From Pseudomonas mendocina (GTDB lineage: Bacteria > Pseudomonadota > Gammaproteobacteria > Pseudomonadales > Pseudomonadaceae), in assembly GCF_900636545.1 (NCBI RefSeq), contig NZ_LR134290.1, positions 186,001 through 250,000 on the forward strand: a stretch of 64,000 bases of DNA, given 5' to 3'. Positions 1 to 64,000 of this stretch are shown here, in pieces. Each line of letters starts with the position of its first letter. Position 1 is the first letter of the stretch. The notes beneath the pieces were generated by a model. That model ran no database searches and was not told the origin of the DNA. It worked only from the letters and a program-made list of their open reading frames with translations. The translations under genes and the position numbers were made by a program.

Positions 1-366
1 ATCATCTTCGCCTGGACGCCGCCGCATTTCTGGGCACTGGCCATCCACCGCAAGGAAGAATACGCCAAGGCCGACATTCCCATGCTGCCGGTGACCCACG
101 GGGAGCACTACACCAAGGTGCATATCCTGCTCTACACCCTGGTGATGTTCGCGGTAACCCTACTGCCCTACGCCATCCACATGAGCGGGCCGCTTTACCT
201 GGCCTGCGCTGTGCTGCTGGGCGGTCGCTTCCTGCACTGGGCCTGGGTGCTGTACCGTGACAGCAAACCGCACGCCGCGATCAACACCTTCAAGTACAGT
301 ATCTGGTACCTGTTCCTGCTGTTCATCGCGCTGCTCGCGGACCACTACCTGCTGCTGAATATCTAA
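1..366 (+). CDS. cyoE: Protoheme IX farnesyltransferase (heme O synthase), C-terminal part
   Basis: The reading frame is open from the first base, so only the last 121 residues are present. The UbiA-family enzyme attaches a farnesyl group to protoheme to give heme O for terminal oxidases, in the inner membrane. The visible part contains the family segment TPPHFWALAIHRKEEYAKA and then several hydrophobic helices ending in a membrane segment. The SCO-type copper chaperone follows after 8 bp, the usual Pseudomonas pairing for cytochrome oxidase assembly. Whether it is the copy of the cytochrome c oxidase (ctaB) or bo3 locus cannot be decided from the fragment, but the SCO neighbour favours the cox locus. 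Confidence 0.9.
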   Translation: MIFAWTPPHFWALAIHRKEEYAKADIPMLPVTHGEHYTKVHILLYTLVMFAVTLLPYAIHMSGPLYLACAVLLGGRFLHWAWVLYRDSKPHAAINTFKYSIWYLFLLFIALLADHYLLLNI

Positions 367-374
367 GGCTTTTC

Positions 375-1007
375 ATGACGCGTACCCACACAACGGTTTT
401 CGTTCTTGTCGCAATCGTGGCCCTGGTGCTGGGGCTTACCGTCAACAAGGTGCTCAGCAGCAAGAGTCAGGGTGACCCGGCGGCACTGCTCGATGCCGGC
501 ATCGTTCTGCTGCCGCAGAACCGTAGCCTGCCGGCGCTCAGCCTGGTCGATCAGGACGGCAAGGAAGTCGCGGTTGATCAGCTCAAGGGTGACTGGAAGC
601 TGCTGTTCTTCGGCTATACCTTCTGCCCGGACATCTGCCCTGCGACCCTGGCCCAGCTACGGCAGCTACAGGGGCAGTTGCCGGAAGAAACCCGCGCGCG
701 GCTCGAGGTGGTGATGGTCAGTGTCGACCCGCACCGCGATACGCCGGAGCAATTGAGCAAGTACCTGGGTTTCTTCAATGCGGGCTTCAAGGGCCTGACC
801 GGCGAAGAGGAAACCCTGCAGAAATTCGCCAATTCGGTGAGCATCCCCTACATCCCGGCTGATACCAGCAAGGAAAACTACACCGTCGATCACAGCGGCA
901 ACCTGGTGATCATCGGCCCGGACGGCACCCAGCGCGGCTTCATCCGTGCGCCGATCAACAACGCCAAGCTGGCCGAACAGTTACCGGGTCTGGTTTCCGG
1001 TAGCTGA
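375..1007 (+). CDS. SCO1/SenC family copper chaperone for cytochrome oxidase
   Basis: A 210-residue membrane-anchored thioredoxin-fold protein. An N-terminal hydrophobic segment (about residues 5-27) anchors it facing the periplasm. The copper motif CPDIC lies near residue 80 within FGYTFCPDICPATL, and the distal histidine is in VDHSGNLVI near residue 167, so all three copper ligands of SCO proteins are present. It probably delivers copper to the CuA site of cytochrome c oxidase. It directly follows the heme O synthase gene on the same strand and is probably co-transcribed with it. Confidence 0.9.
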   Translation: MTRTHTTVFVLVAIVALVLGLTVNKVLSSKSQGDPAALLDAGIVLLPQNRSLPALSLVDQDGKEVAVDQLKGDWKLLFFGYTFCPDICPATLAQLRQLQGQLPEETRARLEVVMVSVDPHRDTPEQLSKYLGFFNAGFKGLTGEEETLQKFANSVSIPYIPADTSKENYTVDHSGNLVIIGPDGTQRGFIRAPINNAKLAEQLPGLVSGS

Positions 1008-1009
1008 TC

Positions 1010-1262
1010 CGCTGGGGTGTGCTTACGCACCGCTATTACCATCATTTCCCGGACGCATCCGGGCTACGGTCCGACGCAGACCGTAGTGTGGCTTAGCGGC
1101 GCAAAAGCCCCGGTCGTGTATACGCAACTGAGCGTGGCGCGCCGCGTAACCCACCAGGCGATGGAAGGCGTTGCGCCGATGGTGGGTTACGCCGCAGCAG
1201 ATACAACGGGGTTTCAGCAGGCTAGACAGGCGGCTAACCCACCCTACGAAACGCGTCGATCC
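1010..1262. repeat. Intergenic stretch of short inverted repeats
   Basis: About 250 bp between the convergent SCO and thrB genes holds no convincing gene. It contains dispersed-repeat pieces: a short palindrome around a CCCGGA...TCCGGG core at 1047-1063, an inverted repeat with arms GCGTAACCCACCA (1144-1156) and TGGTGGGTTACGC (1180-1192), and another half copy near 1231-1249. The palindrome resembles the longer one between flgF and flgG at 63244-63294. The ORFs covering this region have no recognisable protein content. Confidence 0.55.
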
Positions 1263-1264
1263 CA

Positions 1265-2215
1265 CTACAGCGCGAATGGCAGCGGCAGGTTGACCTGCTG
1301 ACGCTGCGCCAGGCGCCGCTGGAATTCGGCGGGGTCGTGGATCAGCACCTCCTGCCCGGCGAAGGACTCGGCGGCGATCAGTCGTGACAGCCAGAAACGC
1401 ACGCAGGCCACGCGTAGCATGGCTGGCCAAAGTTCCGCTTCTGCGGCGCTGAACGGCCGTAGAGCCGCATAAGCGCCTAACAGCGCACGGGCGCGAGCGC
1501 CATCGAGGGTGCCATCCTCGTGCGAACACCAGTCGTTGAGGGTGATTGCCAGGTCGTAGAGCATTGGCCCGGAGCAGGCGTTGTAGAAGTCGATCACCCC
1601 GGCCAGATGGTTGCCGTCGAACAGCACGTTGTCGCGGAACAGATCGGCATGCAGGTTCGCTCGTGGCAGAGCGAGGATGCGCGGTTTCAGCTCGGCGATC
1701 TCGGCCAGTGCATCACGCAGCAGTGGCAATGCCTGCTCGTCGAGTTTCAGGGCCTGGCTCGGACCTTCGGCGAGCATCCAGTCCAGTCCGCGGTCGCTGC
1801 GGCGCTCGATGGGCGCATTACGCGTAGCCAGGTGAATGCGCGCCAGCAGGCTACCCACTTCCTGGCAGTGATGGGCGTTGGCTTCGCGCACATGCTTGCC
1901 GGAAAGCCTGGGCTGTAACAGCGCCGGCTTCTCCGCCAGCGTGCGCAGTGCCTCGTCGTCCTGCGTGCGCAGGGCGTAGGGCACCGGCAAGCCGGCGTCG
2001 TGAAGCACGTCGAGCAGTTCGATGAAGAACGGCAGGTCGGCCACCGGGCCGCGCTCCACCAGGGTCAGAACGTACTCGCCCTGCTCCAGGCTGACGAAGA
2101 AGTTGCTGTTTTCGCTGCCTGCAGCAATACCCTGGAAATCGCGCAACCGACCAAGCCCGTAGGGCGCCAGGAAGACTTCGAGCTCATGACGCTCCAGGGG
2201 GGTGAATACCGACAT
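1265..2215 (-). CDS. thrB: Homoserine kinase (APH-fold type)
   Basis: A 316-residue protein of the aminoglycoside phosphotransferase/choline kinase fold, the form of ThrB used by pseudomonads rather than the GHMP-kinase form. It phosphorylates homoserine with ATP in threonine synthesis in the cytoplasm. The catalytic loop is seen as HADLFRDNVLFDG followed by the metal-binding GVIDFYNA. The N-terminus MSVFTPLERHELEVFL is typical of the family. The DUF2782 gene lies 16 bp upstream on the same strand, the arrangement I recall next to polA in P. aeruginosa. Confidence 0.93.
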   Translation of the reverse strand: MSVFTPLERHELEVFLAPYGLGRLRDFQGIAAGSENSNFFVSLEQGEYVLTLVERGPVADLPFFIELLDVLHDAGLPVPYALRTQDDEALRTLAEKPALLQPRLSGKHVREANAHHCQEVGSLLARIHLATRNAPIERRSDRGLDWMLAEGPSQALKLDEQALPLLRDALAEIAELKPRILALPRANLHADLFRDNVLFDGNHLAGVIDFYNACSGPMLYDLAITLNDWCSHEDGTLDGARARALLGAYAALRPFSAAEAELWPAMLRVACVRFWLSRLIAAESFAGQEVLIHDPAEFQRRLAQRQQVNLPLPFAL

Positions 2216-2231
2216 ATCAGACCTTAATCGC

Positions 2232-2516
2232 TTACCAGCTAAAGATTTCCCACGATGGGATCAGCATGTCCGGATCGTCCGAACGTACGAAGTTGCCGTC
2301 GCTGCCATCGGCGCGAACGAGAAAATAAGGCTTGCCATTCTTCGGGATGACTTTGATGGCATAGAGGAAGCCATTGACCCGGTATTCCTGAATGGTGCGG
2401 TCGCCGTCCTGGCGGATGGTCACGTCCGGATCACCCGAAACCGGATCTTCGGCATGTGCGGCAAGCGGAAGGCAGGCCAGCAGGCCGACCAGCAAAAGGC
2501 GTTTGGCTGTACCCAT
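2232..2516 (-). CDS. DUF2782 family small periplasmic protein
   Basis: A 94-residue protein with a clear signal peptide (LLLVGLLACLPLAAHA, cleavage near residue 22) and a compact domain containing VTIRQDGDRTIQEYRVNG and YFLVRADGSDGNF, which I recognise as DUF2782. Molecular role unknown. It probably heads a two-gene operon with thrB and is divergent from polA. A 147-bp palindromic repeat fills the shared promoter region. Confidence 0.85.
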   Translation of the reverse strand: MGTAKRLLLVGLLACLPLAAHAEDPVSGDPDVTIRQDGDRTIQEYRVNGFLYAIKVIPKNGKPYFLVRADGSDGNFVRSDDPDMLIPSWEIFSW

Positions 2517-2555
2517 GGTAACCTTGCTCCTTGATATTCACTGATGCAGCCATTC

Positions 2556-2702
2556 TAACAGGCTGCTGAAAAACTACCTGCGTTGCCACTGCTGCGTTAA
2601 AAGCAGGCTCGGAATGCTCATTTACAGCTCGTAAACTGCGCTTCCTCGCCTGCTTTTGCCTTGCACTGGCCGCCTCGCCTACGTTTTTCAACTACCTGTT
2701 AG
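2556..2702. repeat. 147-bp imperfect palindromic element
   Basis: Ends are perfect inverted repeats (TAACAGG and CCTGTTA). The arms stay largely complementary to the centre: left GTTGAAAAAC-like GCTGAAAAACTACCTGCG pairs with CGCCTACGTTTTTCAACTAC on the right. The core around 2606-2652 (CGGAATGCTCATTTAC opposite GTAAACTGCGCTTCC) recurs in the element at 7813-7926, so the two belong to one repeat family. It occupies almost the whole divergent promoter region of the DUF2782 gene and polA. Confidence 0.75.
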
Positions 2703-2732
2703 CTGCACCCGCCGAAAAGGTTGATCCCGCGC

Positions 2733-5528
2733 ATGAGCCAAGCTCCCCTCGTTCTGGTCGACGGTTCCTCGTACCTGTACCGCGCCTTCCACGCCCTGCC
2801 GCCGCTGACCACCTCCAAAGGCATGCCCACCGGAGCGGTGAAGGGCGTGCTGAACATGCTCAAGAGCCTGCGCAAACAGTACCCGGACAGCCCCTTTGCC
2901 GTGGTTTTCGACGCCAAGGGCGGTACCTTCCGCGATGAGCTATTCGCTGAGTACAAGGCCAATCGCCCGTCCATGCCGGACGAGTTGCGCGTCCAGGTCG
3001 AACCGCTGCACGCCAGCGTGCGGGCCCTGGGGCTGCCGCTGCTGTGCGTCGAAGGCGTCGAAGCCGATGACGTGATCGGTACCCTGGCCCGTCAGGCAGC
3101 CGGGGAAAAGCGCGATGTGGTCATCTCCACCGGCGACAAGGACATGGCGCAGCTGGTCTGCCCGCACGTTACGCTGGTCAACACCATGACTGGAAGCGTC
3201 TATGACGAAGGTGGCGTGAAAGAGAAATTCGGTGTCGGCCCTGAGCTGATCATCGACTACCTGGCGTTGATGGGTGACAAGGTCGACAACATCCCCGGCG
3301 TCCCCGGTGTGGGTGAAAAAACCGCGCTCGGCCTGCTGGTCGGCGTCGGCGGCGGCCTCGACGTGCTCTACGCCAACCTCGACAAGGTGCCCGAGCTGCC
3401 GATCCGCGGCGCCAAGGGCCTGCCGGCCAAGCTCGAAGAGCACCGCGAGATGGCCTACCTGTCGTATCAGTTGGCGACCATCAAAACCGATGTACCACTG
3501 AATATCGAAATCGACTCGCTGCATCCCGGCGAGCCGGATCAGGCCGCGCTGGTCGAGCTGTATGGCCAGCTGGAATTCAAGAACTGGCTGGACGACCTGC
3601 TGCGCCAGAACAAGGCGCTGGCCGCCAAGGCCGCTGCGCCGGCTGGCGACCTGTTCGCCGAACCGACTGGCGAAGCCGCCGAAGAGGCTGCCGAGCCGGC
3701 GCCAGCCAGCGCCGGTGATTACCAACTGGTGCTGGAGCAGGCGCAGCTCGACGCCTGGCTGCAGAAGCTGAAGCAGGCCGAGCTGATCGCCTTCGACAGC
3801 GAAACCACCAGCATCGATGCGCAACAGGCGCAACTGGTCGGCCTGTCCTTCGCGGTCAAAGCTGGTGAGGCGGCCTATGTGCCGCTGGCGCACAGCTACA
3901 TGGGCGTGCCGCAGCAGCTCGACCGCGATGCGGTGCTCAAGGCGCTCAAGCCGTTCCTCGAAGACCCAACCAAGGCCAAGGTGGGCCAGCACGCCAAGTA
4001 CGACATCAATGTACTGGCCAATGCCAGCACGCCGATTGACGTGCAAGGCGTGGCCTTCGACACCATGCTCGAATCCTACGTGCTGGACTCCACTGCCACC
4101 CGTCACGACATGGACAGCCTGGCGCTGAAATACCTGAACCACAGCACCATCCGTTTCGAAGACATCGCCGGCAAGGGCGCCAAGCAACTGACCTTCGACC
4201 AGATCGCCCTGGAGCAGGCCGGCCCCTACGCTGCCGAAGACGCTGACGTGACCCTGCGTTTGCACCAGGAACTGTGGGGCCGCCTCGAGGCCATACCGTC
4301 GCTGGCCAAGGTGCTACGCGACATCGAGATGCCGCTGGTGCCGGTGCTGGCGCGCATTGAGCGCAACGGCGCCTTGGTCGATGCCAAGCTGCTCGGTGAA
4401 CAGAGCGTCGAGCTGGGCGAGAAACTGGTCGAGCTGGAGCGCAAGGCGTTCGAGATCGCCGGTGAGGAATTCAACCTCGCCTCGCCCAAGCAGCTCGGCG
4501 TGATCCTCTATGAAAAACTCGGCTACCCGGTCATCAGCAAGACCGCCAAGGGGCAACCTTCCACCGCCGAGGCGGTGCTCGCCGAGCTGGCCGAGCAGGA
4601 CTACGAGCTGCCCAAGGTGCTGATGCAGTACCGCAGCTTGAGCAAGCTCAAGAGCACCTACACCGACAAGCTGCCGGAGCAGATCAACCCGCGCACCGGG
4701 CGCATCCACACCAGTTACCACCAGGCGGTGGCCGCCACCGGCCGCCTGTCCTCCAGCGACCCGAACCTGCAGAACATTCCGATCCGCACCGCCGAGGGCA
4801 GGCGTATCCGCCAGGCGTTCGTCGCGCCCAAGGGCTACAAGCTGATGGCGGCGGACTACTCGCAGATTGAGCTGCGCATCATGGCTCATCTGGCCAAGGA
4901 TGAAGGTCTGCTGGACGCCTTCCGCCATGATCTGGACGTGCACAAGGCCACGGCTGCCGAAGTGTTCGGTGTGCCGCTGGATCAGGTCACCAGTGATCAG
5001 CGCCGCAAGGCCAAGGCCATCAACTTCGGCCTGATCTACGGCATGAGCGCCTTCGGCCTGGCCAAGCAGATCGACGTCGAACGCAAGGAGGCGCAGGCCT
5101 ACATCGACCGCTACTTCGCACGCTATCCCGGCGTACTGACCTACATGGAAAGCACCCGCGCCCAGGCCGCCGAGCAGGGCTACGTGGAGACGGTCTACGG
5201 CCGTCGCCTGTACCTGCCGGAAATCCATGCGCAGAACCAGGCCATGCGCAAGGGCGCCGAGCGCGCGGCGATCAACGCGCCGATGCAAGGCACTGCGGCA
5301 GATATCATCAAGCGCGCGATGATTGCCGTGGACGGCTGGCTGCAGAACAGCGGTATCGATGCGCGCATCATCCTGCAGGTGCACGATGAACTGGTGCTGG
5401 AGGTGCGCGAGGAACTGATCGACGAGGTCAGTGCCAAACTCAAGAGCCTGATGAGTGGCGCCGCCGACCTGGACGTACCGCTTCTGGTGGAAGTGGGTGT
5501 CGGTGCCAATTGGGATGAGGCCCACTGA
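2733..5528 (+). CDS. polA: DNA polymerase I
   Basis: A 931-residue family A polymerase for gap filling in repair and Okazaki fragment processing. Order of domains: 5'-3' exonuclease (about 1-290), an Ala/Glu-rich linker, 3'-5' exonuclease (about 320-510, with the metal-binding DSET intact, so proofreading is expected), and polymerase (about 550-931) with motif [14 protein letters not shown], motif [15 protein letters not shown] and motif [12 protein letters not shown] place the start at the ATG at 2733 ([11 protein letters not shown], the usual Pseudomonas N-terminus) rather than the in-frame TTG at 2721, which directly abuts the GAAAAGG ribosome-binding sequence. It is followed by an ErsA-type sRNA. 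Confidence 0.97.
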
Positions 5529-5629
5529 TTGGCTCGCTGCTGTGGCGCAAAGCCGCAGCAGCTCCAGCTTTTGGGTTTTCAGGAATCAAAAGACGCTTTC
5601 TTATAGCAAATGGTTTTTAAGAAGGCGAT

Positions 5630-5657
5630 GAACTTTCCGCAAACCCACCCGGTCAGA
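5630..5657 (+). promoter_or_regulatory. Candidate AlgU (sigma-22/RpoE-type) promoter for ErsA sRNA
   Basis: GAACTT at 5630-5635 is separated by exactly 17 bp from TCAGA at 5653-5657, matching the extracytoplasmic sigma consensus GAACTT-N16/17-TCtgA. It points into the polA-engB interval where P. aeruginosa carries the AlgU-dependent sRNA ErsA. Predicted transcription start is near 5663-5666. Confidence 0.8.
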
Positions 5658-5663
5658 GTTCAT

Positions 5664-5793
5664 GAATGGCCGTTAAGCCCTTCAATGCTCCTTTGTTGTG
5701 TTAAGTGTTGGCAGACATCTGAACCCCGCCCTAGCGGTTCAGACCTTGAACCCCGAACTTCTCCCTCCCCATACGAAGCTCGGGGTTTTTTTT
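5664..5793 (+). ncRNA. ersA: ErsA (Spot 42-like) small regulatory RNA
   Basis: No protein gene fits the 440 bp between polA and engB. From the predicted start of the AlgU-type promoter to the end of the terminator T-run is about 130 nt, close to the 132 nt I recall for P. aeruginosa ErsA, which occupies the same polA-engB interval and corresponds in position to E. coli Spot 42. The 3' end is a rho-independent terminator with a C-rich loop (CTCCCTCCCC). In P. aeruginosa ErsA is an Hfq-dependent envelope-stress RNA affecting algC and biofilm genes. The identification rests on synteny, promoter, length and terminator, not on an alignment. Confidence 0.8.
5749..5793 (+). terminator. Rho-independent terminator of ErsA
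   Basis: Stem AACCCCGAACTT (5749-5760) pairs with AAGCTCGGGGTT (5776-5787) with one mismatch, followed by a run of T to 5793. Confidence 0.85.
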
Positions 5794-5972
5794 GCCTGTA
5801 GAAAAGTGCCGCCAGCGGCATTCTGATGACCCTCTCTCATTCGTGGGGGACGACTGCATGGATGCAGGAGGTAGGGCGAAGCAGGACGCCAAAGCCGAGA
5901 GTGCCCGAAGGGCGGGAGAAGAGCTTACGCGCTTATTACGAGTCGTCTCCGGTGCCCCCTGCGCACCCTGCT

Positions 5973-6623
5973 TCAGGCCTGTTCAGCGCTTTCTTCACCC
6001 TCTTCCGGCAACAGATCCAGCCAGCCGGCCAGCACCATCTGCGCCTCTTCCACGCCCATGCGCTTGGGCGCCGAAAACAGCTGAATGCTGATGCCCTCGC
6101 CCCACTGCTTACGAATGTCCTGGCGCACCTTGAGCAGCGCATTCTTCGCCGCGCCGAACGCCAGCTTGTCGGCCTTGGTCAGCAGAATATGCAGCGGCAT
6201 GCCGCTGGCCACCGACCAGTCCAGCATCATGCAGTCGAACTCGGTCAGCGGGTGGCGGATATCCATCATCAGCACCAGGCCGCACAGGCTTTCGCGGCTG
6301 CCCAGATACGCTTCGAGATGTTTCTGCCAGTGTTGCTTGAGCGGGATCGGCACTTTGGCGTAGCCGTAGCCGGGCAGGTCGACCAGGCGGCGTTCGTCAT
6401 CCAGGCGGAAGAAGTTGAGCAACTGGGTGCGCCCCGGTGTCTTCGAGGTGCGTGCCAGGCTGGCATGGGTCAGGGTGTTCAGTGCACTCGACTTGCCCGC
6501 GTTGGAACGGCCGGCGAAGGCGACTTCCAGGCCGCTGTCCTCGGGGCACTGGTCGACCTTGGCGGCACTGATGAGGAAGCTGGCCTGCTGGCACAGACCG
6601 ATGATGGGATTCTTCGGGAGCAT
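5973..6623 (-). CDS. engB: Ribosome biogenesis GTPase YsxC/EngB
   Basis: A 216-residue TRAFAC-class GTPase needed for assembly of the large ribosomal subunit. Motifs seen: G1 [12 protein letters not shown]2 region [10 protein letters not shown]3 DLPGYGYA and G4 TKADKL. It is convergent with the ErsA transcription unit, and between about 5795 and 5972 I see no gene. Its position downstream of polA on the opposite strand is conserved in Pseudomonas as I recall it. Confidence 0.94.
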
Positions 6624-6865
6624 GGAGGTATCCGGTGGTGCCTCGACTTCTGTTGAGCGGCTCGAGGGCTTGCGACATTTCCGCGCACCTGCTGCACGCC
6701 AGGCGGCGTGGCAAGCGGCGTCGTTTCCGTTTCAGCATTGCCAGTATATAATGCCGCAGATTTTGTGTGCGCTTTGTCCCACCCGCAGGAAACCGATTGC
6801 CGGGAGCGATTTCATCTCTGCTCGATAGAAAGCAGGACGCTTCCCACCCTGATGAGGTTGATCTG

Positions 6866-7156
6866 ATGAAGAAAATGCTGCTTGCCGCTGCCGTTATGAC
6901 GCTGTCTTTCAACGGCTATGCTGCTCAGGACCCGCAAGCTGTGTATGACCGCGCCTGTGGCGTATGCCACAACGGCCAGATCCCCACGGCGCCCAAGATG
7001 GGCGACAAGGCCGCATGGGAACCACGTCTGGCCAAGGGCATGGATACACTGGTGCAAAGCGTCACCAATGGTTTGAATGCCATGCCGCCGCGCGGTCTGT
7101 GCATGGACTGCACGGCCGAGGATTACCAGGCGGTCATCAAGCTGATGACCGAATGA
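6866..7156 (+). CDS. Cytochrome c5 family monoheme protein
   Basis: 96 residues beginning MKKMLLAAAVM, with a signal peptide cleaved after about residue 19 (GYAA). One heme site, CGVCH, and a second cysteine pair (LCMDC) near the C-terminus, typical of the cytochrome c5/CytC555-like group. The start at 6866 is preferred to the upstream in-frame ATG at 6767 because it opens the signal peptide. It precedes the diheme cytochrome c4 gene by 50 bp, and the two are probably co-expressed. Role: small periplasmic electron carrier, probably feeding terminal oxidases. Confidence 0.88.
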   Translation: MKKMLLAAAVMTLSFNGYAAQDPQAVYDRACGVCHNGQIPTAPKMGDKAAWEPRLAKGMDTLVQSVTNGLNAMPPRGLCMDCTAEDYQAVIKLMTE

Positions 7157-7206
7157 GTAAGCCCGACCGATAACCCTTTCTCTCTTAGCCGTAATTGGAT
7201 TAGCTG

Positions 7207-7812
7207 ATGAACAAAGTACTCGTGAGTCTGCTGTTGACCCTGGGCCTCACCGGCGTGGCTCAGGCTGCTGGCGATGCCGAAGCCGGTCAGGGCAAAGTCG
7301 CTGTCTGTGGTGCCTGCCATGGCGCCGATGGCAACAGCCCCGCACCAAACTTCCCCAAGCTGGCCGGTCAGGGCGAGCGTTACTTGCTCAAGCAGCTACA
7401 CGACATCAAGTCCGGCAATCGCCAGGTCGTTGAAATGACCGGCATGCTCGACAACCTCAGCGATCAGGACATGGCGGATATCGCCGCTTACTTCTCCAGC
7501 CAGAAGATGAGCGTTGGGGCTGCCGATCCCAAGCTGGTCGCGCGTGGTGAAGCGCTGTTCCGCGGCGGTAAGCTGGAAGAAGGCATGCCGGCCTGCACCG
7601 GCTGCCATTCGCCTGACGGCGCAGGTCTGGCGGCTGCCGGCTTCCCGCACCTGGGAGGCCAGCACGCTCAGTACGTAGCCAAGCAGTTGACCGATTTCCG
7701 CGAAGGCAATCGCACCAACGATGGTGACGCGATGATCATGCGCGCTATCGCTGCCAAGCTGAGCAACAAGGATATCGAAGCCGTATCCAGCTTCATCCAG
7801 GGGCTGCACTGA
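7207..7812 (+). CDS. Diheme cytochrome c4
   Basis: 201 residues: signal peptide ending near residue 20 (VAQA), then two similar cytochrome c domains with heme sites CGACH (cysteine 34) and CTGCH (about 129-133). Length and two-domain layout match cytochrome c4, a periplasmic donor to cbb3-type oxidases. It lies between cytochrome c5 and dsbA as in P. aeruginosa, and is followed by a palindromic repeat and a terminator. Confidence 0.94.
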   Translation: MNKVLVSLLLTLGLTGVAQAAGDAEAGQGKVAVCGACHGADGNSPAPNFPKLAGQGERYLLKQLHDIKSGNRQVVEMTGMLDNLSDQDMADIAAYFSSQKMSVGAADPKLVARGEALFRGGKLEEGMPACTGCHSPDGAGLAAAGFPHLGGQHAQYVAKQLTDFREGNRTNDGDAMIMRAIAAKLSNKDIEAVSSFIQGLH

Positions 7813-7926
7813 TAATTTGCTGCGCGTCGGCCCTGCAAGGAAGAAACAGGATCGGAATGCTCATGTACAAAAGTACACTCCGCTTCCTCTCCTGTTTCTT
7901 CCTTGCAGGGCTCTAGCTCGCGAAAT
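7813..7926. repeat. Second copy of the palindromic repeat family
   Basis: Arms of about 55 bp (CCCTGCAAGGAAGAAACAGG on the left, its complement on the right) meet at a short AAAA-type centre near 7869. The core CGGAATGCTCATGTAC / GTACACTCCGCTTCC closely matches the core of the 2556-2702 element, while the outer arms differ. It begins right at the cytochrome c4 stop codon, so its transcript would form a long hairpin. Confidence 0.7.
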
Positions 7927-7963
7927 TTCCTGAAGACCAAAGGCTTGTTGCTTTTGGCAAGAT

Positions 7964-7988
7964 AAAGGGTGGCTTCGGCCGCCCTTTT
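7964..7988 (+). terminator. Rho-independent terminator after cytochrome c4
   Basis: AAAGGGTGGC, loop TTCG, GCCGCCCTTTTT: a 9-10 bp stem with a T-run, between cytochrome c4 and dsbA. Confidence 0.85.
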
Positions 7989-8090
7989 TCGTATGCGCCA
8001 TGGCTACAATGGGCGGAACCGGCCCAACGCTAGCGAGTCATAGTCTCGAATCGCCATCAGGGCGAAGTTATCCAGCCAAGGAGTACCCCC

Positions 8091-8717
8091 ATGCGTAACC
8101 TGATTCTCGGCGCCGCTCTGGCGATCAGCAGCCTGTTCGGCCTTACTGCCCATGCCGAACCGGTCGCCGGCCAGCAGTATGTCGAGCTGAAAAGCCCGGT
8201 ACCGGTATCCAAGCCTGGCCAGATCGAGGTCGTTGAGTTGTTCTGGTACGGCTGCCCGCACTGCTATCAGTTCGAGGCGACGCTCAACCCCTGGGTCGAG
8301 AAGCTGCCGGAGGACGTCAACTTCGTCCGTGTCCCGGCCTTGTTCGGTGGTATCTGGAACGTGCATGGCCAGGCGTTCATCACCCTGGAAATGATGAAGG
8401 TCGAACACAAGGTGCATGACGCCGTGTTCAACGCCATCCACCAGGAGAAGAAGAAGCTGGCCTCGGCTGAGGAGTTCGCTGACTTCGTCGCCACTCAGGG
8501 CGTGGATCGCGACGCCTTCCTCAAGACTTTCAACTCCTTCGCCGTCAAAGGCCAGATGGAAAAGGCCAAGAAACTGGCCATGGCCTACCAGGTTACTGGC
8601 GTACCGGTGATGATCGTCGGTGGCAAGTATCGCTTCGACCTGGGGTCGGCCGGCGGTCCGCAGCAGACCCTCCAGGTGGCTGACCACCTGATCGCCAAGG
8701 AGCGCGAGGCGCTCTAA
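8091..8717 (+). CDS. dsbA: Thiol:disulfide interchange protein DsbA
   Basis: 208 residues with a signal peptide (ending near HAEP, residue 22). The thioredoxin-fold active site is CPHC in FWYGCPHCYQFE near residue 55, and the cis-proline loop is TGVPVMIVGG. It introduces disulfides into periplasmic proteins and would be reoxidised by DsbB. A good ribosome-binding site (AAGGAG) precedes the ATG. Confidence 0.95.
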   Translation: MRNLILGAALAISSLFGLTAHAEPVAGQQYVELKSPVPVSKPGQIEVVELFWYGCPHCYQFEATLNPWVEKLPEDVNFVRVPALFGGIWNVHGQAFITLEMMKVEHKVHDAVFNAIHQEKKKLASAEEFADFVATQGVDRDAFLKTFNSFAVKGQMEKAKKLAMAYQVTGVPVMIVGGKYRFDLGSAGGPQQTLQVADHLIAKEREAL

Positions 8718-8736
8718 GCGCCCGCAGGCGCGAAGG

Positions 8737-9609
8737 ATGATGCGCCGCTGGCGAAAGACACGTGCGATTGGTCTGTGTGACCCGCAGATCAATCCGCACT
8801 GCTCGCCCGAGACCGACTGGCCAGCCGACGGCCTTTTGCGTCTTCTCAGTTTCAATGTCCAGGTCGGCATCAACACCCAGCGTTATCACCACTATCTGAC
8901 GCGCAGTTGGCAGCACCTGTTGCCTCACGCCGGACGAGCCAACAACCTGCAGCGCATTGCTGATCTGCTCGCCGATTTCGATCTGGTGGCGCTGCAGGAA
9001 GTCGATGGCGGCAGCCTGCGCTCGGGCTACGTCAATCAGGTCGAATATCTGGCCCAGCAGGGCGCCTTTCCCTACTGGTATCAACAGCTCAATCGCAATC
9101 TCGGGCGCTTCGCCCAGCACAGCAACGGTGTACTCAGCCGCTTGCGGCCTACCTTGCTGGAGGATCATCCGTTGCCCGGCCCGCCTGGGCGGGGGGCGAT
9201 CTTTCTGCGTCTGGGGGAAGGCGAGCAGGCGCTGGGTGTGGTGATGATGCATCTGGCGCTTGGCGCCCGTACCCGTACTCGGCAGCTGGCTTACATCCGC
9301 GAGCGGGTCAGTGAGTTTCGCCATCTGGTGCTGATGGGGGACATGAATACCCATGCCGTCGACCTGTTGGAAAACTCCCCATTGCGCGACCTTGGCCTGC
9401 TCGCACCGCAGGTCGAGGCGACTTTCCCCAGCTGGCGCCCGCAGCGCTGTCTCGACCATATCCTGCTCAGCTCGGAGCTTGAACTGGGGCGTGTCGACGT
9501 GCTCAGCCAGCCTATTTCCGACCACCTTCCCGTAGCCGTGGAAATCCGCTTGCCGGAAGCACAGAATGGCGCACAAATGCCTATGCTGAAGACGCCATCT
9601 CCCGAGTAA
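8737..9609 (+). CDS. Endonuclease/exonuclease/phosphatase (EEP) family protein
   Basis: 290 residues with the EEP fold: LLSFNVQVG near residue 38, the metal-binding glutamate in [10 protein letters not shown], the GDMNTHAVD loop and the catalytic [10 protein letters not shown] at the C-terminus. No signal peptide is visible. Substrate unknown; the family covers nucleases, sphingomyelinases and phosphoinositide phosphatases. It lies 19 bp after dsbA and 5 bp before the diguanylate cyclase gene, so it is probably in an operon with both. Confidence 0.88.
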
Positions 9610-9614
9610 GCCGT

Positions 9615-11489
9615 ATGAGCGATGACGCGCGACGTTGGAAAGACAAATACCTGAGCAGCCTGGAACAACAGGAAAAGCTTGAACGCCGTTGGGAGTCACG
9701 CCTGGATCTGCTGCGCCGTGGCCTGGTGCGCAGCAGTCTGGCTGCCGAGGGCACGGACAAGGCGGTCGATCAGTGCATGCAGGAGATGCGCGAGATTCTC
9801 CGCCGCGACGACATCGACGCTGCGCTGGGTGGCCTGATTCCACGCCTGGAAAAGGCTGTGCTGGATTCCGAGCAGCGCCGTCAGCAGCGTGCTGGCGAGG
9901 CCGCCACGGCATTGGCGGGCCTGATCGAACAGTTGCAACGTCTGCAGCCGCCGCGTGAGGTACGCAAGGCACTCAAGTCACTCGGCAAACAACTGCAGGA
10001 CGCCACCAGCCACCAGTATCTGTTGCCCGCATTGCTCAGCCAACTGAGCAACCTGCAAGGGCAGGCGCTGACCGTTCTGCAAGCCCCGGTGCAGGAGCAA
10101 CCCGGCTTGCTGCAGCGCCTTTTCGGCTCGCGGGGTGAAAGTAGCGAAGAGATCGCGAACACTGATCCTGCACCTGCACCTGCACCTGCACCTGCACCTG
10201 CACCTGCACCTGCACCTATATCTGAGCCTGAGGTTGAGCCTGCCACTGTCTCCGAGAGTGCAGAGCGAACGGCAGTGGTCCTCATGCCTGCGAGCGAGCC
10301 AGCGGCTGTTGCCACCTTGGCAAAGAGAAAGCATCAGGCCAACGACGCCGCGCCCATGCTCGACAGCCTGCCACTGCCGCCTGGCCTGGTGCCGCCGGAG
10401 GATGCAGGCGACAGCCCGTTCTCCCTGCCCAGCAGCGAACCCGGATACAGCGCGGTGGCCCCGCATATCGCCAGCAGCTTGCGCAGCCTGCTCGACGAGC
10501 TGGAGTTGCCGGCACGTCATCAGCCGCAAGGCGATGCGCTGCGCCAGCGTCTGGAGGGCAACCTCAACTGGTACGAACTGGTACCCGTGCTGGACGATCT
10601 GGCTGTGCTGGTATTGGCAGTCACCGACAGTGGCCAGCGTGAGTTCGCCGGTTATCTCAAGCAGCTCAACGAGCGCCTGGCCGCCTTCATCAGCACCCTC
10701 AGTGAAGCGCATGAGGGGTATACCGCCTCGGTGGAAAGCACGCGCCACTTCAACCAGCAGTTGCGCGATCAGGTCAGCGACTTGCAGAACAGCGTGCAGG
10801 AGGCGGCCGATCTGGACGCGCTCAAGCAGGCGCTGGAGCAGCGTCTGGAGGGCCTGCTGCAGAGCGTCAGCAATCATCAGCGTCAGCGCGACAGTGGTGA
10901 GGATGACGTGGCTGAACGGCTGCAGGGCCTGGTCAAGCGTGTCGCTGAAATGGAACTCGAGGCGCAGCAGTTTCGCCAACATATCGAGGAGCAGCGGCAG
11001 AAATCGCTGCTCGACCCTCTGACCGGCTTGCCCAATCGCGCGGCCTGGAGCGAGCGCCTCGACCTGGAGATTGCCCGACGCCAGCGCTATGGCGGCCAGT
11101 TGCTGATGGCGGTGCTGGATATCGACCACTTCAAGCGGATCAACGATGGCTACGGTCACCTGGCAGGGGATCGAGTGCTGAAGATCATTGCCGGTGAACT
11201 GCACAAACGTCTGCGCAAGACCGATTTCATTGCCCGCTTCGGTGGCGAGGAGTTCGTTCTGCTGATTCCAGGCACGCCGCTTGATGGAGGCGTGCAATTG
11301 CTGGAAACCCTGCGTGCAGCGGTCGAAGCCTGCCCGTTCCACTTCAAGGGCGAGCCGGTGACCATCACTCTTTCCGCCGGCATTGCAGAGTTTCGCAATG
11401 ACGAGGCCACCGAGGATACCTTCGAGCGCGCCGATCAGGCGCTATATCGAGCCAAGGGTGCTGGGCGCAACCGCGTTGAACAGGCCTGA
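9615..11489 (+). CDS. dgcH: GGDEF diguanylate cyclase, DgcH-like
   Basis: 624 residues, no transmembrane segment. A helical N-terminal region (1-180), a low-complexity linker with an alternating Pro-Ala tract (about 185-201), a long coiled-coil region (about 280-460) and a C-terminal GGDEF domain (about 465-620). The active-site motif is GGEEF near residue 543, with the product-inhibition I-site RKTD five residues upstream, so it should make c-di-GMP and be feedback-regulated. The position between the EEP gene and the ampDh2 region matches P. aeruginosa DgcH (PA5487, from memory). Confidence 0.87.
10167..10217 (+). repeat. Hexanucleotide tandem repeat (CCTGCA)8 inside dgcH
   Basis: Eight uninterrupted copies of CCTGCA plus CCT, encoding a Pro-Ala repeat. 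Each unit is two codons, so changes in copy number keep the frame and only alter linker length. Confidence 0.95.
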
Positions 11490-11525
11490 GTCGGCGTAAA
11501 TCCAGCCGCGGCTGTCCCACCCATG

Positions 11526-13049
11526 TCAGGAGGTAACCTCTTCGCGCTTCTTGTCGACAGAGGTGGCGGTGCGTGCCCGTGGCGCGTGGTCGTCGTCATC
11601 CTGCAGCGGCACTTCATTGCCCTGCGCGTCGTACAGCTTGCCGCCGATGAAATGGTCGCCTTCGTGCAGGGCGGCGATGTCGCGATAGCGCAGGCTACGC
11701 TCGGTACCTGCCACGAACACCGACTGCTGGTCCGAGTTGCCGGTGGTGAAATGGTTGAACAGCAGGTTGAGCAGGATCGCCATGATCGCCGCCGAGCTGA
11801 TACCGGAGTGGAAGATGGTTTCGAACCAGGCCGGGAAATGGTGATAGAAGCTGGGCATGGCAATGGGGATCATGCCGAAACCGATGGAGGTGGCGACGAT
11901 TACCAGATTCATGTTGTTGCGGTAATCCACCTTGGCCAGGGTGCGGATGCCGCTGGCCGCGACCGTACCGAACAGCACGATGCCGGCGCCACCGAGTACC
12001 GAGGTTGGCACCGCGGCGATGACCCGGCCCATGATCGGCAGCAGTCCGAGGGTTACCAGGATCAGCCCGCCAGTGGCCACCACGTAGCGGCTCTTGACGC
12101 CAGTGACGGCCACCAGGCCGACGTTCTGGGCGAACGCGCTCTGGGTGAAGGAGCCGAACAGCGGTGCGACGACGCTGGCGATCATGTCTGCGCGCAGGCC
12201 GTTACCGAGGCGTTTGGAGTCGATCCTGGTGTCGATGATATCGCCCACGGCGAGGATGTCGGCCGAGGTCTCCACCAGGATCACCATCACCACGATCAAC
12301 ATGGAGATGATCGCCGCCACCTCGAACACCGGCACGCCGAAATGCAACGGAGTCGGGAAGGCCAGCACCGGCCCTTCACTGACCTTGGAAAAGTCGGCCA
12401 TGCCGAATGCCAGGGCGACCAGCGTGCCGATCACCATCGCCAGCAGGATCGACAGGCGCGAGATGGTGGCGCTGCCTACCTTGCTCAATAGAAGAACGGT
12501 AGCCAGGGTGAAGGCGGCGAGGCCTATATTGGCCATGCTGCCGAAGTCTGCGGCCTGACTGTTGCCACCCATGGCCCAGCGCGCAGCCACCGGCATCAGG
12601 GTGAGACCAATGGTGGTGATGACGATGCCGGTTACCAGCGGCGGGAAGAACTTGGTGATCTTGGAGAAGATAGGGGTGATCAGCAGGCCGATCAGCGCTG
12701 CCCCTATCACCGCGCCAAATACCACCGGGAGCCCACCTTTATCGCCATTGGCCCCGACTATCGCCACGATGGTGGCGACGCTGGCGAACGATACGCCCTG
12801 CACCAGGGGCAACTGACAGCCGAAGAACGGCAGGCCGATGGTCTGCAGCAGGGTAGCTGCGCCGCCAACGAACAGTGAGGCCGCGATCAGCATGCCGATA
12901 TCGGCAGGTGTCAGGCCGGCCGCCTGACCGACGATCAATGGCACGGCAACGATGCCGCCATACATGGTCAGTACGTGTTGCAGACCGTAGAGCAAGTTGG
13001 AGCCGATACCGAGGTTTTCGTCCTCGGGGCGCGGAGCGGTGGAGGTCAT
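11526..13049 (-). CDS. NCS2 family nucleobase:cation symporter (purine/xanthine/urate type)
   Basis: 507 residues with about 12-14 hydrophobic segments. Family marks: LLYGLQHVLTMYGG with the TM1 Gln-His pair, VSFASVATIVAIVG, and the TM10 signature FAQNVGLVAVTGVKSR. Serine and glutamine at SFAQNVG and the presence of VGANGDKG loops resemble purine (xanthine/urate) rather than uracil transporters. The exact substrate cannot be decided from sequence alone. It is transcribed alone, divergently from marC, and the upstream region holds a TTGTATACAA palindrome. Confidence 0.87.
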   Translation of the reverse strand: MTSTAPRPEDENLGIGSNLLYGLQHVLTMYGGIVAVPLIVGQAAGLTPADIGMLIAASLFVGGAATLLQTIGLPFFGCQLPLVQGVSFASVATIVAIVGANGDKGGLPVVFGAVIGAALIGLLITPIFSKITKFFPPLVTGIVITTIGLTLMPVAARWAMGGNSQAADFGSMANIGLAAFTLATVLLLSKVGSATISRLSILLAMVIGTLVALAFGMADFSKVSEGPVLAFPTPLHFGVPVFEVAAIISMLIVVMVILVETSADILAVGDIIDTRIDSKRLGNGLRADMIASVVAPLFGSFTQSAFAQNVGLVAVTGVKSRYVVATGGLILVTLGLLPIMGRVIAAVPTSVLGGAGIVLFGTVAASGIRTLAKVDYRNNMNLVIVATSIGFGMIPIAMPSFYHHFPAWFETIFHSGISSAAIMAILLNLLFNHFTTGNSDQQSVFVAGTERSLRYRDIAALHEGDHFIGGKLYDAQGNEVPLQDDDDHAPRARTATSVDKKREEVTS

Positions 13050-13117
13050 GGAAAAACTACTCGCTGTTGTTCTTGTTCGGTCAATGTAGACATTTTGTGG
13101 CTGTCTTGGCTACTACT

Positions 13118-13127
13118 TTGTATACAA
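13118..13127. promoter_or_regulatory. Candidate operator palindrome upstream of the purine permease
   Basis: A perfect 10-bp palindrome TTGTATACAA, 69 bp upstream of the permease start codon. GntR-family regulators of purine and pyrimidine catabolism often use sites of this form, so this may be an operator. It could also be an AT-rich promoter element. Confidence 0.4.
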
Positions 13128-13278
13128 TTCTACAGGTGGTCGTTTCCATGAACGCCGCTGCGTTTTCGGTCATTAACAGTCCGCCCCTGCTAAAAAAGCA
13201 GGTATTAGGTGCGCGCGCCGACTCGCGAGACGCCCCCCGCAGGCCCTAGACTATGCGCACCTGTCAGCGGAGATACCC

Positions 13279-13869
13279 ATGGACATTTTCAGCATCGCCG
13301 TGCTGATCTTTCTGGTCACCGACCCTTTCGGCAATATCGCCATCTACATCGCCGCGCTGAAGAACGTCGAGCCGCGCCGGCGCATCTGGATTGCCGCGCG
13401 CGAACTGCTGTTCGCCCTTGGCCTGCTGCTGCTGTTCCTCACCTTTGGTGACAAATTCCTCACCAGCCTCGGGCTCTCGCGCGAGGCAACGGCCATCGCC
13501 GGCGGTATCATCCTGTTCGTCATCGCCATGCGCCTGATCTTTCCCAGCCCGCAGGGCCTGCTCGGTGACGTGCCGGACGGTGAGCCGATGCTGGTGCCGC
13601 TGGCGACGCCTGCGGTGGCAGGGCCTTCGGCACTCGCGGTGCTGATGACCCTGCGCAACACCCACACCGGGCCGCTCTGGGAGCTTTATCTGGCCTTGAT
13701 CCTGGCCTGGGCGGCGACGGCATTCATTCTGTTGCAGGCTTCGTTCCTGCAGCGGTTCCTAGGTAACCGCGGGTTGATGGCAGTGGAGCGTCTGATGGGG
13801 ATGCTGCTGATCATGCTCAGCGTCGACATGCTGCTGGACAACCTGCAAAGCGTATTCGGTCACGCATGA
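13279..13869 (+). CDS. MarC family (UPF0056) integral membrane protein
   Basis: 196 residues with six predicted membrane helices. It has the family features FLVTDPFGNIAIYIAALK near the N-terminus and LATPAVAGPSALAVLM in the middle. Function unknown; the old link to multiple antibiotic resistance came only from its position next to marRAB in E. coli. Its stop codon overlaps the start of the amidase gene by 4 bp (ATGA), indicating translational coupling. Confidence 0.9.
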   Translation: MDIFSIAVLIFLVTDPFGNIAIYIAALKNVEPRRRIWIAARELLFALGLLLLFLTFGDKFLTSLGLSREATAIAGGIILFVIAMRLIFPSPQGLLGDVPDGEPMLVPLATPAVAGPSALAVLMTLRNTHTGPLWELYLALILAWAATAFILLQASFLQRFLGNRGLMAVERLMGMLLIMLSVDMLLDNLQSVFGHA

Positions 13870-14648
13870 AGTCTCTTTGCCTTGCCCTCGTTCTTGTTCT
13901 GCTCGCTGGTTGTGCCGGTGGCCTGCGAATTGACGACAGCCATACCGCGACTGGCCAGAACAGCCGCGTGCAGTACGTCGTACTGCACTACACCTCCGCT
14001 GATCTGCAGCGTTCGCTCGAGCTGCTGACGCAGACCGAGGTCAGCAGTCACTACCTGATTGGTGATGCGCCACCGACCGTCTACCGCCTGGTGGACGAGA
14101 ACCGCCGTGCCTGGCACGTCGGGGTCAGCGAGTGGAAAGGGCGCACCTGGCTCAACAGCACCACCATCGGCATCGAGTTGGTCAACCAGGGCTATTACCA
14201 GACGCCTGCCGGGCGCTATTGGCAGCCCTTTGCGCCGCAGCAGATCGACACCCTGATCGTATTGCTCAAGGACATCGTCAAGCGTCATCAACTACCGCTG
14301 GGCTCGATCATTGCGCACAGCGACGTGGCGCCGCAGCGCAAGGTCGATCCGGGCCCGCTGTTCCCCTGGAAGCGACTGGCCGACGAGGGGCTGGTGCCCT
14401 GGCCGAACGAAGGCGCGGTGGCGCGCCAGCAGGCGCTGTTCAGCACCAGCCTGCCCAGCGTGCAGTGGTTCCAGGCGCAGCTGGCGCAGCAGGGTTATAC
14501 GGTGCCGCAGCATGGCGAGCTGGACGAGGCGACGCGCAATGTCATTGCGGCCTTCCAGATGAAGTATCGTCCGGCCAACTACGACGGTCAGCCGGACGCG
14601 GAAACCGCAGCGCGCTTGCTGGTGCTCAATCTGCAGGCGGCCGGCTGA
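13866..14648 (+). CDS. ampDh2: N-acetylmuramoyl-L-alanine amidase, AmpDh2-like lipoprotein
   Basis: 260 residues. A lipoprotein signal (LVLLAGC, lipid-modified cysteine about residue 16) is followed by an Amidase_2 domain (about 35-180) with zinc ligands in VVLHYTS and in IAHSDVAPQRKVDPGPLF, then a C-terminal peptidoglycan-binding domain (about 195-255: LAQQGYTVPQHGELDEATRN). It would cleave the stem peptide from N-acetylmuramic acid at the outer membrane. Domain order and proximity to kinB/algB match P. aeruginosa AmpDh2 (PA5485). Confidence 0.9.
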   Translation: MKSLCLALVLVLLAGCAGGLRIDDSHTATGQNSRVQYVVLHYTSADLQRSLELLTQTEVSSHYLIGDAPPTVYRLVDENRRAWHVGVSEWKGRTWLNSTTIGIELVNQGYYQTPAGRYWQPFAPQQIDTLIVLLKDIVKRHQLPLGSIIAHSDVAPQRKVDPGPLFPWKRLADEGLVPWPNEGAVARQQALFSTSLPSVQWFQAQLAQQGYTVPQHGELDEATRNVIAAFQMKYRPANYDGQPDAETAARLLVLNLQAAG

Positions 14649-15317
14649 TCAGCGCAGGCCGGGTTGGAAGTCCCGCGCGTCGCGTGCCCAGACATCCAGT
14701 ACCGGCTTGAGGTCGTCCAGGGTCAACTGGGTGCTGCTGTTGGCCAGCGTCAGGCCATGACCTTTGCGCACCACCCGCAGCACCGGTTCACTGGTGCGGG
14801 CATCGAGTGCTTCCAGTTCGATAAAAATCTCGGTGTCGCGGTCACGGGTGCCGGCAGCCGTGCTCGCTGCGGCGATCACCAGGGCCACGGGGATCACCTC
14901 GTAGGCCTTGATCCCCTCGGTCGAGACGTTGACCCCGGTGATCGCGCTGCGCAGCACCAGGCTATCCATGCTTGGCGTGTCGACCAGCTTCAGGCGCCCG
15001 TCCTTGAGCTCGCGCAGCAGTGCCTGGTGCAGGTAGTCACGCGCCTGTTCCAGCGTCTGGGCGCTGACTTGATCGCTGGGCATGGGTTCGGGGTAGAAGC
15101 TCGGCTGCTCGACGTAGACCGAGGTGTAGCGCTCGCTGCGAAACTGCGGCGAAATCCAGCGTAGCACCGGTGCTCCAGTGGCCGAGGTGGCAGGCTGGAG
15201 CTGGGAGTAATCGGCGAGGTAGCCGGAGAACTGCGTGGGTTGGGTGGTCTGACTGGCGCAGCCGGAGAGCAGCAAGCCAGCGAGAAGGCCCAGGCGAAGC
15301 GGGGTGTCGTAACGCAT
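14649..15317 (-). CDS. DUF3313 family lipoprotein
   Basis: 222 residues with a lipoprotein signal (LLAGLLLSGCAS, cysteine about 20) and one globular domain containing FSGYLADYSQL near the mature N-terminus, which fits DUF3313. Likely attached to the inner face of the outer membrane; function unknown. It starts directly where the convergent amidase gene ends, with no spacer, so 3' ends may overlap. Confidence 0.82.
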   Translation of the reverse strand: MRYDTPLRLGLLAGLLLSGCASQTTQPTQFSGYLADYSQLQPATSATGAPVLRWISPQFRSERYTSVYVEQPSFYPEPMPSDQVSAQTLEQARDYLHQALLRELKDGRLKLVDTPSMDSLVLRSAITGVNVSTEGIKAYEVIPVALVIAAASTAAGTRDRDTEIFIELEALDARTSEPVLRVVRKGHGLTLANSSTQLTLDDLKPVLDVWARDARDFQPGLR

Positions 15318-15368
15318 CGGCGGACTCTCCTGTCCAGTGGTCTGAAAATCAGACTAGATGCCGCTCCG

Positions 15369-15761
15369 TCAGCCCGCCAGTTCGCCCAGTCGTTGTGCCA
15401 GCAACCTGAAATCGTAGGGTTTGACGATGCTGTTGGTGGCGGCTGCGCTGTCGCGAGCTCGCACGGCCTCGAGCAGTTCGCGTTCGTCGTAGCCGCTGGC
15501 GAACAGCACCGGCAGGGTCGGTTGCAGCTGGCGTGCGGTTTCCACCAGTTCGCGCCCGTCCATGCCGGGCAAGCCGATATCGCTCATCAACAGATCGACC
15601 CGCTGCCCGCTGCGCAACAGATCGAGCGCGCTGGGACCATCACGCAGGGCGTGCACGCGATAACCGAACTCGCCGAGCACCTCCGCGGTGAGCTCGCGCA
15701 CGACATCGTCGTCTTCGACCAGCAGGATGGTCTTGGCACTGGCGCAATCGGTTTCGGTCAT
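15369..15761 (-). CDS. Single-domain response regulator (CheY-like)
   Basis: 130 residues consisting only of a receiver domain: acidic pocket LVEDDD, phospho-acceptor aspartate in LLMSDIGLPGMDGREL, and lysine in SIVKPYD. There is no output domain, so it probably acts by protein contact or as a phosphate shuttle. The start at 15761 (MTETDCASAKTILLVEDDD) is chosen because the 50 residues upstream in frame are not domain-like. It is divergent from the hybrid kinase unit, with 119 bp between the start codons, and is a likely partner of that unit. Confidence 0.85.
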   Translation of the reverse strand: MTETDCASAKTILLVEDDDVVRELTAEVLGEFGYRVHALRDGPSALDLLRSGQRVDLLMSDIGLPGMDGRELVETARQLQPTLPVLFASGYDERELLEAVRARDSAAATNSIVKPYDFRLLAQRLGELAG

Positions 15762-15880
15762 GAGGCTCTCTGTTTCAGCGCGCAGAATACGCAAATGTTT
15801 GGCAAACTTCGGAGTCTGCACGCGGTCAGTGTGCCACACGCCTTCCCCCGATAGATAAGAAGAAGCGAGACAATCATCGA

Positions 15881-19386
<3,506 letters not shown>

Positions 19387-19387
<1 letters not shown>

Positions 19388-20196
19388 TGCCTGACGAAAT
19401 CGAGCTGCGCCTGCTGATCGAGGCGATCTATCTGCGTTACAGCTACGACTTTCGCGATTATTCGAAAGCCTCGCTCAAGCGCCGTGTGCGTCAGGCGCAG
19501 GCGCAGCTCGATTGCCCGACCATTTCAGCGCTGCAGGAGCGCATCCTGCACGAGCCGCAGGCGTTCATGCAGCTGTTGCAGTACCTCACCATCCCGGTCA
19601 GCGAGATGTTCCGCGACCCCGACTACTTTCTCGCCCTGCGCGAGCAGGTGGTGCCGCTGCTGCACACCTATCCGTCGTTGAAGGTCTGGGTGGCTGGCTG
19701 CAGCACGGGTGAGGAGGTGTACTCCCTGGCCATCCTGCTGCACGAGGAAGGCCTGTTGGAGCGCACCATGATCTATGCCACCGACATCAACCCGCACTCG
19801 CTGGAAAAGGCCGAACAGGGCATCTTCGCCCTCGACAACCTGCGCACCTATACCCAGAACTATCAGCTATCCGGCGGCAAGCGGGCGTTTTCCGACTACT
19901 ACTCGGCAGCCTATGACCGCGTGCTGTTCGACAAGTCGTTGCGCGCCAACGTGACCTTCGCCGACCACAGCCTGGCCACCGACAGCGTGTTCGCCGAAAC
20001 CCATCTGGTGTCGTGCCGCAATGTGCTGATCTATTTCAACCGCGACCTGCAGGACCGTGCCCTCGGTCTGTTCCACGAGTCCCTCTGTCATCGCGGCTTT
20101 CTCGGCCTGGGCAGCAAGGAAAGCCTGGATTTCTCCGCCTACGCCCGACAGTTCGAAGCCGTGTCGCGGCCCGAGCGGATTTTTCGCAAGCGATGA
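19387..20196 (+). CDS. cheR: CheR-type protein glutamate methyltransferase
   Basis: 269 residues, start ATG overlapping the kinase stop by one base. N-terminal CheR_N helices (EIELRLLIEAIYLRYSYDFRDYS) and a C-terminal SAM-dependent methyltransferase with KVWVAGCSTGEEVYSLAILL (SAM site), ATDINPHSLEKA and VSCRNVLIYFN. It would transfer methyl groups to glutamates of a receptor-like protein. No methyl-accepting chemotaxis protein is nearby, so the CHASE3 kinase is the natural candidate substrate. The next gene overlaps by 4 bp (ATGA). Confidence 0.9.
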
Positions 20197-20804
20197 GCAG
20201 CCAGCGGATCAGCCTCCGCGGCCAGGTTCGTGCGCCGCTGCAGGCGCTGCTGATCGGTGCTTCTGCGGGCGGCGTGGAAGCCTTGCTCAGCCTGCTCGAA
20301 GACCTGCCGCCGGACTACCGGCTACCGGTGGTGTGTCTGCTGCATCAGCCGGATCGCAACGACAGCCTGCTTGCCGATCTGCTCGCGCGGCGTCTGAAGC
20401 TGCCGACCAAGGAAGCCGAGGACAAGGAATACCTGCGCAGCGGCATGGTTTACGTGGCGCCCGCGGGTTACCACCTGTCCATCGAAACCGAGCGCAGCTT
20501 TTCCCTCAGTCGTGAGGAGCCGCGGCATTTCTCCCGGCCCTCGATCGACATCCTCTTCGAGTCTGCTGCCGATGCCTACGGCGAGCACCTGGCTGCTGCG
20601 CTGCTGACTGGCGCCAACGAGGATGGCGCTGTCGGCCTGCTAGCTGTTCAGCAGGCCGGTGGGCTGACACTGGTACAGGACCCGGCCGACGCGCTGGTGC
20701 CCACCATGCCGAATGCCGCGCTGGCGCTGCTCAAACCGGATTTTCTCCTGCCTATCAATGCCATGCGCCTGCTGCTGGCCGAACTGGATACCCTGCCATG
20801 CTGA
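20193..20804 (+). CDS. cheB: Stand-alone CheB-type methylesterase/deamidase domain
   Basis: 203 residues holding only the CheB catalytic domain: the Ser nucleophile in LIGASAGGVEALLSLL, histidine in VCLLHQPDR, and the GANEDGAVGL aspartate loop. The N-terminal receiver domain of classical CheB is missing, so it cannot be switched by its own phosphorylation. I set the start at 20193 (MSSQRISLRG), overlapping the cheR stop, rather than at the frame's upstream ATG. The reverse reaction to CheR (methyl ester hydrolysis) is expected. Confidence 0.88.
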   Translation: MSSQRISLRGQVRAPLQALLIGASAGGVEALLSLLEDLPPDYRLPVVCLLHQPDRNDSLLADLLARRLKLPTKEAEDKEYLRSGMVYVAPAGYHLSIETERSFSLSREEPRHFSRPSIDILFESAADAYGEHLAAALLTGANEDGAVGLLAVQQAGGLTLVQDPADALVPTMPNAALALLKPDFLLPINAMRLLLAELDTLPC

Positions 20805-21985
20805 GGAAGATTGAAGCCAAGGTGCTGATCGTCGACGACCTGCCGGAAAACCTCCTGGCCCTGCGTTCGCTGATCCAGAGCGAGGATCGCACCGTGTTCC
20901 AGGCCAGCAGTGCCGATGAGGCGTTGTCGCTACTGCTCGAAAACGAATTCGCCCTGGCCATTCTCGACGTGAAGATGCCGGGCATGAACGGCTTCGAGTT
21001 GGCCGAGCTGATGCGTGGCACGGAGAAGACCAAGCACATTCCGATCATCTTCGTCAGCGCGGTCGGGCGCGACATGGACTACGCCTTCCGTGGTTACGAG
21101 AGCGGTGCGGTGGATTTCCTGCACAAGCCGTTGTCGCCGTTCGAGGTGCGCAGCAAGGTGTCCATGTTCGTCGAGCTGTACCGCCACCGCAAAGCCCTGA
21201 GCATGCAGCTGGAGGTGGTCGAGGCGGCGCGCCGTGAACAGGAGGCGCTACTCGAGGAACTGCGCGAAACGCAGGCGGAGCTGCAGAAGGCGGTGGAGAT
21301 GCGCGACGTGTTCATGTCCATCGCCTCGCACGAGCTGCGCACGCCGCTCAACGGCCTGATCCTCGATGTGCAACTGCGCCGGCTGCGCCTGGAGCAGGGG
21401 CGCATGGATGCCTTCACGCCCGACAAGCTGCAGGAGATGATCACGCGCGATGAGCGGCAGATCCGCAGCCTGAGCCGCCTGATCGACGACATGCTGGATG
21501 TTTCGCGCATCCGTACCGGCAAGCTTTCCGTGCGCCCGGAACCGGGTGACCTCGGTGTGTTGGCCGGCAACGTGGTAGAGAGCCTGGCTGCGCAGTTCAC
21601 CAATACCGGCACGCCAATCGACCTGCACGTGGAGGGGCCGGCCCCGGTGATGATGGACGAGTTCCGCATCGAGCAGGTTCTCGCCAACCTGCTGACCAAC
21701 GCCTTGCGCTACGGTGGCGGCAACCCGGTATCGGTACGGGTCGCGGCAGAGGGTGAGCAGGTTCGTGCCGAAGTACGCGATCAGGGCCTGGGTATCTCGG
21801 AAGAGGATCAGGGGCGCGTATTCGAGCAGTTCGAGCGGGTATCCGGTACCAGCGTCGCCCAAGGGCTTGGACTTGGCCTGTTCATCAGCGAGCAGATCGT
21901 CCAGGCCCACGGTGGCCGTATCGAGCTCAGCAGCCGCCTGGGAGAGGGCTCCTGCTTCAGTGTCGTACTGCCGCGTCGTAGCTGA
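20798..21985 (+). CDS. Response-regulator histidine kinase (REC-HisKA-HATPase)
   Basis: 395 residues without membrane segments. Receiver domain about 5-125 (LIVDDLPENLLAL, aspartate in AILDVKMPGMNG, KPLSPFE), coiled coil about 125-165, HisKA with SHELRTPLNGL (histidine about 178), HATPase about 280-393 (DQGLGISEEDQG, GLGLGLFISEQI). It overlaps the end of cheB by 7 bp and closes the four-gene unit. Such a protein can receive phosphate from the hybrid kinase and in turn control a further regulator. Two bases after its stop begins the palindrome that I assign to the next promoter. Confidence 0.9.
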   Translation: MLRKIEAKVLIVDDLPENLLALRSLIQSEDRTVFQASSADEALSLLLENEFALAILDVKMPGMNGFELAELMRGTEKTKHIPIIFVSAVGRDMDYAFRGYESGAVDFLHKPLSPFEVRSKVSMFVELYRHRKALSMQLEVVEAARREQEALLEELRETQAELQKAVEMRDVFMSIASHELRTPLNGLILDVQLRRLRLEQGRMDAFTPDKLQEMITRDERQIRSLSRLIDDMLDVSRIRTGKLSVRPEPGDLGVLAGNVVESLAAQFTNTGTPIDLHVEGPAPVMMDEFRIEQVLANLLTNALRYGGGNPVSVRVAAEGEQVRAEVRDQGLGISEEDQGRVFEQFERVSGTSVAQGLGLGLFISEQIVQAHGGRIELSSRLGEGSCFSVVLPRRS

Positions 21986-21986
21986 T

Positions 21987-22001
21987 CGTGCAAATTGCAC
22001 G
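21987..22001. promoter_or_regulatory. Palindromic activator site (UAS 1) of a sigma-54 promoter
   Basis: CGTGCAAATTGCACG, a perfect odd-centred palindrome centred at 21994. The same core GTGCAA-N-TTGCAC occurs at 25970-25986 ahead of the other sigma-54 promoter. Degenerate half copies follow at 22014-22031. The likely binder is AlgB, encoded between the two sites (inference). Confidence 0.7.
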
Positions 22002-22056
22002 TGTCGCAATTCATGCATCTTGCAAAGTGCATGGGGTAGGCAATTTTATAAATTTA

Positions 22057-22069
22057 TAAGTTGTTGATT
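22057..22069 (-). promoter_or_regulatory. IHF-like site
   Basis: TAAGTTGTTGATT; its complement AATCAACAACTTA fits WATCAANNNNTTR exactly. It lies in an AT-rich stretch between the activator palindrome and the -24/-12 promoter, where IHF bends DNA in sigma-54 systems. Confidence 0.6.
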
Positions 22070-22096
22070 TATAAAGATATTATTGGTGATTTGATG

Positions 22097-22113
22097 TTGG
22101 CATGAGCGCTGCA
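22097..22113 (+). promoter_or_regulatory. Sigma-54 (-24/-12) promoter 1
   Basis: TTGGCATGAGCGCTGCA, with the invariant GG (22099-22100) and GC (22111-22112) separated by 10 bp. Predicted start near 22124, 37 nt ahead of the small secreted protein gene at 22161. Confidence 0.75.
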
Positions 22114-22160
22114 AAATCAGTCGTGTAAGCCCCCGACTGACCTGCTGATGGAGAAGCGTC

Positions 22161-22472
22161 ATGAACATCGTCCGACTGAGCCTGTTTTGCGTCGCTGCAT
22201 TGCTGGTCAACGGGGCTTACGCCAAAGATTTCACCGGTTCGGCTGGCGCCACCGCCAAGACGGCTGAGTTCACCATTTCCAACTCGCCCGTCTGGGAGTC
22301 CCGTGTCGGTGCCCGGCAGGACGGCTCCGCCGAACTGCGTAGCCAGCCTACCCGCGCGGTCGGTGCCATTGGTGACGACGCCCAGTGGCTGCGTATTTCC
22401 GACGATGGCGACACCGATACCGCCAACCGTGAGCCGCGCCCTGCCAACAGCACCCAGCGCTGGGTGTTCTGA
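22161..22472 (+). CDS. Small secreted protein of unknown function
   Basis: 103 residues with a clear signal peptide (LSLFCVAALLVNGAYA, cleavage about residue 21). The mature part is Ala/Thr/Asp-rich and lacks cysteine; I recognise no domain. A good ribosome-binding site (GGAGAAG) and the sigma-54 promoter upstream support it as a real gene. It is followed after 18 bp by a small membrane protein gene and a terminator, forming a two-gene unit that is probably activated by AlgB. Confidence 0.75.
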   Translation: MNIVRLSLFCVAALLVNGAYAKDFTGSAGATAKTAEFTISNSPVWESRVGARQDGSAELRSQPTRAVGAIGDDAQWLRISDDGDTDTANREPRPANSTQRWVF

Positions 22473-22490
22473 CCGACAAGGAGTCCTGCC

Positions 22491-22676
22491 ATGTCCAGAA
22501 GTGCCATCCTGTTGATGATCATGACCTTGTTGAGCCTGGCCGCATTGTGGCTAAGCCCGGGCCTGGAAGAGGGTGCCGCCCTGCTGCTCAAGGGCGCCAG
22601 CGTCGTTTTCGGCCTGGGTTTCCTGGTGGCGCTGATGGCTGGGCGCCGCATCAAGTTCGATCCGGTCCTGCGCTGA
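22491..22676 (+). CDS. Small membrane protein of unknown function
   Basis: 61 residues with two predicted membrane helices (about 4-22 and 30-50) separated by a short GLEEG turn and ending in a basic RRIKFDPVLR tail. The ribosome-binding site is AAGGAG. Second gene of the sigma-54-driven unit, directly ahead of the bidirectional terminator. No family recognised. Confidence 0.72.
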   Translation: MSRSAILLMIMTLLSLAALWLSPGLEEGAALLLKGASVVFGLGFLVALMAGRRIKFDPVLR

Positions 22677-22699
22677 GCGTGATGCGGCACCGAAGCAAT

Positions 22700-22730
22700 A
22701 AAAAACGCCGCGAAGATCGCGGCGTTTTTT
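22700..22730. terminator. Bidirectional rho-independent terminator
   Basis: AAAAAACGCCGCG, loop AAGAT, CGCGGCGTTTTTT: a strong stem flanked by A and T runs that can end both the small-gene unit and the convergent algB-kinB operon. Confidence 0.93.
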
Positions 22731-22760
22731 ATTGCCCGAGTCATCAGTCCAGGTCAGACC

Positions 22761-24563
22761 TCAGACCGGCAGACTGAAGTAGAAGGTGGAGCCTTCGCCC
22801 GGGCGGGAGTGAACGCTGAGCTGGCCGCCATGCAACTGCACGATCTCCCGCGCCAGCGCCAGACCCAGACCGACGCCACCCTTGCGTCTGCCAACCTGAA
22901 CGAAGGGCTCGAAGATACGAGCCTGCTGCTCGAAGGGGATGCCCTCGCCGTCATCCTGCACGCTGACGATCACCTGCTCGCCGTGGCGGCGTACCTGTAG
23001 CCGCACCTCATCACCCGGGTTGCTGTAGCGCAGGGCATTGTCGATCAGGTTGTCGATCAGTCGCTCCAGTTGTGCAGCATCGAGGCTCAGGCGCGGCAGC
23101 GGTTCGTGAACCTCGCAGACCAGTGTCACTTCACGCTCGGCGGTCTTCTCGACAAAGCGCTGCGGCGCCTGCCGGATCATCTCGGCCAGGTCGCAGGGAC
23201 GGCGCTGCAGGGTCTGCATGCCGTTCTGGTAGCGCGAGAAATTCAGCAGATCGTCGATCAACTGCACCAGGCGATGCATTTCCTCATCGACGGTGCGCAT
23301 CAGCTCCTGCTCACGGCCACTCGGTGGCAGCGAGAGGCGCTCGCGTAGCAAGCTGAAAGCCATGTGCATGCCGGTGATCGGCGTGCGCAGCTCGTGCGAG
23401 GCGCGCAGGATGAATTCGCTGCGCACACGCTCGAAGGCGCGTTGCTTGGTGACGTCACGCAGCACCATCACGGCCCCTACGCTGCCACCTTCGCTCACTT
23501 GGACCGGCGTCAGCGCCCAGGCCAGCAGACGGGTTTCACCGTCGCGCTCGATCTGCAGGTCGGCGGGCGGTTCGTACAGCAGCTCGCCTGCGAGTACCTG
23601 GCGCAGTGCCTCGTCGACGGCGTGATCCGGCAGCAGCGGTCCGATCGGTTGACCGAGGATATCGGCGTGCCAGGACAGCTGGCGTAGCGCTACGGGGTTG
23701 GCGTGCTCGATGCGGCCCTGCTCGTCGAGGATGACCAGGCCATCGTCGATGCTGTCGAGCACGGCTTTCAGGCGGCCTTCGCTGCTGAGCAACTGGTTGA
23801 GGTTGCTCGAATGGTATTCGCGCAGCGCCTCGGTCATCAGGCCGAAGCGGCGACTCAGCACTGCCAACTCCACCACGGGCGAGACCGGCAGTACCACATC
23901 GTATTTGCCCTGGCCGATCTGGTCAGCGGCGCGCACCAGCATATCGATGGGCGCGCCGAAGCGGCGGGCGATGCCGTGGGCGGTGAGTACGCCGATCGCC
24001 AGCACGGCCAGGCCGGTCAGTACCAGAAGCCCGGCGATCAGCTGGGAACGCTCGCCGGCCTTGTGCTCGGCGGCGATGACCCAGTTGACGACCTGATCCT
24101 GCTGTTCCAGCAGGTGATTGCGCAAGCGCTGAAAGGCTTCGGTGAAGGGTTTGTAACCGCCCAGGTTGTGCGGTGTTTCGCCAGGCGGGGTGCCGCCGCT
24201 GGCCGCTTTTTCCATCGCGTCGTAAAGCTCGGCAGCGCGTTCCAGTCCTCGTATGTAGTCGGCGCCGAGGTTGGTGTTGATCCCTTCCTCGAAGGTGGCG
24301 CGGAACGACTGGCGAATGGTCTCGAGGCGCTGCGCGTCAGGCTGCGGATCGATCAGCACGATCAGCTCGTCGCCCAGATGCTGGCGCAGCTTCTGGCCGA
24401 CCTGCACGGCATCGAAGCCACGCTGGATCAGTTCGCTCTGGCTACGCGCCATCTGGGTGACGCTGAACAGGCCGAGCAGCAAGCCCAGCAGTGCCACAGT
24501 GATCAACGCGGAAATGCTGAGGAACAGGCGTGTGCGAAGCTTCATCGGCAGCTTCATGATCAT
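22761..24563 (-). CDS. kinB: Sensor histidine kinase KinB
   Basis: 600 residues. N-terminus MKLRTRLFLSISALITVALLGLLLGLFSV is nearly that of P. aeruginosa KinB as I remember it. Two membrane helices (about 12-33 and 170-190) enclose a periplasmic helical domain, followed by HAMP (ARRFGAPIDMLVRAADQIGQG), a PAS domain (LDSIDDGLVILDEQGRIEHANP), HisKA with ASHELRTPITGM, and HATPase with DDGEGIPF and GGVGLGLALAREI. KinB is kinase and phosphatase for AlgB. The ATG at 24557 (MKLPMKLRTR) has better spacing from the GGA ribosome-binding sequence than 24563. It lies 7 bp downstream of algB. Confidence 0.94.
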   Translation of the reverse strand: MIMKLPMKLRTRLFLSISALITVALLGLLLGLFSVTQMARSQSELIQRGFDAVQVGQKLRQHLGDELIVLIDPQPDAQRLETIRQSFRATFEEGINTNLGADYIRGLERAAELYDAMEKAASGGTPPGETPHNLGGYKPFTEAFQRLRNHLLEQQDQVVNWVIAAEHKAGERSQLIAGLLVLTGLAVLAIGVLTAHGIARRFGAPIDMLVRAADQIGQGKYDVVLPVSPVVELAVLSRRFGLMTEALREYHSSNLNQLLSSEGRLKAVLDSIDDGLVILDEQGRIEHANPVALRQLSWHADILGQPIGPLLPDHAVDEALRQVLAGELLYEPPADLQIERDGETRLLAWALTPVQVSEGGSVGAVMVLRDVTKQRAFERVRSEFILRASHELRTPITGMHMAFSLLRERLSLPPSGREQELMRTVDEEMHRLVQLIDDLLNFSRYQNGMQTLQRRPCDLAEMIRQAPQRFVEKTAEREVTLVCEVHEPLPRLSLDAAQLERLIDNLIDNALRYSNPGDEVRLQVRRHGEQVIVSVQDDGEGIPFEQQARIFEPFVQVGRRKGGVGLGLALAREIVQLHGGQLSVHSRPGEGSTFYFSLPV

Positions 24564-24570
24564 TCCATGG

Positions 24571-25923
24571 TCAGAGGTTGTACTGCTTGCGTTTGCGGTA
24601 GAGGGTCGAGGTATCGATACCCAGGGTCTTGGCCGCCATGTCGAGGGTGCTGCTGCTGGCCAGTACCGCAGCGATGTGGGCCTTCTCCAGCTCCTCGAGG
24701 CTCATCGGTGCGCCGACCCGCACGGTGCTGGCTGGCGCTTCGCTGCTGCCACCGAGGCCGAGGTGGGCAATCTCCACGGTCTCGCTCTGGCAAATGATGC
24801 TGGCACGCTCGATGACGTTGCGCAGTTCGCGGATATTGCCTGGCCAGCGATAGGCCTGCAGGGCCGCTGCCGCCTCGGGGCTGAAGGCGCAGGCCGGGCG
24901 GCCGTAGTCGCTGACGAAACGGGCGAGAAAGCGTTCGGCCAGGGACATCACGTCTTCGTGGCGTTCGCGCAGTGGCGGCAGCTTGAGGGTGATGACGTTG
25001 AGGCGGTAGAGCAGGTCTTCGCGGAAACGCCCCTCACGGACCATTTCGTCGAGATCCAGGTTGGTGGCGGCGACGATGCGTACATCGGCGCGGCGCGTGA
25101 CCGGGTCGCCGACGCGCTCGTATTCCTTGTCCTGGATGAAGCGCAGCAGCTTGGGTTGCAGCGTCAGCGGGAAGTCGCCGATCTCGTCGAGGAACAGGGT
25201 ACCGCCATCGGCCTGGCTGACGCGGCCCTGGGTGCTCTCGCTGGCGCCGGTGAAGGAGCCACGGGCATGGCCGAACAATTCGCTCTCCATCAGCTCGGCA
25301 GTCAGCGACGGGCAGTTAATGGTCACGCAGGTGCGCTTGGCGCGGCGGCTCCAGCCGTGAATGGCGCGGGCCAGCTCGCCCTTGCCGGTGCCGGACTCAC
25401 CGAGGATGAGGATATTGGCGTCGGTGGCCGCGACCTGGCGCGCGGTTTCCAGGATCGACATCATCGCCGGGCTGTGTGAATCGAGCCCGTCCTTGACCTT
25501 GCGCACCTCGCCCTCCAGCGCTTCCAGGCGTGCGGCCAGGGTACGCACTTCCAGCTGCTTGGCGGCCGCCAGGCGCAGTTGATCGGGGGTGCAGGGTTTG
25601 ACCAGATAATCGGCGGCGCCGGCCTGGATGGCGTCGACCGCCGTGTCCACGGCCGAATGGGCGGTGACGATCACCACGCGCATCCACGGCGCCTGGATGC
25701 GCATCTGCGCCAGCAGGTCGAGACCGTTGTCCTCGCCCAGGCGCAGGTCGAGGAAGCACAGGTCAAACACCTGTCGATGCAACAGCGCTTCGGCTTGCGC
25801 CGCGCTGCTGGCCCCGGCGACGTCATAGCCTTCATCTTCAAGGCAGTAGCGGAAGGTACGCAGGATTGCCGCTTCGTCATCCACCAGCAGAATGCGCCCG
25901 CTGGTTTGCTCTGCAACTGCCAT
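24571..25923 (-). CDS. algB: NtrC-family response regulator AlgB
   Basis: 450 residues. Receiver domain 10-125 (LVDDEAAILRTFRYCLEDEGYDV, aspartate in FLDLRLGEDNG), AAA+ sigma-54 interaction domain about 145-375 (Walker A GESGTGKGELAR; GAFTGA loop present as GSFTGA; Walker B GGTLFLDEIGDFPL), C-terminal HTH (LDMAAKTLGIDTSTLYRKRKQYNL). The sequence closely follows P. aeruginosa AlgB, regulator of alginate and, as reported there, also a target of the bacteriophytochrome BphP. Start at 25923 (MAVAEQTSGRILLVDDE) with GGAG upstream is preferred over the longer frame. The pair algB-kinB is flanked by two matching sigma-54 promoters. Confidence 0.95.
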   Translation of the reverse strand: MAVAEQTSGRILLVDDEAAILRTFRYCLEDEGYDVAGASSAAQAEALLHRQVFDLCFLDLRLGEDNGLDLLAQMRIQAPWMRVVIVTAHSAVDTAVDAIQAGAADYLVKPCTPDQLRLAAAKQLEVRTLAARLEALEGEVRKVKDGLDSHSPAMMSILETARQVAATDANILILGESGTGKGELARAIHGWSRRAKRTCVTINCPSLTAELMESELFGHARGSFTGASESTQGRVSQADGGTLFLDEIGDFPLTLQPKLLRFIQDKEYERVGDPVTRRADVRIVAATNLDLDEMVREGRFREDLLYRLNVITLKLPPLRERHEDVMSLAERFLARFVSDYGRPACAFSPEAAAALQAYRWPGNIRELRNVIERASIICQSETVEIAHLGLGGSSEAPASTVRVGAPMSLEELEKAHIAAVLASSSTLDMAAKTLGIDTSTLYRKRKQYNL

Positions 25924-25969
25924 GTATGTGCTCCGTCTTGCTGGTCGATGCAGCTTAGTCAGGTAAAAA

Positions 25970-25986
25970 CCGTGCAAGTTGCACGG
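25970..25986. promoter_or_regulatory. Palindromic activator site (UAS 2)
   Basis: CCGTGCAAGTTGCACGG, arms of 8 bp perfectly complementary around 25978. Shares GTGCAA-N-TTGCAC with UAS 1. It lies 47 bp upstream of the algB start codon and 104 bp upstream of the promoter GG, so it could serve both AlgB autoregulation and activation of the BON gene. Confidence 0.72.
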
Positions 25987-26004
25987 CCTGAATGCGCAGA
26001 TACT

Positions 26005-26028
26005 GCACCCTGCATGCAGGCAGGGTGC
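26005..26028. repeat. Inverted repeat between UAS 2 and the promoter
   Basis: GCACCCTGC (26005-26013) and GCAGGGTGC (26020-26028) with a 6-bp loop. It lies upstream of the predicted transcription start of the BON gene, so it is more likely a protein site or DNA structure than a terminator. Confidence 0.5.
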
Positions 26029-26040
26029 CTTTATTGTGTT

Positions 26041-26053
26041 TAAGTTATTGTTT
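26041..26053 (-). promoter_or_regulatory. IHF-like site 2 (degenerate)
   Basis: TAAGTTATTGTTT differs from the perfect IHF match at 22057 in only two positions and sits at the same distance (63 bp) from the palindrome centre. Confidence 0.5.
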
Positions 26054-26079
26054 TACATGAACTTTATGTTCGCTCTTGG

Positions 26080-26096
26080 CTGGCATGGGGCTTGCG
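26080..26096 (+). promoter_or_regulatory. Sigma-54 (-24/-12) promoter 2
   Basis: CTGGCATGGGGCTTGCG with GG at 26082-26083 and GC at 26094-26095, 10 bp apart. Predicted start near 26107, 27 nt before the BON protein start codon. Confidence 0.82.
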
Positions 26097-26133
26097 ATAT
26101 TCCTCGTATCGTCTCACGAACAGGAGTGAACTC

Positions 26134-26964
26134 ATGCCCCCGTTCAAACCCTTGATGCTGGCCGCCAGCACTGCTTTGCTGCTCGGCCTGACTCCATTGG
26201 CCAGCCACGCCGCCGAGGGCGCGCTGGCTTCGCAGCTCGAGGCTGCGCGCCAGGAAGGCTCGATCTGGACTGCCTTCGCGCTCAACCGCCATCTCAACCC
26301 GTTCAAGCTCAAGATCGACGTGGAGGATGGCGTGGCCACCCTCGGTGGCAAGGTCGAGAACGACGTGCAGAAGGAGCTGGCCGAGCAGGTGGCGCTGAGC
26401 ATAGAGGGCATCGACTCGGTGAACAATCGCATCGAAGTCGGCAGCGATGCCGTCGAGGGCAACCCGCCGGGGATGGTGCAGCGTCTCGAGGACGCCAGCC
26501 TCGCCGCCACGGTCAAGTCCAAGCTGCTGTGGAACAGCAACACCCGCGGCCTGGACATTCAGGTCAAGAGCGAGACCGGCAACATCACCCTGAGTGGTCA
26601 CGCCCAGACGCCCGCGGCCAAGGAGTTGGCGGGGCAACTGGCAGCCAATACCGATGGTGTGCGCGAGGTCTTCAACCACCTCAGCATCAGCACTGCCGAC
26701 AGCAGTAGCAGCGAAGTGCAAACCACCCTCGACGAAGCGCGCGAGAACATCAGCGACAGCTGGATCACCAGCAAGGTCAAGGCCAGCTTTCTCTACAGCC
26801 GTAACCTGGACGCCATGAACATTTCTGTGAACACCGACGATGGTCTCGTCAGCCTGCGCGGCAGTGTGCTGAGCAGCGCCGAGAAGCGCCTGGCGGTCGA
26901 GATCGCCCGCAACATTCGCGGCGTGCGTGGCGTCGATGCAGATGCCCTGCGTATCAACAGTTGA
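26134..26964 (+). CDS. Periplasmic protein with three BON domains
   Basis: 276 residues. A signal peptide (cleavage about residue 27, ASHA) is followed by three BON domains near 45-110, 125-190 and 205-272, each with the typical pattern, for example IDVEDGVATLGGKV, VKSETGNITLSGHA and VNTDDGLVSLRGSV. BON proteins (OsmY-like) are periplasmic stress proteins thought to bind phospholipid or envelope surfaces. The ATG at 26134, with AGGAG upstream, is chosen because it opens the signal peptide. First gene of the sigma-54 promoter 2 unit. Confidence 0.88.
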   Translation: MPPFKPLMLAASTALLLGLTPLASHAAEGALASQLEAARQEGSIWTAFALNRHLNPFKLKIDVEDGVATLGGKVENDVQKELAEQVALSIEGIDSVNNRIEVGSDAVEGNPPGMVQRLEDASLAATVKSKLLWNSNTRGLDIQVKSETGNITLSGHAQTPAAKELAGQLAANTDGVREVFNHLSISTADSSSSEVQTTLDEARENISDSWITSKVKASFLYSRNLDAMNISVNTDDGLVSLRGSVLSSAEKRLAVEIARNIRGVRGVDADALRINS

Positions 26965-27029
26965 ACCAAGCAATCGCGGCCGCTGGAGCGGCCGATAACC
27001 CGCAAGTCCCATCGCCAAGGAGAGAATCC

Positions 27030-27464
27030 ATGAGCAGCAAGACCGCACAACTCAATGAACTGATCGAAATCACCCGCGACGGCAAGCGCTTCTACGAGCA
27101 TGCCCACGATGAGGTCAAGGATATCCGCCTGCAGGCGCTGTTCCGTGACATGGTGCGTGCCAAGACTCAGGTGATCGATGCGCTGAGCGTCAAGGTCGCC
27201 GCCAACCAGAGCGAGCCGGCGTCCGGCGGCACCATGCTGGGCAAGCTGCGTCAGTTCTACGCCGACACCCGCGCGACCCTGGCCAAGGATGAAGATGCCA
27301 CCTATGTGGCACAACTGGAGGAAGCGGAAGACCGCATCCTGCATGCGTTCGAGGATGCGCTGGAAAGTGCCGATCAGGACGTCCGCGTGCTGCTGGCCGT
27401 GGAGATGCCCAAGGTGCGTGCCTGCCACGAACGCATGCGCGCGCTGAAGCAGAACATGCAGTAA
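27030..27464 (+). CDS. PA2169-like four-helix-bundle protein (DUF2383-type)
   Basis: 144 residues, predicted all-helical and ferritin-like, beginning MSSKTAQLNELIEITRDG, with RFYEHAHDEVKD and LEEAEDRILHAFEDAL helices. This matches the PA2169 family, stress-related proteins of unknown chemistry. The start at 27030 has AAGGAG upstream. It follows the BON gene by 65 bp and is probably the second gene of the same AlgB/sigma-54 unit, ending at the terminator at 27484. Confidence 0.82.
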   Translation: MSSKTAQLNELIEITRDGKRFYEHAHDEVKDIRLQALFRDMVRAKTQVIDALSVKVAANQSEPASGGTMLGKLRQFYADTRATLAKDEDATYVAQLEEAEDRILHAFEDALESADQDVRVLLAVEMPKVRACHERMRALKQNMQ

Positions 27465-27483
27465 TTACTGCGGCGCTGTTATG

Positions 27484-27517
27484 AGCCCCTGCACGCGATG
27501 CGTGCGGGGGCTTTTTT
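27484..27517 (+). terminator. Rho-independent terminator
   Basis: AGCCCCTGCACGC, loop GAT, GCGTGCGGGGGCT with one mismatch, followed by six T. Confidence 0.9.
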
Positions 27518-27529
27518 GTGGGGCAGACC

Positions 27530-28211
27530 GGACTGGCAAGTTTGTGTGCTCTTTTGCGCTATTTATATCCGGGCAAAGATCATTGGCGTGTCGATCTTTC
27601 GTCCTGGTTTCGCCCCTCACGGACGACTCACTTTCTTTGCTTGTGCAAAGAAAGTAAGCAAAGAAACACACCCCTGCATACGGCCCCGGCTGCGCCGGGG
27701 TTCCCTCGCTCTATCACCGCTCCAGGGGCACGCCGTGAAGGGCCATCCCTGGCCCATCACGGCTCTCGCGACATCCATGTCGCTCAACCCCTTCCACGGC
27801 GATTCCACTCGGCCTCCTGAAGGGGACTTGGGCGGTGTCTGTACCATCGCAGTTGAAGAGCAAAAGCCAAACGCTACCGACTTTGATCTTCCGGAGATTT
27901 CGCAAGCTCGCGACCCGATCCCCTTCAGGAGGCCGAGCGGAGGTGTTGCGTAGGGGGACGAGCCGCATGGATGCGGCGAGAGGCTTAATGGGCCAGGGAT
28001 GGCCCATGTAAGCCGGCCCCCGGAGCAGCGCCGGAGCGAGGGAAGTTTCGCGTAGCGAAACCCGGATGTCGGGGTGCCCTTCTTTGGCACACCTTTCTTG
28101 GGCAAGCAAGAAAGGTGTGGCGCCCGTAAGGGGCGCAACCCAAACGCTCAGTACACGCGGTAATGGATAGTGCTAAGTCAGTAAGCGGTACGCACACAAA
28201 CTTGCCAGTCC
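27530..28211. repeat. 682-bp giant inverted-repeat element
   Basis: The ends are perfect 20-bp inverted repeats (GGACTGGCAAGTTTGTGTGC at 27530-27549, its complement at 28192-28211). Inside, both arms stay imperfectly complementary for some 300 bp: for example GGGCCATCCCTGGCCCAT on the left against ATGGGCCAGGGATGGCCC on the right, and GGCCTCCTGAAGGGG against CCCCTTCAGGAGGCC, around a non-paired centre of about 90 bp. Nested hairpins (CTTTCTTTGCTTGTGCAAAGAAAG) lie in each arm. No transposase or other protein gene is recognisable; overlapping ORFs on both strands follow from the symmetry. It may be a non-autonomous mobile element. Confidence 0.75.
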
Positions 28212-28279
28212 AGTATCAACCCGCCTTTCACCAAAGCGCCTTTCTCTGCCAAAGCGAAACGTCGCCGACGTTCATTTAA

Positions 28280-28297
28280 CTGTCACATTCGTTTCAT
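28280..28297 (+). promoter_or_regulatory. PHO box upstream of pstS
   Basis: CTGTCAC-ATTC-GTTTCAT, two 7-bp half-sites 4 bp apart as in the PhoB site, 73 bp ahead of the pstS start. Confidence 0.82.
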
Positions 28298-28369
28298 ACA
28301 GTGTTCACGTGGCCTGCAGATACTTGGGCCCGTTCCATCCAACACAACACTATCTGCTAGGAGCAAGGC

Positions 28370-29338
28370 ATGAAACTGAAGCGTTTGATGGCGGCCCTGA
28401 CTTTCGCCGCCGCTGGCGTAAGCGCCGTATCTGCTGTAGCCGCCGTCGACCCGGCTCTGCCGACCTATGAAAAGACTTCCGGTGTATCGGGCAACCTGTC
28501 CAGCGTCGGTTCCGACTCGCTGGCCAACCTGATGACCCTGTGGGCAGAAGAGTTCAAGAAGAACTACCCCAACGTCAACATCCAGATCCAGGCTGCCGGT
28601 TCCTCCACTGCGCCACCCGCGCTGACCGAAGGTACCGCCAACATGGGGCCGATGAGCCGTCCGATGAAGGACAGCGAGATCCAGGCCTTCGAAGAGAAGT
28701 ACGGCTACAAGCCGACCGCCGTTCCGGTGGCCATCGATGCCCTGGCCGTGTTCGTGCACAAGGACAACCCGATCAAGTCGCTGACCATGCAACAGGTCGA
28801 CGCGATCTTCTCCAGCACCCGTCTGTGCGGTGAAGACAAGGACCTGAAAACCTGGGGTGACGTTGGCCTGACCGGCGAGTGGGCGAGCAAGCCGATCCAG
28901 CTGTTCGGTCGTAACTCGGTATCCGGCACTTACGGTTACTTCAAGGAAGAAGCCCTGTGCAAAGGTGACTTCAAATCCAACGTCAACGAGCAGCCGGGTT
29001 CGGCTTCCGTGGTGCAGTCGATCTCCAGCACCCTGAACGCCATCGGTTACTCGGGCATCGGTTACAAGACCTCCAGCGTTCGCGCTGTGCCGCTGGTCGA
29101 CAAGACCGGTCAGGTCGAAGAGGCCAACGAAACCAACGCGCTGTCCGGCAAGTACCCGCTGGCTCGCTTCTTCTACGTCTACCTGAACAAGGCACCGAAC
29201 CAGCCGCTGAGCCCGCTGGACGCCGAGTTCGTCAAGCTGGTGCTGTCCAAGCAGGGTCAGGAAGTGGTGGTCAAGGACGGTTACATCCCGCTGCCGTCGA
29301 AAGTGGTCGAGAAGACCATGAAGGAACTGGGCCTGTAA
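28370..29338 (+). CDS. pstS: Phosphate ABC transporter substrate-binding protein PstS
   Basis: 322 residues with a signal peptide ending near residue 25 (SAVAAV). Phosphate-binding loop regions are visible as [35 protein letters not shown] and [12 protein letters not shown]. It captures phosphate in the periplasm and passes it to PstCAB; it is also part of PhoR/PhoU signalling. Expression from a PHO box is expected under phosphate starvation. A hairpin separates it from pstC, which has its own PHO box. Confidence 0.95.
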
Positions 29339-29390
29339 TTGCAGCGCCTGACGATGTCGGCCGGCTGATTCGCATCTGACGGTCGAGAGC

Positions 29391-29416
29391 GCCCACCACT
29401 CCAGAGAGTGGTGGGC
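29391..29416 (+). terminator. Hairpin after pstS
   Basis: GCCCACCACT, 6-base loop, AGTGGTGGGC: a perfect 10-bp stem, but without a T-run. It may partly terminate or stabilise pstS mRNA, explaining a higher PstS level than PstCAB. Confidence 0.55.
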
Positions 29417-29433
29417 TTCGTCATGTCAGGCGA

Positions 29434-29451
29434 CTGTAACCTTTCTGTCAT
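29434..29451 (+). promoter_or_regulatory. PHO box upstream of pstC
   Basis: CTGTAAC-CTTT-CTGTCAT, a near-perfect PHO box, with a TAGATT -10-like hexamer at 29462-29467. Confidence 0.87.
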
Positions 29452-29521
29452 ACAAGCTCGCTAGATTGACAAGCCTGGACAGCCCTATGCGCTGCCTTGA
29501 GCCCGCGCAGAGACTTCTCGC

Positions 29522-31807
29522 ATGAATGACTTGGCAAACGAATCCGTGAATCGCTCACAGAATCCCCTGGGGATCGATTTCAACACCCCCGCCCTGCAAC
29601 GCAAGCGCCGCCTGCGTGCCCTCAAGGACCGCATGGCGCGTTGGTACGTCTCCATTGGCGGGTTGGCGGTGCTCGGTGCCATCACCCTGATCTTCTTCTA
29701 CCTTGCCCACGTCGTGCTGCCCATGTTCCAAGGGGCCGAGCTGCAGGCGCGCAAGGTGCAACAACCGGCCTGGCTGGCCGAGGCGCACACGCCGCTGCTG
29801 CTGGCGGTCGAAGAGCAGAACCAGGTCGCCATGCGCCTGGACAATGCCGGAGCCATACAGTTTTTCGAACTCAAGAGCGGCGAAGCGCTGCAGCGCACGC
29901 AGCTGCCGCTGCCGGCTGGCGTCAGCGTCGCTTCCGTCGGCCAGGATCAGCCCGGTAGCCGCCGCGTGGTGCTCGGTCTGTCCAACGGCCAGGCGCTGGT
30001 GATCCAGCACAATTACAAAATCACCTACCCGGACAACGTGCGCACCATCGCGCCACAGATCGACTATCCCTACGGCGAGGCGCCAATCGAGATCGACCCG
30101 CAGGGTCGTCCGCTCGAGCATGTTGCCGTCAATCTCAACGGCGGCACGCTGATGCTGGCCGGTTCCACCGGCAACGAACTGCACCTGATCAGCCTCGGCC
30201 GTGAAGAAAACCTGTTCACCGGTGAAGTGAACGTCAGCGAAGAGCGCATCAACCTGCCGCAGATCGGCGAACCGATCAGCCAGCTGATTCTCGACCCGCG
30301 GCAGATGTGGCTGTACGTGTTCAACGGCGATTCCAGCGCCGATGTCTTCGACCTGCGCAAACGTAGCCTCAATGGTCGCTACGAACTGCTCAAGGATGCT
30401 TCCAACAGTGTGACCAGCGCCACCAGCCTGCTCGGCGGCATCTCGATCATGATCGGTGACGCCAAGGGCGGCATCCAGCAGTGGTTCATGGTCCGCGACA
30501 AGGATGGCAAGTCCACCTTCCAGTCGATCCGCAGCTTCCAGCTGGGCGACAGCGCGATCACCCAGATTCTGCCCGAGGAGCGTCGCAAGGGCTTCATGGC
30601 GCTGGATGCCGATGGCCGTCTGGGCGTCTTCCACAGCACCGCGCACCGTACTCTGCTCAAGCAGCAGGTCGCCGAAGGCAGCGCCATCGCTGCTCTGTCG
30701 CCACGCGCCACGCGTGTGCTGGTGGAGTCGGACGGCAAGCTGCAGCGTTTCGTGGTAGACAACCCGCACCCGGAAATTTCCTGGAGCTCGCTGTGGGGCA
30801 AGGTCTGGTACGAAAGCTACCCGGAGCCTGACTACGTCTGGCAATCGACCTCTGCCAACACCGACTTCGAAGCCAAGCTGAGCCTCTCGCCGCTAGCTTT
30901 CGGTACCCTCAAGGCTGCTTTCTACGCCATGCTCCTGGCCGCTCCGCTGGCCGTTGCCGCGGCGATCTACACCGCCTACTTCATGGCGCCGCGCATGCGT
31001 ACCAAGGTCAAGCCGGTGATCGAACTGATGGAGGCGCTGCCGACGGTGATCCTCGGTTTCTTCGCCGGTCTGTTCCTCGCGCCGTTCCTGGAGAACCACC
31101 TACCCGGCATCTTCAGCCTGTTGTTGCTGACGCCAGTGGGTATCCTGCTGTTCGGTTTCCTCTGGACCAAGCTACCTGACTCCGTGCGCCACCGTGTTCC
31201 CGAGGGCTGGGAAGCAGCGCTGCTGATTCCGGTGGTGATCGCCGTGGGCTGGTTCTCCATCGCCGTCAGTGGTCATCTGGAAAACTGGCTGTTCGGCGGC
31301 AACATGCGCCTGTGGCTGTCCAACGACCTGGGCATTCCCTTCGACCAGCGCAACGCGCTGGTGGTGGGCCTGGCGATGGGCTTCGCGGTAATCCCTAACA
31401 TCTATTCGATTGCCGAAGATGCCGTGTTCAGCGTCCCCAAGAGCCTGACCTTCGGCTCCCTGGCCCTCGGTGCCACGCCCTGGCAGACCCTGACCCGCGT
31501 GGTGATCCTCACTGCCAGCCCGGGCATCTTCTCGGCGCTGATGATCGGCATGGGCCGCGCCGTCGGCGAGACCATGATCGTGCTGATGGCCACTGGCAAC
31601 ACGCCGATCATGGACGTCAACATCTTCGAAGGCATGCGCACCCTGGCGGCCAACGTCGCCGTGGAAATGCCCGAGTCGGAAGTTGGCGGTACCCACTACC
31701 GCGTGCTCTTCCTGGCGGCTTTGGTGTTGCTGATGTTCACCTTCGTGATGAACACCCTGGCCGAGCTGATCCGTCAGCGCCTGCGCACCAAGTATTCGAG
31801 CCTATAA
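29522..31807 (+). CDS. pstC: Phosphate ABC transporter permease PstC (long form)
   Basis: 761 residues, over twice the E. coli protein. One N-terminal membrane helix (about 42-64) is followed by a large extracytoplasmic region (about 70-450) with beta-propeller-like repeats (LAVEEQNQVAMRLDNAG, LGLSNGQALVIQHN), then the permease core (about 460-760) with six helices and the ABC-binding EAA loop (LTFGSLALGATPWQTLTRVVI). Long PstC proteins are usual in Pseudomonas. It forms the channel with PstA. Confidence 0.93.
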   Translation: MNDLANESVNRSQNPLGIDFNTPALQRKRRLRALKDRMARWYVSIGGLAVLGAITLIFFYLAHVVLPMFQGAELQARKVQQPAWLAEAHTPLLLAVEEQNQVAMRLDNAGAIQFFELKSGEALQRTQLPLPAGVSVASVGQDQPGSRRVVLGLSNGQALVIQHNYKITYPDNVRTIAPQIDYPYGEAPIEIDPQGRPLEHVAVNLNGGTLMLAGSTGNELHLISLGREENLFTGEVNVSEERINLPQIGEPISQLILDPRQMWLYVFNGDSSADVFDLRKRSLNGRYELLKDASNSVTSATSLLGGISIMIGDAKGGIQQWFMVRDKDGKSTFQSIRSFQLGDSAITQILPEERRKGFMALDADGRLGVFHSTAHRTLLKQQVAEGSAIAALSPRATRVLVESDGKLQRFVVDNPHPEISWSSLWGKVWYESYPEPDYVWQSTSANTDFEAKLSLSPLAFGTLKAAFYAMLLAAPLAVAAAIYTAYFMAPRMRTKVKPVIELMEALPTVILGFFAGLFLAPFLENHLPGIFSLLLLTPVGILLFGFLWTKLPDSVRHRVPEGWEAALLIPVVIAVGWFSIAVSGHLENWLFGGNMRLWLSNDLGIPFDQRNALVVGLAMGFAVIPNIYSIAEDAVFSVPKSLTFGSLALGATPWQTLTRVVILTASPGIFSALMIGMGRAVGETMIVLMATGNTPIMDVNIFEGMRTLAANVAVEMPESEVGGTHYRVLFLAALVLLMFTFVMNTLAELIRQRLRTKYSSL

Positions 31808-31837
31808 AACATGCCTGCGCAGCAGGCCAACTGATGA

Positions 31838-31943
31838 CCCTCTCCCATTCTTGGGAGAGGGTGCCCCGAAGGGGCGGGAGAGGGTCGTGCAGGCGCGTGC
31901 CCAAGCCCTCTCCCCGGCCCCTCTCCCGCAAGCGGGAGAGGGG
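31838..31943. repeat. Pair of CCCTCTCCC hairpins between pstC and pstA
   Basis: Two hairpins of related sequence: CCCTCTCCCA/TGGGAGAGGG at 31838-31861 and CCCCTCTCCCGC/GCGGGAGAGGGG at 31918-31943, with further GGGAGAGGG pieces between. These are dispersed-repeat hairpins inside the pst operon that could affect mRNA stability. Similar pieces occur near 5830 and 53930. Confidence 0.65.
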
Positions 31944-31977
31944 AGGTAAAGAACGATTTCATTCAAGGTGTGATGCC

Positions 31978-33648
31978 GTGAAACAGAACAACCTGAAATC
32001 CTGGTACAAGAGCGGCGCTCCGGGCGTGTGGATGAGCGGTGGCGCAGTCGCCATCGCCATCATCATGACCCTCGGGCTGCTGGCGGTAATCGCCACCCGT
32101 GGTCTCGGCCATTTCTGGCCGGCGGATATCCTCGAAGCCGACTACCAGGTGCCTGGTCAGGAAGCGCGAGTGATGCTGGGTGAGGTGGTGCAGGTCGAGG
32201 AAGTGCCACGCGCGCGCCTCGCCGCAGCCGGCCTGCCGGTCGCCGCGGAAGGCGGCGAATTCATGACCCGCGAGCTGATGAAAGTGGGTAACCGCGAACT
32301 GTTCGGCGCTGATTTCACCTGGGTGGTCGGCGAGTGGCTGAGCAACCCGCGCAAGCCGGCCGACATCACCGTGCTGGAGCGCCGCGAGTGGGGCAACTTC
32401 TACGGCAATCTGGTCAACGTCAAGGAAAGCGGGCAGGTCGTGGCCGAAGGTGCAGCCGCCTGGTCGGCCTTGCAGGAGCGCCTGGATCGCGTCGATGACC
32501 TGCATGCGCAACTGGTGCGCCTGGAGAAGCGTGACATCGGCCGCATCAACCACGGTCTGGAGCGCATTCGCCTGGAAGGCCGCAAACTGCAATTGCAGGA
32601 CAAGCTCGACGCTGCCGCGCAAGCGGACATGGACGCCCGCCGCGATGCCCTGAACGCCGAGTACAAGGTGCTCGAAGAGCGCATGGTGGCGCTGACTCAG
32701 CAGATCAACCGCGACAGCGTGACCCTGAGTGCCAGCGATGGCCGACAGACCGAGATCGCTCTCGGCAAGATCGTTCGAGCCTTCCGCCCGAACGCCATGG
32801 GCACGGTCGACAAGCTCGGCTTCTACGCCATGAAACTGTGGGAATTCGTCAGTGACGAACCGCGTGAGGCCAACACCGAAGGCGGCATCTTCCCGGCCAT
32901 CTTCGGCACCGTACTGATGGTCATGCTGATGGCGGTGATCGTCACCCCGTTCGGCGTGATCGCCGCAGTGTACCTGCGTGAATACGCGCATCAGGGTGCA
33001 CTGACCCGGGTGATCCGCATCGCGGTGAACAACCTGGCCGGCGTGCCTTCGATCGTCTACGGCGTGTTCGGTCTGGGCTTCTTCGTCTACGTGCTGGGCG
33101 GCTCGATCGACCAGCTGTTCTTCCCCGAGTCCGCACCGGCGCCGACCTTCGGTACACCGGGCCTGATGTGGGCCTCGCTGACCCTGGCGATCCTGACGCT
33201 GCCGGTGGTCATCGTTGCCACCGAGGAAGGCCTGGCGCGGATTCCGCGTGCCGTACGTGAAGGCTCGCTGGCGCTTGGCGCGACCAAGGCCGAGACGTTG
33301 TGGAAGGTGGTCATCCCGATGGCCAGCCCGGCGATGATGACCGGCCTGATCCTGGCCGTGGCACGCGCCGCCGGCGAGGTGGCGCCGCTGATGCTGGTGG
33401 GTGTGGTGAAGCTGGCGCCGACCCTGCCGCTCAATGGCAACTACCCGTACCTGCATCTCGATCAGAAGATCATGCACCTGGGCTTCCACATCTACGACGT
33501 CGGCTTCCAGAGCCCCAACGTCGAGGCTGCGCGCCCGCTGGTTTACGCCACGGCGCTGCTGCTGGTGATCGTCATCGCCCTGCTCAACCTGACCGCGGTC
33601 TATATCCGTAACCACCTGCGCGAGAAGTACAAGGCGCTGGATCACTAA
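31978..33648 (+). CDS. pstA: Phosphate ABC transporter permease PstA (long form)
   Basis: 556 residues from a GTG start at 31978 (MKQNNLKSWYKSGAPG), with AAGGTG 7 bp upstream; the frame's earlier ATG lies in the repeat hairpins and is unlikely. One N-terminal helix (about 20-43), then an inserted region to about 300 that contains a coiled coil (about 155-245), then the permease core with EAA loop (REGSLALGATKAETLWKVVIPMA). It pairs with PstC in the inner membrane. Confidence 0.92.
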   Translation: MKQNNLKSWYKSGAPGVWMSGGAVAIAIIMTLGLLAVIATRGLGHFWPADILEADYQVPGQEARVMLGEVVQVEEVPRARLAAAGLPVAAEGGEFMTRELMKVGNRELFGADFTWVVGEWLSNPRKPADITVLERREWGNFYGNLVNVKESGQVVAEGAAAWSALQERLDRVDDLHAQLVRLEKRDIGRINHGLERIRLEGRKLQLQDKLDAAAQADMDARRDALNAEYKVLEERMVALTQQINRDSVTLSASDGRQTEIALGKIVRAFRPNAMGTVDKLGFYAMKLWEFVSDEPREANTEGGIFPAIFGTVLMVMLMAVIVTPFGVIAAVYLREYAHQGALTRVIRIAVNNLAGVPSIVYGVFGLGFFVYVLGGSIDQLFFPESAPAPTFGTPGLMWASLTLAILTLPVVIVATEEGLARIPRAVREGSLALGATKAETLWKVVIPMASPAMMTGLILAVARAAGEVAPLMLVGVVKLAPTLPLNGNYPYLHLDQKIMHLGFHIYDVGFQSPNVEAARPLVYATALLLVIVIALLNLTAVYIRNHLREKYKALDH

Positions 33649-33714
33649 CGCAGCTACGAGTCGCGCACCGCCGGTGCGCAGCTTGCAGCTTGTAGCTACG
33701 AACGGAGTGAGTTT

Positions 33715-34548
33715 ATGCAACACGAAACCCATACCCACGGTATCGACCTGGCCGCACTCGGCCGCGACAAGCAGAGCTTGAGCCTGGCCAACGAGACCAC
33801 GGCCATCGCCGTACCGGGCCTGAACCTGTACTACGGCCAGAAGCAGGCCCTGTTCGACGTCAAGATGGATATCCCCAAGCAGCGTGTGACCGCCTTCATC
33901 GGCCCGTCCGGCTGCGGCAAGTCGACCCTGCTGCGTACCTTCAACCGCATGAACGACCTGGTCGACGGTTGCCGTGTGGAAGGCGAGATCAACATCGACG
34001 GCCGCAACATCTACCGCAAGGGTGAGGACGTCGCCGAGCTGCGCCGCCGCGTCGGTATGGTGTTCCAGAAGCCCAACCCCTTCCCCAAGAGCATCTACGA
34101 GAACGTGGTGTACGGCCTGCGCATCCAGGGCATCAACAGCAAGCGCGTGCTCGACGAGGCCGTGGAGTGGGCGCTGAAGAGCGCGGCGCTGTGGGACGAG
34201 GTCAAGGACCGTTTGCACGATTCGGCGCTGGGCCTGTCCGGCGGTCAGCAGCAGCGTCTGGTGATTGCCCGTACCGTTGCGGTGCAGCCGGAAGTGCTGC
34301 TGCTCGACGAACCCTGCTCGGCCCTCGACCCGATCTCCACGCTGAAGGTCGAAGAGCTGATCTACGAGCTCAAGAGCAAGTACACCATCGTCATTGTGAC
34401 CCACAACATGCAGCAGGCGGCGCGCGTCTCCGACTACACCGCGTTCATGTACATGGGCAAGCTGATCGAGTTCGGCGACACCGACACCCTGTTCACCAAC
34501 CCGGCCAAGAAGCAGACAGAAGACTACATCACCGGTCGCTATGGCTGA
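33715..34548 (+). CDS. pstB: Phosphate ABC transporter ATP-binding protein PstB
   Basis: 277 residues with Walker [14 protein letters not shown]-loop [16 protein letters not shown] signature LSGGQQQRL, Walker [14 protein letters not shown] and the H-loop VTHNMQQA. It energises PstCA. An N-terminal extension of about 30 residues with HETHTHG precedes the ABC domain, as in other pseudomonads. The 174 bp between it and phoU show no further gene. Confidence 0.96.
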
Positions 34549-34721
34549 TGGCCATGTCAGAGGTCGCTGGACTGCGTCGGCGGAACTTGCCGTACTACCT
34601 GTACTGTCTGCGTTCCGCCTCCTTGCCCAGCACCCTCTGCCAAAGCCCATCCCTTAACAACCAGTAGGGTGCGCGGCGCGCACCATGGCCATCCAAGCCG
34701 GCAGCTTTCGCGGAGCGAAAC

Positions 34722-35450
34722 ATGATAAACAAAGACAACCTTACCCAGCACATCTCCCAGCAATTCAACGCCGAGCTGGAAGAGGTGCGCAGCCACCTGC
34801 TGGCCATGGGCGGCCTGGTGGAAAAGCAGGTCAACGATGCCGTCACCGCGCTGATCGAGGCCGATTCCGGCCTGGCCCAGCAGGTGCGCGAGATCGACGA
34901 CCAGATCAACCAGATGGAGCGCAACATCGACGAGGAATGCGTACGCATCCTCGCCCGTCGCCAGCCGGCTGCCTCCGACCTGCGTCTGATCATCAGCATC
35001 TCCAAATCGGTGATCGACCTCGAGCGCATCGGCGACGAGTCGACAAAAATCGCCAAGCGCGCCATCCAGCTGTGCGAAGAGGGCGAGTCGCCGCGTGGTT
35101 ACGTCGAGGTTCGTCATATCGGTGATCAGGTGCGCAAGATGGTGCAGGAGGCACTGGACGCCTTCGCTCGCTTCGATGCCGACCTGGCCCTGTCGGTGGC
35201 GCAGTACGACAAGACCGTCGACCGCGAGTACAAGACCGCGTTGCGTGAACTGGTGACTTTCATGATGGAAGATCCGCGTTCGATCTCCCGCGTGCTCAAC
35301 GTGATCTGGGCGCTTCGCTCGCTGGAGCGCATCGGCGATCATGCGCGCAACATCGCCGAACTGGTGATCTACCTGGTGCGTGGCACCGATGTGCGCCACA
35401 TCGGCCTGACTCGCATGCGTGAAGAGGTCGAGGGCAAGTCCAAGGACTGA
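34722..35450 (+). CDS. phoU: Phosphate signalling regulator PhoU
   Basis: 242 residues in two three-helix PhoU repeats (about 10-115 and 120-225), each with the metal-binding E/D-rich motif: DDQINQMERNIDEECVRIL and LERIGDHARNIAELVIYLV. PhoU is the negative element linking Pst transport to PhoR. Start ATG at 34722 follows GGAGCG. A terminator ends the operon at 35467-35490. phoB and phoR are not in the window. Confidence 0.95.
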   Translation: MINKDNLTQHISQQFNAELEEVRSHLLAMGGLVEKQVNDAVTALIEADSGLAQQVREIDDQINQMERNIDEECVRILARRQPAASDLRLIISISKSVIDLERIGDESTKIAKRAIQLCEEGESPRGYVEVRHIGDQVRKMVQEALDAFARFDADLALSVAQYDKTVDREYKTALRELVTFMMEDPRSISRVLNVIWALRSLERIGDHARNIAELVIYLVRGTDVRHIGLTRMREEVEGKSKD

Positions 35451-35466
35451 TGCCTGCTTGATGCCG

Positions 35467-35494
35467 ACGGCCCGGGCTTTCCCGGGCCGTTTTG
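35467..35494 (+). terminator. Rho-independent terminator after phoU
   Basis: ACGGCCCGGG, loop CTTT, CCCGGGCCGT followed by TTT. Confidence 0.9.
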
Positions 35495-35586
35495 TTTGCG
35501 CGATTTGTTGTGTGTCCGGCGTTTTTCCGTTGGCCTTAGGCCACTGGCCATGACTATGCTTACTGCCATTCGTACAGGAGTGGCCG

Positions 35587-36504
35587 ATGAGCAAAGTCAG
35601 TGTGCTGGTGGTGGATGACGCGACCTTTATCCGTGATCTGGTCAAGAAAGGGCTGCGCGATAATTTCCCCGGCGTACAGATCGAGGAAGCGATCAACGGC
35701 CGCAAGGCCCAGCAGATGTTGAGCCGTCAGGTCGTCGACCTGATCCTCTGTGACTGGGAAATGCCGGAGATGTCCGGCCTCGAGCTGCTGACCTGGTGCC
35801 GCGAGCAGGACAACCTGAAAACCACGCCCTTCATCATGGTCACCAGCCGCGGTGACAAGGAGAACGTGGTGCAGGCGATCCAGGCGGGTGTCTCCGACTA
35901 CATCGGCAAGCCCTTCTCCAACGAGCAACTGGTGACCAAGGTGAAGAAGGCGCTGAGCCGCGCCGGCAAGCTGCAGGCCCTGGCCGCCAGCGCCCCGCCT
36001 AAGATGCTCAGCACCGGCGGCTTTGCCAACGATTCGCTGGCCGCGCTCACCGGTGGCAAGGCCGAAGTGGTCAAACCCAGCGCTCCCGCGCCGTCAGCCG
36101 CCGCTCCTGCTGCTGCCAGCACCGCGCCTGCCACGGCGGCACCCGCTGCCGCCAGCAAGCCGCCGGCCGGTCGTGGTCAGGGCCAGTTGCGTCTACCGAA
36201 CGGCAGCATGGCTTGTGTGATCAAGGCACTGAGCCTCAAGGAGGCGCTTTTGGTGGTCAAGCGTACCGAGCAGTTGCCGCAGGTGCTGGAGAGCGCGGTG
36301 CTCGACCTGGAGCAGGGCGAGGCAGCGGAAACTGCACGCCTCAACGGCTACCTGCACGCTGTAGCGGCATTCGAGCCCAAACCCGATAGCGAATGGCTGC
36401 AGCTGACGTTCCGTTTCGTCGACCGCGACCCGCAGAAGCTCGACTACCTGTCACGGCTGATCGCCCGCGGCACTGCGCAAAAGCATTTCAGCCCAGGCGC
36501 CTGA
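35587..36504 (+). CDS. Response regulator with a PilZ-like C-terminal domain
   Basis: 305 residues. Receiver domain 5-125 (VVDDATFIRDLVKKGL, aspartate in LILCDWEMPEMSG, KPFSNEQ), an Ala/Pro-rich linker (about 150-195) and a C-terminal beta-rich domain (about 200-300: LRLPNGSMACVIKALSLKEALLVV ... LQLTFRFVDRDPQKLDYLSRLIARG). The last segment looks like the end of a PilZ fold, but the c-di-GMP-binding RxxxR and (D/N)xSxxG motifs are absent. It corresponds in position to P. aeruginosa PA5364, next to phoU. Output unknown. Confidence 0.85.
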   Translation: MSKVSVLVVDDATFIRDLVKKGLRDNFPGVQIEEAINGRKAQQMLSRQVVDLILCDWEMPEMSGLELLTWCREQDNLKTTPFIMVTSRGDKENVVQAIQAGVSDYIGKPFSNEQLVTKVKKALSRAGKLQALAASAPPKMLSTGGFANDSLAALTGGKAEVVKPSAPAPSAAAPAAASTAPATAAPAAASKPPAGRGQGQLRLPNGSMACVIKALSLKEALLVVKRTEQLPQVLESAVLDLEQGEAAETARLNGYLHAVAAFEPKPDSEWLQLTFRFVDRDPQKLDYLSRLIARGTAQKHFSPGA

Positions 36505-36661
36505 TGGCGCCATCCGCTCTGCGAATCAGTGGAAACCTGCCCTGTGCCGACCGGCGGCGGTGAGCCGGTTCACAGCCTGACGGCCGGTACCTCGCATGTG
36601 CCGTGCCGCGCTGCTAGTCTTCCTAACCCGGATATCAAAAAGCCATAAGATCCGAGTCGTT

Positions 36662-37558
36662 ATGCTAGGGCGTCTGATCATTTTCTGCAGTCTGCTGGTC
36701 TTTTGCGGCCAGGCCGCTGCGCTGACCATCTACAAGTACGTCGACAAGAACGGCGTGGTGACCTATAGCGACCAGGCCGCGCCTGGCGCGCAGGTGTTCG
36801 TGTTCAACGATCGCATGGTCGAGCGCCTGGACAACCAGGTGAAGCTGGAGACCAAGAAGCACGAAGCCGGTGAAACCCTGCTGATTCGCAACGACCTCTA
36901 TGCCCCGGTGGAAATCGAGCTGAAGCTGGAGCAGGTTCAGAACGCCGTCGGCGCGCCGGACAAGCCGATTCGTTGGGTACTGCCGCCACGCAGCAACATC
37001 CGCCTGGCTACGCTCACCGCACAGGATGCATCGAAACCGCTGCGCTACAAACCGAAGCTGCGTTATGCCCTCGGCGATCCACGCCTGCAGCCGAGCATCC
37101 ATCGTTACCCGCTGCCCTGGCGCGGCGGCCCTTTCCGTCAGACCCAGGGCGCCAATGGCACCTATAGCCACTTCACAGCCAAGGGCCGTTACGCGGTGGA
37201 TATCGCCATGCCCGAGGGCACGCCCATCGTCGCTGCGCGCAGCGGCGTGGTAGTGAAGACCGAGAACCAGCAGAGCGGCCGAGGCAACAACCCTGCCGGC
37301 AACTTCGTGCGCATCCTTCACGACGACGGCACCATGGGAGTCTACCTGCACCTGATGAAGGGATCGGTCAGCGTGCGCGAGGGCCAGCGCGTGGAAACCG
37401 GCAGCCTGCTGGCGCGCTCGGGCAACACCGGCAACAGTACCGGCCCGCACCTGCACTTCGTCGTGCAGCGCAATGTGGGGCTGGCGGTCGAGTCCATCCC
37501 CTTCAACTTCCGTCAGCCGGTCAACAGCCTGCCCAACTTCGCGGTCGGCGGCGAGTAA
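36662..37558 (+). CDS. M23 family metallopeptidase with DUF4124 domain
   Basis: 298 residues from the ATG at 36662 (MLGRLIIFCSLLVFCG), signal peptide cleaved near residue 20. DUF4124 at the N-terminus (TIYKYVDKNGVVTYSDQAAPG), then a LytM/M23 peptidase domain (about 165-290) with zinc ligands in HFTAKGRYAVDIAMPEG and in GPHLHFVVQ. All M23 catalytic residues appear present, so it is probably an active peptidoglycan endopeptidase. Position corresponds to PA5363. Confidence 0.88.
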   Translation: MLGRLIIFCSLLVFCGQAAALTIYKYVDKNGVVTYSDQAAPGAQVFVFNDRMVERLDNQVKLETKKHEAGETLLIRNDLYAPVEIELKLEQVQNAVGAPDKPIRWVLPPRSNIRLATLTAQDASKPLRYKPKLRYALGDPRLQPSIHRYPLPWRGGPFRQTQGANGTYSHFTAKGRYAVDIAMPEGTPIVAARSGVVVKTENQQSGRGNNPAGNFVRILHDDGTMGVYLHLMKGSVSVREGQRVETGSLLARSGNTGNSTGPHLHFVVQRNVGLAVESIPFNFRQPVNSLPNFAVGGE

Positions 37559-37644
37559 GCGGCAGGTGTTGGAAGGTTTTAGCTGCGCTTGCCCAGGTCG
37601 CGGGCTGAAGCCCCTCCCACGGTTCGATGCGCTCTTCCCTGCCT

Positions 37645-37716
37645 GTAGGAGCGGATTTATCCGCGATCAGGGTTTGCAGTGTTGTCCGCCGTATCGCGGC
37701 TGAAGCCGCTCCTACA
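37645..37716. repeat. REP-type inverted pair
   Basis: GTAGGAGCGGATTTATCCGC and the facing GCGGCTGAAGCCGCTCCTAC, a typical Pseudomonas REP doublet. A related half (GGGCTGAAGCCCCTCCCAC) lies at 37602-37620. The rest of the 450-bp gap before fliD holds no gene. Confidence 0.8.
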
Positions 37717-37972
37717 GATCGCGGTTGCAGCTCCTTCCTCAATGCCTTCCCGCGCCTCGCGGCATCTCTCTGCTCAGGCCATTACTGCACTGATTTCCCC
37801 GCATTTCACTTAAGCCAGGGCGCCGCTGTGTCGTCTGTGTAAGAAGCACGTCCGCCTTCTGCGCGACGCGGGCGGAAGTCGGCCTTCCGCCTGTCGTTAG
37901 CCACCCGGCGAGCGGAAAGGATCTTTCACCTGGCGGAACGCCTAAACCCTTCTATATCAAGGGTTTCAGCTG

Positions 37973-37989
37973 TTGGCACCGCTATTGCT
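37973..37989 (+). promoter_or_regulatory. Sigma-54 promoter of the fliD flagellar operon
   Basis: TTGGCACCGCTATTGCT matches the consensus TTGGCAC-N5-TTGCW exactly. Predicted start about 38000, 17 nt ahead of fliD. This indicates control by a FleQ/LafK-type activator that is not in the window. Confidence 0.9.
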
Positions 37990-38016
37990 ATCTCACAGGA
38001 AAACGGGTGTCCGACT

Positions 38017-39312
38017 ATGGCTATCGATTCAGATTACGTTCAAAGCATGGCGACCCAGCTGGCCCAGTATGAAGTTCAGGGCCAACTGGCCAAGGCCAAC
38101 CGTAACCAGGCGGCATACAAGGCGCAGCTATCTGCCTTGACCGCCCTGGATACAGCGCTGAAGACTTTCAAGAGTGCTGCCAGCGGTCTCAAGCTGGCCG
38201 GCAGCAGCATGTTGGTCAACAGCGCCAGTTTCAGCCAGGAGAGCTATGCCACCGCTACGGTGAGCAGCAAGGCGGTGGCCGGCAGTTACGATTTCTTCGT
38301 CCAGCAACTGGCCAGTAAAAGCCAGGTTGCCCTGCAAGGTCTGCAGGACGGTAATCTCGGTAGCGGTAGCCTGACCATTGGCCTGGGCAGTGGCTCGTTC
38401 AACATTGATCTCAGCTCCGTTGCGACGCTCGACGAACTGGCCAAGGCCATCAACAGCGCCGCCGACAACGAGGGGGTGAAGGCGACGCTGGTGCGCAGCA
38501 ATGGCCAGGTCAACCTGGTGCTCACCAGCGAGAAGACCGGCGCCGACCAGGCCATCAGCCTGAATGCCAGCGGCAACACCGCTTTCGAGGGCGCGGTGAG
38601 TGGGCGTCAGGAGCTGTCCGTGGCCAAGGACGCCATCGTCCGCCTTGGCGGCGAGGGCGGCATCGAGCTGACCAGCACCAGCAACACTTTCGATAACGTC
38701 ATCGATGGTGTCAGCCTGACCTTCAACAAGGCGCACAAGAGCGGCGATACACCGCTGACCATGGAAGTCGGCCAGGATCAGAAGGCCACCAAGGAGAAGG
38801 CGCAGACCTTCGTCACCGCCTTCAACGCGTTGATGACCAGTTTCGACTCGCTCACTGCCAGCGGTGGCGAGAGCGGCGGTCGCGGTGCCTTGGCCGGTGA
38901 TGCCAGCGTGCGAGCCATCGAGGGCATGCTCAACCAGTTGGTGCGTACATCCTTTGGCGGTGCGAGCCTCACCGAGTTTGGCATCACCGCTGATCGCAAC
39001 GGCAAGCTGACCATCGACAACGCTCGCTTTGAAAAGGCAGTGGCAGCTAACCCGGAAGGCTTCGAAAAGCTCTTCACCGACAAGGGCAACCTGCTCGATA
39101 CCCTGGACAAGAACCTGGCGGCCTACACCAGCAGCGCCGGCGGCCTGCTGACCAACCGCAAGGACACCCTCAATACCCAGCTGCGCCGTGTCGATCAACA
39201 GCTCGACACTATCCAGAAGCAGTATGACTCCTACTACGCCCGCTATCTCCGCCAGTACACCGGTCTCATGCAGACCATGGCGGCGATGGAGCAGACCTAC
39301 GGAATGTTCTGA
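38017..39312 (+). CDS. fliD: Flagellar filament cap protein FliD (LafB-like)
   Basis: 431 residues. FliD_N coiled region (1-100) and FliD_C (about 215-425), with the conserved ending YARYLRQYTGLMQTMAAMEQTYGMF. It caps the growing filament and assists flagellin folding. It is first of an eight-gene flagellar operon with the order of the lateral (laf) systems of Aeromonas, Vibrio and E. coli Flag-2. The next gene starts at its stop codon (TGATG). Confidence 0.92.
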   Translation: MAIDSDYVQSMATQLAQYEVQGQLAKANRNQAAYKAQLSALTALDTALKTFKSAASGLKLAGSSMLVNSASFSQESYATATVSSKAVAGSYDFFVQQLASKSQVALQGLQDGNLGSGSLTIGLGSGSFNIDLSSVATLDELAKAINSAADNEGVKATLVRSNGQVNLVLTSEKTGADQAISLNASGNTAFEGAVSGRQELSVAKDAIVRLGGEGGIELTSTSNTFDNVIDGVSLTFNKAHKSGDTPLTMEVGQDQKATKEKAQTFVTAFNALMTSFDSLTASGGESGGRGALAGDASVRAIEGMLNQLVRTSFGGASLTEFGITADRNGKLTIDNARFEKAVAANPEGFEKLFTDKGNLLDTLDKNLAAYTSSAGGLLTNRKDTLNTQLRRVDQQLDTIQKQYDSYYARYLRQYTGLMQTMAAMEQTYGMF

Positions 39313-39710
39313 TGAGTGCCTACAACCTCAACGAAAGTTACGACAGCTACCGCACCGTGGATCTCGAGGCGCGTGCCGCCGCCGCCTCGCCATACGAGCT
39401 GGTACTGGTGCTGTTCGACGGCCTGCTCGATGAGCTGGCGCGCGCCCGCGGCCACATCGAGGCCAAGCGGTACCAGCAGAAGGGCCAGTCTCTGGAGAAG
39501 TGTCTGAACATTCTCAACGGCCTCAATGGCGCCCTTGATTACGAGAACGGCGGCGAGCTGGTGCAGGGGCTGGCGCGGCTTTACGACTACTGCATCTATC
39601 GCCTCTCCGACGTCAGCGTCAGCCTGTCGCTGGAAGGCCTGGACGAAGTGGTCGGGCTCCTCGGTGTGTTGCGCGAGGGCTGGGAAGGCGTGAATGCAAC
39701 GCACAAGTGA
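39312..39710 (+). CDS. fliS: Flagellin export chaperone FliS (LafC-like)
   Basis: 132 residues, all-helical, with the family core SPYELVLVLFDGLLDELARARGHIE and the helix LVQGLARLYDYCIYRLSDVS. It binds the C-terminus of flagellin before export. Start overlaps the fliD stop by one base; its end overlaps fliT by 17 bp. Confidence 0.92.
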   Translation: MSAYNLNESYDSYRTVDLEARAAAASPYELVLVLFDGLLDELARARGHIEAKRYQQKGQSLEKCLNILNGLNGALDYENGGELVQGLARLYDYCIYRLSDVSVSLSLEGLDEVVGLLGVLREGWEGVNATHK

Positions 39711-40011
39711 ACTGCGCGCGCTGCAGCAACTGCACGCCCAGTTGGCAGAGGCGTTGGAGCAAGGCGACTGGACGCGGATCGGCGAGATCGATTCGGTGAT
39801 CCGCTCCTGCCTGCAACTGCTGGCCGGGTTGCCGAGCGTCAGCGATGAGGTGCTTGAGGCCAAGGAGCAGCTGCGAAAGCTGCACGAGCAGGCACGCATC
39901 GCCTGCGCAGAGGAATGCGAGCGGGTGCGTCGGTTGTTGCTGACGCATCTGGAGTACGCCGAAGGGCGTAGCGCTTACATGCGCGTCGACCTGTACCAAG
40001 CCGGGAGATAA
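39694..40011 (+). CDS. fliT: Flagellar chaperone FliT (LafD-like)
   Basis: 105 residues, all-helical, starting inside the end of fliS (17-bp overlap). FliT proteins are poorly conserved; the assignment rests on size, helical character and the fliS-fliT-fliK order. It would be the export chaperone for FliD. Confidence 0.72.
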   Translation: MQRTSELRALQQLHAQLAEALEQGDWTRIGEIDSVIRSCLQLLAGLPSVSDEVLEAKEQLRKLHEQARIACAEECERVRRLLLTHLEYAEGRSAYMRVDLYQAGR

Positions 40012-40014
40012 AGG

Positions 40015-41103
40015 GTGCTGCAACTGATCAATGCCAATGCTCGGCTTAGCTCGAGCGGCTCCGCTGAGCAAACGCTGCCGTCGGGTTTCGCCCAGGCGGG
40101 CAGCGCCGATGATGCGACCCGGTCGTTCGATCAGCAGATGGCCGTGCAGGGCTTCGCCGCTGCTGATGTGCAAGCGTTGCACACTGCAAGCATCACGCCC
40201 GAGGCCATCCACGTCAGCGAGGCGGATGCCGAGCAGTGGCTGGCCAGTGTGCTGGGGCAACAGGCCGTGCGCATCGAGGCGCGTGAAGCGCCGGAGGCAG
40301 AGCAGGACCCGCAAGTACGTGAGGAGCAGGCCGAGCCAGTCGAGCAGACTGCCGCGTTGCCTGCAGCGGTTATTAGCCAGACGCCAACACCGCCTCGTGA
40401 GCAGCAACTGCCGGCGGATACGTCGCGCGCCGCCAATGCTGCGGTGCTCAGCCAGTCGCCATCGGCAGTCGCAGAACCCGTGGCAGCGGCGAGGCCTCTG
40501 ATGGCCGCCGAGGTCGCGCCGACGGCTGCCTCGCCACTGGTGATGGATGAAGTCATCGAGGCGAGGGTCACCGAGCGCCTGCCGAGCGGCACCACGGACA
40601 GCGACAAGGCGACGCCGGGCACTGCTACCTCCACTTCGGCCCCTACTGCGCCGCTGGCCGCTGAGCGTCCGCTCAAGTTGCATGCACCGCAGGCGCAGTG
40701 GGGCGAGCAGATGCTGGCCAGCCTGCGTGAGCATGTCGATCTGCAGATCAATCAGCGCATTCAGAACGCCACCATCCGCCTCGATCCGCCGGAGCTGGGC
40801 AGCCTGGAGATTTTCCTCAGCCACGAGTCCGGGCGCCTCAGTGTGCAGCTGTCCGCGGCCAATGCCGATGTGGCGCGCCTGCTACAGCAGACCAGCGAGC
40901 GCCTGCGCCAGGAACTGGTGGGGCAGAACTTCGTGCAGGTCAACGTGCAGGTGTCCGCTGATGCTCAGGGTGGCCGCCAGCAGCAACAGGCGCAGGCTCA
41001 GGCCTGGCGTATCGAGGACGAGGTGGCTGCCGCCGCCGCGTTGCCGGTCGGCGGCGAGCCTGGCGCTGCGAAATCGTCCAGCGATGTGCTGGTCACCGTT
41101 TAA
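40015..41103 (+). CDS. fliK: Flagellar hook-length control protein FliK (LafE-like)
   Basis: 362 residues from a GTG start at 40015 (MLQLINANARL), 3 bp after fliT. The first 230 residues are a low-complexity Ala/Pro/Glu-rich ruler region. The C-terminal Flg_hook domain (about 230-325) has the hallmark IRLDPPELGSLEI and LSVQLSAANADVARLL. It measures hook length and triggers the substrate switch of the export gate. Confidence 0.87.
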   Translation: MLQLINANARLSSSGSAEQTLPSGFAQAGSADDATRSFDQQMAVQGFAAADVQALHTASITPEAIHVSEADAEQWLASVLGQQAVRIEAREAPEAEQDPQVREEQAEPVEQTAALPAAVISQTPTPPREQQLPADTSRAANAAVLSQSPSAVAEPVAAARPLMAAEVAPTAASPLVMDEVIEARVTERLPSGTTDSDKATPGTATSTSAPTAPLAAERPLKLHAPQAQWGEQMLASLREHVDLQINQRIQNATIRLDPPELGSLEIFLSHESGRLSVQLSAANADVARLLQQTSERLRQELVGQNFVQVNVQVSADAQGGRQQQQAQAQAWRIEDEVAAAAALPVGGEPGAAKSSSDVLVTV

Positions 41104-41130
41104 TTTCCCGTTAGTGAATCGAGATCAGTC

Positions 41131-41607
41131 ATGACAATGCCGCGCGCCCTCCTGCTGCTGGTTATCTTCAACACCCTGGTGGTGATCGGCGGCACCATCT
41201 TCAACTACGCCACGCTCAAGTCTATGCAGAGCGGCCAGCCCGTGCTCGGTATTTCCGCCGACAACGCAGGCAGCGAAGAGCAGGAGACCCCGAGCGAATA
41301 CCGCTTCTTCCCCATCGAGAAAGTCATCGTCAGCCTGCAGGGCGAGACCCGCGAACATTACTTCGTCCTGGACCTGGTGCTGCAGGCCGATCTGGAAACC
41401 GATCCTAAGAAGCTCGAGCAGATCGATCCCATGGTGCGTAATTCGGTGGTGGCGTATCTGTCCTCGATGACCTTCGAGAAGTTGCGCGGCATGCCCATTC
41501 CCGAGCTGCAGGGCGCCCTGGAACGGGTGCTGTCAGATGATTTCGCCAGCAAGAAGCTGGCGATGCCCTTCGCCAACGTGTTGGTCAGCAAGCTGATCGT
41601 CCAGTAG
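41131..41607 (+). CDS. fliL: Flagellar basal body-associated protein FliL (LafF-like)
   Basis: 158 residues with one N-terminal membrane helix (about 5-26) and a periplasmic FliL domain (KVIVSLQGETREHYFVLDLVLQ ... MVRNSVVAYLSSM). FliL forms a ring around the stator. It stands between fliK and the sigma factor as in laf operons, 27 bp after fliK. Confidence 0.85.
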   Translation: MTMPRALLLLVIFNTLVVIGGTIFNYATLKSMQSGQPVLGISADNAGSEEQETPSEYRFFPIEKVIVSLQGETREHYFVLDLVLQADLETDPKKLEQIDPMVRNSVVAYLSSMTFEKLRGMPIPELQGALERVLSDDFASKKLAMPFANVLVSKLIVQ

Positions 41608-41648
41608 GGCGCTGCACGCGACTGCGCTGGAACCGGAGCCGAATATCC

Positions 41649-42383
41649 ATGAACGCCAACTGCGCCATCGACTACCGCTACGCCGCTGAACAGGGCGGTG
41701 CCGCGCTGTTCGCCCCAGGGGCCGAGCAGAAGTGGCTGTTGCAGTACCTGCCGCTGGTCAAGCGCATCGTCAGCCAGCTGGCGCTGCAGGCCAACCAGGT
41801 GCTCGACCGCGAGGACATGGAGCAGATCGGTCTGATGGGGCTGCTCGAATGCCTGCGTCGCTACGGTACGCCGGACGAGCAGTTCGGGCGTTTCGCCGCG
41901 TTGCGCATACGTGGCGCGATCCTCGATGAACTGCGTCGCCAGGACTGGCGGCCGCGTCAGGTGCGTCAGCAGACGCACAAGATCCGCGATGCCATTCGCC
42001 AGCTGGCTCGGCAACTGGGGCGTGTGCCGCAGGAGGAGGAGATTCTTCAGGCGGCCGGGATAAACGCCAAGGAATACCAGGAGTTTCTCCAGGCCGACGC
42101 CTGCGAAGCCATCGAAAGCCTCGATGAACTGCTGCAGAACGGCCATGAGGGCTTCGCCTGTGGCGGCAGCGCGGTCGAAGAGCGGGTGCTCAAGGAGCGT
42201 TTGCTGACCCAGGCGCTGAGCCAGCTCAGCGAACGCGAGCGTCTGGTGCTGACCCTTTACTACCAACACGAGCTGAGCCTCAAGGAAATCGCCCTGGTGC
42301 TGGAGCTGAGCGACGCGCGCGTCTGCCAGTTGAGCAAGCAGGCGATTGCCAAGGCCAGCCGTTACCTGAACGAGAGAGGCTAG
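41649..42383 (+). CDS. fliA: Flagellar sigma-28 factor FliA (LafS-like)
   Basis: 244 residues with sigma region 2 (LVKRIVSQLALQANQVLDREDMEQIGLMGLLECLRRY), region 3 and region 4 HTH (LSLKEIALVLELSDARVCQLSKQAI). Placement inside the lateral-type operon, between fliL and motA, differs from the polar fliA of Pseudomonas (with flhF-fleN), so it is likely dedicated to this second system. The genes it reads are probably the flagellins to the right. MotA starts 1 bp after it. Confidence 0.92.
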   Translation: MNANCAIDYRYAAEQGGAALFAPGAEQKWLLQYLPLVKRIVSQLALQANQVLDREDMEQIGLMGLLECLRRYGTPDEQFGRFAALRIRGAILDELRRQDWRPRQVRQQTHKIRDAIRQLARQLGRVPQEEEILQAAGINAKEYQEFLQADACEAIESLDELLQNGHEGFACGGSAVEERVLKERLLTQALSQLSERERLVLTLYYQHELSLKEIALVLELSDARVCQLSKQAIAKASRYLNERG

Positions 42384-42384
42384 G

Positions 42385-43257
42385 GTGCAGAAGTTATTAG
42401 GTGCATTGATCATCGTCGCCTGCGTGCTCGGAGGCTACGTCATGGCCCATGGCGAGCTGGCGATGCTCTGGCAGCCGGCCGAAGTGATCATCATCGTCGG
42501 CGCCGGTTTTGGCGCGCTGGTGGTGGCCAACCCCAAGGACGTGCTGCTGGAGATGCTGCACCAGATCAAGGGTGTGTTCGTCTACAAGAAGCGTGGCGAG
42601 GAGTTCCAGCGCCAACTGCTGATGATGCTCTATGAACTGCTGGAAATGGTCGACGTGGGCGGCCTCAAGGTACTCGATGCGCATATCGAGGAGCCGGAGC
42701 AGAGCGACCTGTTCGCCAAGTACCCGCTGATCCGTCAGGAGAAGAACCTGATGGCCTTCATCGCCGACAACTTCCGTCTGATGGCCATGGGCAAGATCAG
42801 CGCGCATGAACTGGAAGGCTTCCTCGAGCAGGAGCTGGAGGCCATGGAGCACGTGCTGATGCAGCCTTCGCGCTCGCTGCACAAGATCGGCGAGGCCATG
42901 CCGGGCTTCGGCATCCTCGCGGCGATCCTCGGTATCGTCATCACCATGGGCAACATCGGCGGCTCGGTGGCCGAGATCGGTGCCCACGTGGCGGCGGCAC
43001 TGGTCGGCACCTTCCTCGGCATCTTCATGTGCTATTGCGTGATGGAGCCGTTGTCGAGTGCGATGGGCCAGCGCATCAAGACCGAGATGTCTGCGCTTGA
43101 GTGCGTGCGTACCACCCTGGTCGCCCACGTCGCCGGCAAGCCTACGCTGCTGGCGGTGGATGCCGGGCGCAAGCTGATCGAGCAGGACGTCAAACCGGCG
43201 TTCAAGCAGCTGGAAATCTGGGTCAACCGTTACGAAGATGAAAGGGATGCCGCATGA
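42385..43257 (+). CDS. motA: Flagellar stator protein MotA (LafT-like)
   Basis: 290 residues from a GTG start at 42385. Four membrane helices (two at about 3-50, two at about 170-225) and a cytoplasmic loop. Conserved features are MPGFGILAAILGIVITMGNIGG and ALVGTFLGIFMCYCVMEPL. It forms the proton channel with MotB and generates torque. Linked to motB by an ATGA overlap. Confidence 0.93.
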   Translation: MQKLLGALIIVACVLGGYVMAHGELAMLWQPAEVIIIVGAGFGALVVANPKDVLLEMLHQIKGVFVYKKRGEEFQRQLLMMLYELLEMVDVGGLKVLDAHIEEPEQSDLFAKYPLIRQEKNLMAFIADNFRLMAMGKISAHELEGFLEQELEAMEHVLMQPSRSLHKIGEAMPGFGILAAILGIVITMGNIGGSVAEIGAHVAAALVGTFLGIFMCYCVMEPLSSAMGQRIKTEMSALECVRTTLVAHVAGKPTLLAVDAGRKLIEQDVKPAFKQLEIWVNRYEDERDAA

Positions 43258-44195
43258 AACCGCGCGGCGGTGACGGCCACGAAATCATCATCAAGCGGCG
43301 TGGCAAGAAGGGCGGCCACGACGAGCATGGCGGTGCCTGGAAGGTGGCCTTCGCCGATTTCACCATGGCCATGATGGCGCTGTTCATGGTGCTGTGGATC
43401 ATCCAGCCGCAGACCCAGGACGCCAGCCGCGCCAACGCCGACATGCTGAACAATCCGCTGGTCGATGGTGGTGCCGGCATCTTCGATGGCACCAGCACCA
43501 CGCCGCTGGATCTCGATGGTGTGCCGGTGCAGGTCGCCCCGCGCCGCGATCCAGAGAATCGCGCGCGCACGCCCCAGGAAGATCCCGGTGCGGCCCTGGG
43601 CGAGGGGCTGCCGGGGGAGCCGCGTCGACCGCATTTCGCCGAGCCGCTGCAGATGCAGGAGCTGGCCAAACTGATGAAAGAGCTGGCCCTGCAGCTGGAT
43701 GCCGAGGCCAACATCGAAGTGCAGGTGGTACCGCAGGGCTTGCGCATCCTGATCAAGGACGATGCGCAGCGTTTCATGTTCAACCGCGGCAGCTCCCACC
43801 TGAATCCACACTTCGAAACCCTGCTGCGGCGTCTCGCCGGCATTCTGGGGCGTGTGGAAAACCATCTGATCATCAGCGGCCACACCGACTCCATGCCCTA
43901 TCGTGGCGTGGTCGGTGGCTACAACAACTGGAACCTCTCCGGCGACCGTGCGCTGCGTGCGCGCAACGTGCTGGTCGAGGCGGGCCTGCCGACCGGCAAC
44001 GTGCTGCAGGTTGCCGCGCAGGCAGACGGCATGCCGCTGCTGCCGAACGATCCGGAGAATGGGGCCAATCGCCGTATCGAGCTGCTGTTGCTTACCAGCC
44101 AGGCCGAAGGCCTGTATCGCGAGTTGTTCGGCGAGGCTCAGGTGCGGGCGGAGGTCCGTGCCGAAGGCGTGAAGCTCAGCGTGCCGGAATCCTGA
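43254..44195 (+). CDS. motB: Flagellar stator protein MotB (LafU-like)
   Basis: 313 residues. One N-terminal membrane helix (about 28-50) with the proton-carrying aspartate in VAFADFTMAMMALFMVLWI, a linker (about 60-150) and the OmpA-like peptidoglycan-binding domain (about 165-280) with ISGHTDSMPYRG and NLSGDRALRARNVLVE. Last gene of the fliD operon; the next gene is convergent. Confidence 0.94.
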   Translation: MKPRGGDGHEIIIKRRGKKGGHDEHGGAWKVAFADFTMAMMALFMVLWIIQPQTQDASRANADMLNNPLVDGGAGIFDGTSTTPLDLDGVPVQVAPRRDPENRARTPQEDPGAALGEGLPGEPRRPHFAEPLQMQELAKLMKELALQLDAEANIEVQVVPQGLRILIKDDAQRFMFNRGSSHLNPHFETLLRRLAGILGRVENHLIISGHTDSMPYRGVVGGYNNWNLSGDRALRARNVLVEAGLPTGNVLQVAAQADGMPLLPNDPENGANRRIELLLLTSQAEGLYRELFGEAQVRAEVRAEGVKLSVPES

Positions 44196-44213
44196 GCGAT
44201 GAGGTCTCTTGGT

Positions 44214-44681
44214 CTACGGATTGCGGACCTGGCAGTAGACCTGTCGGGTCTCCAGCGCATAAAGGCAGCCGTCGAGACTGGTCAGGCGAATGGTCGAGCC
44301 CTTGTGGCGGCCGTAGAGCAGATTGAACACCAGTTCGTCGTCGATCTCGCTGGCCAGCCCGGTGACCTGGCCGTCCTCGACGCGCAGGCGGTAGTTACCG
44401 AGGAAGCCATAGTCGACCACGCCCGAGGTCTCCAGAATACTGGCGCCCTGACGGGTCATGGCATAGAAGCGGCCGTTGCTTACCTGCAGACTGTGGCTGA
44501 TGTCCAGCACCTGCCCATTGCTCAACTGCACCTGGCCGGTGGACCGATAGCGACCATCGAGTTCGGCGCTGGATATGAAGCTCAACCACAGGGCCAGCAT
44601 GCCCAGGAGCATGCCCACGGCCGTGACGAACATGATCAGCAACCAGCCGCCGCTGATCCCGCACTGCTTGCTCTTGCTCAT
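44214..44681 (-). CDS. Small bitopic membrane protein coupled to the LafZ-like regulator
   Basis: 155 residues from the ATG at 44681 (MSKSKQCGISGG). One membrane helix (about 13-35) and a periplasmic C-terminal domain of about 115 residues rich in beta strands, with a cysteine pair near the end (CLYALETRQVYC). No family recognised. The start overlaps the stop of the winged-helix regulator by 4 bp (ATGA), an arrangement like toxR-toxS, so it is probably a signalling partner in the periplasm. Confidence 0.75.
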   Translation of the reverse strand: MSKSKQCGISGGWLLIMFVTAVGMLLGMLALWLSFISSAELDGRYRSTGQVQLSNGQVLDISHSLQVSNGRFYAMTRQGASILETSGVVDYGFLGNYRLRVEDGQVTGLASEIDDELVFNLLYGRHKGSTIRLTSLDGCLYALETRQVYCQVRNP

Positions 44682-45514
44682 GGCAGACACCTGCTCAGCT
44701 GGGTGTCGGCGACCTGATCCAGTTGGCTTTCGTGCATCATCAGCGAGCGAGCGCCGCCGTTGGGCTGCAGGCACAGCAGCTCATAGAAACCGCTATGCAG
44801 GCGTAGCACCAGGGTTGCCGGTTTGCTGGCCAGCACCGCAAGCCGGCTGGTCAGCCCGTGTGTTTGCAAAATCAGCTGCTGCAGGCGCTGCGAGTCATGA
44901 TCGATGTAGTGGACGTGTAGCGAGCCCAGGTTCATTTCGCTGCTGAGCAGGTCCTTGGGCTGGCTGATGTGATACAGCGCCGCGAACAAGGTGAGACCGA
45001 TGATGCTGAAAATGCTCAGCAGGATCAGCCAGGATGTTCGTTGGCGACTATGGCGCTGTAGAAAGGCGGGTTGCGCTGCCGGTGTATCTAGCGTTTCGCT
45101 GACGGTGCCAGTGTCGTCGATGCTTGGCGGCTCGACCAGGTAGTTGGGGTTGAGCAGATAGCCGCGGCGCGGCAGGGTCTGGATGATTTCCCGGTTTTTC
45201 TCGTCGCCCAGTATCTGGCGCAGGGTGTAGATCTGCTGGTTGAGGCTGCCCTGGCCTACGACCCGGTCTGCCCAGGCGTGGTTCATCAGCTCTTCGCGCG
45301 ATACCACATCGCCGGGTTCCTGCAGCAGGCGCTCGAGCAGGCGGCTGCCGGAGTAGCCCAGGTCGATCTTCTCCTCGATGCCGTCCTTGACCAAGGTCAG
45401 CTGATAGAGCGCGGGATAGAAATGTGCGTAACAGTCAGGCCGCCCGGTCCTGATGATCAGGCAGGTGATGTTGCTTCCCGGCTCGCTGGCCAAAGTCTCC
45501 GTGCTGGTATTCAT
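44678..45514 (-). CDS. ToxR/CadC-type membrane-bound transcription regulator (LafZ-like)
   Basis: 278 residues. An OmpR/PhoB-type winged helix near the N-terminus (about 50-128: LLERLLQEPGDVVSREELMNHAW, GSLNQQIYTLRQILGD, TLPRRGYLL), a linker, one membrane helix (about 161-183) and a periplasmic domain with LHVHYIDHDSQRLQQL. Such proteins sense an external condition and bind DNA from the membrane. E. coli Flag-2 has a transmembrane regulator, LafZ, beside lafA, and this is the likely counterpart. Its targets may be the flagellin genes 325 bp away. Confidence 0.82.
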   Translation of the reverse strand: MNTSTETLASEPGSNITCLIIRTGRPDCYAHFYPALYQLTLVKDGIEEKIDLGYSGSRLLERLLQEPGDVVSREELMNHAWADRVVGQGSLNQQIYTLRQILGDEKNREIIQTLPRRGYLLNPNYLVEPPSIDDTGTVSETLDTPAAQPAFLQRHSRQRTSWLILLSIFSIIGLTLFAALYHISQPKDLLSSEMNLGSLHVHYIDHDSQRLQQLILQTHGLTSRLAVLASKPATLVLRLHSGFYELLCLQPNGGARSLMMHESQLDQVADTQLSRCLP

Positions 45515-45777
45515 ACGGTCCTAGAGATGAGCGGAACTTCCGAGCGGGGAATTTTCTGAGGAGCAAACGGTCGGCATTCTGGCGTCATGAAATCGGAGTG
45601 GCAAGTCTTGTGCCAACCAGCGCCTGCTTCGCGAGGGCAGTCTGCCAAGGAAATACCTGTCAGTTCGCCGCTGAAGTAAAGCAGATTGCCGAGAATCGCC
45701 AGACGACGAACATCATGTCATCGCTTCGTGACGGTTGAAAAACGTGACGGCGGGGGGAGTTTTGCGGGAATGAGAAA

Positions 45778-45797
45778 CGCCCCGGCGATGCGGGGCG
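45778..45797 (-). terminator. Terminator downstream of flagellin 1
   Basis: CGCCCCG, 6-base loop, CGGGGCG, followed on the minus strand by GTTTCTC. The rest of the interval between the regulator gene and flagellin 1 (45515-45838) shows no gene. Confidence 0.65.
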
Positions 45798-45838
45798 TAA
45801 GAGGGGGGCGCAATCCGTTGCGCCTGGATGACGCGAGA

Positions 45839-46750
45839 TCAGCCCAGCAGGGACATGACCATGCCGGGCATCTGGCCGGCTTGTTTGAGCATGGAGATGC
45901 CGGACTGCATCAGCATGCTGTTCTTGGTCATGTTGGCGCTTTCCTTGGCGAAGTCGGCGTCCATGATGCGCCCCTTGGCCATGTCGGTGTTGTCCTTCAT
46001 GTTGGCCAGGTTGTTGGCGGTGTGGTTCAGGCGATTGATGTTGGCACCGAAGCTGGCACGCAGCGCGCCGATGTCGTCCAGTGCGTCGCTCAGGGTGTCG
46101 ATCATCGCGTTGGCGTTGGTGTTGACCGCAGTGGTCGGATCCTGAGTGGTGGCCAACTCGGTACCCGGGGTGCCGGCGGTGGTGTAGGTATCGGAAATCG
46201 CCGCCAGGGAGGTGCCCAGAGCGGTCAGTTTGCCGCTGACGTCCAGTTCCAGGGTCTCGGCGGAGCTGGAGCCGATCTGGAAGTTCACCGCAGCGGACAG
46301 CTTGCCGTTGGAGCCGTCGACGGTGGTGCCGTTACTGAACAGATTCTCGCCAGCGTACTTGGTGTTCTTGACGATGTTGGCCATTTCCTTGCCGAGTTCG
46401 TCGTACTCGTTCTGCAGAGCGATCAGGTCAGCGCCGCTGTTGGTGGCGTTGGAAGCCTGAGTGGCCAGATCCTTCATGCGCTGGACGATGTCGGTCATCT
46501 CGCTGAAGGCGCCTTCGGCGGTCTGCAGCAGGGAGATGGCATCGCCGGTGTTGCGCATGGCCACGTCCATGCCGCGCGACTGGGCGTTGAGACGGGTGGC
46601 GATCTGCAGGCCGGCGGCATCGTCGGCGGCGCTGTTGATGCGCAGGCCGGTGCCCAGGCGCTGTTGGTTGGTGCCCAGGGCGTTGTTGGTCTTGCCCAGG
46701 TTGGTCTGGGTTACCAGCGAGGAGTAGTTGGTATGAATCGAGAGAGCCAT
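45839..46750 (-). CDS. Flagellin 1 (lateral LafA-type)
   Basis: 303 residues. The conserved N-terminal D0/D1 region (MALSIHTNYSSLVTQTNLGK to about residue 140) and C-terminal D1/D0 region (from about 225, ending MLKQAGQMPGMVMSLLG) are almost identical to those of the two upstream flagellins; only the middle (about 150-220) differs. The size is that of short lateral flagellins without a D2/D3 domain. Its own ribosome-binding site AAGGA and a 139-bp upstream spacer nearly identical to that of flagellin 2 point to tandem duplication. Confidence 0.93.
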   Translation of the reverse strand: MALSIHTNYSSLVTQTNLGKTNNALGTNQQRLGTGLRINSAADDAAGLQIATRLNAQSRGMDVAMRNTGDAISLLQTAEGAFSEMTDIVQRMKDLATQASNATNSGADLIALQNEYDELGKEMANIVKNTKYAGENLFSNGTTVDGSNGKLSAAVNFQIGSSSAETLELDVSGKLTALGTSLAAISDTYTTAGTPGTELATTQDPTTAVNTNANAMIDTLSDALDDIGALRASFGANINRLNHTANNLANMKDNTDMAKGRIMDADFAKESANMTKNSMLMQSGISMLKQAGQMPGMVMSLLG

Positions 46751-46889
46751 GATCGTAATCCTTCGTGCGTGAACGCCTGGAAGCGGTGCTGTAGTAACAG
46801 GGCGACCGTCTTGGTGAATGCCTTAAGGGCGCAGGCGTTCAATCGTGAAATGGGAGTGGCGCAGTCCCTTGCGCCGTCGCGGCTTGTGA
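46751..46889 (-). repeat. Duplicated flagellin upstream spacer, copy 1
   Basis: 139 bp nearly identical to 47727-47865. Contains the ribosome-binding site, a conserved GGCGACCGTC block (46801-46810, plus strand) and CCTTAAGG (46821-46828). No good sigma-28 consensus is visible. Confidence 0.85.
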
Positions 46890-47726
46890 TCAGCCCAGCA
46901 GGGACATGACCATGCCGGGCATCTGGCCGGCTTGCTTGAGCATGGAGATGCCGGACTGCATCAGCATGCTGTTCTTGGTCATGTTGGCGCTTTCCTTGGC
47001 GAAGTCGGCGTCCATGATGCGCCCCTTGGCCATGTCGGTGTTGTCCTTCATGTTGGCCAGGTTGTTGGCGGTGTGGTTCAGGCGATTGATGTTGGCACCG
47101 AAACTGGCACGCATCGCACCGACATCGTCCAGCGCGCCTTCCAGCGCGGTCATCGCGGCACCGGCGTTGGCTGCAGTGTCGAGGGTCAGGGCGGCCACGT
47201 CGGTATTGAGCGTGGTGTCCAGGGTGCCCAGATCGGTGCTGACGTCGAAGCTCAGGGTTTCTGCCGAGCTGGAGCCAATTTGGAAGCTGACCGCGGCGGC
47301 GAGCTTGCCGGTGAACAGGTTTTCGCCTGCGTATTTGGTGTTGTTGAAGATGTTGGTGATTTCTTTTGCCAGCTCGTCGAATTCCGACTGCAGGGAGGTG
47401 CGGTCGTCAGCGGAGTTGGTGTCGTTCGCGGCCTGGGTGGCCAGGTCCTTCATGCGCTGCAGGATGTCGGTGGTTTCGTTGAACGCACCTTCAGCGGTTT
47501 GCAGCAGGGAGATGGCATCGCCGGTGTTGCGCATGGCCACGTCCATGCCGCGCGACTGGGCGTTGAGGCGGGTGGCGATCTGCAGGCCGGCGGCATCGTC
47601 GGCGGCGCTGTTGATGCGCAGGCCGGTGCCCAGGCGCTGTTGGTTGGTACCCAGAGCATTGTTGGTTTTGCCCAGGTTGGTCTGGGTTACCAGCGAGGAG
47701 TAGTTGGTATGAATCGAGAGAGCCAT
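46890..47726 (-). CDS. Flagellin 2 (lateral LafA-type)
   Basis: 278 residues, same terminal domains as flagellin 1 but with a shorter central part (about residues 140-195: KLAAAVSFQIGSSSAETLSF and a Thr/Asp-rich stretch). It lies 139 bp upstream of flagellin 1 on the same strand. Whether the three genes are used together in one filament or expressed differently cannot be read from sequence. Confidence 0.92.
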   Translation of the reverse strand: MALSIHTNYSSLVTQTNLGKTNNALGTNQQRLGTGLRINSAADDAAGLQIATRLNAQSRGMDVAMRNTGDAISLLQTAEGAFNETTDILQRMKDLATQAANDTNSADDRTSLQSEFDELAKEITNIFNNTKYAGENLFTGKLAAAVSFQIGSSSAETLSFDVSTDLGTLDTTLNTDVAALTLDTAANAGAAMTALEGALDDVGAMRASFGANINRLNHTANNLANMKDNTDMAKGRIMDADFAKESANMTKNSMLMQSGISMLKQAGQMPGMVMSLLG

Positions 47727-47865
47727 GATCGTAATCCTTCGTGCGTGAACGCCTGGAAGCGGTGCTGTAGTAACAGGGCGACCGTCTTGGTGAATGCCTT
47801 AAGGGCGCAGGTGTTCAATCGTGAAATGGGAGTGGCGCAATCCCTTGCGCTGTCGCGGCCTGTGA
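47727..47865 (-). repeat. Duplicated flagellin upstream spacer, copy 2
   Basis: Nearly identical to 46751-46889; the same GGCGACCGTC block is at 47777-47786. Confidence 0.85.
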
Positions 47866-48705
47866 TCAGCCCAGCAGGGACATGACCATGCCGGGCATCT
47901 GGCCGGCTTGCTTGAGCATGGAGATGCCGGACTGCATCAGCATGCTGTTCTTGGTCATGTTGGCGCTTTCCTTGGCGAAGTCGGCGTCCATGATGCGCCC
48001 CTTGGCCATGTCGGTGTTGTCCTTCATGTTGGCCAGGTTGTTGGCGGTGTGATTCAGGCGGTTGATGTTGGCGCCCAGCTGCGAACGCAGGGTGCCCACG
48101 GCGTCCAGAGCGGTTTCCAGCTCGTCCATGGCGCTACCGGCATTGGTGGCGTCATCGAGGGTCTCTGCCTTGATGGTAGTGATCGCACCGGTGACGGCGG
48201 TGAGGTTGGCGGTGGCGTTGAACGACAAGGTTTCGGCGCTGCTGGAGCCGATCTGAAAGGTCATTGCAGCGGTCAGCTTGCCACCGGCCGCGAACAGGGC
48301 TTCGCCTGCGTACTTGGTGTTGCTGATGATGTTGGTCAGCTCGTTGCCCAGTTCGTCGTACTCGGCCTTCAGCGAAGTACGGTCGTCGTCGCTGTTGGTG
48401 TCGTTCGCGGCTTGAGTGGCCAGGTCCTTCATGCGTTGCATGATGTCGGTCATCTCGCTGAAGGCGCCTTCGGCGGTTTGCAGCAGGGAGATGGAGTCAC
48501 CGGTGTTGCGCATGGCCACGTCCATGCCGCGCGACTGAGCGTTGAGGCGGGTGGCGATCTGCAGGCCGGCGGCGTCATCGGCGGCGCTGTTGATGCGCAG
48601 ACCGGTGCCCAGGCGCTGTTGGTTGGTGCCCAGGGCGTTGTTGGTTTTGCCCAGGTTGGTCTGAGTGACCAGGGAGGAGTAGTTGGTGTGAATCGACAAG
48701 GCCAT
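47866..48705 (-). CDS. Flagellin 3 (lateral LafA-type)
   Basis: 279 residues from the ATG at 48705 (MALSIHTNYSSL), which aligns with the starts of the other two; the longer frame upstream has no matching sequence. Terminal domains match flagellins 1 and 2, the centre (about 145-200, TAAMTFQIGSSSAETLSFNA) is its own. Its upstream region differs from the 139-bp duplicated spacer except for the block around GGCGACCGGC (48771-48780), so this gene probably carries the ancestral promoter. Confidence 0.92.
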   Translation of the reverse strand: MALSIHTNYSSLVTQTNLGKTNNALGTNQQRLGTGLRINSAADDAAGLQIATRLNAQSRGMDVAMRNTGDSISLLQTAEGAFSEMTDIMQRMKDLATQAANDTNSDDDRTSLKAEYDELGNELTNIISNTKYAGEALFAAGGKLTAAMTFQIGSSSAETLSFNATANLTAVTGAITTIKAETLDDATNAGSAMDELETALDAVGTLRSQLGANINRLNHTANNLANMKDNTDMAKGRIMDADFAKESANMTKNSMLMQSGISMLKQAGQMPGMVMSLLG

Positions 48706-48896
48706 GATCGTAATCCTTCGTGCGGTGAGCGCGGAATGAAGCTGGCTGTGATTGCCTGCTGAAGGTGAAGGGCGACCGGCCTTTGACACTGATTAAATGG
48801 CGCGGATGTTTTTCCTGGGCTGCGGTGGAGTTTTGGTACGGGCCTTGGCCATTCGTTGAAAAATGTGGGTGCGGCGGTGGGGGCGGGGCAGTAATG

Positions 48897-48922
48897 AAAA
48901 CGGCGACCCGAAGGTCGCCGTT
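48897..48922 (-). terminator. Terminator downstream of rubredoxin
   Basis: AACGGCGACC, loop CGAA, GGTCGCCGTT; on the minus strand the stem is followed by TTTCATT. It separates rubredoxin from the flagellins. Confidence 0.85.
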
Positions 48923-48942
48923 GTCGTATTGCCAGGGCTGGA

Positions 48943-49110
48943 TCAGCCGATTTCGATCATCTCGAAATCCATCTTGCCGACGCCGCAGTCGGGGCACAGC
49001 CAGTCTTCCGGCACGTCTTCCCAGCGGGTGCCGGGGGCGATGCCGTCATCCGGCCAGCCCTGGCTCTCGTCGTAAATCAGTCCACAGACCACGCATTGCC
49101 ACTTCTTCAT
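48943..49110 (-). CDS. rubA: Rubredoxin
   Basis: A 55-residue protein beginning [20 protein letters not shown]. The iron is held by two CxxC pairs, CVVC (6-9) and CPDC (39-42); the [20 protein letters not shown] core is the rubredoxin signature. It is an electron carrier, in Pseudomonas usually for alkane hydroxylases or oxidative-stress reductases. In P. aeruginosa rubredoxin genes (rubA1, rubA2) lie next to the glc genes, as here. A ribosome-binding site (GAGGT) precedes the ATG. Confidence 0.95.
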
Positions 49111-49243
49111 ATCGACCTCGGGTGAATCTCACGGTGCCGGCACGCTACCGCAATTGCACGGATGCGCCAAGCCGGCTGGCGGCAATCGTCGCCAGCCGGG
49201 GGCCAACCAAAGTCGGGTCGTGCGATAGACGACCCGTGTCGCG

Positions 49244-50944
49244 TTAGCGAGCGGCCATCAGCGGGTCGGTCAGCGCCATGCCATACATCGTCACCAGCGC
49301 GATCACGCCGGCTACGGCCAGGTAGTACAGCGTCGGCAGAATGGTCTTGCGCAGGGTGATGCCTTCGCGCCCGAGCAGGCCGACGGTCGCCGAAGCCGCC
49401 ACCACGTTGTGAATGGCGATCATGTTGCCCGCCGCTGCACCGACCGACTGCACTGCCACCATCATCGCCCCGGACACGCCGATCAGCTCGGCTGCATTGA
49501 GCTGGAACTGCGACAGCATCAGGTTGGACACAGTGTTGGAGCCGGCGATGAAGGCGCCCAGTGCGCCCACGGCCGGTGCGAAGAACGGATACACGCCACC
49601 AACGCTGTCGGCCACCAGTTGCGCCATGGCCACCGGCATCGACACCAGGTCGCTGCCGTTGACCCCGGAGTTGATCAGGATACGCACCATGGGGATGGTG
49701 AAGATCAGCACGAAGCCCGCACCGAGCAGGGTCTTGCTCGACTCGCCCACCGCCGCCTTCAGTTCGGAGAAGCGCATGCGATGCAGGAAGAAGGTCACCA
49801 GCACCACCATGCACAGGATGCCACCCGGCAGGTACAGCGGCTCGATGGTGCCGGACACGCCGGTCTCACCGAGGATGTCCTTCCAGCCGAAGGTAAAGCT
49901 CATCAGTGCCGCTTTCACCTCGGGGAAGGTGCGCGAGATCACCAGGAACACCGCCAGCAGCAGGTAGGGCGCCCACGCCATGGGTACCGAAATCGGCGCC
50001 TTGCCGGCCACCTCTTCCAGTTTCATTTCGATCTTGCCCATCCAGTCGGACGGCCAGTCCTTGGCATCGGCGAAGTCCCAGGTGTCCTTGGGCAGCAGAA
50101 AGCCGGCCTTGGCTGCCGGTACCACGATGGCCAGGCCGACCAGGGCGCCGATCATCGAGGGGAATTCCGGGCCGAGGAACACGCCGGCCGCCATGTACGG
50201 CAGGGAGAAGGCGAAGGCGGTGAAGATAGCGAACGGCGCGATGGCCAGGCCTTCCTTCCAGCTCTGATTCTTGCCGAAGAAGCGGGTCATGATCATCACC
50301 ATGATCAGCGGCATCAGCAGGCCGATCAGGCCGTGGGTGATGGCCACGCGTGAATAGATCAGGTGGAAGAAGGTTTCCCAAGTGCTGCCGGTAGCCGCCA
50401 ATTGCTCGGTGATGCCGGTTCTGTCCAGACCGGCGCCGACGCCCACCAGGATCGGCGTACCCACCGCACCGAACGACACCGGTGTGGATTGCACCATCAT
50501 CCCCAGTACCACCGCAGCCAGTGCCGGGAAGCCCAGTGCCACCAGCAGCGGTGCGGCCACTGCGGCCGGGGTGCCGAAGCCGGAGGCGCCCTCGATGAAG
50601 CAGCCAAACAGCCAGGCGACGATCAGCGCCTGCACGCGGCGGTCCGGGCTGATGTTGGAGAAACCCCGGCGAATCGCCGCGATGCCACCAGAGTGCTTGA
50701 GGGTGTTCAGCAGCAGGATAGCGCCGAAGATGATCCACAGGATCGAGGCCGTGAGAATCAGCCCCTGCAAGCTGGAGGCAATGACCCGGTTGAGGGACAT
50801 GTCCCAGGCCAGCAGGCCGATCAGGGCGGTGAGGACGAACACCAGCGGCATCGCGTACTTGGCCGGCCAGCGAAAGCCGATCAGCAGTACACCCGCCAGT
50901 ACCAGTGGCACGAAGGCCAGGATGGACAGCAGCGTTTGACTCAT
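49244..50944 (-). CDS. glcA: Glycolate/lactate permease of the LctP family (GlcA)
   Basis: 566 residues with about 13 membrane helices. LctP-family marks: [24 protein letters not shown] and [17 protein letters not shown]. The start at 50944 ([18 protein letters not shown]) is preceded by AAGGAA. LldP and GlcA are close relatives that both carry glycolate and lactate; I choose GlcA because it is the last gene of a glcDEFGBA arrangement like that of E. coli. Imports glycolate with protons. An REP pair separates it from glcB, so it may also have its own promoter. Confidence 0.85.
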
Positions 50945-51128
50945 GGGTTGGTTCCTTCTTTTTCTTGTGAACCACAGTTTTCCGGGGATACCCGGCGCCA
51001 CGCATCTGGAAGAGCCGGGCACTACGGCGCCGGCCTTTCCGCGAGCCGCGACGGCAGGGATCACCCATCGCCGCGCTCATGCTCGAAAGCCCCGACGGCT
51101 AGAAACCGTCAGGGCTTGTTACTGCTCA

Positions 51129-51191
51129 GTGGGAGGGGCTTTAGCCGCGAGCTTTTTGTAGTTGGTTTGTCGCGGCTAAAGCCCCTCCCAC
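51129..51191. repeat. REP-type inverted pair between glcB and glcA
   Basis: GTGGGAGGGGCTTTAGCCGC and its complement, separated by about 19 bp. Same family as the pair at 58817-58875. Confidence 0.87.
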
Positions 51192-51196
51192 ATTAC

Positions 51197-53374
51197 TTAG
51201 GCCTCCTGCTTGAAACGCAGTCGCCAGGCATGCAGCAGCGGCTCGGTATAGCCGGACGGCTGCTCGCGGCCCTTGAACACCAAGTCACTGGCAGCGCGGA
51301 AGGCATGGGACTGCTCGAAGTTCGGCGCCATCGGGCGGTAGGCCGGATCGCCGGCGTTCTGCCCGTCGACCACGCGGGCCATGCGCTGCAGCGTCTCGCG
51401 CACCTGGGCCTCGCTGACCACACCGTGGTGCAGCCAGTTGGCGATATGTTGGGCGGAGATGCGCAGGGTGGCGCGGTCTTCCATCAGGCCGACGTTGTGG
51501 ATGTCCGGCACCTTGGAGCAGCCGACACCCTGCTCGACCCAGCGCACCACGTAACCGAGGATGCCCTGGCAGTTGTTGTCCAGCTCCTGCTGGATATCGC
51601 TGGCGCTCCACGGCCGCTCGGCGCTGACCGGCACGCTGAGCAGATCGTTGAGCAGGCTGTCGCGCTGGCTGGCCAGGTCGATCAACTCCAGCTCGCTCTG
51701 CACCGCCTGCACGTCGATCTGGTGATAGTGCAGGGCGTGCAGCACGGCTGCGGTCGGCGACGGCACCCAGGCGGTGTTGGCGCCGGCTTTCGGGTGGCCG
51801 ATCTTCTGTTCGAGCATGGCGGCCATCAGATCCGGCATGGCCCACATGCCCTTGCCGATCTGCGCCTTGCCGCGCAGGCCGCAGGCCAGGCCTACCAGCA
51901 CGTTGTTACGCTCGTAGGCCTGAATCCAGGCACTGGATTTCATGTCGCCCTTGCGCAGCATCGCGCCGGCTTCCATGGCGGTGTGCATCTCGTCGCCGGT
52001 GCGGTCGAGAAAGCCGGTGTTGATGAAGGCCACGCGCGCGCTGGCGGCCTCGATGCAGGCCTTGAGGTTGACGCTGGTGCGCCGCTCCTCGTCCATGATG
52101 CCCATTTTCAGGGTATTGGCCGGCATGCCCAGCAGTTGCTCGACGCGACCGAACAGTTCGTTGGCGAAGGCCACTTCGAACGGCCCGTGCATCTTCGGTT
52201 TGACGATATAGACGCTGCCGGTGCGCGAGTTACCGCGGCGCTTGAGGTCATGCAGGGCGATCAGGCTAGTGACCACCGCATCGAGGATGCCCTCGGGAAT
52301 TTCCAAGCCTTCACCGTCGATGATCGCCGGGTTGCTCATCAGGTGGCCGACGTTGCGGATGAACAGCAATGAACGACCGTGCAGGGTCAGTTCGCCGCCA
52401 TCGGCTGCGGTGTAGACGCGATCCGCATTGAGACGGCGGGTGATGCGCTTGCCGCCCTTGTCCAGGTCCTCGGCCAGGTCACCCTTCATCAGGCCCAGCC
52501 AGTTGCGGTAGACCACCACCTTGTCGGCGGCGTCGACGGCAGCCACGGAGTCCTCGCAGTCCATGATGGTCGACAGCGCCGCCTCCATCAGCACGTCCTT
52601 CACTCCGGCGGCGTCGGTACGGCCGATGGGGCTACCCGCGTCGATCTGGATCTCGAAGTGCAGGCCGTTGTTCTTCAGCAGCACGGCGCTCGGCGTGGCA
52701 GCCTCGCCCTGGAAACCGACGAACTTCTCCGGTTGCGCCAGCGAAGTCTGCGCGCCGCTGCTCAGGGTTACCTGCAGTTGGCCGGCGACCACGGCATAGG
52801 CACTGGCATCTGCGTGCGAGCCCTGGGCCAGTGGGGCGGCCTGGTCGAGGAATGAGCGGGCGAAGGCGATCACCTTGGCGCCGCGCACTTCGTTATAGCC
52901 TGGGCCTTTGCTGGCGCCACCTTCTTCGCTGATGGCATCGGTGCCGTATAGGGCGTCATACAACGAGCCCCAACGGGCGTTGGCGGCGTTCAGCGCATAA
53001 CGCGCATTCATCACCGGCACGACCAGCTGTGGGCCGGCCTGGGTGGCGATCTCGCTGTCGACATTGGCGGTGGTCGCCTTGACCTGCTCCGGCTGCGGCA
53101 GCAGATAGCCGATGGAGCCGAGGAAGGCGCGGTAGGCGTTCATGTCAGTGATCGGCCCGGGGTTGGCGCGGTGCCAGCTATCCAGCTCGCTCTGCAGGCG
53201 GTCACGCTCGGCCAGCAACGCACGATTGCGTGGCGCCAGGTCGTGCACCAGCGCATCGAAACCGCTCCAGAAGGCATTGGCTTCGACACCGCTGCCGGGC
53301 AGCACCTCGCTTTCGATGAATTGCTTGAGCTCGGCGGCCACTTGCAGGCGCTGACATTGCACGCGTTCGGTCAT
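51197..53374 (-). CDS. glcB: Malate synthase G
   Basis: 725 residues, the long monomeric form. It condenses glyoxylate with acetyl-CoA to malate. Typical segments: [44 protein letters not shown] (active-site region), [42 protein letters not shown] and the C-terminal [37 protein letters not shown] precedes the start. It uses the glyoxylate made by GlcDEF. Confidence 0.97.
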
Positions 53375-53501
53375 GTTGCTGTTCTCCTGTCTAATCGCTT
53401 GCTAGAGGGGCCAGTCGTTGTCTGTTGGAACCCTCTTCCGTCACTTCGTGACACCTTCTCCCAGAGGGAGAAGGTCATCAGTTGGCGGCTGCGCCGCATG
53501 T

Positions 53502-53900
53502 TTAAAGGGCCGCAATACCCGCCTTGGCCACTTGCGCATCCTGTTCGGCCTTGACCCCGGACACGCCGACGGCACCGACCACCTGGCCGTCCACCAGCAC
53601 GGGTACACCGCCCTCCAGCGAGGTGATCAGTGGCGCGCTGACGAAGGCGGTGCGACCGCCGTTGACCATGTCCTCGTAGCCCTTAGTTTCGCGGCGGCCG
53701 ATGGCGGCGCTGCGAGCCTTCTCGGTGGCGATGTAGGCGCCGATGGGTGCACAGCCATCGAGGCGCTCCAGGGCCAGCGGATGACCGCCGTCGTCGACCA
53801 CGGCGATGGCCACGGCCCAGCCCTGTTGCTGCGCTTCGCTGCGGGCCGCCTGGAGGATCTGGCTGGCTTCGCTCTGGCTGAGTACGGCTTTATGTTGCAT
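53502..53900 (-). CDS. glcG: GlcG family heme-binding/DUF336 protein
   Basis: 132 residues of the GlcG/HbpS (DUF336) family: ILQAARSEAQQQGWAVAIAVVDDGGHPLALERLDGC and LEGGVPVLVDGQVVGAVGVSGV. Role in glycolate use is unknown; relatives bind heme or act as sensors. It lies between glcF and glcB in the operon. Confidence 0.9.
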   Translation of the reverse strand: MQHKAVLSQSEASQILQAARSEAQQQGWAVAIAVVDDGGHPLALERLDGCAPIGAYIATEKARSAAIGRRETKGYEDMVNGGRTAFVSAPLITSLEGGVPVLVDGQVVGAVGVSGVKAEQDAQVAKAGIAAL

Positions 53901-53975
53901 GGCATACCTCGTGTTCTTGGTTTTTCTCCCTTCTCCCGTAAATGGGAGGAGGGCTGGGGGAGAGGGTTCAGGCTT

Positions 53976-55193
53976 TCAGCCCATCGCCTCCTCGACGATC
54001 TCGATCCAATGGCGCACCGGCGTACGCCCGGCGCCGTCCAGGTGGGTCTGGCAGCCGATATTGGCGGTGACGATGGCATCCGGTTTGCCGCTTTCCAGGG
54101 CGTTCAACTTGTTATCGCGAAGCTGCCGCGACAGCTCCGGCTGGGTCAGCGAATAGGTGCCGGCCGAGCCGCAGCACAGATGGCTATCCGGCACGGCGGT
54201 CAGGCCAAAGCCGAGGCGCGTCAGTACGCCTTCCACCGCGCCGCCGAGCTTCTGCGCATGCTGCAGGGTGCAGGGGCAATGGAAGGCCAGGCGCTGCTCG
54301 GCACGTACCTGCAGCTGTTCCAGGGCCTCGCCCTGCAGCACCTCGACCAGATCCTTGGCCAGGGCGCTGACCCGCGCTGCCTTGCTCGCATAAGCCGGGT
54401 CGCTGGCGAGCAGGTGGCCGTAATCCTTGACGAAGGCGCCGCAGCCGCTGGCAGTCTGCACGATGGCCTCGGCACCGGCTTCGATGGTTGGCCACCAGGC
54501 GTCGATGTTCTGCCGGGCGCGTTGTACCCCGGCTTCCTGGGCGTTGAGGTGATAGTCCACGGCGCCGCAGCAGCCGGCTTCGCGGATCGGCGTGACGCTG
54601 ATGCCGAGGCGATCCAGCACGCGTGCGCTGGCGGCATTGGTGTTGGGCGACAGCCCCGGTTGCACGCAGCCTTCGAGCATCAGCACGCGGCGTGTGTGCT
54701 GCGTGGTCGGGCGCGGCTTGGCCGGGCGAATCTCGCGCGGCAGCTTGGCCTTGAGTGCGGCCGGCAGCAGCGGGCGCAGGGCCAGACCGGTCTGGGTCAG
54801 CGCCTTGAACAGTGCCGGGCGCGGCACCACGGTGCGCAGGCCCTGGCGCAGCAGGCGCTCGTTCAGCGGTCGAGCTACCTGGCTTTCGGCGACTTCGCGG
54901 CCAATATCCAGCAGGTTGTGGTACTGCACACCGGACGGGCAGGTGGTTTCGCAGTTGCGGCAGGTCAGGCAGCGGTCCAGGTGCTCCTGGGTCTTGGCTG
55001 TGACTTCGTTACCTTCGAGCATCTGCTTGATCAGGTAGATACGCCCGCGCGGGCCGTCCAGCTCGTCGCCGAGCAGCTGGTAGGTCGGGCACGTGGCGTT
55101 GCAGAAGCCGCAGTGTACGCAGGAGCGCAGAATGCGTTCGGCTTCCTCGGCGCGCGGCAGGCGCTTGGCCTGTTCACTCAAATTGGTCTGCAC
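53976..55193 (-). CDS. glcF: Glycolate oxidase iron-sulfur subunit GlcF
   Basis: 405 residues. Two 4Fe-4S motifs near the N-terminus (CVHCGFCNATCP at about 26-37 and CLTCRNCETTCPSG at about 76-89) and two CCG-type cysteine-rich domains (EAGCCGAVDYHL, DSHLCCGSAGTYSLTQP). It takes electrons from the flavin subunits GlcD/GlcE towards the respiratory chain. It starts 3 bp after glcE. Confidence 0.96.
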   Translation of the reverse strand: MQTNLSEQAKRLPRAEEAERILRSCVHCGFCNATCPTYQLLGDELDGPRGRIYLIKQMLEGNEVTAKTQEHLDRCLTCRNCETTCPSGVQYHNLLDIGREVAESQVARPLNERLLRQGLRTVVPRPALFKALTQTGLALRPLLPAALKAKLPREIRPAKPRPTTQHTRRVLMLEGCVQPGLSPNTNAASARVLDRLGISVTPIREAGCCGAVDYHLNAQEAGVQRARQNIDAWWPTIEAGAEAIVQTASGCGAFVKDYGHLLASDPAYASKAARVSALAKDLVEVLQGEALEQLQVRAEQRLAFHCPCTLQHAQKLGGAVEGVLTRLGFGLTAVPDSHLCCGSAGTYSLTQPELSRQLRDNKLNALESGKPDAIVTANIGCQTHLDGAGRTPVRHWIEIVEEAMG

Positions 55194-55196
55194 GTC

Positions 55197-56252
55197 TTAT
55201 ACCTCGGCGTACATGCGGCCAGGGTTGAAGATGCCCTGGGGGTCGAGCTGGTTTTTCAGCTGGCGCTGGTAGCGCAGCAGCGGTGCAGCCAGCGGCTGGA
55301 AAGGTTGTGCCTGGCCGGCAGCGAAGCAGGTGGCGTGGCCGCCGAGCTTGGCCGTGACGCGCTGGATCAGCTCACCGTCGGCGTCGGTCTTGAGCCAGCG
55401 CTGCGCGCCGCCCCAGTCGATCAGCTGGCGGCCGGGCACATCGAGAATGCCGCTGTTGGCCGGCAGCGACAGGCGCCACAGCGTGCCGCTGGCGCTGAAG
55501 AACGGCAGGCGCTGTTCGCGCAGCTCATGCCAGTAGCCGTTGTCGATCTCCTCGCCACCGAGGCGTTGGCGCGCGGCCTGAACCGAGCCTTCGCCGCCTT
55601 CCAGGCGCAGGTGCAGCGCAGCACCGTCATGGCTGGCGGCGCTGATCGGCAATGGCTGCTGGCCCCATTCGGCGAGTTTGTTCAGGGCATGCAGGGCGTC
55701 CACTTCCAGGCGCAAGCTGAGCACCTGGCGCGGTTTGGGCAGCACCTTGATCGACACCTCGGCGAGCAGGCCGAGGCAGCCGAAGCTGCCGGCCATCAGG
55801 CGTGACAGGTCGTAGCCGGCGACGTTCTTCATCACCTCGCCGCCGAAGCGCAGCAGCTTGCCCTGGCCGGTGATCACCCGAGTGCCGAGCACCTGATCAC
55901 GCACCGAGCCGGCCCAGGGGCGGCGCGGGCCGGACAGCCCGGCGGCAACCATGCCGCCCAGGGTGGCGCCATCGCCCAGATGCGGCGGTTCGCACGGCAA
56001 CATCTGGTTGTTCGCCTCCAGCGCGGCCTCGATCTCGGCCAGCGGCGTGCCGGCGCGGGCACTGAGCACCAGTTCGGTGGGGTCGTAGTTGACGATCCCG
56101 CGATGCTGGCGGGTGTCCAGCACTTCACCCGGGGTGGCGCGACCCAGATGGGCCTTGCTGCCGCTGCCCTGGATGCGCAGCGGCGTGGCGCTGTTGAGCG
56201 CGTGGTTGACCTGTTCCAGCAGCGCGGCGCTGGCATCGAAATCATGCTGCAT
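55197..56252 (-). CDS. glcE: Glycolate oxidase FAD-binding subunit GlcE
   Basis: 351 residues from the ATG at 56252 (MQHDFDASAALLEQV), overlapping the glcD stop by one base. FAD_binding_4 domain (about 20-170) with LRIQGSGSKAHLGR and LPCEPPHLGDGATLGGMVAAGLSGP. It lacks the C-terminal catalytic half found in GlcD, as usual for GlcE. Confidence 0.95.
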   Translation of the reverse strand: MQHDFDASAALLEQVNHALNSATPLRIQGSGSKAHLGRATPGEVLDTRQHRGIVNYDPTELVLSARAGTPLAEIEAALEANNQMLPCEPPHLGDGATLGGMVAAGLSGPRRPWAGSVRDQVLGTRVITGQGKLLRFGGEVMKNVAGYDLSRLMAGSFGCLGLLAEVSIKVLPKPRQVLSLRLEVDALHALNKLAEWGQQPLPISAASHDGAALHLRLEGGEGSVQAARQRLGGEEIDNGYWHELREQRLPFFSASGTLWRLSLPANSGILDVPGRQLIDWGGAQRWLKTDADGELIQRVTAKLGGHATCFAAGQAQPFQPLAAPLLRYQRQLKNQLDPQGIFNPGRMYAEV

Positions 56253-57751
56253 CAGAAGCGCTCCAGTTCCGGGAAGGGCAGTTGGCCGTGGTGCACGTGC
56301 ATGGCGCCGAACTCGGCGCAGCGGTGCAGGGTGGGGATGTTCTTGCCCGGATTGAGCAGGCCGCTGGGGTCGAACGCCGCCTTCACCGCGTGGAACAGAG
56401 TGATCTCGTCGCTGTTGAACTGTGCGCACATCTGGTTGATCTTCTCGCGGCCGACGCCGTGTTCGCCGGTGATGCTGCCGCCGACCTTGACGCAGAGTTC
56501 GAGGATCTTGCCGCCGATGGCTTCGGCGCGCTCCAGTTCGCCAGGCACGTTGGCATCGAAGAGGATCAGCGGGTGCATGTTGCCGTCGCCGGCATGGAAC
56601 ACGTTGGCCACGCGCAGGCCGTACTCCTCGGACAGCTCGGCGATGCCGCGCAAAACACCGGGCAGCTCGCGGCGCGGGATGGTGCCGTCCATGCAGTAGT
56701 AGTCCGGCGAGATGCGCCCGACTGCGGGGAAGGCGTTCTTGCGTCCGGCCCAGAATTTCACCCGCTCGGCTTCGTCGCGGGCCAGGCGCACGTCGGTGGC
56801 GCCGGCCTTTTCCAGCACCTCACGCACGCGCTCGCAGTCGTCGGCGACGTCGGCCTCCACTCCGTCCAGCTCGCAGAGCAGGATGGCTTCGGCCTCCACC
56901 GGGTAACCGGCGTGAATAAAGTCTTCGGCGGCGCGAATCGCCAGGTTGTCCATCATCTCCAGGCCGCCGGGGATGATGCCGGCGGCGATGATGTCACCCA
57001 CGGCGAGGCCGGCCTTTTCCACCGAGTCGAAGGCCGCCAGCAGCACCTTGGCCACCTGCGGCTTGGGCAGCAGCTTGACCGTCACCTCGGTGACGATGCC
57101 GAGCATGCCTTCGGAGCCGGTGAACAGCGCCAGCAGGTCGAAGCCCGGCGCGTCCAGGGCATCGCTGCCGAGGGTCATGAACTCGCCTTCGACGGTGAGG
57201 ATGTCCACCTTGAGCAGGTTGTGCACGGTCAGGCCGTACTTCAGGCAGTGCACGCCGCCGGCGTTCTCGGCGACGTTGCCGCCGATGGAACAGGCGATCT
57301 GCGAGGATGGGTCGGGGGCGTAATACAGGTCGAAGGGCGCGGCGGCCTGGGAGATCGCCAGGTTGCGCACGCCAGGTTGCACGCGGGCGAAGCGACCCTC
57401 GCGGTTGATCTCGAGAATCTGGTTGAAGCGCGCCATCACCAGCAGGATGCCCTGCTCCAGCGGCAGCGCGCCGCCGGACAGGCCGGTGCCGGCACCGCGG
57501 GCGACCACCGGCACGCCACGGGCGTGGCAGAGCTTGAGCAGCTGCTGCACCTGCTCGATGCGCTCGGGCAGCACCACCAGCATGGGCGTGGTGCGATAGG
57601 CGGACAGGCCATCGCACTCGTAAGGCTTGAGGTCTTCCTGGGTGTGCAGGATGTCGAGGTCGGGCAGGTGCTGGCGCAACTCGGTCAGCAGCGCGGCCTT
57701 GTCGACCTTGGGCAGTGCGCCGTCGACGCGCTCGTCGTACAGAATGCTCAT
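56252..57751 (-). CDS. glcD: Glycolate oxidase catalytic subunit GlcD
   Basis: 499 residues: FAD_binding_4 (about 55-195, VPVVARGAGTGLSGGALPL, CSIGGNVAENAGGVHCLKYG) and FAD-oxidase C domain (about 230-470, with NVFHAGDGNMHPL and GGSITGEHGVGREK). Oxidises glycolate to glyoxylate. First gene of the operon, divergent from glcC, with a GlcC-type operator about 100 bp upstream. Confidence 0.97.
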   Translation of the reverse strand: MSILYDERVDGALPKVDKAALLTELRQHLPDLDILHTQEDLKPYECDGLSAYRTTPMLVVLPERIEQVQQLLKLCHARGVPVVARGAGTGLSGGALPLEQGILLVMARFNQILEINREGRFARVQPGVRNLAISQAAAPFDLYYAPDPSSQIACSIGGNVAENAGGVHCLKYGLTVHNLLKVDILTVEGEFMTLGSDALDAPGFDLLALFTGSEGMLGIVTEVTVKLLPKPQVAKVLLAAFDSVEKAGLAVGDIIAAGIIPGGLEMMDNLAIRAAEDFIHAGYPVEAEAILLCELDGVEADVADDCERVREVLEKAGATDVRLARDEAERVKFWAGRKNAFPAVGRISPDYYCMDGTIPRRELPGVLRGIAELSEEYGLRVANVFHAGDGNMHPLILFDANVPGELERAEAIGGKILELCVKVGGSITGEHGVGREKINQMCAQFNSDEITLFHAVKAAFDPSGLLNPGKNIPTLHRCAEFGAMHVHHGQLPFPELERF

Positions 57752-57851
57752 GGCAGGCTCAATCGTGAACGTTGTTTTTATAAGCGGTCATCCCGCGACC
57801 ATGGGCCGTATGTTTAGGCTGCCTAAATTTTTACGTCCACCCTCCGTGCTG

Positions 57852-57864
57852 CTGGTAGGACCAG
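57852..57864. promoter_or_regulatory. Candidate GlcC operator, glcD-proximal
   Basis: CTGGTAGGACCAG: arms CTGGT/ACCAG around a 3-bp centre, the form used by FadR-subfamily GntR regulators such as LldR, PdhR and GlcC. 101 bp upstream of the glcD start codon. Confidence 0.7.
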
Positions 57865-57960
57865 TTTCTTTCGTCAGCCTTTCACACAAAACTTGGCAAA
57901 GTGCTTATCCTCATGGGCTTTGATCATAGCTTCCGGATGTGACGTGCATGCTCGCGTCAG

Positions 57961-57973
57961 CTGGTACGACCAG
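57961..57973. promoter_or_regulatory. Candidate GlcC operator, glcC-proximal
   Basis: CTGGTACGACCAG, the same CTGGT-N3-ACCAG palindrome, 18 bp ahead of the glcC start codon and 109 bp from the first site, so GlcC may repress its own gene. Confidence 0.7.
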
Positions 57974-57990
57974 TTGTAGGGAGGGTTGAA

Positions 57991-58764
57991 ATGGACACGA
58001 ATCAGGGCGCTGCAAGACGTCAGGTCAGTGACGTGGTGGCCGAGCGCATCGAGCGGCTGATCGTCGATGGCGTACTCAAGGTGGGCCAGCCGCTGCCATC
58101 GGAGCGGCGCCTGTGCGAGAAACTGGGCATTTCCCGCTCGGCGCTGCGCGAGGGACTCAAGGTGCTGCGTGGGCGTGGCATCATCGAGACCGCGCAGGGC
58201 CGTGATTCACGGGTGGCCAAGCTCAGCGGCGAGCGCGACGCCAGCCCGCTGATGCACCTGTTCAATTCGCAGCCGCGCACCCTGTATGACCTGCTGGAAG
58301 TACGCGGCCTGCTCGAGGGCGAGTCGGCGCGCCTGGCGGCGCTGCGTGGCACCGATGCGGATTTTGTCCTGCTGACCCGGCGTTACGAAGAGATGCTGGC
58401 GGCCCACGCGCAGGAGCATCCGGTCGACCCGCGCGAGCACGCACGCCTCGATCATGCCTTCCACCTGGCCATCTGCGAGGCTTCGCACAACCCGGTGCTG
58501 GTGCATACCCTGCAGTCGCTGACCGACCTGATGCTCAGCACCGTGTTCGCCTCGGTGAACAACCTCTATCACCGCCCGGCGCAGAAGCGGCAGATCGACC
58601 GCCAGCACTCGCGCCTCTACCATGCAGTGATCGAGCGCCTGCCGGAACAGGCCCAGCGCGCCGCGCGCGACCACATCAACAGCATTCGCGACAACCTGCA
58701 GGAGATCGAGCAGGAAGAGCAGCGCCTGGTGCGCGCGACCATGCGGTTGGAGGGCTGGGCGTAG
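57991..58764 (+). CDS. glcC: GntR/FadR family regulator of glycolate utilisation, GlcC
   Basis: 257 residues. N-terminal winged helix (about 10-75: LPSERRLCEKLGISRSALREGLKVLRGRGIIETAQG) and an all-helical FCD ligand domain (about 95-235) with metal-binding histidines (ARLDHAFHLAICEASHNPVL, ARDHINSI). It is divergent from glcD with two matching palindromic operators between them. The ligand is probably glycolate, as for E. coli GlcC. Confidence 0.92.
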   Translation: MDTNQGAARRQVSDVVAERIERLIVDGVLKVGQPLPSERRLCEKLGISRSALREGLKVLRGRGIIETAQGRDSRVAKLSGERDASPLMHLFNSQPRTLYDLLEVRGLLEGESARLAALRGTDADFVLLTRRYEEMLAAHAQEHPVDPREHARLDHAFHLAICEASHNPVLVHTLQSLTDLMLSTVFASVNNLYHRPAQKRQIDRQHSRLYHAVIERLPEQAQRAARDHINSIRDNLQEIEQEEQRLVRATMRLEGWA

Positions 58765-58816
58765 GGCGGTGAACCCGCCGGCCATTGGTGGCGGGTTATG
58801 CTCGCTCTACATATTT

Positions 58817-58875
58817 GTGGGAGGGGCTTTAGCCGCGGCCCTCCAGACCCGCTCGCCGCTGAAGCGCCTCCCACG
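58817..58875. repeat. REP-type inverted pair between glcC and flgA
   Basis: GTGGGAGGGGCTTTAGCCGC and the facing GCCGCTGAAGCGCCTCCCAC, between the convergent glcC and flgA genes; it marks one edge of the second flagellar block. Confidence 0.8.
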
Positions 58876-58886
58876 TGGCATGGCCC

Positions 58887-59702
58887 CTACCTGAAGATGC
58901 TGGTGACCACGCCATCTTCCACCACCTGCGCCTCGATCACCTTCTGGCTGCCCAGGTTGCGCACGCGGATGACTTCGCCTTCACGACCATTGGCCAGCGC
59001 CTCGCCGGTGGCCGAGGCGGATATGCCATCCTGGCTGGCGACGATGGTCACCTGCTGGCCGCGGCGAATCAGCAGCGGTGCGGTAAGCAGGTTCGGTGCG
59101 ATCAGCTGGCCGGCGCGCACACGGCGCTTGGCACCCTGGCCGACCACCTCGTCGAAGCTGTTGTAGAAGCCTCTCGGCGCCTTGCCGATGTTCACTTCCT
59201 GCAGTTGCAGTTGCTCGGCGCTGATGGTCTGGCCGCGCTCGATCACCCGCGCGGCATGTACCACCGGCAGGAACACGCTGGCCTGCACCAGCGCCGTGAC
59301 GCTCCAGCCGGAAGCATCGGCGCAGCTCACGTCCAGACGCTGGCGTGAGAGGGGGGAGGGATCGTCACTGCTGACCGCCACGCTCAGCGCCTGTGTGCAG
59401 ACCGGCAGGCGTTCGGCGCTATTGAGCAGGGTGACGTTGAGGCTGTGGCGCTGCCCCTGCCAGGCCTGGCGTTTGGCTTCCTCGGCTAGCTTCTGCTGCA
59501 TGTGTGTGGCGATGGCCTGGTCGATCTGACCTGCGGCATCTGCCTGTGCGTGTGCCAAATCCACAGTCAGCGCGGAGAAGAGGAAGAGCACCGACGCCAA
59601 GGCGGAAAAAGTCTTTCCGCTTTTCCCTTCGGCGATACGTAGATGCGGAAAGAGGGCGACGCGAATATCGCCGTTCGATCTGTTAAATCCCTGATAAATC
59701 AA
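58887..59702 (-). CDS. flgA: Flagellar P-ring chaperone FlgA
   Basis: Up to 271 residues. A signal peptide-like segment (SALASVLFLFSALTVDLAHAQ) lies about 33 residues in, then a SAF domain (VIERGQTISAEQLQLQEVN) and the conserved C-terminal ChapFlgA region (IRRGQQVTIVASQDGISASATGEALANG, GEVIRVRNLGSQKVIEAQV). It helps P-ring assembly in the periplasm. The start is uncertain: 59702 is a TTG with no good ribosome-binding site, and a start closer to the signal peptide is possible. Divergent from flgB. Confidence 0.87.
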   Translation of the reverse strand: MIYQGFNRSNGDIRVALFPHLRIAEGKSGKTFSALASVLFLFSALTVDLAHAQADAAGQIDQAIATHMQQKLAEEAKRQAWQGQRHSLNVTLLNSAERLPVCTQALSVAVSSDDPSPLSRQRLDVSCADASGWSVTALVQASVFLPVVHAARVIERGQTISAEQLQLQEVNIGKAPRGFYNSFDEVVGQGAKRRVRAGQLIAPNLLTAPLLIRRGQQVTIVASQDGISASATGEALANGREGEVIRVRNLGSQKVIEAQVVEDGVVTSIFR

Positions 59703-59725
59703 TGCAGTACGGCTCTCTTATGGGT

Positions 59726-59742
59726 TGGGCACGCTTTGTGCT
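59726..59742 (+). promoter_or_regulatory. Candidate sigma-54 promoter of flgBCDEFG
   Basis: TGGGCACGCTTTGTGCT region with GG at 59728-59729 and GC at 59740-59741, spacing 10 bp. One mismatch in the -24 box and one in the -12 box. Predicted start about 59753, 31 nt before flgB. Confidence 0.6.
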
Positions 59743-59783
59743 CAAGGCACCTGGGCACAACCTTGGGTGAAGGGTACCGGTGA

Positions 59784-60137
59784 ATGAGTATACGGATTGA
59801 TGACGTGGTGGGCCTGCATTCGCGTGCGTTGGAACTGCGCATGCAACGCAGCGAAATCCTCGCAGCCAACCTGGCGAACGAAGACACGCCGGGCTTTCTT
59901 GCTCGCGATATCGATTTCGCCGGGGAAATGCAGCGGCTCGATCCGCAGCAGGCGTTCGCCGCCAGCAGTGCCGACCTCAAGTACCGCGTGCCGACCCAGC
60001 CGTCGCAGGACGGCAACAGCGTCGAGCTGAGTGTGGAACAGGCCGCGTTCTCGAAGAACAGCATGGATTTCCAGACCAGCCTGACCTTCATCAGCATGAA
60101 ATTCCGCGGCCTGAAACAGGCCATCGAGGGACGCTGA
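59784..60137 (+). CDS. flgB: Flagellar basal-body rod protein FlgB
   Basis: 117 residues. Rod signature at the N-terminus, ALELRMQRSEILAANLANEDTPGF, and the C-terminal SKNSMDFQTSLTFISMKFRGLK helix. Proximal rod subunit exported by the flagellar type III system. 2 bp before flgC. Confidence 0.93.
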   Translation: MSIRIDDVVGLHSRALELRMQRSEILAANLANEDTPGFLARDIDFAGEMQRLDPQQAFAASSADLKYRVPTQPSQDGNSVELSVEQAAFSKNSMDFQTSLTFISMKFRGLKQAIEGR

Positions 60138-60139
60138 CC

Positions 60140-60568
60140 ATGGCTTTCGATTCCATCTACCGCATTGCCGGTTCATCGATGAACGCGCAGACCGTGCGCC
60201 TCAATACCGTGGCCAGCAACCTGGCCAACGCCGACTCGGCCGCGGCCAGCGCCGAGGATGTGTACCAGGCGCGCAAGCCGGTTTTCGCCGCCGTCTACAA
60301 CAACGATCAGCTGACCCGTGGCGTGGGCATGGGCGGCGCCCATGTGCAGGTGCTCGATGTGGTCACCGCCGGTCGCGAGCCTGTGCGCCGTTACGAGCCG
60401 GACAACCCGCTGGCCGATGACAAGGGCTACGTGTTCTACGCCGACATCGATCAGATCGAGGAAATGACCGACATGATGTCGGCCACCCGCAGCTTCGAGA
60501 CCAGCGTCGAAGTGCTCAATCGCCTGAAAAGCATGCAGCAGGGCCTGCTCAAGCTCGGAGAATCCTGA
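60140..60568 (+). CDS. flgC: Flagellar basal-body rod protein FlgC
   Basis: 142 residues with FDSIYRIAGSSMNAQTVRLNTVASNLANADS at the N-terminus and EEMTDMMSATRSFETSVEVLNRLK at the C-terminus, both typical of FlgC. Its stop codon overlaps the flgD start. Confidence 0.94.
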   Translation: MAFDSIYRIAGSSMNAQTVRLNTVASNLANADSAAASAEDVYQARKPVFAAVYNNDQLTRGVGMGGAHVQVLDVVTAGREPVRRYEPDNPLADDKGYVFYADIDQIEEMTDMMSATRSFETSVEVLNRLKSMQQGLLKLGES

Positions 60569-61245
60569 TGGCCGCGGTCAGCAACAACAGCCAGAACAAT
60601 CCCGCCTACAGCATCGACGAGGCGGTCAAGCAGTCGGTCAACGTCAGTGATGCGACCCAGCTGGAAAACAACTTCCTCACCCTGATGGTCGCGCAGATCC
60701 AGAACCAGGACCCGACCAAGCCGGTGGACAGCACCGAGTTCCTCAACCAGTTCGCTGCCATGAGCCAGGTCAAGAGCCTGGAGAACATGGCCTCGCTGAG
60801 CAAGAGCAACCTGGTGCTGCTGGATAACCTGCAGACCCTCACCGCCGCTGGTCTGGTCGGTCAGGAAGTGAAGGTCGCCACCGAGCAGCTGGAGCTGGGC
60901 ACGGACAAGGTCAAGGGCGAGCTCAATCTCGAACACGCCGCCGGCAAGCTGGCCCTGGTGGTGACCGACAGCAACGGCGTGAAGAAGGAAATCGACCTGG
61001 GCTCCCAGTCGCCGGGTCGCGTGCCCTTCGAGCTGGACCCCGCGGCCCTTGGTCTGGCGCCGGGCAGCTATAAGGTCGAGGTCAAGAGCGACAGTGGCGA
61101 GTACCCCAAGGTCGAGGTGGCCGGCCGTGTCACCCAGGTACGCGTCAGCGCCGAGGGGCCGGTGCTGGAAGTCGTCGGCATCGGCTCAGTGCCCTTCTAC
61201 AACATCACCGAATTCGGCCAGGCGCAGACCGCCGGTCTGCTCTGA
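60568..61245 (+). CDS. flgD: Flagellar hook assembly (cap) protein FlgD
   Basis: 225 residues. N-terminal FlgD motif LENNFLTLMVAQIQNQDPTKPVDSTEFLNQFAAMSQVKSLENM, central hinge VGQEVKVATEQL and an FlgD Ig-like domain near the C-terminus. It is the scaffold for hook polymerisation. Confidence 0.94.
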   Translation: MAAVSNNSQNNPAYSIDEAVKQSVNVSDATQLENNFLTLMVAQIQNQDPTKPVDSTEFLNQFAAMSQVKSLENMASLSKSNLVLLDNLQTLTAAGLVGQEVKVATEQLELGTDKVKGELNLEHAAGKLALVVTDSNGVKKEIDLGSQSPGRVPFELDPAALGLAPGSYKVEVKSDSGEYPKVEVAGRVTQVRVSAEGPVLEVVGIGSVPFYNITEFGQAQTAGLL

Positions 61246-61281
61246 ATCCACCCAGTCGTTCAATTCAAAGGTCCAGTCGCC

Positions 61282-62469
61282 ATGAGTTTCAATATCGCCA
61301 TGACCGGCCTCAGCGCCGTCAACGAACAGCTCAATACCATCAGCCACAACATCGCCAACGCCGGTACCACCGGCTTCAAGTCCTCGCGCACCGAGTTCGG
61401 CAGCATCTACGCCGACAGCCAGGCGATGGGCGTGGAAGTGCTGGCGACCACCCAGAGCATCAGTCAGGGCGGCTCCCTGGTGACCACCGGGCGCAGTCTC
61501 GACCTGGCCATTTCCGGCGGCGGCTTCTTCGTCACCCGCGGTGGCAATGGTGATGTCAGCTACACCCGTGCCGGTGTCTTCGGCGCCGATAAGGACAACA
61601 ACATCGTCAACGCAGCCGGACAGACCCTGCAGGGTTACCCGGTGGATGCCGCCGGCAACCTGCAGGTAGGTGCCATGGGCGACCTGCAGCTGCAGACCGC
61701 CAACCTGCCGGCCCGCGCCACCGACACGCTGGCCTTCGTCATGAACCTGGACTCCAACCAGACCGTACCGGCTACCGCGCCATTCGATCCGGCTGATGTG
61801 AACACCTACAACTCCACCTACACCACCAAGATTTTCGACTCCCAGGGCAAGGAACACACCCTGACCCAGTACTTCGTCAAGACCGGCGACAACGCCTGGG
61901 ATGTCCGCTATTACCAGGGCAACACCGCTGTCGGCGGCCCGCAGGCGCTGACCTTCGGCACCAACGGCACGCTCACTGCGCCGGCCGGCCCGGTCAACGT
62001 CGGCTTCGCCCTGCCCGGTGTCGACCCGATGGCCATCGCCATCGACTACAGCAACTCCAGCCAGTACGGCTCCGACTTCGTCGTCACCACCAACCGTGCC
62101 AGTGGTTATGCAGCGGGTGAGCAGACCGGCCTCTCGGTAGAGAAGGACGGCATGGTTTACGCCAACTACAGCAACGGCCAGCGCATGCTGCAGGGCCAGG
62201 TGGCGCTGGCTACCTTCGCCAATGCCGGCGGGCTGAAGAACGTCAGCGGCACCGCCTGGGTGGAAACCGCCGATTCCGGCGCGGCCCTGATCGGTGTACC
62301 CGGTGTCGGCCCATTCGGCGCCCTGGTGGCTGGCTCGCTGGAGAACTCCAACGTCGATCTGACCCAGCAGCTGGTCGGCCTGATGGAGGGCCAGCGCAAC
62401 TACCAGGCCAACACCAAGGTGCTGACCACCAACAAGGAACTCACCCAAGTGCTGTTCGGCGCGATCTGA
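61282..62469 (+). CDS. flgE: Flagellar hook protein FlgE
   Basis: 395 residues. N-terminal rod/hook motif SAVNEQLNTISHNIANAGTTGFKSSRTEF, FlgE D2 centre with VNTYNSTYTTKIFDSQGKEHTLTQYFVK, and C-terminal LVGLMEGQRNYQANTKVLTTNKEL. It is shorter than the polar hook proteins I recall from Pseudomonas (over 450 residues), in line with a separate lateral-type hook. Confidence 0.94.
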   Translation: MSFNIAMTGLSAVNEQLNTISHNIANAGTTGFKSSRTEFGSIYADSQAMGVEVLATTQSISQGGSLVTTGRSLDLAISGGGFFVTRGGNGDVSYTRAGVFGADKDNNIVNAAGQTLQGYPVDAAGNLQVGAMGDLQLQTANLPARATDTLAFVMNLDSNQTVPATAPFDPADVNTYNSTYTTKIFDSQGKEHTLTQYFVKTGDNAWDVRYYQGNTAVGGPQALTFGTNGTLTAPAGPVNVGFALPGVDPMAIAIDYSNSSQYGSDFVVTTNRASGYAAGEQTGLSVEKDGMVYANYSNGQRMLQGQVALATFANAGGLKNVSGTAWVETADSGAALIGVPGVGPFGALVAGSLENSNVDLTQQLVGLMEGQRNYQANTKVLTTNKELTQVLFGAI

Positions 62470-62478
62470 GGCTGACCC

Positions 62479-63210
62479 ATGGACCGTCTCGGTTACACCG
62501 CAATGACCGCTGCCAGTCGCACCATGAGCTCGCTCACGGTACGCGCCAACAACCTGGCCAACGTCAACACGCCCGGCTTCCGGGCCGACCTGGAGCAGGC
62601 CCAGGCCGTGGCCGTCGAGGGTTACGGCTACGACAGCCGGCACCTGGCGCGGGTCAAGAACAACGGCGTCAACCTGGCGCCCGGCGAGCTGATGGCCACC
62701 GGTCGTGACCTCGACGTGGCGATCCAGGGCCGTGGTCTGTTCGCCGTCGAAGGCGATGACGGCGCCGAGCGCTACACCCGCAACGGTGCGCTGCAGGTCG
62801 ATGCCGAGCTGCGCCTGACCCTCAATGGCCGCGCCGTGCTGGGCGAGGGTGGCCCCATTGTGCTGCCCGAGTACGACAGCCTGCACATCGGCCGTGACGG
62901 CACCGTTTCGGTGATCCCGCGTGGCGATTTCGTCACCGCCGAAGTGGATCGCATCCGCGTGGTCGACGTCGACGCCGCCGACCTGACCAAGGATGCCAGC
63001 GGCCTGCTGACGCGCATCGATGGCCAGCCGGCCGAAGGCCTGGATGCGCCGGTGCTGGCGTCCGGCTACCTGGAAGCCAGCAACGTCGGTGCCATCGATC
63101 AGCTGGTGGCGACCATGAGCCTGAACCGCCTGTTCGAAACCCAGGTGAAGATGATGAAGGCTGCCGAAGACCTGTCCGATGCCGGCAACCGGATGATCCG
63201 CGGCGGTTGA
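62479..63210 (+). CDS. flgF: Flagellar basal-body rod protein FlgF
   Basis: 243 residues: MTAASRTMSSLTVRANNLANVNTPGFRADL at the N-terminus, GRDLDVAIQGRGLFAVEGDDG, and the C-terminal ASNVGAIDQLVATMSLNRLFETQVKMMK. Proximal rod subunit. A palindromic repeat follows before flgG. Confidence 0.93.
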   Translation: MDRLGYTAMTAASRTMSSLTVRANNLANVNTPGFRADLEQAQAVAVEGYGYDSRHLARVKNNGVNLAPGELMATGRDLDVAIQGRGLFAVEGDDGAERYTRNGALQVDAELRLTLNGRAVLGEGGPIVLPEYDSLHIGRDGTVSVIPRGDFVTAEVDRIRVVDVDAADLTKDASGLLTRIDGQPAEGLDAPVLASGYLEASNVGAIDQLVATMSLNRLFETQVKMMKAAEDLSDAGNRMIRGG

Positions 63211-63243
63211 GCATTCCGATTGTAGGGTGACCGAACACGACGA

Positions 63244-63294
63244 GTAGCCCGGATGCAATCCGGGAACGATTTCCCCGGATTGCATCCGGGCTAC
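63244..63294. repeat. Perfect palindromic repeat between flgF and flgG
   Basis: GTAGCCCGGATGCAATCCGG at 63244 begins a 21-bp arm; the exact complement is at 63274-63294, with a 9-bp loop. It lies inside the flg operon and its transcript would form a very stable hairpin. Confidence 0.92.
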
Positions 63295-63313
63295 AGGTAA
63301 CAGGAGACACGAT

Positions 63314-64000
63314 ATGAGTTCCGCACTTTGGGTCAGCAAGACCGGTCTGGCCGCCCAGGACAAGGCCATGAGCGCCGTGGCCAACAACCTGGCCAACGTC
63401 AATACCAACGGTTTCAAGAGCGACCGCGTGGTGTTCGAGGACCTGTTCTACGCCATCGAACTGCAGCCTGGCGCGCAGGCCGACGAGGTCAACACCGTGC
63501 CGTCGGGCATCCAGCTCGGCAGTGGCGTGCGCGTAGCCGGTACGCAGAAAGTGTTCACCGAAGGCAGCATCCAGACCACCGGCCAGCCGATGGACCTGGC
63601 GATCATCGGCGCCGGTTTCTTCCAAGTGGAAGCGCCCAACGGCGATATCTACTACACCGAGAACGGCCAGCTGCAGCTCAACGCCGAAGGCATGATCGTC
63701 AACTCCCAGGGCCTGCCACTGACCCCGGCCATCGAAGTGCCGGCCGGTAGCAGCCGCTTCACTGTGGGCAGCGACGGCATCGTCACCGCCGTACTGGCCG
63801 GCGACACCCTGCCTTCGGAGCTGGGCCAGATCACCCTGGTCAACTTCACCAACCCGGGCGGCCTTGAGGCGCTCGGTGGCAACCTCTACCGCGAAACCGT
63901 GGCCAGCGGCGAGCCGGTCGAGGGCGTACCGGGCGCCGATGGCCTGGGCAACCTCAAGCAGGGCGTGCTGGAAGGCTCCAACGTGCAGGTGGTCGAGGCC
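63314..64000 (+). CDS. flgG: Flagellar distal rod protein FlgG, 5' part
   Basis: The first 229 residues are present and the frame is open at the window end; complete FlgG is about 260 residues. N-terminal SALWVSKTGLAAQDKAMSAVANNLANVNTNGFKSDR, the FlgG-typical FEDLFYAIELQPGAQADE and GQPMDLAIIGAGFFQVEAPNG. Ribosome-binding site AGGAGA. flgH and further rod-ring genes are expected beyond the window. Confidence 0.94.
   Translation, partial: MSSALWVSKTGLAAQDKAMSAVANNLANVNTNGFKSDRVVFEDLFYAIELQPGAQADEVNTVPSGIQLGSGVRVAGTQKVFTEGSIQTTGQPMDLAIIGAGFFQVEAPNGDIYYTENGQLQLNAEGMIVNSQGLPLTPAIEVPAGSSRFTVGSDGIVTAVLAGDTLPSELGQITLVNFTNPGGLEALGGNLYRETVASGEPVEGVPGADGLGNLKQGVLEGSNVQVVEA

Follow-up and report, generated by a model that had tools for sequence, protein, structure and literature searches.

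Sigma-54-type promoters with paired TGCA-N3-TGCA boxes beside algB-kinB of Pseudomonas mendocina appear to belong to a wider conserved AlgB promoter switch

Enhancer-dependent sigma-54 promoters of the NtrC type present paired upstream operators, an IHF site and a -24/-12 element, in that order. AlgB resembles the NtrC-type activators in its receiver, its GSFTGA-bearing AAA+ domain and its Fis-type HTH, and it is said, in work by Leech from 2008, to act at algD in alginate control. At algD it works on a sigma-22 promoter and independently of phosphate. In E. coli, the DegS-RseA system relies on a PDZ-gated protease whose trigger is the aromatic C-terminal tripeptide of misfolded porins. DegS has been compared with AlgW, which in P. 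aeruginosa is activated by MucE, a small envelope protein ending in RWVF: according to the available part of PMC8545111, both the MucE tail SVRDELRWVF and the tripeptide WVF alone activate AlgW in vitro, and the -3R of the tail contacts AlgW E285. As far as the accessible text of PMC3819740 goes, mucE expression was raised by AlgU only, of five sigma factors tested, and mucE orthologues are reported in P. aeruginosa only. In Azotobacter, alginate yield was unaltered by algB mutation (available part of PMC6979010), and published HT-SELEX work covers AlgB (available part of PMC8041468).

The locus described here follows the NtrC-type order of elements, but differs from other NtrC-type promoters in its core, TGCA-N3-TGCA, in the 31-32 bp that separate the paired sites and in its small envelope or stress-type targets. 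Compared with the AlgB-KinB control of alginate the regulator is identical, whereas the promoters are of the sigma-54 type and the genes are others, a mode different from that at algD. Among the products are small, predicted envelope proteins ending in RWVF like MucE, yet their genes lie behind sigma-54/AlgB-box promoters, are spread over many Pseudomonas species and encode otherwise dissimilar proteins. As in DegS-RseA, an aromatic C-terminal tripeptide is predicted to trigger a PDZ-gated protease; a purpose-made protein under transcriptional control would take the place of misfolded porins.

The window analysed is a stretch of 64,000 nucleotides of P. mendocina (contig NZ_LR134290.1, positions 186,001 to 250,000), with the following features around algB and kinB:

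21988..22000 (centre 21994), plus strand: candidate AlgB box A1, distal operator of the 22161 unit, GTGCAAATTGCAC
22020..22032 (centre 22026), plus strand: candidate AlgB box A2, TTGCAAAGTGCAT, core TGCA-AAG-TGCA, scored 8/8 (locus L280)
22057..22069, plus strand: IHF-like site of the 22161 unit, TAAGTTGTTGATT, 9/9
22098..22112, plus strand: -24/-12 promoter of the 22161 unit, TGGCATGAGCGCTGC, GG-N10-GC
22161..22472, plus strand: 103-aa protein, signal-peptide-like start (by eye), C-terminus STQRWVF (AlgW-agonist-like)
22491..22676, plus strand: second gene of the 22161 unit, coding for a PA3371-family protein (NF041882) of 61 aa
22697..22735, no strand assigned: terminator-like inverted repeat (by eye) in the gap where the 22491 gene and kinB converge
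22761..24563, minus strand: kinB (KinB_sensor, HAMP, PAS, HisKA, HATPase)
24571..25923, minus strand: algB, candidate activator (receiver, Sigma54_activat, HTH_8; GSFTGA loop)
25972..25984 (centre 25978), plus strand: candidate AlgB box B1, distal operator of the BON unit, GTGCAAGTTGCAC
26003..26015 (centre 26009), plus strand: candidate AlgB box B2, CTGCACCCTGCAT, core TGCA-CCC-TGCA
26041..26053, plus strand: IHF-like site of the BON unit, TAAGTTATTGTTT, 8/9
26081..26095, plus strand: -24/-12 promoter of the BON unit, TGGCATGGGGCTTGC, GG-N10-GC
26134..26964, plus strand: three-BON-domain protein, signal-peptide-like start (by eye)
27030..27464, plus strand: four-helix-bundle protein of the DUF2383 / PA2169 family (frame open from 26961, ATG at 27030 the likelier start), probably in one operon with the 26134 BON gene

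An earlier sequence-only reading had placed palindromes at centres 21994 and 25978, IHF-like sites starting 63 bp from each centre (22057 and 26041) and a -24/-12 promoter ahead of both units, and all of these coordinates hold. It had missed a second TGCA-N3-TGCA core in each promoter, 32 bp (A1 to A2) and 31 bp (B1 to B2) downstream of the first. Both promoters show GG-N10-GC with the TGGYAY...TGC of sigma-54 (RpoN) promoters, as well as the paired in-phase upstream operators and IHF-like site of enhancer-dependent bEBP promoters. TAAGTTGTTGATT fits the IHF consensus as read on the opposite strand, YAANNNNTTGATW.

Genomes were searched with a simple pattern, TGCA-N3-TGCA followed by -24/-12, and loci with a scored composite scan allowing imperfect half-sites and an operator distance of 30-33 bp. 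A strict form of the composite was given up in favour of the scored scan; it had placed sites near algB in 14 of 41 regions, and by eye two of these sites looked like chance. Among the 162 unique composites scoring at least 30, many of which are from related species, the operators lay 31 bp apart in 139 and 32 bp apart in 23; the IHF site started 62-63 bp from the first operator centre in 148, while in 153 that centre and the T of TGG were 101-104 bp apart. AlgB had been proposed to drive two small envelope regulons. Both are present in the window, but the proposal was an understatement, as this promoter type precedes several gene families genus-wide.

What is new here is the class of small WVF-tailed proteins behind the boxes. 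Small size together with a WVF-type tail (WVF or a close variant) was found in 53 of 104 distinct first proteins, that of 22161 included, and at algB-adjacent composites small proteins whose tail resembles the AlgW trigger are the commonest product. Away from the sampled algB loci just 9 of 38 distinct first proteins carried such a tail. The algB loci, 1.28 Mb in all, contained 91 small WVF frames, of which 88 follow a composite and 3 have no box; the 413 kb taken from other loci contained none. These products share with the MucE-type agonists a C-terminal WVF on a small, apparently exported protein, export being judged by eye from sequence. A DegS/AlgW-like protease was present in 8/8 genomes, every match scoring under the model's DegS cut-off, and its E285 equivalent was conserved in every one.

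It is possible, if rather doubtful, that AlgB drives the units while the WVF proteins are not AlgW agonists and the tail is meant for another PDZ protein or purpose. The W281 equivalent was found in 7/8 proteases, with Y in its place in the window genome, and the K287 position is Q in all eight. Moreover, the flanks of 14 of 104 algB loci contain no WVF-type frame driven by a box, and 51 of the 104 first proteins (BON, DUF3509, DUF2383-like and others) lack a tail of this type. Against this stand the tails themselves. Among homologues of the 22161 protein 51/55 end in RWVF, and in a second family 93/94 end in WVF; both sets had been restricted beforehand to sequences ending in F, and in them the four C-terminal residues hardly vary, vs averages of 0.72 and 0.81 for the remainder. 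The common tail is carried by unlike protein bodies, and WVF by itself suffices for AlgW activation in vitro (PMC8545111, available part).

Less probable still, we consider, is a stress role of the WVF units in parallel with AlgU, with kinB-linked mucoidy arising only through RpoN-driven algW expression. In strain PAO579, RpoN is reported to act via the expression of algW and pilA, and algW promoter activity to be RpoN-dependent (PMC3684759, available part). However, such a scheme leaves the activation of a ligand-gated protease unexplained, since more protease is not a ligand.

That AlgB is the activator of both units, as first proposed, is supported by its distribution, its position and elimination. 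The simple pattern was found in 192 of 199 genus genomes and, read backwards, gave 2 matches over all 199. The KinB sensor was present in 191, all of which match. The pattern was thus present in 191/191 KinB genomes vs 1/8 KinB-free ones (Fisher p 3.6e-12, uncorrected for kinship). Seven KinB-free genomes were pattern-free; the eighth had two GC-rich matches, of which the one fetched (L066) scored 24 in the full scan. All eight lack algB, their best AlgB match being at paralogue level (42-46% identity). DUF3509 paralogues occur in six of them, and the 8 DUF3509 loci scanned in these algB-free genomes gave no composite (best scores 23-25). The box-bearing window genome and genome G014 likewise hold DUF3509 paralogues only. 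Box-free, algB-free genome G079 has kept the rpsO-pnp neighbourhood, but a motif search gave no BON frame where genome G165 has its own.

As befits an AlgB regulon, the sites not only co-occur with algB but also sit near it. Of 100 distinct algB loci, those of the sister genera among them, 98 have a composite scoring at least 28, which is nearly always divergent from algB; the two loci with no composite were L393 (best score 24) and L266, where the algB match is without residues 1-139. Among named loci with AlgB of at least 75%, a divergent site was seen in 58/59, vs 0/20 loci of other activators. Pseudomonas putida NBRC 14671 (L386) has the site, as do 5/5 genomes of two sister genera. Order-wide, 59 of 293 genomes matched the pattern: 13/13 Pseudomonadaceae, and 46/280 outside the family, mostly chance-like by eye. 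Two order-wide matches were scored, at 31 (L333) and 27 (L334).

A different NtrC-family activator might act on the palindromes, with algB a mere neighbour. In genome G344, which is without AlgB, one site reaches a score of 31, so that another activator may act at boxes of this kind. Nevertheless we regard this alternative as very improbable, because boxes and algB are absent together, because the site is so regularly close to algB, and because of elimination in the small genome G014. There, 11 sigma-54 activators were found with AlgB as query, and 10 of them have 70-90% orthologues in G079, whereas AlgB is without one. In this comparison of one positive genome with G079 and G185, no other activator fits the distribution. 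From co-occurrence, location and elimination, AlgB is therefore likely the activator of the composite promoters.

The palindrome by itself is weak evidence; what is special is the combination of elements. The exact palindrome occurs twice in the whole 5.19 Mb genome, at the two window promoters. Allowing up to 1 mismatch, the genome holds 5 places vs 9 for the reversed control, and with up to 2 mismatches the window holds 2 vs a shuffle mean of 3.58. Counting GTGCAANTTGCAC in algB-free genomes, as had been suggested, would be a misleading test: this 13-bp palindrome is present in 161/199 genus genomes, and among the non-promoter copies listed 7/9 lie in the rpsO start context (L008 and L016 were translated), one of them in algB-free G079. 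Palindrome counts were therefore dropped as uninformative. That the recurrence is due to chance, or to a functionless duplicated promoter, would agree with this lack of enrichment but is contradicted, to the point of near impossibility, by shuffled 12-kb windows, of which 0/205 scored at least 28 and 7/205 reached 27, and by an operator spacing of 31 or 32 bp in 162/162 unique sites. As a background for the scan, 3 of 515,178 positions scored at least 28 over the activator loci, among which algB loci are also counted.

Anatomy, spacing, conservation, algB co-occurrence, position, tails and the presence of the protease, all read from sequence, lead us to hold with considerable confidence that AlgB-responsive sigma-54 promoters of Pseudomonas and neighbouring genera drive envelope and stress units, among them predicted AlgW-triggering WVF proteins. 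In this mechanism, two TGCA-N3-TGCA AlgB operators would lie near -130 and -98, separated by three turns of the helix. AlgB would be active as AlgB-P when KinB leaves the phosphate on, AlgB-P would bind the operator pair, and an IHF bend would loop it onto sigma-54 polymerase at the -24/-12 promoter. Small envelope and stress units, both window units among them, would thus be driven, a frequent output being a small membrane-anchored or secreted protein with the tail WVF, mostly RWVF. This protein would bind the AlgW PDZ domain as MucE does, leading to MucA cleavage and release of AlgU. Such a path from AlgB to AlgW, predicted from genomes that include no identified P. aeruginosa, could explain the AlgW-dependent mucoidy seen after kinB loss. 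AlgB binding, its phosphate dependence, IHF looping, export and AlgW activation are steps that we infer.

On balance we favour, with some reserve, a wider proposal: the ancestral task of AlgB may have been a sigma-54 envelope-stress regulon with a dedicated AlgW-trigger gene, and not alginate. The RWVF protein would then mimic the misfolded-porin signal. If phospho-AlgB makes the RWVF trigger, the kinase/phosphatase pair and, via BphP, light could fire MucA-AlgU on command, and because AlgU raises algB, positive feedback could lock the response in.

A literature search that lay outside the subscription KinB papers turned up no account of the sites or of WVF proteins driven by such boxes, and no paper joining PA5482 or PA4739 with AlgB. 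A figure legend of the KinB-AlgB-BphP pathway marks the genes downstream of AlgB as not known (PMC6932827, available part), and the accessible passages of the KinB/AlgW literature, including PMC3684759, name RpoN-dependent algW expression and do not name an AlgW ligand. The window promoters appear, from the genomes compared, to be part of a wider conserved AlgB promoter switch in Pseudomonas and close relatives, and the sites supply a defined operator and a target list in nearly every sampled Pseudomonas. The WVF-tailed protein is a concrete candidate for the link from a two-component system to regulated MucA proteolysis, and is likely a missing step in alginate control.

The sequence-only reading had placed two sigma-54 promoters around algB-kinB, and both were found at exactly the positions it gave. 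Its recurring palindrome, IHF-like site and -24/-12 promoter stood, but its single operator per promoter did not, as a second operator is present at each. At both promoters the two operators are followed by the IHF-like site and then the -24/-12 promoter.

Promoters and units in the window
Operators of the 22161 unit: centres 21994 and 22026, 32 bp apart, core TGCA-N3-TGCA
Operators of the BON 26134 unit: centres 25978 and 26009, 31 bp apart, core TGCA-N3-TGCA
Unit 1: gene at 22161 (protein ending STQRWVF) and gene at 22491 (PA3371 family)
Unit 2: BON gene at 26134 and a DUF2383 gene

GTGCAA-N-TTGCAC without mismatch occurs twice in the 5.19 Mb genome, both times at these promoters. With up to one mismatch it was found at five places genome-wide, compared to nine for the reversed control, and the palindrome alone is thus unremarkable; what recurs is the composite. 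Palindrome counts are also spoiled by a coding coincidence, GTGCAAGTTGCAC near the rpsO start (EVQVALL codons), seen in seven loci (L008, L010, L011, L012, L016, L019 and L021). Loci L005 and L022 hold non-promoter copies of another kind.

The pattern TGCANNNTGCA-N68..98-TGGYAYN6TGC matched in 192 of the 199 Pseudomonas genomes, and its backwards-read control gave two matches across all 199. A second pattern with shorter spacing matched in 193/199 (control, one match). In the full scan, which scores two operators, IHF-like site and -24/-12 promoter to a maximum of 34, 54 of the 59 loci fetched from both searches reached at least 28 and five scored 24-27. Part of the loose-pattern matches is chance: L066, L070, L094, L096 and L117 scored only 24-27, and since sequence like that of L094 was seen again in G019 and G111, conserved coding regions can give rise to such accidental matches.

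When windows of up to 12 kb around algB from 40 sampled genomes and the window were scanned, a composite of at least 28 was present in 40 of 41, compared to none of 205 Markov-shuffled windows (seven of 205 at score 27). A named set comprised, among the matches listed, 79 loci, 59 whose AlgB reaches 75 % identity or more and 20 of other activators; among these listed matches 58/59 of the former and 0/20 of the latter had a site that diverges from algB and lies no more than 2.5 kb away. The 20 include two Lysobacteraceae loci (AlgB-like protein, 58 % identity) where a site was present in a different orientation. In the Lysobacteraceae loci L439 and L440, a site some 1.5 kb ahead of the gene for an AlgB-like protein (58 % identity) has a pair of TGCA-N3-TGCA cores separated by 20 bp, roughly two turns of the helix, together with an IHF-like site and TGGCACGCGCTCTGC; it may represent the Pseudomonas operator, differently spaced, in a family other than Pseudomonadaceae.

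Pooling the sampled genomes, the named set (among the matches listed) and five loci of two sister genera, with the window excluded, gave a composite at 98 of 100 distinct algB loci. The exceptions were L393 (best score 24), where a BON frame adjoins algB, and L266 (genome G094), where the algB match starts at residue 140, the first 139 residues (receiver) being absent. L266 is without the usual divergent promoter, yet G094 has four pattern matches. The geometry is tight: among 162 unique composites scoring at least 30, operator spacing is 31 bp in 139 cases and 32 bp in the other 23; in 148 the IHF-like site begins at a distance of 62 or 63 bp from the centre of the first operator, and in 153 the T of TGG lies 101-104 bp from that centre. 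In the sister genera (five genomes, all those the order sample contained) AlgB is 79-81 % identical and a composite diverges from algB in 5/5, at about 85-150 bp in four; in G319 the pattern match lies 1.2 kb from algB, with a second, weaker composite nearer.

The KinB sensor domain was found in 191 of the 199 genomes, all 191 with a pattern match, whereas seven of the eight KinB-less genomes had none (Fisher p 3.6e-12, ignoring kinship among genomes). G194 had two matches in GC-rich sequence, one of which (L066) scored 24 in the full scan. The shorter-spacing pattern was missing from six of the eight and matched once each in G118 and G194 (the latter, L096, scoring 25). In the eight KinB-less genomes the best AlgB matches were 42-46 % identical, a level like that of AlgB paralogues in the window's genome, so algB is also absent from them. 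The predicted co-occurrence with algB was thus borne out, the pattern and KinB/AlgB being missing together in seven genomes and the composite being present at 98/100 algB loci.

G079 and G185, both box-free, look like separate cases: G079 has the rpsO type and pnp neighbourhood common to G165-like genomes, and the activators of G185 are nearer to those of G014 than the activators of G079 are. With AlgB as query, G014 (3.7 Mb, with boxes) has 11 sigma-54 activators. Ten have reciprocal-best orthologues of 70-90 % in G079, the exception being AlgB; in G185, close orthologues are missing for AlgB and for one further activator (38 %), the second of which is present in G079 at 70 %. Between pnp and the next large gene no BON frame was found in G079, whereas G165 has one (L278 compared with L279); the remaining neighbourhood is kept in G079, regulator and target being absent together.

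Composite-like sites were also found in two genomes of another family that have no AlgB, a high-scoring one in L333 (G344; score 31) and one in L334 (G482; score 27). The genes behind them seem by eye to belong to export or pili; the sites may serve a related activator that recognises a similar operator, or may be due to chance. Conservation, co-occurrence and elimination support and extend the proposal that AlgB activates both units, and AlgB is very probably their activator.

First genes behind the boxes encode three-BON and OsmY-like single-BON secreted proteins, DUF2383-like and DUF3509 proteins, a 300-aa membrane protein, a hemerythrin-like protein, DUF1328-like small membrane proteins and small proteins with C-terminal WVF; family models cover DUF3509 and the window's own proteins, the other names being given by eye. 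Composites scoring at least 29 are followed by 104 distinct first proteins, a sample favouring algB loci; 53 of these had a WVF-type tail (WVF 46, WIF/WMF/WTF 3, LVF/YIF 4), 44/66 from algB loci compared to 9/38 from other loci. R precedes WVF in 34 of the 46. Homologues of the 22161 protein end in WVF in 51/55 cases, all RWVF (of the other four, two are named partial by NCBI and two have 163 and 84 residues), and those of the algB-adjacent family in 93/94 (92 RWVF, one GWVF). Mean column conservation was 1.00 for the last four residues in both families and 0.72 (22161) and 0.81 (algB-adjacent) elsewhere, although the alignments (51 and 93 sequences of 61-124 residues) held only sequences ending in F, so that last-column conservation is partly imposed.

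Within 1.28 Mb of 104 algB loci (four duplicates; named part among the matches listed) there were 91 small WVF frames; upstream of 88 of them, at no more than 330 bp, lies a composite scoring at least 27, and the other three have none. Four WIF/WMF/WTF frames also had an upstream composite. No small WVF frame was found in 413 kb of other loci, among them L154, which takes in the window's algB. Overall, a box-driven WVF-type frame flanks 90 of 104 algB loci (47/59, 38/40 and 5/5 by set).

Such tails recall MucE, the P. aeruginosa AlgW activator, which ends SVRDELRWVF; WVF alone activates AlgW and the -3R of the tail contacts AlgW E285 (PMC8545111). The RWVF end is common to MucE and most WVF-tailed proteins here. 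MucE orthologues are reported from P. aeruginosa only, and of five sigma factors AlgU alone raised mucE expression (PMC3819740). A DegS/AlgW-like protease, scoring below the DegS model cut-off, was present in 8/8 genomes tested, which include G079 and G185, both without algB. With positions assigned by motif, the E285 equivalent is kept in 8/8 and the W281 equivalent in 7/8, the window's genome having Y there, and the K287 position is Q in 8/8. It is fairly likely that the WVF-tailed proteins are AlgW agonists.

The sequence itself shows the operators and their spacing, the IHF-like site and the promoter, the order of the genes and the tails. Mucoidy linked to kinB needs AlgB and RpoN. We propose that AlgB, as AlgB-P, would occupy the paired operators, IHF would bend the DNA and sigma-54 polymerase would open the promoter. 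By eye, the 22161 protein has a signal-peptide-like start, and a hydrophobic stretch lies N-terminally in the algB-adjacent family; the WVF-tailed protein would reach the periplasm and bind AlgW, upon which MucA would be cleaved and AlgU freed. Blocking lipoprotein transport raised algB about 5-fold (PMC7685553). A route from AlgB through WVF proteins and AlgW to AlgU would close a feedback loop to algB.
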